Shown: positions 1 through 34,271 of the stretch, piece by piece
Layout: each line of letters opens with the position of its first letter
Position numbering within the stretch: the stretch's first letter is position 1
Origin: Egibacteraceae bacterium
GTDB taxonomy: Bacteria > Actinomycetota > Nitriliruptoria > Euzebyales > Egibacteraceae
Assembly (NCBI GenBank): GCA_035540635.1
Contig: DATLGH010000018.1
Span: 1-34,271 of the forward strand
DNA: 34,271 bases
Direction of reading: 5' to 3'
Made by a program: the position numbers and the translations under genes
Notes under the pieces: model-generated
Databases searched by the model: none
What the model was told of the DNA's origin: nothing
What the model saw: only the letters and a program-made list of their open reading frames with translations

Positions 1-820
1 TTCAGCCTCCCAGGCGGCGAGGTCGGGCGGCGGCTCGACCACCGCGGGAGGCGCGGGCCGGCCGGGCAGGTCGACGTCAATGGCGGCCTCGGGCAGGTCG
101 AGGCCCTCGCACGCCCCGGCGACGAGCTCGGCGTTGGTGCACGTGCGGCGCTCGTCCGGCGGGTTCTTGCGCTGCGCCTCGGCCTGCACCCGCCGCCCGC
201 GCGCCGGTGGAGGTGGCAGGTACACGACGACCGTGCCGAGGTCGTCGAGCACCGTCGAGCCGGCACGCAGCGCCTCGGTGGCCGCACCCATGAGGTCGGC
301 CTCCTCACCAGGTGTCGGCGAGGAGGGCGCGTGCGGCGCGGCGGACGCGCACAAACTCGCTGGCGCGGATGCCGGTGGCCGCCAGCGTGTCGAGGCTGGT
401 CTTCTGCAGTTCGGACAGCTCGCGGTAGGCGTGCACGAGCGCCTCCTCGGTGGAGGGGTGCTCGCGGACCTCGGCGAAGATCCCGGGTGCGTCGGTGAGC
501 ACGGTGCGGACCGCGGCGGCGACAACGGGGGTCGACACGGGTCGGCGCCCCTGCGCGGCCAGGCGCGGGGCGCCCAGCAGCTCGGCCAACCGGTACACGG
601 TGAGCAGGTTGAGCCCGGCGACGCCGGCGCCTTGCGCGGTGACCGGGCCGAGCTCGCCGCTGGCCAGCAGCCGGCGGGTCGACACGCCCACGTAGTTCGT
701 CGGCACCACCACGGTCACCGGCTGCAGCGGGTCGTCGGCCTTGGCCGCCGAGACGCGCTCGCGCAGCAGCTCTGCGGCCGGCCGGCCGTAGCGTGTCGAG
801 TGCAGCGAGATGTCAGCCAT
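1..820 (-). CDS. AddB/RecB-like PD-(D/E)XK nuclease family protein, N-terminal part, frameshifted
   Basis: The minus-strand frame starts at the ATG at 818-820 and reads 171 aa to a TGA at about 305. It opens with the typical N-terminus of actinobacterial AddB-like nuclease proteins: a short beta strand, 'STRYGRPAAELL', then 'VTVVVPTNYVG'. That region is the inactivated helicase domain of subunits that work with a RecB/UvrD-type helicase in double-strand-break resection. At about 300-304 the same protein seems to continue in another minus frame (EADLMGAATEAL, then TVVVYLP) to the window edge, so a 1-2 base indel interrupts it. Beyond TVVVYLP the sequence no longer resembles the family to me and may contain a second join. 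The nuclease motif would lie outside the window. Family call moderate; frameshift clear from the two matching frames. Confidence 0.6.
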
Positions 821-829
821 CGGGCGTCA

Positions 830-851
830 ACGGTACGCGGGGGGTGCAGGG
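830..851 (-). promoter_or_regulatory. weak candidate promoter of the AddB-like gene
   Basis: Read on the minus strand, a TACCGT hexamer (830-835) lies 9 nt before the ATG. It is preceded by GCACCCC and a further five bases, resembling the ACACCCC block of the elements at 22776 and 27109. The TGTC half is not present (CCCT instead), so this is a partial match only. Confidence 0.2.
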
Positions 852-943
852 GCCGGGGCCCGACTTGGAACAGCACCTCCGCTGCGCGTCGGACGACGTC
901 ACCGACGCGCCTCGCCGTGGCGTTCGCCGGCTGACGTGCGGCA

Positions 944-959
944 ATATCCGCGCGGATAT
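944..959. promoter_or_regulatory. perfect 16-bp palindrome, probable XRE autoregulatory operator
   Basis: ATATCCGCGCGGATAT is a perfect inverted repeat ending 9 nt before the GTG start of the XRE gene. Its right arm overlaps a -10-like TATCAT at 957-962, which sits 6 nt before the start codon. A repressor bound here would block the promoter, as is common for XRE antitoxin-type regulators. The palindrome is observed; its use as an operator is inferred. Confidence 0.55.
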
Positions 960-968
960 CATGACCTC

Positions 969-1595
969 GTGGGAGAGGTTGCCGCCCGCCTCCTTCGGTC
1001 CGCGCGTCGGCGTGCCGGGCTGTCGCAGCACGCCCTCGCGCGCCGCGCCGGAACCTCGCAGCCCACGCTTTCCGCGTACGAGCGGGGCGAGAAGGGCCCG
1101 TCGGTCGAGACTTTGACCCGTCTCCTGGCGGCTGCCGGCACGACGCTCACGGGCACGAAGGGACCGGCGACGATCAGGGACCACCTGCGGGGAGCCGGCG
1201 GGCTCCCGGCGACCTTCCGCCCCGACCGGCTGGTGGAGGTGGCCGCTCGCGTCCGCGAAGGCCAGGACGCGTGGTTCGCATTACGGGAGTTCCTCGACGG
1301 TGTCGGCCTGGCCGGGGACGTCGCGGGCAGCCCACAGGTGCGGCTATTGATCGCCGACGCGCCGCCGCCGGCCGGCGACCGGCGGGTCGACGCCCTGCTC
1401 GCCGCCGTCGCCGAGCACCTCGCCGGCCGGTACGCCATCCCGCGACCGGGCTGGGTGGTCGAGCCCGCTCGGTTCCTGCAGACGTGGTGGTTCCCGCACC
1501 GCCGCGCCTTCGACGCGCTCGCCGTCCGGGACTCGCCCCCGGCCTTCCGGCGCCGGGGCATCTTCCTGTGCCCCTCCGTGCTCGAGCGGGTGTAG
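969..1595 (+). CDS. XRE-family HTH regulator, partner of a DUF6036-type nucleotidyltransferase
   Basis: The 208-aa protein begins at GTG 969. It has a lambda-repressor-like HTH at residues about 4-58 (LLRSARRRAGLSQHALARRAGTS, then QPTLSAYERGEKGPSVETL). The C-terminal part, ending 'WWFPHRRAFDALAVRDSPPAFRRRGIFLCPSVLERV', is the usual tail of XRE proteins encoded just upstream of DUF6036 nucleotidyltransferases. The start is chosen because the HTH begins almost at once, and a -10-like hexamer and a palindrome lie directly upstream; no Shine-Dalgarno is visible, which fits a leaderless mRNA. The protein looks complete, while its downstream partner is reduced to its C-terminal half. By analogy it is an antitoxin or autorepressor. 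That role is inferred from gene order. Confidence 0.8.
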   Translation: MGEVAARLLRSARRRAGLSQHALARRAGTSQPTLSAYERGEKGPSVETLTRLLAAAGTTLTGTKGPATIRDHLRGAGGLPATFRPDRLVEVAARVREGQDAWFALREFLDGVGLAGDVAGSPQVRLLIADAPPPAGDRRVDALLAAVAEHLAGRYAIPRPGWVVEPARFLQTWWFPHRRAFDALAVRDSPPAFRRRGIFLCPSVLERV

Positions 1596-1597
1596 CA

Positions 1598-1924
1598 GTG
1601 GACCGTGGGGGACTCCCGCCCGACTGGTTGAACGACGCGGTGAAGGGCTTCCTGCCGGGTCCCGACCCCTACGACGGGCCGGCGTTCGACCTGCCCGGAC
1701 TGCGCGTGCAGGCCGCCTCTCCGCAGATGCTGCTCGCCCTCAAGGTCCTCGCCGCCCGCGTGGGCGAGGACGACGAGGACGTCGCCCAGCTGGCGGCGCT
1801 TCTGGGCCTGCCCTCGGCCGGCGAGGTGGTTGACCTCGTGGAGGACATCGTCGGAGCGGAGCGGCTCACCGCCCGCTCCCGCTTCTTCGTCGAGGCCGTG
1901 CTCGACGAGCACGTCGGGGACTGA
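1598..1924 (+). pseudogene. DUF6036-type nucleotidyltransferase, C-terminal half only
   Basis: The 108 codons from GTG 1598 give 'LPPDWLNDAVKGFLPG', 'LPGLRVQAASPQMLLALKVLAARVGEDDEDVAQLAALLGL' and 'RSRFFVEAVLDEH'. This matches the C-terminal half of DUF6036 proteins as I know them. The N-terminal nucleotidyltransferase part, with its GG-x(n)-DxD catalytic segment of roughly 80 residues, is absent. The gap to the XRE stop is only two bases (TAG CA GTG), so the missing piece was lost at this junction, not moved away. A short helical protein could still be made from the GTG, but it could not transfer nucleotides. It is either a true deletion that disarmed the toxin or an assembly collapse. Confidence 0.65.
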
Positions 1925-2157
1925 CCGCCGCTGCGCAGGCGAAAGGACGCGGCGCACGACGCCCCCGCCGGCCTGGCCCGCGACCGGGCAAGTCCCGGGG
2001 CGGCCGTCAGCCAGAGACGGGCCGGTCGGCGGGCACGATCGTGAACGCGCCGCTCTGGAGGGGAGCGACCGCGCGGACGTCGCGCTCGACGAACGCCAGG
2101 ATCGATCGGCTTCCCAGGGCAATGCCTCCTGCTAGCACCGGCGGTGGCGGCTTGTGG
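1925..2157. other. intergenic region, nothing firmly recognised
   Basis: This convergent gap lies between the DUF6036 remnant and the ligase gene. The minus strand at about 2007-2125 can be read as a short hydrophobic-acidic tail (ILAFVERDVRAVAPL, then VPADRPVSG). It looks protein-like but has no start or known family. No clear terminator hairpin was found. Confidence 0.3.
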
Positions 2158-3672
2158 CTATGAGACGCGGTCGATGTATTGGTGCTTGATGCGGTTCTCG
2201 CCGGCGAACGGGCCGGTCCCCGTTGCATGGAGCGTCACGCGGGGCAGCTGGTCCTGCGTCGCGGTGTTGCAGTAGGCGTTCCGAAAGTCGCCGTTGACCT
2301 TCCCGAGCTGGGTGAAGAGCTTCTTGGCGATTCCCGCTCCGGACAAGTCTGCGGGGTCGCAGCCTTCTCGGAGTGCAATCGCGACCTCCAGGGTCTTGTT
2401 GTGGTGCTGGTCCTCTCTCGAGATCAGGCGGAAGCTCTCGAGGTGAGGAGCGAGCTCATCCAAGCCGAACAAGATCTCGCCGACGCTGTCGGGTGTGACG
2501 TTCGCGCCGTAGTAGTCGATGGACAGGTCTGAACGCCCGTAGAGGAACAACAGTGGCAGCCTGATCGGCTGGGTGTCAGCGATGAGGTGGGTGAGCCCGA
2601 GCTCTGCCAAGACGGCCGCGACCTCCTCGTAGCGCAAGACGTGTCCGAGGTCATGGATGTTGTAGCGGATCTTGGGGGCGATGTTGCTCGGCCGCGTCAG
2701 CGTGACGAGCAGCTCTCCCTTCGGGTTGGCCTCAAGGTGGTACACGAGCGGGTTGTACTGCAAGACCATGGGCAACGTGCCGTGCACGGTCCGGGTCAAC
2801 CGCTCCCGCAGCATGGGGTCCTGCTGCATCTCCTGTCGCAGGCGGATCGTGAACGGGCTCTCGGCGGCCATGTTGATCTCGAGGTCGGAGGCACCGTAGG
2901 ACCCCACGACCTGGGTGAACGAGCGCAGCAGGTAACGCCGCATGGGCTCGCTCATGGCCTCGCCGCCGAAGATGGCACGGATTCGGAACTCCCCCCAGTC
3001 GATGCGGCGGTCGTCGCTCAGGGTCTTCAGGAACGGCGGGTAGCCCGTCACGACGTAGTCATAGCCAGGACCGAACTCCTGCAAGGTGTGGACGATCTTG
3101 TCGAGGTCCGGGCCGGTGGACTTCATGATGCAGATGTCGCTGAGCGAGAGGCTCACGTTGAGACCCGTCGCCCACGCCCCGAGCGCGAACGCGTTGATGA
3201 CGAAGCAGGGTTGGTCGCCCATCGCGGTGCGGAAGGACAACTGGAGCATCTGCTTGGTCGCCCAGCGTTCCTCGGGGCCACGAACCCAGCTGGTGGCCCT
3301 GCCGCTGCTGCCGGAGGACTCGTCGACGACCACGCCCCGGCGGGGCAGGCCGCCGCCCACACAGCGGGCTTCGTGGTCGTAGCGCTGGACGTAGGTAACC
3401 TTGTCGGTCTCCGGCAGCACCGCCAGATCGGGCAGGCCGTCACGGTAGCGAAGTGCGGGCGGGCCGCCGTGCTCGTCGATGAAGTCACGGTACGCGGGCA
3501 CGTTCCGGTAGGCGTGCTGGAAGTTGACCCAGGCCCGCCAGGCTCCTAGTCGCCACCGCGCACCGCTGAGTCTGTCGGCGAAGAGGGCCTTGTAGAAGAG
3601 GGGATGGCGCAGGAACCAACCCTGCAGGGCGTTGGCGAGCAACACGAGCCCGTGGTGGAAGAGCCGGTTCAC
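2158..3672 (-). CDS. PaaK/CapK-type adenylate-forming ligase
   Basis: This 504-aa protein starts at GTG 3670-3672. It carries the adenylate-forming core: the phosphate loop ESSGSSGR (about 118-125), FGGEAM (235-240), the YGASDLE A5-like motif (259-265), YNIHDLG (337-343) and YGRSDLSIDYYGANV (378-392). These match the phenylacetate-CoA ligase/coenzyme F390 synthetase branch, which activates a carboxylate as an acyl-adenylate. The substrate cannot be read from sequence. A hydrophobic N-terminus (FHHGLVLLANALQGWFLRHP) may associate with the membrane. It overlaps the upstream nitroreductase stop by GTGA, so the pair is co-translated. The reading frame is intact, which is notable in this window, and base composition looks less GC-rich than the neighbours. 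Alternatives include an acyl transferase-like CapK protein of polysaccharide loci. Confidence 0.8.
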   Translation of the reverse strand: MNRLFHHGLVLLANALQGWFLRHPLFYKALFADRLSGARWRLGAWRAWVNFQHAYRNVPAYRDFIDEHGGPPALRYRDGLPDLAVLPETDKVTYVQRYDHEARCVGGGLPRRGVVVDESSGSSGRATSWVRGPEERWATKQMLQLSFRTAMGDQPCFVINAFALGAWATGLNVSLSLSDICIMKSTGPDLDKIVHTLQEFGPGYDYVVTGYPPFLKTLSDDRRIDWGEFRIRAIFGGEAMSEPMRRYLLRSFTQVVGSYGASDLEINMAAESPFTIRLRQEMQQDPMLRERLTRTVHGTLPMVLQYNPLVYHLEANPKGELLVTLTRPSNIAPKIRYNIHDLGHVLRYEEVAAVLAELGLTHLIADTQPIRLPLLFLYGRSDLSIDYYGANVTPDSVGEILFGLDELAPHLESFRLISREDQHHNKTLEVAIALREGCDPADLSGAGIAKKLFTQLGKVNGDFRNAYCNTATQDQLPRVTLHATGTGPFAGENRIKHQYIDRVS

Positions 3673-4748
3673 TGGAGGACCTCCGGCAAGGGCAGCCGTT
3701 GGCTGCGAACCGGCTCATGGTCGGAGTAGCCCATGCGCACGAGGAGCCACACCATGTCACGCCCGCCCTCGCCCTCGCGGATACCGAACTTGTCCACCAT
3801 GGACCCACGGGATTCCTCGTTGGTGATGATCGACCCGTACGGTTGCCAGTCGATGCCGTGCTGGGTCAGGATCAGCCACAGGCGCAGCATCAGGTGACCC
3901 GCCCCGATCCAATCCTCGGCGTCCACGAAACGTCCCTGCAGCCACCCGACTGTCGAGATGCCGGTCATGGTGCGCATGTACACCCGCTGGGTGAGCTGCT
4001 TCACGACCGGTGCGGCGAACAGCCAGTGGTAGCGCATGAACCCCTTCAACAGCCATCCCGGTAGCACCAGGGCCTCCGGCGAGAGCCCGTCCCCCGTCCG
4101 GCGCGCTTCCTTCTCGGAGTAGCGCAGCCACGAGCCGAGCTCCTGACGGTAGCGGTCGTGTTCGAGGTCGTGGTACAGCGCGTCGCGGTTCAGCTCCTTC
4201 ACCCACTGCACCGCCATGGGATCGACCGACACGTTGAAGGTGTGCCCGTAACGGCGGGCTTCCTCGCGCAGCTGACCGATCACCGCCGCGGGCACCGGCC
4301 GGTCGTTGTAGGGATGACGGTTCGTGCGCCGTCGGTGCAAGAGCGCGGGATCCAGGTCATCGACCTGGTGGCCTTGCGGCACCAGCCGCAGGTCGGCGAC
4401 CTTCCGAAGGCCATCCGGCTGCCCCTGATACAGCGGGCCACCGGTGTACTCGGCTGCCAGCGCATAACCCCGTGCGTGCGCGGCGATCCGCAGCGTCTCG
4501 ACAACGATCCCGCACGTCAGATACGTGAACCTGCCCTCGGGGTCGCCTACCGGCAGCCCGCGCTCGGTCACGAAGAAGAGCTGGGCACGATCCCGATCGA
4601 GGACGCGCAGCCGGGTCGGCTGGGTGTTGTGCGGGGACGGCGCCCGGCGCGCATACTCGGCAAGTTCAGACCACAGGCCCGAGATGTCACCAGTCGGGCT
4701 TGGAACGCGGGCGTCTGCCTCGGCCTTGTCGTCTCTCATGGCTCCCAT
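3669..4748 (-). CDS. Acg-like nitroreductase family protein
   Basis: The minus-strand protein of about 359 aa starts at the ATG at 4746-4748 (MGAMRDDK); the ATG at 4739 is an alternative. The segment 'APSPHNTQPTRLRVLDRDRA', followed by 'LPVGDPEGRFTYLTCGIVVETLRIAAHARGY', is the first half of the duplicated nitroreductase fold seen in mycobacterial Acg-type proteins. The C-terminal 'WIGAGHLMLRLWLILTQHGI' and 'REGEGGRDMVWLLVRMGY' supply the second half. Such proteins bind FMN, and some lack classical nitroreductase activity and may sequester flavin. It is the first gene of a two-gene operon with the adenylate-forming ligase, joined by a GTGA overlap. This suggests a joint role, for example activating and reducing one small molecule. 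Product chemistry is not predictable. The frame is intact. Confidence 0.75.
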   Translation of the reverse strand: MGAMRDDKAEADARVPSPTGDISGLWSELAEYARRAPSPHNTQPTRLRVLDRDRAQLFFVTERGLPVGDPEGRFTYLTCGIVVETLRIAAHARGYALAAEYTGGPLYQGQPDGLRKVADLRLVPQGHQVDDLDPALLHRRRTNRHPYNDRPVPAAVIGQLREEARRYGHTFNVSVDPMAVQWVKELNRDALYHDLEHDRYRQELGSWLRYSEKEARRTGDGLSPEALVLPGWLLKGFMRYHWLFAAPVVKQLTQRVYMRTMTGISTVGWLQGRFVDAEDWIGAGHLMLRLWLILTQHGIDWQPYGSIITNEESRGSMVDKFGIREGEGGRDMVWLLVRMGYSDHEPVRSQRLPLPEVLQ

Positions 4749-4882
4749 TGAAAGGCAGACGAGCGGGGCCGGGTAGACGGCATCCGCCGTGTTTCCTGCG
4801 GCGAAGATGCCCAGAGGCGCCTGGGATGTTCCGGCAATCGCACGGCTTCGGCGGCTGAACACGTGTTCCCCCGGGGGCGTCG

Positions 4883-5870
4883 TTGAGCTACAACCGGATG
4901 ATGAGCACCGGCGTGGCCAACCGCACCCGCTCACGGCGGCTGCTGCTGCGCGGGATTCTGGTGTTCCGCTGGGCGACCCTGGGCTGGATGGTGGTGCTGG
5001 CGGTGAACACGCCCACGGGGTTCGCACGGCCGGGGTTGGCGTGGGGCGCCGTTGCGGTGGCTGGGGGCTGGGCTGGTGGCCGCGCGCCCGCTCAACGGTG
5101 TCCCCGTGGCTGACCTATCCGCCACCCAGGCGCAGCAGGCGGCCGGGACGGTGGTCAACTATCTGGTGGCCGGCGTCGCTGTTGGTCTGGTCGCCCGGCT
5201 CCTGGACGCCTCCGCACAAGCAGCCGAGACCGCCACCGGCGAGCTCCTCGCGGAGCGAGAGCGGACCGCACGCTTGAGCGAGCGGCAATCGCTTGCGCGC
5301 CAGATCCACGACTCGGCGTTGCAGGTCCTGGCGTTGATCCACAAGCGCGGCCGGGAGCTGGCGGGTGAGGAGCGGGTCTCAGGCCGACAGGTCGCCGAGC
5401 TGGCCGACATGGCCGGCCGACAAGAGGCGGAACTGCGCGCGCTGGTACTGCGCCCAGCTGAGCGGAGCCCATCGGGGACCGCGTCGCTGCGTGAGGCGCT
5501 GGAGCGGGCCGCTCGAAGCATCGACGGCGTGCCGGTGACCGTGAACGCCATCGGGGCGCTGATCCTGCCGGCCGCGCTGGTGTCCGAGGTCGCCGCCGCC
5601 GTTGGTGAGGCGCTGCGCAACGCCGCCCAGCACGCCGGCGCCCAACGCGTCGTTGTCTTCGCCGAGCAGGCCGATGGCCATCTGGCGGTGTCGGTGCGCG
5701 ACGACGGGCGTGGCTTCACCTACGACGAGGCCGAGCTGGCCCCACAAGGCAAGGCGGGGATGCTGCGCAGCATGAAGGGACGAATACTGGACCTGGGCGG
5801 AACCATGGACGTGGAAACCGGTCCTGGCCGCGGCACCGACGTGACCTTTGAGATCCACATGGAGGACTGA
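4883..5870 (+). CDS. MacS/NarX-type sensor histidine kinase, one frameshift
   Basis: Two frames together give one kinase. The first part (from TTG 4883 or ATG 4898) encodes 'RGILVFRWATLGWMVVLAVNT', a transmembrane start. Near 5055-5075, in a G-rich stretch, the frame changes. The rest to 5870 gives a second membrane segment, a coiled linker (ETATGELLAERERTARL), the HisKA_3 H-box 'RQIHDSALQVLALI' and a HATPase with 'VGEALRNAAQHAGA', 'DDGRGF' and 'GPGRGTDVTFEI'. The family autophosphorylates the histidine and passes the phosphate to a NarL-type regulator, encoded next door with no gap. The signal is unknown. The frameshift could be a sequencing error, since both halves are otherwise well preserved. 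Confidence 0.8.
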
Positions 5871-6527
5871 ATGAGCCAGCCGATCCGGGTGGTAGTCGTC
5901 GACGACCACCCCGTCTGGCGCGACGGCGTCCGCTCCGACCTCGAGACCTCGGGGATTGTGCAGGTCGTGGGCGAGGCCGCCGACGGCGGTGACGCGGTCG
6001 ACGTGGTGCTGGACGTCATGCCCGATGTGGTCCTCATGGATCTGCAGCTACCGACCGTGTCCGGTGTGGAGGCGACCCGACGCATCCTCGAATCGGCTCC
6101 CCACGTGCGCGTGCTCGTGCTGTCCGCGTCGGCTGAGGAAGCCGACGTGCTGGCAGCAGTGAAGGCCGGCGCGATCGGCTACCTGCTCAAGAGCTCAACC
6201 TGCCAGGAACTGGTCGACGCAATCCGCGGCGTGCATGGCGGCGAGCCGGTGTTCACGCCGTCGCTGGCCGGCCTGGTGCTCGGTGAGTTCCGCCGCATGG
6301 CGGCCAGCGCAAATTCGGGTGAACCAGGACTGACTGCCCGGGAGAACGATGTGCTCAAGCTCGTCGCGAAGGGCTACACCTATCGAGAGATCGGCGACAG
6401 GCTGTTCATCTCCACCAAGACGGTGCAGAACCACGTGCAGAACATCCTCACAAAGCTGCAGCTTTCGCAGCGCTACGAGCTCATGCGCTACGCGATCCAC
6501 AAGGGACTGGACCGCCTGCCCGAGTAG
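5871..6527 (+). CDS. NarL/FixJ-family response regulator
   Basis: The 218-aa protein starts at the ATG immediately after the kinase TGA (TGAATG). The receiver domain has acidic residues 'VVVVDDHP', the phospho-acceptor aspartate in 'PDVVLMDLQLP' and lysine in 'GAIGYLLKSS'. The LuxR-type HTH follows at about residues 150-205 (LTARENDVLKLVAKGYTYREI, then ISTKTVQNHVQNILTKLQL). It is the cognate regulator of the preceding kinase. The C-terminus (RYAIHKGLDRLPE) looks complete, and the group II intron remnant begins directly after its TAG. Target genes are not evident. Confidence 0.9.
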   Translation: MSQPIRVVVVDDHPVWRDGVRSDLETSGIVQVVGEAADGGDAVDVVLDVMPDVVLMDLQLPTVSGVEATRRILESAPHVRVLVLSASAEEADVLAAVKAGAIGYLLKSSTCQELVDAIRGVHGGEPVFTPSLAGLVLGEFRRMAASANSGEPGLTARENDVLKLVAKGYTYREIGDRLFISTKTVQNHVQNILTKLQLSQRYELMRYAIHKGLDRLPE

Positions 6528-7149
6528 TGAAGAACATCGCGCTGCACACCCTCGACGAGGCGTGGCAGACGGTGGGCCGCAAGCCGGGGTGCTGTGTCGC
6601 TACGCCGATGAGCTTGTCGTCGTCTGCCCCACCCGGGAACGTGCCGAGCAGGCGCGGGACCTGGTGGCGGTCCTGGACAGGTTGGGGCTGCGTCTGCACC
6701 CTGACAAGACCAGGATCGTGCACCTGCGCAAGGGCGCTGAGGGATTCGACTTCCTCGGCTTTCACCTGCGCAAGTGCGAATCGTGGCGGCGGCCGGGCAA
6801 GTGGTGGCTGCTGCGGTGGCCGTCGGAGCGGGCCATGGCGGCGATACGCGCCAAAGGTCCGCGCGCGGACCACCCGCAGCCACGCCCATCTGCCCATGAG
6901 CGAGGTCGTGGCCCGTCTCAACCTCGTGCTACGAGGTTGGGGCAACTACTTCCGCTACGGCAACTCGCGTGGAAGTTCAGTGCCGTCGACTCCTACGTGC
7001 GCATGCGCCTGGCGCAGCTGGCGAGCACCAAACACCGCCGGCCGGGACGCAACTGGCCCGCGGGCTACAACTACGCGTGGTCCAAGCGCCTCGGCGTGTA
7101 CTGGTTGGTGGGAACCGTCCGCTCAGGGGCTGTGCATGCCTCGCGGTGA
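6528..7149 (+). pseudogene. group II intron reverse transcriptase/maturase, 5'-truncated and frameshifted
   Basis: The sequence can be followed through alternating frames: 'NIALHTLDEAWQ', then 'RYADELVVVCPTRERAEQARDL', 'LGLRLHPDKTRIVHL' and 'FDFLGFHLRKCES', then 'MSEVVARLNLVLRGWGNYFRYGN', then 'RNWPAGYNYAWSKRLGVYWLVG'. These are the conserved blocks of bacterial intron reverse transcriptases from the palm to maturase domain X. The catalytic motif reads YADE in place of YADD, so one metal-binding aspartate is changed. Everything upstream of the 'LANIALH' block is lost and there are at least three frame changes. I see no HNH endonuclease domain. The enzyme must be inactive. Confidence 0.8.
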
Positions 7150-7160
7150 ACGATGTCGGT

Positions 7161-7193
7161 GAGCCGTGTGCGGGAGAACCGCACGCACGGTTC
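7161..7193 (+). ncRNA. group II intron domain V
   Basis: The 33-nt element folds as a classical domain V. The outer arm GAGCCGTG pairs with CACGGTTC (one G-U pair), followed by a two-base CG bulge on the 3' side. An inner five-pair stem TGCGG/CCGCA is capped by the GAGAA loop. The AGC catalytic triad lies at positions 2-4 of the element. The hairpin is intact although the adjoining reverse transcriptase is decayed. Confidence 0.85.
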
Positions 7194-7285
7194 GAAGGGG
7201 AGGGGCTGGACACGGACGGACCCGGCCACGGTGGCAAACGTCGAAGCCAGAAGGGAAACCGCCTGGCTGGTGCACTACCCACCTA

Positions 7286-7459
7286 CCGTCGACCAAGGTC
7301 CGTACCGACCCAGCCTCTTACCCGACACCACCAGGGTCGGCACCCGTGACCCCAGGGCCGAAGGGCATCCGGAGCTCAGCATCCTATGCCGGAGCCGGGG
7401 ACCCCTATCCCTATGGTGGGGACGGGGCCGACATCACAACGCCTCAATCGTGTTGCGCC
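7286..7459. other. intergenic, nothing recognised
   Basis: This stretch lies between the intron remnant and the convergent gene at 7460. It holds no ORF with family resemblance and no clear terminator. It may include the old intron insertion flank. Confidence 0.3.
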
Positions 7460-7972
7460 CTACCGCACGTCGGCGTCGTACACCTCCTCAGCCGGCAGGC
7501 TCAGGAGGTGGTCGGCCGTGTCCTGCTTGAGTCGCCCGACGGCCTCTGCCTCGGCGGGGGTGTCCACCCCCCGGCAGACCCGGTCGACGAACTCGTCGGT
7601 GGCCAGCCCCACGCGCAGCTTCAGGTCGACGATCCGGTCCTCGTACAGCAGCCGGAAGAAGAACCGCCCCTGCGGGGCCCGGGGCGCGTCGGCGGGTGCC
7701 AGCTCTGGTGCGGGTCGGAAGCGGTCGCCGGTCACCGCCCGGGTGACCATCTCGAGCGCGTCGCGGGCACCGTCCCCGGCGAACGCGCTGTCGACCCAGA
7801 TGCGGTAGCGCTCCGGCGGTGGGCCACCGGCCAGGAGCGGCAGGGCGCGCTGCAGGGCCTTGAAGCCATGCGCGAGCCCCGCGATGGAGCTGCGGCCGTG
7901 GTACTTGATGAGGTCGTCGAAGGAGATGGCGACCGGCTCGCCGTGGTCGAGCACCTCGAGCGTGGACATCAT
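7460..7972 (-). CDS. conserved hypothetical, possibly FmdE-like
   Basis: The protein of about 170 aa begins with tandem ATGs at 7970-7972 and 7967-7969, preceded by GAGGAG, so the second ATG has the better spacing. It contains 'FDDLIKYHGRSSIAGLAHGFKALQRALPLL', then 'SAFAGDGARDALEMVTRAVTG' and 'QGRFFFRLLYEDRIVDLKLR'. The pattern of a His-Gly pair, a glycine-rich helix and a later G-x-GARD segment recalls the FmdE domain of formylmethanofuran dehydrogenase subunit E relatives. I am not certain of this; it may simply be a conserved actinobacterial protein of unknown function. It stands alone, with two back-to-back palindromes about 55-80 nt upstream. Confidence 0.5.
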   Translation of the reverse strand: MMSTLEVLDHGEPVAISFDDLIKYHGRSSIAGLAHGFKALQRALPLLAGGPPPERYRIWVDSAFAGDGARDALEMVTRAVTGDRFRPAPELAPADAPRAPQGRFFFRLLYEDRIVDLKLRVGLATDEFVDRVCRGVDTPAEAEAVGRLKQDTADHLLSLPAEEVYDADVR

Positions 7973-8024
7973 GACTCCTCTCCGGCAGGTGGGCGACGAC
8001 CCTACTGCGCAACCCCGTTCTAGT

Positions 8025-8050
8025 CCCAGGTGCCTGGGAGAGACTCTCCC
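8025..8050. repeat. two overlapping palindromes upstream of the FmdE-like gene
   Basis: CCCAGG-TG-CCTGGG (8025-8038) shares its last three bases with GGGAGAG-A-CTCTCCC (8036-8050). Both have perfect arms (6 and 7 bp). They lie in a non-coding stretch, 53-78 nt upstream of the minus-strand start at 7972. Operator sites are plausible; a transcript hairpin is also possible. Confidence 0.45.
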
Positions 8051-8237
8051 GGGCTCCAAGGACCGGGTTCCCGTATCCGCCGGAGTTCGACGGTTCGGCC
8101 CCGCGCCCACGGATGTTGTGGTAGCGGCTGCACTGCGTAGCTCTTGGTTGAGGGGAAGGACAGGATTCGCCGCACCGCACGGCCTTGCATCGGGATCCGC
8201 AGCCTCGACCAACTTTCGTTGTTCGAACCACCAGTGA

Positions 8238-8384
8238 CTACTCGGCGGTGTCGCCTCCGTCAACTGCATCAGGCGGTTTTCCGATGCGCTCCACTGTCTG
8301 CGTCAGGCGCGTGAGGAGCCACAGGACATAGCCAACAACGAGGAGCGGCAGGATCCAGCCGATCAAAAAGAACACGGCTTCCAT
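8238..8384 (-). CDS. small single-pass membrane protein, 48 aa
   Basis: The minus-strand ORF starts at the ATG at 8382-8384, with GGGAGG ending six bases upstream, a strong Shine-Dalgarno. The protein has one hydrophobic segment (VFFLIGWILPLLVVGYVLWLL, residues about 4-24), then a polar tail (TRLTQTVERIGKPPDAVDGGDTAE). The good ribosome site and coherent membrane segment support a real gene. The family is not recognised. The opposite-strand gene at 8549 is divergent. Confidence 0.65.
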   Translation of the reverse strand: MEAVFFLIGWILPLLVVGYVLWLLTRLTQTVERIGKPPDAVDGGDTAE

Positions 8385-8548
8385 CGCGAACCTCCCATGG
8401 GGCTGCCGCCCGGGTTGCGCACGGGGATCGGTCGGTGCTCTCGAGGACCTCACCCGCGCACCACCCCCCTGACCCCAGGTGCACCCGGTGCAACTCGACC
8501 CACTGGCTCATACTGCACAGCACCTTGCTCGAGGCGGAGGCGACGAAG

Positions 8549-9409
8549 ATGACCGGGGAGCGTCGGTGGTCCGACCCCATAAGGATGGTCCCGTACACCC
8601 TTGAACTCGATCAGCCGCACAAGCGGGCGCTGACCGTGGCCGGCGAACTGCTCTGGGACGGCTTCCTGGACAGCATCGAGGACGCCGATCCCGGGCGCGC
8701 CGACTTCATCCAGATGCTGCCGCCGGCCTTCGTGGATCGTGCGGCCGACGACTGGCGCCGGTGGTTGGCGACGCTCGCCACCTCGTTGTGGAAGCTTGGC
8801 CAACCACATCCGCCCCGGCCGGCCAGCATGGCTGAGCAGCTTGCCGTCGGCATCCTGGCCGACTACGCCGAGCGGGACCTGACAGAACTCGCCGATGACG
8901 GCTTGGTCGACCTTCTTCTGCCCGAGCACGGGCTGCACGTTCGTGACTGGCTGGATGCCTACCTCGACGACTTCGACCACGAGCTGCTCTACGACCGGTC
9001 AGCGGACGGCATCGACGACCTGTCCACCGGCGACCAGTACGGCTTCGGCCGCATGGACTACGAGGGGATGTTCGCGGTGTTCAACGAGCTGGACGACCGA
9101 TGGCGTGGGCTGGCCCACCCCATGGCCCCGCTGGCCCGTGACGAGGCGGAGCGCATCCTGGAGGACCACCTCCAGGCGTCGGTCGTGGCGCTTGCTGCGC
9201 GCACCGCCGAGGCGGCCGTGGCCGGCAAGTCCACGGTGCCCGTCGATGATGCCGCTGTCGACGCCGAACTCCTCGCCCACCGCCTCAGCTGGTGGCTGGG
9301 CCTGGATGTGCGTCCCGCAGCCGACGACTCCTCGCTGACCATCGCCACCGAACCCGACCCCCACCATCGCGAGCGCCTGCGCTGGTGGCTGGAACGAGGG
9401 TCCGACTGA
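8549..9409 (+). CDS. conserved hypothetical protein, 286 aa
   Basis: The ATG at 8549 is chosen because GGAGG lies eight bases upstream; the frame stays open further 5' but with poor composition. The protein is acidic and mostly helical, with no membrane segment or recognised catalytic motif. Distinct blocks are 'VAGELLWDGFLDSIEDADPGRADFIQ', 'RDLTELADDGLVDLLLPEHGLHVRDW', 'LDDFDHELLYDRSADGIDDL' and 'LAHRLSWWLGLDVRPA'. The evenly spaced aromatic and acidic residues suggest a stable fold. The frame is intact. Function unknown. Confidence 0.7.
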   Translation: MTGERRWSDPIRMVPYTLELDQPHKRALTVAGELLWDGFLDSIEDADPGRADFIQMLPPAFVDRAADDWRRWLATLATSLWKLGQPHPPRPASMAEQLAVGILADYAERDLTELADDGLVDLLLPEHGLHVRDWLDAYLDDFDHELLYDRSADGIDDLSTGDQYGFGRMDYEGMFAVFNELDDRWRGLAHPMAPLARDEAERILEDHLQASVVALAARTAEAAVAGKSTVPVDDAAVDAELLAHRLSWWLGLDVRPAADDSSLTIATEPDPHHRERLRWWLERGSD

Positions 9410-9466
9410 GCTCCGTCAGCCGTGCTCGAGCAGCTGCTCGCCGGCCATCCGGCGCCGTGCTCGCGC

Positions 9467-10280
9467 TCATCGAGGCGGCCGACCGTGTCGTGGCCCGCTC
9501 CAGGAACGACGGCTCCTCGCGTGGTCGGCGCCGCGGACGAGCTCCTCGAACGCCGGCAGGAAGCTCGACTTGCGGTGATGCTCGGCGCGCACCTCAGCGA
9601 CGAGCCGGTGCCAGTCGCGGGGTAGCCCCGCCCGCTCGTAGCAGTCGCGGGCCCGTTCGAGATCGCGCAGGGCCGCCGGGTAGGACTTGGCCCTGCCTGT
9701 CGCAAGTACCCCCAGCGCCAGGGCGCGCCACAGTCGCGCCGCCGCCCCTGGATGAGCCTTGCCCAGCGGCCGGGCGGCCTCCTGCACCGAGTAGCGACCC
9801 AGCCCCGCGAGCGCCTCGTCGCTGCTGTGGGCCACGACCTCGGCGAGGCGCTCGTCCAGCGCGCTCCCCCCGTTCGACCCATGCCAACGCGTCCTCGGGC
9901 TTGCCGCTCGCGGACAGCATCCTGGCCACCGCGTGGCAGTCCTGCGCGGTGAGCCCGGTCTGCTCGGCGCGCACGGCGCGGAAGCCCGAGTCGTCAGCCA
10001 TGTGCAGGTAGACGTGGCCCCGCAGCGACCCGTCGTCCTCCAGCACCGCCCACCCACGCCCGCTGGCCTGATCGCTGTCGTCGTGGCCGTCCCAGGTGAA
10101 CTCGACAATCCGCCACCTGCCCTCGAACGTGGCGGTCAGCGCGTCCGAGTGTGCCGGTCCGTCAGGCGGGCAGCCGCTCGTGCGCTCGCGCAGCTCGACT
10201 GATGGGGCGTGCCCTGAGCACGTCGGAGGTTGTCGCCGACCCGGGCGACGATGCTCTACCATTTGGCGCGCCTTCCCCAC
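9467..10280 (-). CDS. conserved hypothetical, SWIM-associated C-terminal type, frameshifted
   Basis: Two minus frames join into one protein. The N-terminal part gives 'TFEGRWRIVEFTWDGHDDSDQASGRGWAVLEDDGSLRGHV' and 'SASGKPEDALAWVERG'. After the run of six G (plus-strand C6 near 9866-9871) the second frame continues 'SALDERLAEVV' then 'YPAALRDLERARDCYERAGLPRDWHRLVAEVRAEHHRKSSFLPAFEEL'. The latter resembles the helical, TPR-like C-terminal region of SWIM zinc-finger proteins, from memory. No CxC zinc motif is visible. The start is uncertain; ATGs at 10280 and 10262 precede a low-complexity stretch. The break in a homopolymer suggests a sequencing indel. Confidence 0.55.
10230..10252 (+). promoter_or_regulatory. 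candidate RecA-NDp-like promoter of the XPB operon
   Basis: TTGTC (10230-10234) is followed after 12 nt by GACGAT (10247-10252). This has the spacing of the DNA-damage promoter element TTGTC-N12-TANNNT known from mycobacteria, with a weaker -10. An inverted repeat GTCGCC/GGCGAC lies inside. It is 58 nt upstream of the ATG at 10310. Confidence 0.35.
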
Positions 10281-10309
10281 CGCCCGCTCGCCGAAGGGAA
10301 GGCTCTCGT

Positions 10310-12622
10310 ATGCCGACCGGGAACTCCTTGCCCGACCAGTTGCGCGCGTGGCCCGCGGAGCGGCTCGCCGGTCTGCTCACCCGGGTGCCCGTGCTGCGCC
10401 ACGCGCTCGAGGGCCACGGTCCCCTCGCCGGAGTCAGCCCGTACGGGCTGGCCTACCCGCCGCAGCTCCGCACGGGTCACCGCACGATCGAGCGGTTGGC
10501 GACGCTGCTGTCCAGCCCGATCGGCATCGACGCGTGCCTGGCGAGCCTGGACCGCACGGCCCGCGACCTCGTGACGCTCGCGGTGTGGCACGGCGGGGCG
10601 CTGTCACGCGAGCAGGCGCTGGCCGAGGTGGCCGCCTGCGGGGTCGATCCCGACGCGATCGCCCCGCGCCTGGACGATGCCGCCGCGGCCCTGGCGGCCG
10701 CGCTGCTCACCGAGCCGGCGGCCGGGTGGGTCGTCCTGCGCCCCGGCGTGGCAGGCGTGGCGGACCTGCCCGGCGTGCTCGCACGGCCCAGCCTCGAGCA
10801 GGCGCCGTCCAGTGCGCTGCAACAGGCCCTGCGCAACCACGGTGTCCGCCGTCCGCCGAGTCGCAAGCAGGAGCGGGTCGACGCCCTGGAGGCGCTGCTG
10901 CGCGACGGCGACGCCGTGCGCGCGGCCGTTCAGGGCCTGAGCGACGACGCCCGCCGCCTCGTGCACCGCCTGGTGCGCGACGGTCCCCAGACGCTGCGCG
11001 ACCTCGGCGTGGTCGCCTACGAGCCGTGGGACCGCACGGCCACCCCGCTGCGCGAGCTCGAGGCACTCTGCCTGGTCGGCGTCGACTACGCGGATCAGGA
11101 GTGCTGGGCGTGGCTCGACGTGGTCGTCGCGCTGGGCGGCGGTGTGGTGCCCGACTGGCCGCCCCCACCGGACGTCGAGACCGCTGCGGTGCGCGATCCC
11201 GGCGGGCTGCCCGAGGTGATCGGCCGGCTGGCGGCGCTGGTCGCCCTGTGGCGCGCGCAGCCGGCTCCCGCGCTGGCCGGCGGTGGGATCGGGGTCCGCC
11301 CCGTGCGGGCTGCGGCCAAGCAGCTCGGCGTGCCGGCCGGCCACGTCGGTCTGCTCACCAACCTCGCGGTCGACCTCGGTCTGCTCGGTCAGGTGCCGGC
11401 CGGGCCGACCGGGCACGGGCGCGGGCGCGCCGCGAGCGAGCGGCTCGCCTGGGCGCCGACGGCGCGGGCGGAGGACTTCGAGGCGCTACCCGCCGAGCGG
11501 CGCTGGGCGCTGCTCGTGCAGGCGTGGCACGACGCCGAGGATCTCGACGAGACCGAGGGGCTGCCCGAGCGGCTCGAGTCGTCCGCCTGGTACGGCGCGA
11601 CCGTGGCCCGCGGCGCGTTGCTGGACCTGCTCGCCGAGCTGCCACCCGGCGCCGGCCTGCACGCCGACGACCTTGCGGCCGCGGCCGCGCACCGCTACCC
11701 CGCGCTGCTGTCCGCTCCGGTGGCCGCCAACCTCACCGAAGCGGCCCGGGCGCTCGGCCTCGTGCCGCCCGACGGTCCGGTCGGGCTGACCGGCCTTGGC
11801 CGGGCGTTGCTGGACGGGCCGGAGGCGCTGGCGGCGGCGCTGCCGTCACCGGCGACGAGCTTCGTCGTGCAGGCCGACCTGTCGGTCGTCGCCCCGCCGG
11901 ACCTGGCGCCCGACCTGGGCGGGCGTCTGGAGCGCTACGCCGAGCTGGAGTCCGCCGCTGGGGCGCGGCTGTACCGCCTGAGCGAGACCCGTCTGGCCGC
12001 CGCCCTCGACGCCGGCGAGCGCGACGAGGACATCCTCGGCTTCCTCGACGCGCACTCCACCGCACCCCTGGCCCAGAACGTGGTCTACCTGGTGCGCGAC
12101 GTCGCCCGCCGCCACGGCCGGGTGCGGGCCGGCGCCTGCTCCTCCTACGTGCGCAGCGACGACCCCGCGCTGCTGTCGCGCGCGGTCGCCGTCAAGGGCG
12201 CCGAGCTGCGCGCGCTCGCTCCGACGGTGGCGGTCTCGGGGCTGCCGCGGGACACGGTCGTGGCGGCGCTGCGCGCCAAGGGACTGATGCCCGTCGCCGA
12301 GGACGCCGACGGCCTCGCGCTGCGTCCCACGGTGACCGCCCCCGCCGACGGCGCCGACCTGCCCGAGCTGCGCGAGCGGCTGGCGGGCTGCGCCGCGCAC
12401 GCTCAGTTGCTTGCGGCCGAGCTGCTCGCCACGCCCCCGCCCCGGACGGGTCGCGACGGGCTCGGCCCCGCGGCCACCGCTGCCTCGTTGCTCGATCCGT
12501 GGGACGACGTGGACCTTGAGGACGAGGAGTGGGTGGAACTCGACGTCGAGTGGCTCGCGCGGGGTCGCGAGGCTCTGCAGTCGCTGCTGGCCGAGGTCCA
12601 GCAGCGGGGAGGCCGGCGCTGA
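10310..12622 (+). CDS. helicase-associated domain protein (Helicase_C_3 type), XPB partner
   Basis: This 770-aa protein starts at ATG 10310, with GGGAAGG upstream. It is the actinobacterial protein almost always encoded just before XPB. N-terminal helical repeats (LLTRVPVLRHAL; SSPIGIDACLASLDRTARDLVTLAVWHGG) resemble winged-helix modules. The C-terminal third has 'ATSFVVQADLSVVAPPDLAPDLGGRLERYAELESAAGARLYRLSE' and 'FLDAHSTAPLAQNVVYLVRDVARRHGRVR', the helicase-associated C-terminal domain. It lacks Walker motifs, so it is probably a regulator or DNA-binding partner of the helicase. Its TGA overlaps the XPB ATG by one base (TGATG), giving translational coupling. The long open frames on other frames here reflect GC bias only. 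The protein is intact. Confidence 0.85.
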   Translation: MPTGNSLPDQLRAWPAERLAGLLTRVPVLRHALEGHGPLAGVSPYGLAYPPQLRTGHRTIERLATLLSSPIGIDACLASLDRTARDLVTLAVWHGGALSREQALAEVAACGVDPDAIAPRLDDAAAALAAALLTEPAAGWVVLRPGVAGVADLPGVLARPSLEQAPSSALQQALRNHGVRRPPSRKQERVDALEALLRDGDAVRAAVQGLSDDARRLVHRLVRDGPQTLRDLGVVAYEPWDRTATPLRELEALCLVGVDYADQECWAWLDVVVALGGGVVPDWPPPPDVETAAVRDPGGLPEVIGRLAALVALWRAQPAPALAGGGIGVRPVRAAAKQLGVPAGHVGLLTNLAVDLGLLGQVPAGPTGHGRGRAASERLAWAPTARAEDFEALPAERRWALLVQAWHDAEDLDETEGLPERLESSAWYGATVARGALLDLLAELPPGAGLHADDLAAAAAHRYPALLSAPVAANLTEAARALGLVPPDGPVGLTGLGRALLDGPEALAAALPSPATSFVVQADLSVVAPPDLAPDLGGRLERYAELESAAGARLYRLSETRLAAALDAGERDEDILGFLDAHSTAPLAQNVVYLVRDVARRHGRVRAGACSSYVRSDDPALLSRAVAVKGAELRALAPTVAVSGLPRDTVVAALRAKGLMPVAEDADGLALRPTVTAPADGADLPELRERLAGCAAHAQLLAAELLATPPPRTGRDGLGPAATAASLLDPWDDVDLEDEEWVELDVEWLARGREALQSLLAEVQQRGGRR

Positions 12623-14310
12623 TGGTGGAGTATGACAACCCGCTGATCGTGCAGTCCGACGCGACCGTGCTGCTCGAGGTCGCAAGCCCCAAGGCTGGCG
12701 ACGCGCGCGCGGCGCTGGCGCGCTTCGCCGAGCTGGAGAAGTCCCCCGAGCACGTCCACACGTATCGCATCACGCCGCTGTCGCTGTGGAACGCCGCCTC
12801 GGCGGGCGTGGACGACCGCGACGTCGCCGCGACACTCACCGACTACGCCAAGTACCCCGTGCCCGACTCGGTGCTCGTCGACGTCCGCGACCAGATGAGC
12901 CGCTACGGGCGCCTGCGGGTCGTCCGTGACTTCGACACCGGGGGGCTCGCGCTGACCAGCGCCGAGCCGGCGCTGCTGGCCGAGGTCGCCCACGACCGCG
13001 CGGTCGCGGGGCTGCTCGGCGACCGCCTCGACGGCAACCGCTACGCCGTGCGCCTCGGCGACCGGGGCCCGCTCAAGCAGGCGCTGCTGCGGCTGGGCTG
13101 GCCCGCCGCCGACGAGGCCGGCTACGACGACGGGGCGAGCCTCGACGTCGGCCTGCGCGCGTCGCTGCGCACCTACCAGGCCGACGCGCTCGCGAGCTGG
13201 TGGGCGGACGGCTCCGCCGCCGGCGGCAACGGCGTGCTCGTCCTGCCGTGCGGGGCGGGCAAGACGGTGATCGGGCTGGCGGCCATGGCCCAGTCGGGAG
13301 CCTCGACGCTGATCGTGGCGACGTCGATCGTCGCCGCGCGCCAGTGGATCGCCGAGCTGCGCGACAAGACCGACCTGGACGCCGAGGCGATCGGCGAGTA
13401 CTCCGGGGAGCGCAAGCAGATCCGGCCCGTGACCGTGGCGACCTACCAGGTGCTGACCTGGCGGAACCCCCGCGCCGGCGATGACGCCGAGGTGGGGACG
13501 GCGCACCCCCACCTCGGGCTTTTCAACGCCCAGCGCTGGGGGCTGGTCGTCTACGACGAGGTGCACCTGCTGCCCGCGCCGGTTTTCCGCGCCACCGCGC
13601 AGATCCAGGCGGTGCGTCGCCTCGGCCTGACCGCCACGCTCGTGCGCGAGGACGGCAAGGAGCCCGACGTGTTCGCGCTGATCGGCCCGAAGCGCTACGA
13701 CGCGCCGTGGCGCGACCTCGAGTCCCAGGGGTGGATCGCCCCCGCCCGCTGCACGGAGGTGCGGGTCGACCTCGCCGAGGACGCGCGCATGCGCTACGCG
13801 ACCGCGCCGGCCCAGCAGCGCTACCGCATCGCCGCGACCGCCGGCGCAAAGCTGCCGGTCCTCGACGCGCTGGTCGCCCGCCACCCCGACGACCGGGTGC
13901 TCGTCATCGGCACCTACCTCGACCAGCTCAAGGCCGTGGCCGAGCGGCTCGGCGCGCCGCTCGTCACCGGCCAGACCGGCCAGGGCGTCCGCGAGCAGCG
14001 CTTCGCCGCGTTCCGGGACGGCTCCCTGCCGCTGCTGGTCGTCAGCAAGGTCGCGAACTTCTCGATCGACCTGCCGGAGGCCAACGTGGCGATCCAGCTG
14101 TCCGGCCAGTTCGGCTCCCGCCAGGAGGAGGCTCAGCGGCTCGGGCGGATCCTGCGGCCCAAGGCCGACGGCGGACAGGCGAGCTTCTACACCGTGGTGG
14201 CCCGCGAGACCATCGACCAGGCCTTCGCCGCCAACCGCCAGCGCTTCCTCACCGAGCAGGGCTACGCCTACACGATCCTCGACGCCGAGGAGGTCCTCGC
14301 CGGCGCGTGA
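12622..14310 (+). CDS. DNA repair helicase XPB
   Basis: The 562-aa superfamily 2 helicase has near-standard bacterial XPB length. An N-terminal damage-recognition-like region (NPLIVQSDATVLLEV; HTYRITPLSLWNAASAG) precedes the motor. The motor has Walker A 'LPCGAGKTVIG', motif Ia 'IVATSIVAARQWI', motif II 'VVYDEVHLLPA', motif III 'LGLTATLVREDGKE' and motif VI 'QRLGRILRPKADG'. Its C-terminus (FAANRQRFLTEQGYAYTILDAEEVL) is also typical. It unwinds DNA 3' to 5' in an ATP-dependent way and probably acts in nucleotide-excision-type repair. It follows the helicase-associated gene with a one-base overlap. All key motifs are present and the frame is intact. Confidence 0.93.
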   Translation: MVEYDNPLIVQSDATVLLEVASPKAGDARAALARFAELEKSPEHVHTYRITPLSLWNAASAGVDDRDVAATLTDYAKYPVPDSVLVDVRDQMSRYGRLRVVRDFDTGGLALTSAEPALLAEVAHDRAVAGLLGDRLDGNRYAVRLGDRGPLKQALLRLGWPAADEAGYDDGASLDVGLRASLRTYQADALASWWADGSAAGGNGVLVLPCGAGKTVIGLAAMAQSGASTLIVATSIVAARQWIAELRDKTDLDAEAIGEYSGERKQIRPVTVATYQVLTWRNPRAGDDAEVGTAHPHLGLFNAQRWGLVVYDEVHLLPAPVFRATAQIQAVRRLGLTATLVREDGKEPDVFALIGPKRYDAPWRDLESQGWIAPARCTEVRVDLAEDARMRYATAPAQQRYRIAATAGAKLPVLDALVARHPDDRVLVIGTYLDQLKAVAERLGAPLVTGQTGQGVREQRFAAFRDGSLPLLVVSKVANFSIDLPEANVAIQLSGQFGSRQEEAQRLGRILRPKADGGQASFYTVVARETIDQAFAANRQRFLTEQGYAYTILDAEEVLAGA

Positions 14311-14430
14311 TCGGGCTCCCGCCGAAGGAATGAGCGGCCGTCCTCGTTCGAAGGTCGAGCACCGCGACGCACACCGGCTCGAGTCATGAGGCTCCGAGGT
14401 CGCGGGGGAGTCCCGCCGATCTGGTCATGC

Positions 14431-14436
14431 TAGGCT
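14431..14436 (+). promoter_or_regulatory. -10-like hexamer of a leaderless toxin-antitoxin transcript
   Basis: TAGGCT lies seven bases before the ATG at 14444, so transcription would begin at or next to the start codon. The octamer CTGGTCAT occurs on both sides (14421-14428 and 14435-14442), which could serve antitoxin binding. Confidence 0.4.
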
Positions 14437-14443
14437 GGTCATC

Positions 14444-14668
14444 ATGGTCAGCGTGCACAACGTCGCCGAGGCCAAGGCGCAGCTGTCTCGCCTGCTCGAT
14501 GCCGCGCTCGCGGGGGAGGAGGTCATCCTCGCCCGCGCGGGCAGGCCCCTCGTGCGGCTCGTGCCGCTCCAGCCGCCACCGAGTCGGGAGATCGGCTTCC
14601 TGCCGTTGACGATGCCCGACGACCGGTTCGACCCACTGGAGGGCGATGATCTCGAGCGGTGGTCGTGA
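14444..14668 (+). CDS. Phd/YefM-family antitoxin
   Basis: The 74-aa protein 'MVSVHNVAEAKAQLSRLLDAALAGEEVILARAGRPLVRLVPL' is a typical Phd/YefM N-terminal DNA-binding fold, followed by a short acidic tail (DDRFDPLEGDDLERWS) that would wrap the toxin. The PIN-domain gene follows with a four-base GTGA overlap. Family proteins bind the toxin and repress their own promoter. No Shine-Dalgarno is present and a -10-like element sits seven bases upstream, consistent with leaderless translation. The frame is intact. Confidence 0.88.
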   Translation: MVSVHNVAEAKAQLSRLLDAALAGEEVILARAGRPLVRLVPLQPPPSREIGFLPLTMPDDRFDPLEGDDLERWS

Positions 14669-15057
14669 CCACCCTCGTGCTCGACACCCACGCCTATGTC
14701 TGGGCCGTCACCGCGCCGGATCGGCTGTCGGCGCCAGCGCGTGAGGCGGTCACGGATCCCGCCAACGAGCTTCTGGTGTCGGCTGCCACCGTCTGGGAGA
14801 TGGCGATCAAGCACCAAGCGGGGCGGTGGCCAGAAGCAGAGGTCCTGTTGCGGCAGCACGACGCCCTCACGCTCCGCCTGGGGGCCGAGGAGCGTCCGAT
14901 CACCGCGGCGGACGCCGTACGCGCCGGTGGGCTCTCCTGGGCGCACCGCGATCCCTTCGACCGCATGCTGGCCGCACAGGCTCTCCTGTCGCAGGCGACG
15001 CTGGTGACCAAGGACCCCGGCTTCGCCGCGCTCGGCGGCCTGCCGATCCTGTGGTGA
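14665..15057 (+). CDS. PIN-domain ribonuclease toxin (VapC-like)
   Basis: Starting at GTG 14665, which overlaps the antitoxin TGA, the protein of about 130 aa has the PIN-domain acidic residues: D in 'LVLDTHAYVW', E in 'SAATVWEMAIKH', D in 'HRDPFDRMLAAQA' and D in 'LVTKDPGFAAL'. The HxDPFDRxLxAQA block is diagnostic of the Phd-associated PIN subfamily. PIN toxins cleave RNA with magnesium. The in-frame GTG at 14659 is an alternative start. The operon appears intact and functional. Confidence 0.9.
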   Translation: MTTLVLDTHAYVWAVTAPDRLSAPAREAVTDPANELLVSAATVWEMAIKHQAGRWPEAEVLLRQHDALTLRLGAEERPITAADAVRAGGLSWAHRDPFDRMLAAQALLSQATLVTKDPGFAALGGLPILW

Positions 15058-15120
15058 CGCCGACCGCGAGCCGCTGACCCACCCACGCGTTCCCGTAAGC
15101 GCCCCGACGGTTTTCCGAAC

Positions 15121-15142
15121 TGTCCCAGCGCCGTCGTACGGT
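15121..15142 (+). promoter_or_regulatory. RecA-NDp-like promoter of the RecQ-PRTase/DprA operon
   Basis: TGTC (15121-15124), 12 nt, then TACGGT (15137-15142), seven bases before the ATG at 15150. The spacing equals that of the PafBC-dependent DNA-damage promoter (TTGTC-N12-TANNNT), and the position implies a leaderless mRNA. Confidence 0.45.
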
Positions 15143-15149
15143 CGTGGCG

Positions 15150-16987
15150 ATGACGAGGGACGCGAGGGCGACAGAGCTGCTGACCGCGGTTGCGGGGCCG
15201 ACTGCGTCGTTTCGGGCCGGGCAGCTGGAGAGCATCCTCGCCCTCGTGGAGCATCGCGCGCGCCTGCTGCTCGTGCAGCGGACGGGCTGGGGCAAGAGCG
15301 CGGTGTACTTCATCGCAACCCGTCTACTGCGCGAGGGGGGAGCCGGTCCGACGCTCCTGATCTCGCCGCTGCTGGCGCTGATGCGCAACCAGATCTTGAT
15401 GGCCGAGCGCGCGGGCGTGCACGCGTCAACGATCAACAGCGCCAACCGCGACGGGTGGGTGCCCGTCCTCGGCACCACAGCGACGGCCAACGACCGGGTG
15501 ATCGCCGACATCGGCGAGCAACTCGACCTGCGCCTCGCGGTGCACCGGGGGCCCCTCGCCAGGGAGTCCTTGCGGCTGTTCGTCGCGCCCATAGCGGACC
15601 AGGCCCAACGCCTGGCCTGGCTTGCCACCTACCTACCCGGCCTGCCCGGCAGCGGCATCGTGTACTGCCTGACGGTCGCGGTCACGCGGCGGCTGGCCGC
15701 CTGGCTGCGCGGCCGAGGGATCGACGCCGCGGCCTACTACGGCGCCCTGGATGCCGACGCACGGGAAGACGTCGAGCGGCGACTGCTGGACAACGACGTC
15801 AAGGTCGTCGTGGCCACCTCCGCGCTCGGGATGGGGTTCGACAAGCCCGATTGGGGTTCGTCGTCCACTTCCAGGCTCCCGGATCGATCGTCGCCTACTA
15901 CCAGCAGGTCGGCCGCGCGGGCCGAGCAGTGGACAAGGCCTTTGGGATCCTGCTCGCCGGCACCGAGGACGCCGACATCCAAGACCACTTCATCGAAGTC
16001 GCCTTCCCACCGCGCGACCAGGCAGAGGCTGTGGTCGAGCTGCTGGCAGCCGCGGCGGCCCCGGTGCGCATGTCTGAGATCCAGTCGCGGGTCAACGTCC
16101 GGCGCAGCCGCCTGGAAGCCATGCTGAAGATCCTCGAGGTAGAGGGCGCGGTCGAGCGCACCGCTGCGGGTTGGCTGCGCACCCTGGGCTCCTGGGAGTA
16201 CGACGCCGAACGCGTGGAACGGGTCACAGCCCAGCGGCGTGCGGAGCAGCGCGCCGTCGCCGAGTACGTGACCACCGGCCGGTGCTTGATGCAGTTCCTG
16301 GGCGAGCAGCTCGACGATCCCCACGCCGCCCCGTGCGGCCGTTGCAGCCGCTGTACCGGCCAGGCGCTGCCCGCTGCGGTCGCGAACGAGGTGGTGGCCG
16401 CCGCCGTCGAGCATCTGCGGTGGCAGACGCTGGACATCGCACCGCGGCAGCAGTGGCCGACGGGGCTTGCCGGCGTCTCCGGGCGGATCCCCGTCGGGTC
16501 ACGGGCGGAGCCGGGTCGGGCGCTGTCGATCTTCGGCGATGCGGGGTGGGGAAGGCTCGTGCGTGCCGGCAAGTTGCACCACGGCCGTTTCGACGACGCC
16601 CTTGTCGGGGCGGTCGAAGAGCTGCGGCGCCGATGGCGTCCCCGGCCGGAACCGGCATGGGTGACCTGCGTTCCGTCGCTGCGGCGCCCCGACCTCGTGC
16701 CGGACTTCGCCGAGCGCGTCGCCGACCGCCTCGGGTTGCCCTTTCGGCCGATCGTGGCAAAGGTGCGTGAAGGGCGCCCCCAGAAGGACATGGAGAACAG
16801 CCAGCAGCAGGCCGCCAACGTCATCGGCGCGTTCGCGCTGACGGGTCCGCCGCCGACGACGCCCGTGCTGCTCGTGGACGACATCGTCGACTCCCGCTGG
16901 ACGCTCACCGTCGTCGCCGTGCTGCTCCGCGAGGCCGCCAGCGGGCGCGTGCACCCTCTGGCGCTCTCAACCGCGACACCGCGTTGA
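15150..16987 (+). CDS. RecQ-like helicase fused to a phosphoribosyltransferase, damaged
   Basis: The N-terminus has the RecQ motif 0/Walker A (FRAGQLESI; RTGWGKSAVYF) and motif Ia (LLISPLLALMRNQI). At about 15452-15462 the sequence passes from 'NSANRDGW' straight to motif III 'VPVLGTTATAND'. This omits roughly 60-70 residues that include motif II (DEAH). Near 15850 a one-base loss shifts the frame. The rest has 'YYQQVGRAGRAVDKAFG', a zinc-cluster-like 'CLMQFLGEQLDDPHAAPCGRCSRC' and a C-terminal phosphoribosyltransferase with PRPP loop 'VLLVDDIVDSRWTL'. The DprA-family gene follows 32 bases after the stop. A PRTase paired with a DprA protein recalls ShosTA defence modules. As written the helicase motor cannot work; deletion or assembly error cannot be separated here. 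Confidence 0.8.
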
Positions 16988-17019
16988 GCGTGCCCCGATG
17001 TGAGAGACTGGACGACGAC

Positions 17020-17960
17020 ATGCCAACCCGTTCCGACAGTGCGCTCGCGTCGCTGCTGCTCACGAACCGCCTCGTCGACACGGGCGCCGAACCGCTCACC
17101 TCGCGCGACTACTGGCAGCTGCTCGATCAGGTCGATGATCCGGCGGTGCTGCTCGGATGCAGCGTCGAGGCCCTCGTCGGCCAGTTCGGGTTGTCGCGCG
17201 TCATCGCCGAGCGGGCCGCTGCACTCCTCGACGCCGGTACGGCCCTGGCCATCGAGCTCGATCGGTTCGAGCAGCAGGGGCTGCACGCTGTCACCCCGTT
17301 CGACGCGGCCTACCCCGGGCGCCTGTCTCGCCGGCTCGGCACGACCGCCCCGCCGGTCCTCTACACGGCCGGGTCGCTGGCGCTGCTCGAGCATCCTGGT
17401 ATCGCGGTGGTCGGCTCCCGCACCATCGCCGATGCGGGCGCGGTGGTCGCAACGCGGGTCGCGCAAGCGGCCGCCGACCGCGGCGACACCGTGATCTCGG
17501 GTGGGGCGAAGGGCGTGGACCGGCTCGCGATGGACGCGGCGTCGCAGGCCGGTGGGACAGTCGTGGGCGTCCTGGCCGACGCGCTCGACCGGCGGCTACG
17601 CAAGCCCGACGTGCGGCGAGCGATCAGGCGCAACGAACTATGCCTGGTCACCCCCTACAGGCCCACCGCGGGGTTCTCGGTAGCCAGCGCAATGGCCCGC
17701 AACAAGATCATCTACGCGCTCGCGCGGGTCACGCTCGTCGTCGCAGCCGACGCCGGCCGCGGAGGGACATGGGAGGGTGCCGTCGAGGCCCTGCGCCGGG
17801 GCTTCGGTCCGGTTGCGGTCTGGAGCGGCGAGGGCGCCGGGGACGGCAACGAGGCGCTCGTGAGCCGCGGCGCCCACGCGGTGCACGACCTGGAGCGGCT
17901 GTTCGACGAGCCACCCGAGATCCCGGTCGACCCGTCGAGCAGCTGCGTCTGGGCGTATAG
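17020..17960 (+). CDS. DprA/Smf-family (SLOG) protein, frameshifted near the end
   Basis: The protein starts at ATG 17020 and has an N-terminal helical region, then the Rossmann-like SLOG domain: 'GIAVVGSRTIADAGA', 'VISGGAKGVDRLAMDAAS', 'NKIIYALARVTLVVAADAGRGGTWEG' and 'PVAVWSGEGAG'. Near 17930 a lost base moves the frame; in the corrected frame it ends 'PVEQLRLGV' with TAG at 17958-17960, a natural-looking end. Classical DprA loads RecA on incoming single-stranded DNA. Here, next to a RecQ-PRTase fusion, a nucleotide-sensing or antitoxin role as in ShosA is more likely. That role is inferred from context. Confidence 0.82.
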
Positions 17961-18016
17961 GCGGCCCCGCTCTGCGTCGCTCGTGCGCCGTGAGGGACAA
18001 AGGGTGGCTGAGCAGG

Positions 18017-18421
18017 TCAGGTCGCTTCGGGTTCGTCGGGTACATGCACCTGGCAGGGCGGCTCGGCCCGGGCCAGGCGGTGATCGGTCGTGACGAGGGG
18101 ACATTTACGCTCGGCGGCCAGCGCGACGTAGAGACCATCCAGGAAGTGGACGCGCTCCTGCAGTTCCAGCGCTCGAGTCATGTGAGCGCCCGTGGGAGGG
18201 ACCAGCTCCTGCTCCAGGTCGTCGACCTCGAGTAGCGCCGCCTGGGCCACCTGATCGTCGATTTCGTCGGCACGCCGCAATCGGGCGATGGCGGAGAGCA
18301 CCTCGGCGGGTTGATGCGCGGGGGCGCAGACCACCTGGCCGCGCAGCTGCTCGAGAACCCAGTGCTTGGCCGACTGATCGAGCACGACGTCCACCATGGC
18401 CGCGGCATCGAGGACGATCAT
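18017..18421 (-). CDS. PIN-domain toxin (VapC family)
   Basis: The 134-aa minus-strand protein starts at the ATG at 18419-18421, overlapping the antitoxin stop as ATGA. PIN acidic residues are seen in 'MIVLDAAAMVDVVL', 'PAEVLSAIARL', 'VHFLDGLYVALAAE' and 'LVTTDHRLARA'. The pattern is that of VapC ribonucleases, which cut tRNA or rRNA under toxin release. It converges with the DprA gene, whose stop lies about 55 bases away. The frame is intact. Confidence 0.88.
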   Translation of the reverse strand: MIVLDAAAMVDVVLDQSAKHWVLEQLRGQVVCAPAHQPAEVLSAIARLRRADEIDDQVAQAALLEVDDLEQELVPPTGAHMTRALELQERVHFLDGLYVALAAERKCPLVTTDHRLARAEPPCQVHVPDEPEAT

Positions 18422-18684
18422 GCGCCGAACTCGTCACGAGCCGCGTGCACGGCGGCCGCCGTATCGATGGAGCGGCGCAGTCGTGGCGCTCGGGAACCGA
18501 CCTGCTCGACCCAGCGGTCAGTAACGCGTGCCCGCAGGGCCTCCTCGATCGCATGCTGCGTCAACGCGGAGATCGGCAACTGCTCGTCCCGCGCCGCACG
18601 ATAGAGGACCTCGGGCAGGTAGACGCTGATCTTGGGTATACCCCCGGTATGCCCCCATGGGGAGGCGCGGCGAGGACCAGCCAC
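18418..18684 (-). CDS. VapB-type antitoxin
   Basis: The conserved part 'PKISVYLPEVLYRAARDEQLPISALTQHAIEEALRARVTDRW' is a ribbon-helix-helix antitoxin with a C-terminal toxin-binding tail. The family usually starts at the residue just before PKISVYLP. Here that codon is ATA, so either an unusual start is used or the GTG at 18682-18684 is the start, as given. The two 11-bp near-repeats at 18635-18656 lie exactly at this position. The TGA overlaps the toxin ATG. The 3' end of the TetR gene lies just upstream. Confidence 0.75.
   Translation of the reverse strand: MAGPRRASPWGHTGGIPKISVYLPEVLYRAARDEQLPISALTQHAIEEALRARVTDRWVEQVGSRAPRLRRSIDTAAAVHAARDEFGA
18634..18656. repeat. tandem 11-bp repeats with a palindromic core at the VapB start
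   Basis: GGTATACCCCC (18635-18645) is followed at once by GGTATGCCCCC (18646-18656), one mismatch. The first sits in the perfect palindrome GGGTATACCC (18634-18643). This is a candidate VapB operator, since ribbon-helix-helix antitoxins often bind paired short repeats. Confidence 0.4.
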
Positions 18685-18718
18685 AACGGACGTGCAGGGT
18701 GGCCGTAGTCGTCGCAGT

Positions 18719-19405
18719 TCATCCATGCTTGCTGGGCGCGCCCGACGCGCTGTCAGCGGTCCCGAGCAACTGTTCGGTGAGCGTGTCCCTGAACCACGTC
18801 TCGAATGCGGCAGGGCTCCAACCTCGTTCGCCGGTGAGCAAAAGCCAGACGTCCGGGTGGTTCAGCGTCCACAGGATGTCTGTGGCCGTGGAGACGTCGA
18901 GGTTCGAGCGGAGGCCCTTGTGCTGCGCGATCGCACTCACGATCTCCCTTTGGTTCGCGTAGAAGTCCGTCTGGATGAGCTCCCACAGGGCTGCACCGTC
19001 AGCGTCGACCACCGCAGCCGAGCGAATGGCTCGAAGCATCGGCCCGATCCGCTGTTTCATGGCGCAGGCGCCGGCTGCTAAGAGTGTGATCTGACGCCGG
19101 GGGTCAGGCTCCTCCACGATCGCCCGGTACCACTCCCGCTGGGCGACGGGCGCGTCGCTGGTGTCGCCCTTGAGGGCGCGGTCCCACACTGTGCGGAGCA
19201 GTGTCGCCTTGGTCGCGAACGCGAGGTACACGGTCTTCGCCGAGACGGCTGCCTCCTGGGCGATGGCCTCGATGGTCGTGGCGACGTAGCCGTCACGCTC
19301 AAAGAGCGCCTGGGCTGCGTCCAGGATCGCCAACCGCGTGGCGAGCGCTTGCTGCTCGCGGCGCGGTGATCGGTACGACCGCTTCGGAAAGTCACCATCG
19401 CCCAC
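18719..19405 (-). CDS. TetR-family regulator
   Basis: The 228-aa protein has an N-terminal TetR HTH (RLAILDAAQALFERDGYVATTIEAIAQEAAVSAKTVYLAFATKATLL, about residues 23-70) and an all-helical ligand domain (QREWYRAIVEEPDPRRQI; TDILWTLNHPDVWLLLTGERGWSPAAFETWFRDTL). It is divergent from a SAM methyltransferase with only 63 bases between the starts, so it probably represses that promoter. The ligand is unknown. The frame is intact and the composition looks slightly less GC-rich than neighbours. Confidence 0.9.
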   Translation of the reverse strand: MGDGDFPKRSYRSPRREQQALATRLAILDAAQALFERDGYVATTIEAIAQEAAVSAKTVYLAFATKATLLRTVWDRALKGDTSDAPVAQREWYRAIVEEPDPRRQITLLAAGACAMKQRIGPMLRAIRSAAVVDADGAALWELIQTDFYANQREIVSAIAQHKGLRSNLDVSTATDILWTLNHPDVWLLLTGERGWSPAAFETWFRDTLTEQLLGTADSASGAPSKHG

Positions 19406-19436
19406 TTGACTACCCGCTCACAGAAATGAATACTCT
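19406..19436 (+). promoter_or_regulatory. promoter of the methyltransferase gene
   Basis: TTGACT (19406-19411) and TACTCT (19431-19436) are 19 bases apart. A GAAT...ATTC imperfect dyad (19428-19452) overlaps the -10 and could bind the divergent TetR protein. GGAG precedes the ATG at 19469. Confidence 0.4.
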
Positions 19437-19468
19437 CGGCATAACCCGATTCGACTGAGGAGCGCGCG

Positions 19469-20329
19469 ATGATAGCAGCCGACATTGACGAGCGGCGCAA
19501 GCACGTCCACGGCATGTGGGCCGCAGTGGCCCCTCGCTGGGCGGACTACGCCGACGAGATCGACGAACGCGGGGCGGCGATGACCGAGCGGCTCCTAGAC
19601 CTGCTCGGCCTCTTGCCGGGGCAACGAGTGCTCGAGCTCGCCTGTGGGCCCGGCGGCGCCGGTCTCGCCGCAGCGGCGGCCGTGGGCGACCGAGGGCAGG
19701 TCCTGATCTCCGACGTCGCCGCCGAGATGGTGGCGACCGCTATGGCACGAGCCAAGGCACGGGGGTTGAGCAACGTCGTCGCCGCCACGCTCGACCTCGA
19801 GGACATCGACCAGCCCGAGTCCACGTTCGACAGCGTGGTGTGCCGTGAGGGGCTGATGTTCGCCGTCGATCCAGCCCGCGCGCTGGGTGAGATCCATCGC
19901 GTCCTTCGTGCCGGCGGCCGCCTCGCCTTCTCGGTGTGGGGGCCACCTGACGCCAACCCGTGGCTCGGCGTGGTCGTCGACGCCGTTGCCGCCGTGACCG
20001 GCAAGGAGATCCCACCGCCGGGCATGCCGGGCCCGTTCGCTCTTGCCGACCGCTCGGTCCTGCTTCCGCTTGTCGAAAGAGCGGGATTCGAATCCGTGAC
20101 GTTGGAGGGACTCGAGGTGCCGCTCCGGTCGCCGTCGTTCGATGCATGGTGGCGTCGCACGGCCGTCGTCGCCGGGCCTGTGGCCACGATCATCGCGCGT
20201 CTCGACGCTAGTACACGCACCGCGCTGGAAGACCACCTGCGCGCTGCGGTTGCCGAGTACGCGACGGATCGCGGCGTCGAGCTGCCGGGGCTAGCCCTGA
20301 TCGGGTACGGCCGGCGCCCTGAAGCCTGA
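19469..20329 (+). CDS. class I SAM-dependent methyltransferase (UbiE-like)
   Basis: The 286-aa protein starts at ATG 19469, with GAGGAG upstream. It has the SAM-binding motif 'RVLELACGPGGAGLAAA', the acidic residue of strand 2 in 'VLISDVAAEMVATAMARA', 'FDSVVCREGLMFAVDPARALGEIHRVLRAGGRLAFSVW' and a C-terminal substrate-cap region. This matches UbiE/Coq5-type methyltransferases acting on small molecules. It is divergent from, and presumably controlled by, the TetR regulator. The substrate is not predictable. The frame is intact. Confidence 0.85.
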   Translation: MIAADIDERRKHVHGMWAAVAPRWADYADEIDERGAAMTERLLDLLGLLPGQRVLELACGPGGAGLAAAAAVGDRGQVLISDVAAEMVATAMARAKARGLSNVVAATLDLEDIDQPESTFDSVVCREGLMFAVDPARALGEIHRVLRAGGRLAFSVWGPPDANPWLGVVVDAVAAVTGKEIPPPGMPGPFALADRSVLLPLVERAGFESVTLEGLEVPLRSPSFDAWWRRTAVVAGPVATIIARLDASTRTALEDHLRAAVAEYATDRGVELPGLALIGYGRRPEA

Positions 20330-20595
20330 GGCCCGAGGCCTACCACTGATGCGGCATTTGGTTACGGGGCGTCGTGTCGGGAGCGGTGGGCTGTTTGCCG
20401 GATGCTGGGTCGCAACCTTCGGGGAGCCGCCGCTTCCGTAGGCGAGTCGGCGCCCGGTAAGCCACCGGAGGGAGGGACGTCGAACTCAACGGGCGGTGCA
20501 GCCCCGATCAGTGACGACGGGGGGGCTGCCAAGGCCTCGGAACGCGCGGTGAACCTCGACGAGGCGTCGGCGAAGAAGATCGCCCGCTGCGGCAG
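20330..20595. other. non-coding stretch with a 17-nt sequence repeated at 28733
   Basis: No gene is supported. An open frame at 20402 lacks family resemblance and a ribosome site. CTTCGGGGAGCCGCCGC at 20417-20433 recurs exactly at 28733-28749. The stretch has hairpin-rich, intron- or riboswitch-like character (repeated GGAGGGAGGG and GGGGGGG blocks), but I could not match it to a known RNA. Confidence 0.3.
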
Positions 20596-21076
20596 TCAGA
20601 AGTCACCGAGCCGGATCTGGCGTGGCAGCGGCGCCTGCGGCCCGAGATCCTCGCCGCGGAGGGTCGCGGTGGTTCCCGGAACGGCCCACACACGCCGGGG
20701 GGCGGCCCAGTAGCGCTGGCCGTTGGGCATCGTGCCCCGTCAGGAGCACCTTGCCGATCGACAGGAACGGCCCGGCCGTCGCGCTCATGGCGCGGAGCAC
20801 CAGGCCCGAGCGCCACGCAGCGTCAGGCAGGTGGGCGCCGCCGGCGCTCATGACCCTGGTCGCGCCGGTGGCGCCCAGCTCCATGCTCCAGTCCAGCATG
20901 TCGTCCACCAGCACGGACAGAGACCGGTCACCGGTCCAGGTGATCGTGATCCGAGCGGTGTTGGCCTCTGCCAGTGCGGCGCCTAAGAACCGCTCGCCCT
21001 CTCCTTCGGGGAGCACGGGCGTCCGCCGCCGGCTTCCGTGTTCCTCGATCATGCAGAAGGAACTGGCCCGAGGCAT
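20596..21076 (-). CDS. hypothetical protein, frameshifted
   Basis: The minus-strand frame starts at the ATG at 21074-21076 (or 21050-21052) and gives 'EEHGSRRRTPVLPEGEGERFLGAALAEANTARITITW', 'SLSVLVDDMLDWSMELGATG' and 'SATAGPFLSIGKVLLTGHD'. It then loses frame near 20730. The other frame continues 'MPNGQRYWAAPRRVWAVPGTTATLRGEDLGPQAPLPRQIRLGDF' to a TGA at 20596-20598. The second part reads as a natural protein end, so one gene of about 160 aa is likely. No family recognised. Confidence 0.45.
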
Positions 21077-21157
21077 GGGGCGTTTGCCTCGTCTGCCGGA
21101 CGCAGCAGCCCCGGGCAGGCTGCCAGTGCTAGCAGCACCCGTGTGTACAGTTGACCG

Positions 21158-22735
21158 ATGGCTGGCGGTTCCGCAGGAGAGCGCGTCCGGCTGGCGGAGC
21201 TGTTGGCTGCCCTGTCCCTGGGCACGGACCTGGGCATGGGCCTGCCGATGGACCATGTGCTTCGACAGTGCCTGATCGCGCTGCGCCTGTCCGAGCGGTG
21301 GGCCTCGACGAGTCCGACCGCGAGGTCGTCTACTACGCCGCGCTGCTCGCCTGGGTGGGCTGCCACGTCGATGCCTACGAGCAGGCCAAGTGGTTCGGCG
21401 ACGACCAGGCGTTGAAGGCGGACTTCCGCCAGGTCGACCTGGCCGGAGCGGGAAGCCAGGCGTCGCTCATGCTGAACCATCTGGGAGCCGGCCGGCCTCT
21501 GCGCGAGCGGGCTCAGCTGGGGATCGCCTTCCTGGGGGGCCGACGGCACGCGGCCGAAGCCATCCTGGACAACCACCGGTTGGCCGCAGATGGCCTGGCG
21601 GAACGACTCGTGCTCGGCCGACGGGTTCGTCACAGCGTCGAGCAGACCTTCGAGCGGTGGGACGGCAAAGGTGTGCCGAAGGGGGCGAAGGGCGAGGAGA
21701 TCCTGATGACCTCGCGGCTGGTCAACCTGGCTGATGTCGTCGAGGTCTTCCACCGGGCGGGGGGCACGGACGCGGCGATCTCCGTCGCACGGCAGCGCAG
21801 CGGGACCCAGTTCGACCCGGGCCTCGTCGAAATCTTCTGCGCCGAGGCCCCGGCTCTCTTCCACGACCTCGACACCGCGACAAGTTGGGACTCGGTGGTC
21901 GCAGCGGCGCCTGCTCTCAGCGTTTCGCTCTCCGAGGACGAACTCGAAGCCGCCCTCGAGGCGATCGCCGACTTCGTCGACGTGGAGTCGCCCTACACGA
22001 TCGGCCATTCGCGGGGGGTGGCGGATCTCGCCGGGGCCGCAGCCCTCGACCCGGGGCTCCCCCGACCGACGCGAAGACGATCCGCCGAGCAGGGCTGGAC
22101 CACGACCTGGGCCGCCTCGGCGTCTCCAACGCGGTCTGGGACAAGCCCGCCACCCTGACCCCGCCGAGTTCAAGCGCGTCCGTCTCCATCCCTACCTGAC
22201 CGAACGCATGCTTGCGTGGTCGCCGGCGCTCACCGCGCGGGGGGCCATCGCGGTCCAGCATCACGAGCGACTGGACGGCTCCGGCTACCCCCGTGGGGTC
22301 TCCGGTGCTGCGCTCACACCCGGGGGGCGGGTTCTCGCGGCTGCGGACACCTACCATGCGCGCATCGAGCCCCGGCCGCACCGCCCGGCGGGCGCGCCGG
22401 CGGACGCGGCCTCGCACCTGCGCGCGGAGGTGCAGGCGGGACGCCTCGATGGCGGAGCGGCGGACGCCGTGCTGCGCGCTGCCGGCCATGAGGCGAGCCG
22501 CCGACGGAGCTGGCCGGCCGGGCTCACCCCTCGTGAGGTCGAGGTGCTGCGACTCCTGACACTGGGGTTGTCGAACAAGCAGATCGCCAGCCACCTGGTC
22601 ATCTCACCGAAGACCGCACGTAACCACGTCGAGCGCATCTACACCAAGATCGGGGTCTCCAACCGCGCCCTGGCGAGCCTGTTCGCGGCCAGGCACGGCC
22701 TGATGATGGACTCCCCGGCGCCTGCGGATGCGTGA
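21158..22735 (+). CDS. HD-domain phosphohydrolase with LuxR-type HTH, three frameshifts
   Basis: The pieces in three frames form one protein. The N-terminal part is 'RLAELLAALSLGTDLGMGLPMDHVLRQCLIALRL'; one base is lost near 21298; then 'GLDESDREVVYYAALLAWVGCHVDAYEQAKWF' and on to 'VESPYTIGHSRGVADLAG'. Losses in C runs at 22059-22063 and 22159-22162 shift it again. It then carries the HD block 'GLDHDLGRLGVSNAVWDKP', 'HHERLDGSGYPRG' (HD-GYP-like) and a C-terminal LuxR HTH 'LTPREVEVLRLLTLGLSNKQIASHLVISPKTARNHVERIYTKIGVSN'. It may hydrolyse a cyclic nucleotide and regulate transcription within one protein. Two breaks fall in homopolymers, which favours sequencing error. Confidence 0.8.
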
Positions 22736-22775
22736 TCAGCCGGGGCGGGCGGCGGCCTTCGCGGTGCCCCCGTGA

Positions 22776-22797
22776 TGTCACACCCCACGAGTACGTT
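22776..22797 (+). promoter_or_regulatory. TGTCACACCCC promoter element of the VWA gene
   Basis: TGTC (22776-22779), 12 nt beginning ACACCCC, then TACGTT (22792-22797). It shares TGTCACACCCC with the element at 27109 and the spacing of the RecA-NDp promoter. The ATG at 22821 follows, with GGGGGAGG as ribosome site. Confidence 0.45.
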
Positions 22798-22820
22798 GCA
22801 ATTCGACGAAGGGGGAGGGC

Positions 22821-24080
22821 ATGGACGTTTCACTCAGGCTCGAACACGGGCTGCTGGCAGTGGAGGACGCTCACGAGGTGCACGCCATGGTGGCGGTCAC
22901 CGCACCCGCGGCGCCCGTTGACCGCGACCGGCCGCCGCTGCGCGTCGCGCTCGTGCTGGACCGGTCGGGCTCGATGGCCGGCGGGCCGCTGGAGGTGGTC
23001 AAGCGCTGCGCGGCGTTCCTCGTCGAGCGCCTCCAGCCCCACGACGAGCTCGCCCTCGTGGCCTACGACGACGAGGTCGACCTGCTCGCTGCCCTCGCGC
23101 CGGTGCAGGCCAGCGTGCTGGGCGAGGCGATCAGCGCCATCCACCCCGGCGGGATGACGAACCTGTCCGGCGGCTGGCTCAAGGGCGTGGAGGAGCTGGG
23201 TCGCCGCAACGACGGCCTGCGCCGGGTGCTGCTGCTCACCGACGGGCTGGCCAACCAGGGCCTGACCGAACCTGACACGCTCGTCGCACTCGCCCAACGC
23301 CAAAGCGCCCAGGGCGTGGCGACCACCACGCTGGGCTTCGGCGACGGGTTCAACGAGGAGCTGCTGACGGCGATGGCCGACGCCGGGCGTGGCACGGCGC
23401 ACTTCATCGCCTCGCCCGAGGACGCGCCGGCCGCGTTCGCCGCCGAGTTCAGCGACCTGGTGTCGCTGGTGGCCCAGAACGTCAGCGTCGAGATCCGCCC
23501 CACCGACCAGGTAGAGGTCGTGGCCGTGCTCAACGACCATCCGTCCACACCGGTGGCCGGCGGAGTGCAGGTGCTCGCCGGCGACGCCTACGCCGGCCAG
23601 CAGCTGCGGGTGGTGTTCAAGCTGGCGTTGCCCAGCCTCGCCGCCCTCGGTCCCGCCAAGGTCGCCGACGTCGTGCTGCGTTTCGTCAGCGTCGGTGACG
23701 AGGTCGCCGCCCACGAGGTCACCTACCCGCTGTTCGTCAACCTCGTGTCCGCCGACGAGGCCGCCACCGCCGTGCCCGACGCCGAGGTTGTCGAGGAGGT
23801 CAGCGTCCTGCTCGCCGCCCGCGCCGTCGAGGACGCGCGCCACCGCGCCGAGCAGGGCGACCTCGACGGAGCCCGCGACGTGCTGCACGACGCCGCCGAG
23901 GCATTGCGGGGATCCGCGGCCGGCTCCGCGCGCGCCGACGAGCTGCTGGCCAGCGCCGAGGAGCTCACCGCCGTGCACACCCACCTGGCGTCGGGGGCGT
24001 TCTCGCCGATGAGCAGCAAGGCCCTGCACTACAACAGCCGCACCATGCGCCGCAAGCGCGGCGGCGGCCCGCGACCATGA
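22821..24080 (+). CDS. VWA-domain protein
   Basis: The 419-aa protein has a vWA domain with the complete metal-ion-dependent adhesion site: 'VALVLDRSGSMAGGPL' (DxSxS), the threonine in 'GGMTNLSGGW' and the aspartate in 'VLLLTDGLANQG'. The segment after it (VEIRPTDQVEVVAVLNDHPS; LRVVFKLALPSLAALG) is beta-rich, and the C-terminal part is a helical region (RHRAEQGDLDGARDVLHDAAEAL). There is no signal peptide, so it is probably cytosolic, as with CoxE/chelatase-associated VWA proteins. The partner is not evident. A strong ribosome site precedes the ATG. The frame is intact. Confidence 0.85.
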   Translation: MDVSLRLEHGLLAVEDAHEVHAMVAVTAPAAPVDRDRPPLRVALVLDRSGSMAGGPLEVVKRCAAFLVERLQPHDELALVAYDDEVDLLAALAPVQASVLGEAISAIHPGGMTNLSGGWLKGVEELGRRNDGLRRVLLLTDGLANQGLTEPDTLVALAQRQSAQGVATTTLGFGDGFNEELLTAMADAGRGTAHFIASPEDAPAAFAAEFSDLVSLVAQNVSVEIRPTDQVEVVAVLNDHPSTPVAGGVQVLAGDAYAGQQLRVVFKLALPSLAALGPAKVADVVLRFVSVGDEVAAHEVTYPLFVNLVSADEAATAVPDAEVVEEVSVLLAARAVEDARHRAEQGDLDGARDVLHDAAEALRGSAAGSARADELLASAEELTAVHTHLASGAFSPMSSKALHYNSRTMRRKRGGGPRP

Positions 24081-24141
24081 CCGTCACGCCCCCGGCCAGA
24101 CAGGTTGGCGGCGCTGCGCGCAGCAGAAAGGATGGCAAGCG

Positions 24142-24294
24142 ATGAGCATCAACAAGACCCGCGGGCTGCTGTACCGCCTGGCGCGCATCCTCGGTGACGT
24201 CAACGCCGTGCAGAAGGGCAAGGTCGGCCGTCGAGTCACCCGCCGGGTCGCTGGCCGCCAGACCGGACGGGCGCTGCGCAAGCTGTTCAAGTAG
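24142..24294 (+). CDS. small basic protein, 50 aa
   Basis: The ATG at 24142 has AAAGGA ten bases upstream. The product 'MSINKTRGLLYRLARILGDV', then 'NAVQKGKVGRRVTRRVAGRQ' and 'TGRALRKLFK', is very basic and helical. I know near-identical short proteins in many actinobacteria, annotated only as hypothetical. Charge and size suggest binding to nucleic acid or ribosome, but this is a guess. It lies between the VWA gene and the HD gene. Confidence 0.8.
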   Translation: MSINKTRGLLYRLARILGDVNAVQKGKVGRRVTRRVAGRQTGRALRKLFK

Positions 24295-24333
24295 GCCGCG
24301 GCTGGTTCCCGTCGAGCTGTCACCCTCGGGCGG

Positions 24334-24349
24334 TTGCCGGCCCCGGCAA
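24334..24349 (+). terminator. short GC-rich hairpin between the small ORF and the HD gene
   Basis: TTGCCGGCCCCGGCAA forms a six- to seven-base stem with a two- to four-base loop, 40 bases after the small ORF. There is no T run, so termination is uncertain; attenuation or mRNA stability are alternatives. Confidence 0.3.
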
Positions 24350-24390
24350 GCCCGCGACCGGTGTCCGGCGTCAATCGGAAAGGCAGGTCT

Positions 24391-25275
24391 ATGGAAGAGG
24401 TCCCCCTCGTCCAGCCGTCGCAGCGGTTCGTGGACGCCGTCGGGTTCGCCGCCGAGATCCACCGAAGCCAGTCCCGCAAGGGCAGCCGGATCCCATACGT
24501 GTCGTACCTGCTCGCCGTCGCGAGCCTCGTGCTGGAGGACGGCGGGGACGAGAACGAGGCCATCGCCGGCCTGCTGCACGACACCCTGGAGGACAGCGGC
24601 CAGCCGATGCCCGCGATGATCGGGCGGATCCGCTCGGCGTTTGGTGACCGGGTCGGTGACCTCGTCGAGGCGTGCACCGACGTGGACGTCGACCGGCCCG
24701 CGGAGCGCTCGTCGGCAGACTGGCGCGCGCGCAAGCAGCACACCATCGACGCGCTCGCCAAGGCCGACCGGGCCGCCGCGCGGGTCATGCTCGCCGACAA
24801 GCTGCACAACCTGCGGTCGCTGCCCACCGACCTGGAGTTGGACGGGCAGTCGGTGTGGCAGCGGTTCAACGCCGGGCGCGACGATCAGCTGTGGTACTAC
24901 GCCGGGCTGGCGGAGGCCGCCCGGGAGCGCCACCCCGGCGGCCGCCTCGCCCACGAGCTGGTCCGCAGCCGTCGAGAGCCTCCGGCAAGCCGCAGATCGG
25001 TGAACCCTGCGCAGGTGGCCGCATTGAAGCCCCAGCCGCAGGACTCCGTCCCGCTGGTCTGGAGGCTTGGGCTGTACGAGAAGCCGGCCGCGGTCGTGAG
25101 CGGCTTCGACACGCCGGTGGAGTACGGCGTCGTCGAGCACGAGTTCGCCTATGCGCGCCCCGACGACTACCGCACCGTGTGTGGTCGCTTCGGGCACACG
25201 GCGATCCAGGAAGGCCTGGAGTACACGGCGTCGGCCTGGGCACGGCGCGTGAGCCTCCACGCGGGCGGCTGCTGA
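24391..25275 (+). CDS. HD-domain protein, ppGpp hydrolase-like, with extra C-terminal region
   Basis: Residues 1-190 match single-domain RelA/SpoT-type HD hydrolases (MESH1-like): 'RFVDAVGFAAEIHRSQSRKGSRIPYVSYLLAVASLVLEDGG', the HD pair in 'AIAGLLHDTLEDSGQP' and 'VMLADKLHNLRSLPTDLE'. Such enzymes remove pyrophosphate from (p)ppGpp. A further tail of about 95 aa (LVWRLGLYEKPAAVVSGFDTPVEYGVVEHEFAYARPDDYRTVCGRFGH, then TAIQEGLEYTASAW) has no family I recognise. Its TGA overlaps the next ATG by one base. No synthetase domain is present. Confidence 0.8.
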   Translation: MEEVPLVQPSQRFVDAVGFAAEIHRSQSRKGSRIPYVSYLLAVASLVLEDGGDENEAIAGLLHDTLEDSGQPMPAMIGRIRSAFGDRVGDLVEACTDVDVDRPAERSSADWRARKQHTIDALAKADRAAARVMLADKLHNLRSLPTDLELDGQSVWQRFNAGRDDQLWYYAGLAEAARERHPGGRLAHELVRSRREPPASRRSVNPAQVAALKPQPQDSVPLVWRLGLYEKPAAVVSGFDTPVEYGVVEHEFAYARPDDYRTVCGRFGHTAIQEGLEYTASAWARRVSLHAGGC

Positions 25276-26528
25276 TGCGAGGGCGCATCCACCGCGGGAG
25301 CAAGGAGATCGGCGGCAGCTGTGTGGAGCTGGAGGCGTCCGACGGCGGCCGGGTGGTGCTGGACCTCGGGCGGCCCCTGGCCGCGGGCTGGGACGACGAC
25401 GTCGCGCTGCCCGCTGTGGCGGGCCTGACCGAGCCCGACGGGTCGTTGTTGGGGGTGCTGATCTCCCATGCGCACCTGGACCACTACGGGCTGGTGGCCG
25501 GCATCTCGACAGAGGTCCCGGTGTACATCGGCGCGGAAGCCGAGGCGCTGCTTCATGCGGCGGCGTTCTTCTCGCCGGTGTCCGCCTCGGTGCACGCTGC
25601 CGGCCATCTGCGCCACCGCGAGCCGTTCACGCTCGGGCCGTTCACGGTCACGCCCTACCTCGCTGACCACTCGGCGTTCGACGCCTACTCGCTGCTGGTG
25701 GAGGCAGACGGGGCGCGCGTGTTCTACACCGGTGACCTGCGCGCGCACGGGCGCAAGGCGGCGATGTTCGAGCGGCTGCTGGCCGACCCGCCCGCCGGCG
25801 TCGACGTGCTGGTCATGGAGGGCACGCACGTGCGCGCGGACGCCGTCAACGACGAGGCGACCTTCGCCACCGAGGCCGACCTCGAGGAGCGCTTCGTCGA
25901 GCTCAGCCGCGACACCCAGGGCGCGGTCGTCGTGTTGGGGTCCGCGCAGAACCTCGACCGGCTTGTCACCGTGTACCGGGCGGCCAAGCGCACCGGGCGT
26001 TCCTGCGTCGTGGACCTGTACGGCGCGACGGTCGCCGCCGCGACCCGCGCGACGATCCCCCAGCCCGGCCACGAGGTGCTGCGCGTGTACGTGCCCAACC
26101 GCCAGCGCATCAGGGTGAAGGAGGCCGGCGAGTTCTCCCGCGTCGCTGACATCAAGGCGCAGCGGGTCTTCCCCGAGGAGCTCGCCGCCGACCCGGGCCG
26201 GTGGCTGTTCCATGTGCCCTCCTCCACCGTGGGGGAGCTGATCCGCGCGGGGGTCCTCGACGGGCGCGGCGTCGTGGTGTGGTCGCTGTGGCACGGCTAC
26301 CTGGTCGAGCCCTCGGGGGTGCGGCTGCGCGGGCTGCTCGACGAGCACGGCGTTGAGCTGGTCCATCTGCACACCTCGGGGCACGCCTCGGTGCCCGACC
26401 TCAAGCGTCTGGTGGACGCGCTTCACCCGGCGCGGGTGGTGCCGATGCACTCGGAGGCGGGTGGGCGCTTCGGCGAGCTGTTCCCGCGGGTCGAGCTGCG
26501 CGACGACGGGGAGTGGTGGGACGTATGA
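25275..26528 (+). CDS. MBL-fold/beta-CASP-like hydrolase, RNase J-related
   Basis: The 417-aa protein has metallo-beta-lactamase signature 'LISHAHLDHYGL' (HxHxDH), 'YLADHSAFDAYSLLVEADGARVFYTGDLRAHGRKAAMFERLL' and a later His in 'VHLHTSGHASVPDLKRLVDALHPARVVPMHSEAG', the C-terminal histidine motifs of the RNase J/exonuclease branch. It probably acts on RNA or on a phosphodiester metabolite. It is translationally coupled both ways: one base with the HD gene and ATGA with the following fusion gene. The frame is intact. Confidence 0.82.
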   Translation: MRGRIHRGSKEIGGSCVELEASDGGRVVLDLGRPLAAGWDDDVALPAVAGLTEPDGSLLGVLISHAHLDHYGLVAGISTEVPVYIGAEAEALLHAAAFFSPVSASVHAAGHLRHREPFTLGPFTVTPYLADHSAFDAYSLLVEADGARVFYTGDLRAHGRKAAMFERLLADPPAGVDVLVMEGTHVRADAVNDEATFATEADLEERFVELSRDTQGAVVVLGSAQNLDRLVTVYRAAKRTGRSCVVDLYGATVAAATRATIPQPGHEVLRVYVPNRQRIRVKEAGEFSRVADIKAQRVFPEELAADPGRWLFHVPSSTVGELIRAGVLDGRGVVVWSLWHGYLVEPSGVRLRGLLDEHGVELVHLHTSGHASVPDLKRLVDALHPARVVPMHSEAGGRFGELFPRVELRDDGEWWDV

Positions 26529-27074
26529 GCAGCAGCTCTGGGCGGATCGACCGGGTCGCCGGGACGTTGCTGGGCGTGGCCGCCGGCGACGCCCTCGGCG
26601 GACAGCCTCGCCGAGTACTACCGGCGGAGCGCCGGCCAGCCACCGCTGGCTGTGGCCCTGCGCGACGACCCGGGCGTGATGGTCGGCAACGTCGCGGGTC
26701 TTCCCGCAGCCGGGATCGACGCGGTCGTGTCGCTGTGCCGGGTCGGCCGCACCTTCGCTCCGCCTGACGTCGAACACCACGAGTTGCACCTCATCGACAC
26801 CCCGGGCGCCAACACCCACCTGCGCCACGTCGTGGCCGACACCGCAGCGGGCGTCCTCGCCATACGCGACGAGGGGAAGCGGGTGTACCTGCACTGCGCC
26901 GCCGGGCAGAGCCGCACCCCCGCCGTCGCCGCGGCCTACCTGCACCTGCGCCTGGGGATCTCCGGCGAGGAGGCGCTGCGCCGCGTCGGCGCCGCGCTGC
27001 GCCACTACCAGCACAACCACGAGCTCATCGACGTGGTGCGGTCGCTGCCCGAGCGGCCCGACTCCGGGAGCTGA
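26525..27074 (+). pseudogene. ADP-ribosylglycohydrolase/dual-specificity phosphatase fusion, middle missing
   Basis: The ATG at 26525 starts 'RIDRVAGTLLGVAAGDALG', the first helix and active-site start of DraG-type ADP-ribosylglycohydrolases. At about 26600 the sequence jumps and changes frame to 'DSLAEYYRRSAGQPPLAVALRDDPGVMVGNVAGLPAAGIDAVVSLCRVG', then 'VYLHCAAGQSRTPAVAAAYLHLRL'. That is the C-terminal dual-specificity phosphatase domain with the complete HCxxGxxR catalytic loop. In full-length homologues, as I know them, about 250 residues of glycohydrolase lie between. The phosphatase domain is intact from about 26640 and could be expressed only from an internal start. Either a true deletion or a collapsed assembly. 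Confidence 0.7.
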
Positions 27075-27108
27075 GGGCCTGCTGCCCGTTTGCTCTGGGA
27101 CGCGGGGC

Positions 27109-27130
27109 TGTCACACCCCTGGGAGACAAT
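27109..27130 (+). promoter_or_regulatory. TGTCACACCCC promoter element of the TPR gene
   Basis: TGTC (27109-27112), 12 nt beginning ACACCCC, then GACAAT (27125-27130). It has the same 11-base block and spacing as the element at 22776, with a weaker -10. It lies 37-58 nt upstream of the TTG start at 27167. Confidence 0.4.
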
Positions 27131-27166
27131 GGGGTTTGGGAGTATCGCCCGTCGGAGGAGGAGCAG

Positions 27167-28222
27167 TTGCTGCAGGAGCGGATCGATGAGGATGACGCCG
27201 AGAGCGAGGACGCGTTTACCTGGTTCGCCAGCGGCACCGACGTCCCGGCAGACGCCCCCACCGGGGTGGTCTTCGCCCTCGCCCGGGAGGCCGGGGACCT
27301 GGCGTGGGCCGGCGAGGCCGAGGCTGCCGAAGCGGCCTTCGACCGCGCCGCCGCGCTCGCGGTGTCGTCGGGTGAAGCAGCCCTTCTCCCCGAAGTGGCG
27401 GACGTCGTGGCCACGACCCTTGCGCCGCTCGACAGCGCACGGTCGCTCGCGCTGTTGCGCCGCTGGCAGGGACCGGTCGACGCTCTCGACCAGGCCGAAC
27501 TGTCGGCGCTGCTGCTCGACGTGCGTGCACACGTCGCCGTGAGCGCCTCATTGCACGGCGTGGCGGCGATGCTGCTGGACGAAGCGCGTTCGGCGTGGAC
27601 GGTGGCAGGGGAGGACCGCCGAGCCGCGGAGGTGACCGATCGCCTCGGTTGTGCGCTGCGGGCCCTGAGGCGTGGCGAGGAGGCGCTGGCCCGCCACGCC
27701 GAAGCGCGGGCGGTCTTCGAATCGCTCGAGGCGCCCGATGCCGCCGCCATCAGCGCGGAGCTGGCCGGTGACTGCTGCACCGAGCTCGGGCGGCACGACG
27801 ACGCGTTGGGGCACTACGGCTACGCGTACACGCGCTACCGGCAGGTGGTCTCGCCGCGCGACACTGCACGGGCCCGCGACCGTATGGGCATGGCCCTCAA
27901 TCACCTCGGCCGCCTCGCGGAGTCCGAGCAGGCCCACGCCGAGGCCATCGCGGCGTTCGCAAAGCTCGGGGAGCTCGAGCTCGAGGCCGAGGCGCGCAAG
28001 AACCTCGGGTGGACGCTCGCCGACCTCGGCCGCTTCAGCGAGGCGCGGGCCGCGCTGTCAGACGCCGTGGCGGTCCTCGACGCTGCCGGTTGGATCGGTG
28101 CGGCAGACGAGGCGCGCGAAGCGCTCGACCGCCTTCCCGTACTCCACCATCATCCGCAAGGCTCGGATAACGCTTCGCTGCGTGGAGTACAGTTGAGTGC
28201 TAGGACTTCTTATGGAAACTGA
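27167..28222 (+). CDS. TPR-repeat protein
   Basis: The 351-aa protein is translated from TTG 27167, preceded by GGAGGAGGAG. It is built of helical tetratricopeptide repeats, clearest from residue 150: 'TDRLGCALRALRRGEEALARHAEARAVFESLEAPDAAA', 'AGDCCTELGRHDDALGHYGYAYTRYRQV', 'MGMALNHLGRLAESEQAHAEAIAAFAKLG' and 'NLGWTLADLGRFSEARAALSDAVAVLDAAG'. The N-terminal region is acidic. No enzymatic domain is present, so it is a protein-interaction scaffold. The last 20 residues lose the repeat pattern. Similar proteins sit beside metabolic or signalling genes; no partner is obvious here. Confidence 0.8.
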   Translation: MLQERIDEDDAESEDAFTWFASGTDVPADAPTGVVFALAREAGDLAWAGEAEAAEAAFDRAAALAVSSGEAALLPEVADVVATTLAPLDSARSLALLRRWQGPVDALDQAELSALLLDVRAHVAVSASLHGVAAMLLDEARSAWTVAGEDRRAAEVTDRLGCALRALRRGEEALARHAEARAVFESLEAPDAAAISAELAGDCCTELGRHDDALGHYGYAYTRYRQVVSPRDTARARDRMGMALNHLGRLAESEQAHAEAIAAFAKLGELELEAEARKNLGWTLADLGRFSEARAALSDAVAVLDAAGWIGAADEAREALDRLPVLHHHPQGSDNASLRGVQLSARTSYGN

Positions 28223-28271
28223 ACCGCGTGCAGTCTTTGCCCTTCCGTGGTGGATGCTTGCCATCTAGTTG

Positions 28272-28457
28272 ATGGTGGCCTCCCTGTTGTTCGTGCTCCT
28301 CCTGACAGTGCTGTTCTACGTCGTTGTGGCGATTATCGTAGTGCTCTGCGTGGTGTTCTGGGCGCGGTGGATCTATTACAAGGAGGAGCCGTACTTCTTT
28401 CCGTACTGGCTCCGCTACCGCTTCGTCCGCTACCTATACGCAGAAAACCCTCCGTGA
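28272..28457 (+). CDS. small membrane protein, 61 aa
   Basis: From ATG 28272 (a TTG lies just before) the product has a long hydrophobic stretch (SLLFVLLLTVLFYVVVAIIVVLCVVFW), then an aromatic, basic tail (WIYYKEEPYFFPYWLRYRFVRYLYAENPP). The hydrophobic part is one long or two short membrane helices. Codon choice is visibly less GC-rich than around. No family recognised and the ribosome site is weak, but the peptide is too coherent to be chance. Confidence 0.55.
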   Translation: MVASLLFVLLLTVLFYVVVAIIVVLCVVFWARWIYYKEEPYFFPYWLRYRFVRYLYAENPP

Positions 28458-28458
28458 G

Positions 28459-28728
28459 ATGCCCAACGTCTACCGTTGGCCCTACGAGCGCGTCGAGTAC
28501 GAGAGTCGTGTCAGCCTTCGCGCTGACGGCTCCAGGGTCTGTCGCGAGGGCCGTCCCATGCCCTCGGACGAGGAGCTCCAAGCCTTAGTCCGTGCCGCTC
28601 AGGCCACTGGGCGACCCGCCGGACCCACGCAGCTCCACGCTCGGCCGAGCCTGCTCAAGTGGTGTAGTTGGCCCCACCTCGGGAGAGGAGGCCGCGAGGC
28701 GTCCCCGAGCGCGGAGCTGGGGGGTTAA
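28459..28728 (+). CDS. hypothetical protein, 89 aa
   Basis: The ATG at 28459 lies one base after the previous TGA, suggesting coupling. The first half (MPNVYRWPYERVEYESRVSL, then ADGSRVCREGRPMPSDEELQALVRAAQ) looks protein-like. The second half is low in pattern and may result from a lost stop. Unknown function; moderate doubt that it is a gene. Confidence 0.35.
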   Translation: MPNVYRWPYERVEYESRVSLRADGSRVCREGRPMPSDEELQALVRAAQATGRPAGPTQLHARPSLLKWCSWPHLGRGGREASPSAELGG

Positions 28729-28938
28729 ACAGCTTCGGGGAGCCGCCGCACCCGGCGGTTCGCGAAGTCTCTCGGTCACTCGAAGGTGCACGACTGGGGC
28801 TGCGTTAAAGTTGAAGCCGGTTGGCTCCTTCAACGGGCGTCTTTGTTGACTGCTTGACTGCAGTGCCTCACCACCAGCCCTATAGCTCCGACCCAGAGGC
28901 GAGTAGGGGGAGCATCACCTGCTAATGAGGGCGAACGG
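28729..28938. other. intergenic with hairpin and 17-nt repeat copy
   Basis: A stem-loop spans about 28733-28770: outer CTTCG/CGAAG and inner AGCCGCC/GGCGGTT around a short loop. Its left part is the 17-mer also found at 20417. It lies between two convergent transcription units (28728 and 28939) and could terminate one or both, though no T run follows. A tandem TTGACTGC pair occurs near 28843. Confidence 0.35.
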
Positions 28939-31005
28939 CTACCTTCCCTGATCTTCAATTGTGTAGCCGAGGAGTGAAGCCCCTTCTGCGATTCGCCGGA
29001 GCGGGTCGCCTGCGAGCATCTCGAGCGGTTGTGCTCCATCCCAGACCCATGTGCGAAGCGATTGTTGATCTACAATCACCTCTGCTTGGCCGTGGCGGGT
29101 GGCGCCCCAGACTCGCCCGATGGTGGGCAGTACGTCGCCGGTGCTGCGTCGGCGGTAACGGTGCAGCACAGAGCCGTACCGGTCAACCCACTCGGGGACG
29201 TGGTCGTCCTGCCAGCCGTTCCTCCAACTCCAGGAATCATCGGCCACGATGCTGAGGAAGGTCACCGCCATCTCCGCGAAGGATGGTCCGCTATGGCGCT
29301 CAGCCTCGGGCAGGCCGGCGATCGCGCCGACGATGGCGGCCGCCTGCTCTGGGTCGCCGCCGTTGGCGAGATGGTTCCATATGCCACGCCAGACCCATCG
29401 TTCACTGCCGCTTTGGGCCAGGACCCGTAGAGACCCGGGACGGTTCATCGAGACGAGCGGCTGGGTCCAGGGTGGATTGAGTCGAGCATCCTTCTGATGC
29501 TGCAGTTGAATCATGTCGTAGAAGCCGTAAAGCGGCCGGCTTTCCACGACCCTTCCGAAGGACATCGGCCACCGTCGGGAGAGCGCCGCTGCCAGCCGCC
29601 AGGTGAGGAGTTCCAACTCGGTGTCACGTGGCTCCGGCAGTGCCGAGTGGATGTCCCACTCCGGTGTCGCTCGATCGTCAAGGACATGGACTTCGACGTC
29701 CACCATGGCTGCCACGCGACGGAGCAGCTGCAGCTTCTGGGTGAAGTCCGGTGTCCAGCGGCGAGGTATGGGAATGCCGACAGCCGCTGCGACAGCCTGT
29801 CGCTCGAGGCGGGCGTGGTCGAACCATGGGTCAAGTGGCGGAGTGCTGCGGATGAAGTGGCGGTACAGGACGGCTTGGGCGAGCGCGCGGCGGTAGTAGC
29901 GTCCCTGGCCACCTCTGGCGACCTTGAGCTCGACCGCCAACGGTGTCGTGCCACGGCAGAGGAGGGCATCGAGGTAGCGCGCCTGGGCGTTGTGACCCCA
30001 AAGCGTGGGGAACTGGCTCCCCCTGGCCACCCGACCATCACCGAGGACGAGTCCCGCCTGCATAACGTCGGGTGCGATGAGGCCTTTAAGGAGGCGGGCC
30101 TCCATGGTGTGCTCGTCGACGACTGGCCGGCCGCCGCTGAAGCGGTGAGCGATGGGCGCGCCCGGTACATCAGCGGGCCTGAAACGACGGAGTAAGGCGC
30201 GGATGAGCTCGGCAGCTTCTGCGACGCTCAACGCCTCAGGGAGGGTCTGGTCGATAAGGGAAACGGTGACGCTCGGCTGTCCGAAGACCTTGGTGAAGGC
30301 TTGGCGCTGCGGGCCATCGCCAGACTTGCCAGGCTTTCCCACAGTCAGCGTCCCTGTCTGAGCGCCGATGACTCCGATCTCAAGGCCGTCGATGCGCAAC
30401 GCCCAACGGTCAGGGACGGCGTCGCTGATCTCGGAGGGGAACAGGTGCAGCGACGGGTCACCGACCGCGGCCACGATTGCCGCAGCAAGGGCCGTGGGTT
30501 GTGCGGTCAGCCGTGGTAGCAGCAGTGTTTGCACCCACCGGCTGATGAGTGGGTCCTCCGGCATCCAGGTGGGGGCGGGTGCCATGTCGTCAGCCCAACC
30601 CTCATCATCGCCTCGCTGGTACCAGATGTGGGCGAAGACTCCGTGTCCGTGGACGGAGTCGCGCAAGCTCCGCATCGCCTGGTCGACTTCGGAGGGCTCC
30701 TTACCGGGCAAGGGACGATCGATCAGCACGTTGACTCGAGAGGCGTCAACGGTCTGGGCCCCCGGAGGGGGCGCGACCTCGTCGAGGACCGTCTCCCGCA
30801 CCGCCAGCGCGTCGAGCAGTGCACCGCACGTGGTTGCCAAGTCGGCATCGCCGGCAACTGCGGTGGCTACCTGCTCTCGCCAGCGCAGTCGCCAGACGTC
30901 TCGCCCGATCGAAAGTGTCCTGTCCGTTTCCGTGCGCAGTGACCGGAGATCGGTTTGGGGATCGGACTTCAAGCGGGCACGTAAGGCCTCCGCCGGTGAC
31001 GTCAC
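28939..31005 (-). CDS. large protein with PD-(D/E)XK nuclease-like core, unknown family
   Basis: This 688-aa minus-strand protein starts at GTG 31003-31005. Residues about 300-385 show a PD-(D/E)XK pattern: a helix with E303 (MEARLLKGL), 'TLWGHNAQARYLDALL' with D346, 'PLAVELKVARGG' with E359 and K361, then 'RRALAQAVLYRHF' with Q377. The N-terminal 290 residues and the C-terminal 300 (PLYGFYDMIQLQHQKDARLNPPW; ADDSWSWRNGWQDDHVPEW) match nothing I know. The GTG overlaps the TGA of the preceding small gene, so the two are coupled. The frame is intact over 2 kb, and composition looks lower in GC than the flanks, suggesting acquisition. It may be a conflict-system nuclease. The fold and function are inferred from motifs only. 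Confidence 0.7.
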   Translation of the reverse strand: MTSPAEALRARLKSDPQTDLRSLRTETDRTLSIGRDVWRLRWREQVATAVAGDADLATTCGALLDALAVRETVLDEVAPPPGAQTVDASRVNVLIDRPLPGKEPSEVDQAMRSLRDSVHGHGVFAHIWYQRGDDEGWADDMAPAPTWMPEDPLISRWVQTLLLPRLTAQPTALAAAIVAAVGDPSLHLFPSEISDAVPDRWALRIDGLEIGVIGAQTGTLTVGKPGKSGDGPQRQAFTKVFGQPSVTVSLIDQTLPEALSVAEAAELIRALLRRFRPADVPGAPIAHRFSGGRPVVDEHTMEARLLKGLIAPDVMQAGLVLGDGRVARGSQFPTLWGHNAQARYLDALLCRGTTPLAVELKVARGGQGRYYRRALAQAVLYRHFIRSTPPLDPWFDHARLERQAVAAAVGIPIPRRWTPDFTQKLQLLRRVAAMVDVEVHVLDDRATPEWDIHSALPEPRDTELELLTWRLAAALSRRWPMSFGRVVESRPLYGFYDMIQLQHQKDARLNPPWTQPLVSMNRPGSLRVLAQSGSERWVWRGIWNHLANGGDPEQAAAIVGAIAGLPEAERHSGPSFAEMAVTFLSIVADDSWSWRNGWQDDHVPEWVDRYGSVLHRYRRRSTGDVLPTIGRVWGATRHGQAEVIVDQQSLRTWVWDGAQPLEMLAGDPLRRIAEGASLLGYTIEDQGR

Positions 31006-31211
31006 CGGCTCGCCTCGCTGTCGCCGTAGCGCAAGGCGTACTCCTCGCTGGTGATCACCGGATCAAGGAACAGGCAGCTGTCAATCGGACAGAAGCGATC
31101 GGGCGGTCGCAGAAGCTTCTCCCACACTTCATTGACTGTCCTTCCTGCGGCCTGCTGTGTCGGTCGAGTGAGCGATTCCTTGGTAGCCGTCGTTCCCGGC
31201 GGGAGCGACAT
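31002..31211 (-). CDS. 69-aa partner of the nuclease-like protein
   Basis: From the ATG at 31209-31211 the product is 'MSLPPGTTATKESLTRPTQQ', then 'AAGRTVNEVWEKLLRPPDRF' and 'CPIDSCLFLDPVITSEEYAL', ending 'RYGDSEASR'. It has a C-x4-C pair, probably not a full zinc site alone. It overlaps the GTG of the 688-aa gene (GTGA). Longer starts upstream are possible, but the residues there look non-coding. No family recognised. Size and coupling suggest a small regulatory or specificity subunit. Confidence 0.6.
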   Translation of the reverse strand: MSLPPGTTATKESLTRPTQQAAGRTVNEVWEKLLRPPDRFCPIDSCLFLDPVITSEEYALRYGDSEASR

Positions 31212-31349
31212 GAACGACCCGAACCCCGGTCCCGCGGCGAGTAACCCTGCCCTGCTCCAGCTGGCAGCAGGGGCGAAGTCGCAAGACTTGCGGGGTGCGG
31301 CGCGGTGTTCATCCCCCAACAGCTTCTCGGCACCGGCGTCTTATGGTCA

Positions 31350-31560
31350 TCACGCGCGAAGGGAGGGCCGATAACGCGGTGTGGGGATCGGCTGCCCCTG
31401 TCGCGGGCGACCGCAAGCCAGGCCTCTTTCGCGACGAGAACCTCGGCATGTGCTCCTGGGGCGTCGAACCGAATGCAGAGCACGCTTCGAGGTCGGGGAT
31501 GTCGGCGATGTAGCCGCCATCCTCCTCGCTGTAGAAGACGTTGATGTGGTAGTCGCTCAC
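31350..31560 (-). CDS. HicB-family antitoxin, two frameshifts
   Basis: GTG 31558-31560 starts 'MSDYHINVFYSEEDGGYIADIPDLEACSAFGSTPQE', the partial RNase-H fold of HicB antitoxins. The frame is then lost once near 31450 and again in the run of four G (plus-strand C4 at 31395-31398). Following the frames gives 'AHAEVLVAKEAWLAVARDR' and then 'GQPIPTPRYRPSLRA' with TGA at 31350-31352, the expected HicB end. The antitoxin would be about 70 aa if corrected. It overlaps the upstream HicA-like remnant by GTGA. Confidence 0.75.
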
Positions 31561-31683
31561 GGGAGATCCTCTCGCAGGAGATCGTACCGTTCGAGCAACC
31601 GGAGAAACTGCCGCACCTGATAGGGCTTGGCCTGGCTGCGGACCTCCTGCAGGCGCCCGCGCAAGCTCTTCCGGCGCCTGCTC
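31557..31683 (-). pseudogene. HicA-like toxin remnant
   Basis: The frame that ends at 31557 reads 'YQVRQFLRLLERYDLLREDLP'. Its first half resembles the N-terminal helix of HicA toxins and its end resembles a HicA C-terminus. The double-stranded-RNA-binding core with the catalytic histidine is missing. The GTGA overlap with HicB supports the assignment. The frame stays open upstream to 31757, but there it runs antisense to the helicase fragment. Short and therefore uncertain. Confidence 0.4.
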
Positions 31684-32358
31684 GAGGGCCTCGATGTGCC
31701 CGACGTCGACACCGTTCTGCTGCTGCCCCCACGCAGAGCGCGACGGTGTTCCACCAACAGCTCGGCCGCAGCCTGCGTCGCGCCCCCGGCAAGGCGGTGC
31801 TCACGGTCCTGGACCTCATCGGCGCGCAGCGCCGCGAGTTCCGCTTCGTTCGACCTGCGCTACCGGGCGTTGACCGGGTCGTCGCGCAAGGGGCTCGTCG
31901 ACCAGGTCGCCGGCGGGTTCCCGTACCTGCCGTCGGGCTGCGCCCTGGTGCTCGACCGCGTCGCGCAGCAGATCGTGCTCGACAACGTACGCGCGCAAGT
32001 GGAGCTGCGCCGGCCGGCGCTCGTGGCCGACGTGCGCTCTCACGGCGACCTCGGCCTCGCCGGCTACCTGCGCGAGGCAGACCGCGAGCTCGCCGACATC
32101 TACCGGCGACCCTCCGAGTCGTGGACCGCGCTGCGCCGCGACGCCGGGCTGCCCACCCCGCCGCCCGTGGCCGGCGAGCAGGACCTCCTCAAGCGCGCCC
32201 GCACGGTGGCCCATATCGACGACCCCGAAACGCGCCGAGCTGTACACCCGCCTGCTCGCCGACCACGCGCCGGCCTACGCGGCGCTGTGCGACCGCGTGC
32301 AGCGGCTCGCCCGGATGTCGTTTTGGACGCTGTGGCCCGGCGCCGGCGGCTTCACCGG
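31684..32358 (+). pseudogene. DUF3427-type DEAD/DEAH helicase fragment
   Basis: Motifs appear across frames: 'EGLDVPDVDTVLLLPP', then after a C5 run (31736-31740) 'TQSATVFHQQLGRSLRRAPGKAVLTVLDLIGAQRREFRF' (motifs V-VI), then 'DLRYRALTG', 'GGFPYLPSGCALVLDRVAQQIVLDNVR' and 'WTALRRDAGLP', then 'ELYTRLLADHAPAYAALCDRVQRLARMSFWTLWPG'. This is the C-terminal helicase lobe and start of the DUF3427 region. The ATPase half, any PLD nuclease domain and the C-terminus are absent. A TTCGTTCG duplication near 31850 causes one frame change. It is a fragment cut at both ends. Confidence 0.7.
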
Positions 32359-33548
32359 CTCCGACGCGGTCGAACGTGTCCTTCAGCCGCAGCCGCTGCG
32401 GCTCGTGGAGGCGCAGCATGGCCCGCCCGACGTCGGTGCGGAAACGGTCGCGCGCCGGTGCGTCGCCGGTGGCGAGCTCACCGAGCGCATCGGCGGCGAT
32501 GCGCTCGAGCTGCTCGGGGGAGCGCTCGAGGAGCACGGCGAGCCAGGCCGCGGCCAGGTCGGCGCCCCTGCCCTTGCGGGCGAGCTGGCCGTCGATCCAC
32601 ACGCCGAGCGCCGCACGTCGCCCCTGTGGGTCGTCGTCGAGGCACCGGGCCACCTCCTCACGCAGCACGGTCGGCCAGCGGTCGGCGGGCTCGTCGTTGA
32701 GCACGGCCAGGAGGTCGGGCTGCGCGCCGCCGAGCCGGTCCAGGACGGCGGCGGCCTGTGCCGCGACCGGCGGGGGCGGGGCGGGCCCGATCCCGAGCGC
32801 CTGGGTCGCCGCGAGGCTTGCACGGGCCGCGTCGCCGGCGCGCTCGTAGGCCAGCGCGAGGTTGGCCTTCGCCATCGCGTACTCGTCCGGGCGCACCCCG
32901 CGGGGGTGCGCCGCAGCCGCGGCCTGGAACGCCGCCGCGGCCGCGCCGGCGCCGCCGCCCGCGAGGTGGGCCAGTCCGAGGGTGTTGGCCGCCGCCCCGA
33001 GCCCCGGCTGATCCCCACTGCGCCCCGCGAGCGCGACCGCCCGCTCCAGCGTCTCGACGGCGACAGGGACGTCGCCCGCCGCGAGCTGGGCGCCGCCGAG
33101 CTCCCGGGCGGCGGCGGCAGCACGCCCCGTCAGCCCCTGCCCGTCGAAGCGGGCCAACGCCTCCGCGAACGCGTCGGGGGCTTCCCGGGGGCGGCCCTGC
33201 TCCGCGAGCACGAGGCCGGTTGTGGAGAGCTGCACCCTCTTCGGCGACGAGGCGCTCCGCGGCGAAGGTCGCCCCGGCCGCGCTGAACAACTCGGCGGCC
33301 TCGGACTGGCGGCCACAGGCGCGCAGCGCCGCGCCGAGGACGTTCTCCGCCTTCGCGCGCTCGACCGGCAGCGGACCGGACAGCCGCACCGCCACCCGCA
33401 GGGCCGCCGCCGCCTCCGCAGCCCTGCCCGCACCGAGCAGCATGGAGCCGAGGTGGAACTGGGTGGTCGCGTGCTGCACGGGGTAGCGGTCGGGGGTGTA
33501 GGAGCGCAGCCGCCGGCGCAGCTCCTCGAGGACGGCGTGCCCTTCCAC
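32189..33548 (-). CDS. TPR-repeat protein, frameshifted, 3' end uncertain
   Basis: From GTG 33546-33548 the protein reads 'VEGHAVLEELRRRLRSYTPDRYPVQHATTQFHLGSMLLGAGRAAEAAAALRVAVRL', typical of TPR helices. It loses frame near 33222 (LHNRG region), then continues 'GLVLAEQGRPREAPDAFAEALARFDGQGLTGRA', 'NTLGLAHLAGGGAGAAAAAFQAAAAAHPRG' and 'KANLALAYERAGDAARASLAATQALGIG', followed by a non-repeat helical C-terminal domain (VLRE, then ELATGDAPARDRFRTDVGRAMLRLHEPQRLRLKDTFDRV). Below about 32358 the frame is antisense to the helicase fragment, so the native end was probably lost there. It lies nine bases after the small upstream gene and is likely co-transcribed. Confidence 0.65.
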
Positions 33549-33555
33549 GCGCCCG

Positions 33556-33719
33556 CTACTCCGCGCGGGGCAGGAGCTGGAGCAGCGTCGCGCCCGGCGG
33601 CGGATGCGGTGGCGCGTCGTCCTCGGCCACCTCCACGCGGGCGAAGCCGGGGAACCCCCCGCGGCCTCCTCGAGCAGGAGCTCGAGGCGGCTGAGCAGGT
33701 CGTCGAGCGTCGCGGTCAC
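33556..33719 (-). CDS. small acidic protein, about 54 aa, frameshifted
   Basis: GTG 33717-33719 has GGGGAGG eight bases upstream. The frame reads 'VTATLDDLLSRLELLLEEAAGG'. Then a run of six G (plus-strand C6 near 33655-33660) shifts it to 'FPGFARVEVAEDDAPPHPPPGATLLQLLPRAE' with TAG at 33556-33558. The corrected protein is short and acidic. It precedes the TPR gene by nine bases. Function unknown; possibly a partner of the TPR protein. Confidence 0.5.
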
Positions 33720-33823
33720 TGCACGGCCTCCCCGGACACCATCGGGGATGGGATCTTCCCCGATCGGGCAGGGGCCCGACACCTCACCAGGACTCCCGGT
33801 CGCCCTGCCCGGCACCGGTCGGC

Positions 33824-33829
33824 TAGATT
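33824..33829 (+). promoter_or_regulatory. -10-like hexamer for a leaderless gene
   Basis: TAGATT lies exactly seven bases before GTG 33837, the same spacing as at 14431 and 15137. Confidence 0.35.
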
Positions 33830-33836
33830 GACGAGT

Positions 33837-34271
33837 GTGAACGTCGAGCCCGTGGGCCTGCCCGCCGCCCTGAAGGCGTGGCACAGCCGGGAGCCCGATC
33901 CGGTGCTGCGGATGCGCTGCGGCGTGTGCGGCACCGACATCGGCGCGGTCTACCACACCCCGAGGGGCGCGGTCGTCGAGTCCCGCATCTCGGTTCCCGT
34001 GGAGACCAGTCACGAGACCTTCGTCCCCGCCGACATCGCCGACCTCGCCGCCGGCCTCGGCCTCACCGGGGTGCTCGACGGCTTCGGCGTCCCCGGCTCC
34101 GCCGAGACGAAGCTCGAGACGTCCGTCCGTATCCAGATCGACCTCCTCAACAGCGAGCTGTACTGGCACGATCCCGTGCCGCTGTGCCCCGAGCACGGCG
34201 ACCTGCGCATCGACCGCGACGCGCTCGCCGATGCGGTCCGCGCCGGGGCGGAGGCATACGAGGCGGAGGAG
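33837..34271 (+). CDS. hypothetical protein with possible zinc ribbon, partial
   Basis: GTG 33837 opens a frame that runs off the window end, 145 codons with no stop. It begins 'MNVEPVGLPAALKAWHSREP', then 'VLRMRCGVCGTDIGAVYHTPRG' and later 'LYWHDPVPLCPEHGDLRID'. The CxxC and CPEH pair about 95 residues apart could bind zinc. The middle is ordinary alpha/beta sequence. No family recognised. It is divergent from the small acidic gene, with a -10-like element seven bases upstream and no ribosome site, suggesting a leaderless mRNA. Confidence 0.65.
   Translation, partial: MNVEPVGLPAALKAWHSREPDPVLRMRCGVCGTDIGAVYHTPRGAVVESRISVPVETSHETFVPADIADLAAGLGLTGVLDGFGVPGSAETKLETSVRIQIDLLNSELYWHDPVPLCPEHGDLRIDRDALADAVRAGAEAYEAEE

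Follow-up and report, generated by a model that had tools for sequence, protein, structure and literature searches.

A predicted PD-(D/E)XK nuclease fused to TY-Chap2 in an Egibacteraceae genome, from an uncatalogued family linked to ADP-ribosylglycohydrolase genes

Does the region between positions 28,939 and 31,211 of an Egibacteraceae contig encode a self-contained pair of genes, and what might the larger of the two products do? The region lies in the window, that is, the whole stretch of 34,271 nucleotides analysed here, and an earlier note had read it as an acquired, conflict-related module composed of a 69-aa protein and a 688-aa PD-(D/E)XK-like nuclease. The larger gene and its parts are as follows (positions refer to the window).

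28939..31005, minus strand: nuclease-TY-Chap2 fusion gene, 688 aa, GTG start (open frame, coding composition, homologues of residues 21-443)
30181..31005, minus strand: N-terminal alpha/beta region, residues 1-275 (conserved in homologues; confident model)
29677..30114, minus strand: PD-(D/E)XK-like nuclease core, residues 298-443, with E302, D346, E359-x-K361 and Q377 (invariant residues and AlphaFold element order)
29035..29604, minus strand: TY-Chap2 domain, residues 468-657 (PF22553; aligns with stand-alone TY-Chap2 proteins)

The 688-aa frame proved to be a genuine, intact gene. As the earlier note had it, the 2-kb frame is uninterrupted end to end, with all 688 codons open, and it is coding-like throughout: GC content per codon position is about 0.7/0.5/0.75 in each of its segments, and codon log-odds are positive in this frame alone among the frames of that strand. 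The lower GC content noted at the locus was also borne out (0.65-0.67, against 0.72-0.79 in the flanks).

The claim of a PD-(D/E)XK-type nuclease held on two counts, invariant residues and predicted element order. In 12-row alignments, E298, H299, E302, D346, E359, K361, G368, Y370, R372, Q377, A378, Y381, R382 and W394 are invariant; D346, E359, K361 and Q377 of the catalytic pattern first proposed are among them, while its first acid is E302 and not E303. The AlphaFold model of residues 1-443 (mean pLDDT 79.8) contains a helix at 298-306, strands at 343-351 and 354-360 and a helix at 367-386, followed by a strand at 406-412, a helix at 419-434 and a strand at 437-442. We looked for the arrangement typical of the superfamily, which has an acid in the first helix, D in a strand, E/D-x-K in the strand after it and Q in the helix that comes next, and in the model E302, D346, E359-x-K361 and Q377 occupy the expected helices and strands. 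The structural check proposed earlier thus returned the PD-(D/E)XK order of elements (pTM 0.81) but no significant fold match: Foldseek placed Can2 and Card1 at or near the top, with OkrAI and R2 endonuclease also high, the best E-value being 1.3e-3 with TM-scores <0.25, and the search against solved structures gave no match with E <1e-3. We consider it likely that residues 298-443 adopt a PD-(D/E)XK nuclease fold, and a protein with this pattern would be expected to cut DNA or RNA.

Can2 and Card1, which are CARF-nucleases, were the top-ranked nuclease matches in both fold searches, and they share with the 688-aa protein an alpha/beta region, a sensor in Can2 and Card1, preceding a PD-(D/E)XK core; however, the match is non-significant and of low TM-score, and no CARF domain was identified in the 688-aa protein. 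Its N-terminal region (residues 1-275) carries residues conserved in homologues (D28, R39, D65, W201, R204 and G207), and possibly acts as a sensor or binds nucleic acid. The window protein had no profile match to any known PD-(D/E)XK family in Pfam, PADLOC, NCBIfam, PHROGs or PDB sequences; the core of one homologue (L037) gave weak profile matches to Cas4 (E 0.0017) and NERD (E 0.16). Weak matches of the 688-aa protein to DUF2019, beta-lactamase and clamp-loader were discarded as chance or as arising from low-confidence helices.

The remaining 600 residues or so had been thought to match no known family, which proved wrong: residues 468-657 match TY-Chap2 (PF22553; E 7e-5, profile positions 3-194 of 223) and align with stand-alone members. 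The 23.2 bits of this match fall short of the family cut-off of 27 bits, which is exceeded by the 27.9 bits obtained in the genome scan. A model that takes in this part was examined for the duplicated TY-chaperone fold of the family; its confidence here is low, with pLDDT mostly <60, because its input held no homologues of this part. Unlike the other members seen, which are separate frames of 240-300 aa, TY-Chap2 here forms the C-terminal part of a nuclease; the fusion was found in this single protein and in none of the other homologues found. Weak TY-Chap2 matches in 596-codon frames of two genomes (G619 and G766) were rejected, as these frames lie across secretion-type genes that are read in a different frame. 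Two stand-alone TY-Chap2 genes from two genera of one actinobacterial family (L002, L003) adjoin nrdR, an unexpectedly housekeeping-like location. Upstream of another stand-alone TY-Chap2 gene (L014, 81-1998) lies what is probably another nuclease, a protein of 305 aa that has no Pfam match and carries the motif D-x-x-L / E-L-K-V.

Judged from sequence, residues 1-443 fall in a nuclease family absent from Pfam, NCBIfam, PHROGs and PADLOC. We scanned genomes from some 85,000 species with a DNA pattern for the helix that follows E-x-K (GxY[YF]RxxLxQAxxYR), which returned 22 loci; 13 were confirmed by tblastn as relatives of the region up to residue 443 (residues 21-443 covered). Their sources are Geodermatophilus, Blastococcus (3), Modestobacter, Klenkia, Nocardioides and an Acidimicrobiaceae bacterium, together with Rhodopirellula, a Phycisphaerales, a Myxococcales, Kuenenia and a Bacillota bacterium, so that the homologues span Actinomycetota, Planctomycetota, Myxococcales and Bacillota. 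Two copies are broken or partial (Klenkia, L036; Phycisphaerales, L032); the remaining 11 measure 384-436 aa over the nuclease part, and TY-Chap2 follows in none of them. Since the helix pattern is narrow, the family is probably larger than 13 loci.

Nothing resembling the 688-aa protein over its full length was found in its class (66 genomes, 65 besides its own), among 396 genomes drawn from the phylum, in plasmids or in phages. Single-sequence scans of genome contigs, viral contigs, plasmids and phages gave no relatives; a family profile found no member in viral contigs or in a further 295 genomes sampled from the phylum; and plasmids and phages searched with other family members as query gave none. 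Viral contigs likewise gave none by alignment with invented variants (used for pattern steering only) or by the first pattern scan. Because it is absent from the 65 other genomes of the class, the 688-aa gene was probably acquired, as had been suggested.

We next turn to the smaller frame. Its features are the following.

31008..31205, minus strand: the "69-aa gene", a fossil of the C-terminal end of a REase-ARP gene (50% identity with L047:2718-3773 over residues 284-349 of the latter)
31180..31263, minus strand: second piece of the same fossil, in a different frame (matches residues 266-292 of the L047 protein)

The L047 protein is an intact REase-ARP of 351 aa (PF22558, E 4e-46). Since the small ORF matches residues 284-349 of it and residues 266-292 are matched in another frame, the ORF is a truncated, frameshifted remnant; its homology is confined to the tail and the catalytic part is missing (the presumed catalytic D185 and E203-x-K205 fall within the lost portion), and what had been read as a 69-aa gene is therefore a fossil, the tail end of another nuclease gene. 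A self-contained conflict module, with the 69-aa protein as antitoxin, immunity or adaptor partner of the nuclease, could draw on the GTGA overlap, where the GTG start of the 688-codon frame shares letters with the TGA of the preceding ORF, and on sequence homologous to the ORF that adjoins the nuclease in three other genomes. That homologous sequence is, however, the C-terminal end of a nuclease of 351-384 aa (L047, L048, L045), the only kind of homology that the ORF has; we rejected an antitoxin or partner role on this ground. The small gene was not found free beside the nuclease, and 8 other intact homologues have no such adjoining gene. A two-gene module is accordingly hardly credible: the coupling described in the earlier note stands as an overlap, but not as a pair of genes, and the conservation of the pair expected across genomes failed to appear.

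REase-ARP is nonetheless close company for the nuclease. An intact REase-ARP gene adjoins it in L047 and L048, and the two are joined in Modestobacter (L045); REase-ARP is a PD-(D/E)XK nuclease of the systems in which we place the 688-aa protein. It is, in contrast, a separate family that has a motif of its own (in L047, D185 and E203-x-K205), and a search at E up to 1 gave no match of the 688-aa protein to PF22558. The fused frame of Modestobacter sp. VKM Ac-2982 (L045, 179-2665) runs for 828 codons without a break, so that REase-ARP and the nuclease stand as two nuclease domains in a single polypeptide.

The systems in question, ADP-ribose counter-conflict systems centred on ADP-ribosylglycohydrolase (ARG), were predicted in 2022, their defence role being itself a prediction (PMC9503650). 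The text of that paper lists TY-Chap2 and REases among their parts, and does not name a metallo-beta-lactamase or the 688-aa nuclease family. The "previously unknown rapidly evolving REase" described there is likelier to be PF22558 than the present family, to judge by what PF22558 is called and by the fact that the gene next to the nuclease matches it.

We analyzed neighbourhoods of 14-20 kb around most homologues (one contig measured 5.8 kb) by ORF clustering and tblastn. An ARG-phosphatase gene lies within 7 kb of the nuclease in 5 of the 13 homologous loci (L050-L054). With about 15 ARG matches across the 13 genomes, about 0.03 would be expected at this distance by chance (our own arithmetic from the ARG counts of these genomes), against the five observed, three of which come from one family and hence are not all independent. 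At the family level the nuclease thus shows the ARG linkage expected for an ARG-centred system. In four genomes the sole ARG copy lies within ~3 kb of the nuclease; at 8 of the 13 loci there is none within the 6-20 kb read. REase-ARP occurs near the nuclease in three loci (L048, L049, L054), HD genes in L049 and L050, NrtR and Macro in L054, and WYL in L055; other neighbourhoods contain helicases or a KAP NTPase. By their sequence matches, the neighbours other than the metallo-beta-lactamase and the nuclease family itself are mostly parts of ARG-centred systems: ARG-phosphatase, HD phosphatase, Nudix/WYL, Macro, REase and TY-Chap2, as given in PMC9503650, surround the family, and some of them do so in the window. 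In the Acidimicrobiaceae genome (L053, 6705-10082), a 1125-aa protein with Cas4-like nuclease, RNase H and SF1 helicase parts, resembling MkoA, directly follows the nuclease.

The commonest immediate neighbour is a metallo-beta-lactamase, found in 5 of the 13 loci (L052, L053, L055, L056, L058). This gene, which goes unmentioned in PMC9503650, together with the helicases and KAP NTPase nearby, would fit a repair or restriction module built around an RNase J-like metallo-beta-lactamase and helicases, in which ARG is near through shared defence islands and not through a common pathway. Yet ARG-phosphatase, REase-ARP, Macro, Nudix and WYL genes recur too, the only ARG of a genome is found beside the nuclease four times over, and ARG adjoins a metallo-beta-lactamase also in a genome of the same class that has no nuclease (G040). 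We regard this explanation as rather unlikely, and favour a role of the nuclease within ARG-centred systems. In G040, on contig 6 (L072, 3005-5446), a start fragment of the metallo-beta-lactamase is followed by ARG and then by a complete metallo-beta-lactamase, reflecting either a duplication or an insertion inside the gene.

The window holds a similar set of genes, 2-5 kb from the nuclease on the plus strand, and further remnants beyond the nuclease gene.

24334..25275, plus strand: HD_4 domain protein (PF13328, E 3e-22; 40-46% identical to the HD genes of L049 and L050)
25275..26528, plus strand: metallo-beta-lactamase, RNase J-like (44-58% identical to the nuclease-adjoining gene in L052, L053 and L056)
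26525..26599, plus strand: ADP-ribosylglycohydrolase (ARG), first 25 residues, core deleted
26652..27074, plus strand: dual-specificity (rhodanese-superfamily) phosphatase, the remaining half of ARG-phosphatase (PF00782; 84% identical to the intact G001 protein)
31309..31560, minus strand: HicB-like antitoxin remnant, frameshifted
31683..31959, plus strand: DUF3427-like SF2 helicase gene fragment (74% identity to a stretch of a helicase-like frame of 1024 codons that is intact in G001)

The nuclease lies on the opposite strand, 1.9 kb from the HD-to-phosphatase set, and the metallo-beta-lactamase of G040 is 73% identical to the one in the window. A genome of the same genus (G001) has an intact ARG-phosphatase frame of 493 codons. 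The window matches one end of this frame at 78% and the other at 86%, and lacks about 880 bp in between, out of frame and at a short shared word. The sole intact ARG of the source genome lies on another contig, and no Nudix or WYL regulator was identified near the 688-aa gene in the window. The toxin-antitoxin remnant and helicase fragment reported alongside are real, the former with 89% DNA identity to a same-genus genome over 31297-31451. In contrast to an intact ARG-centred system, the ARG core and REase-ARP are thus broken here, and the nuclease-TY-Chap2, metallo-beta-lactamase, HD and phosphatase frames are open. The assembly is a draft in which single frameshifts may be errors; the 880-bp deletion and the REase-ARP truncation are not easily explained so. 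In G001 (contig 126; L083, 252-512), the intact ARG-phosphatase has next to it an HD gene that has itself been shortened internally, with no metallo-beta-lactamase after it; what has been lost from the set differs between the relatives.

Other genes were observed in the window. A von Willebrand factor A domain protein is encoded just upstream of the HD gene (22821-24080, plus strand), and vWA proteins are listed among ARG-system chaperones. TPR-repeat proteins lie on both sides of the nuclease on opposite strands (27167-28222, plus; 32189-33433, minus), and there are two PIN-domain genes, possible VapC-type toxins (14659-15057, plus; 18017-18421, minus).

Such decay could mean that the 688-aa gene is itself a non-functional leftover, an intact-looking frame that no longer has a role in a crumbling island: the neighbouring ARG, REase-ARP, HicB and helicase are all broken, and the Klenkia and Phycisphaerales copies of the nuclease are broken or partial. 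Against this, every codon is open, the invariant catalytic residues are all kept and codon composition is uniform, which makes a leftover improbable; that reading would in any case bear on the present state of the window genome and not on the function of the family.

Domain make-up, the conserved pattern and ARG linkage together uphold the nuclease and conflict readings of the earlier note and not its two-gene unit, whose place is taken by a wider context of ARG, metallo-beta-lactamase, HD and Nudix/WYL genes. On balance we favour, with some reserve, the view that the 688-aa protein serves an ARG-centred ADP-ribose conflict system as an effector nuclease. Its predicted order is an N-terminal alpha/beta region, a PD-(D/E)XK core and a C-terminal TY-Chap2, a chaperone-like domain that would bind peptides. 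Following the proposal in PMC9503650, ARG and phosphatase of intact systems would strip ADP-ribose off phage-modified macromolecules, and Nudix or WYL regulators would turn the operon on. Nucleases such as the present family and REase-ARP might then cut nucleic acid as a second line, and the fused TY-Chap2 would probably bind a modified or phage-derived protein and thereby target or release the nuclease. The least secure part of this proposal, and a doubtful one, is that TY-Chap2 senses modified proteins. We offer only tentatively that TY-Chap2 gates the nuclease by recognising ADP-ribosylated or phage-derived proteins, which would make a sensor and effector against phage ADP-ribosylation in one protein; that the family is typically coupled to ARG and metallo-beta-lactamase, a part of the same reading, is similarly speculative.

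Besides a metallo-beta-lactamase that recurs, the predicted ADP-ribose conflict systems gain an uncatalogued nuclease family, thinly spread over several phyla. How ARG systems lose parts is exemplified by the deletion in ARG and by the REase-ARP fossil, and the nuclease-TY-Chap2 fusion would permit a direct test of the binding targets of TY-Chap2 and of its role as a trigger.
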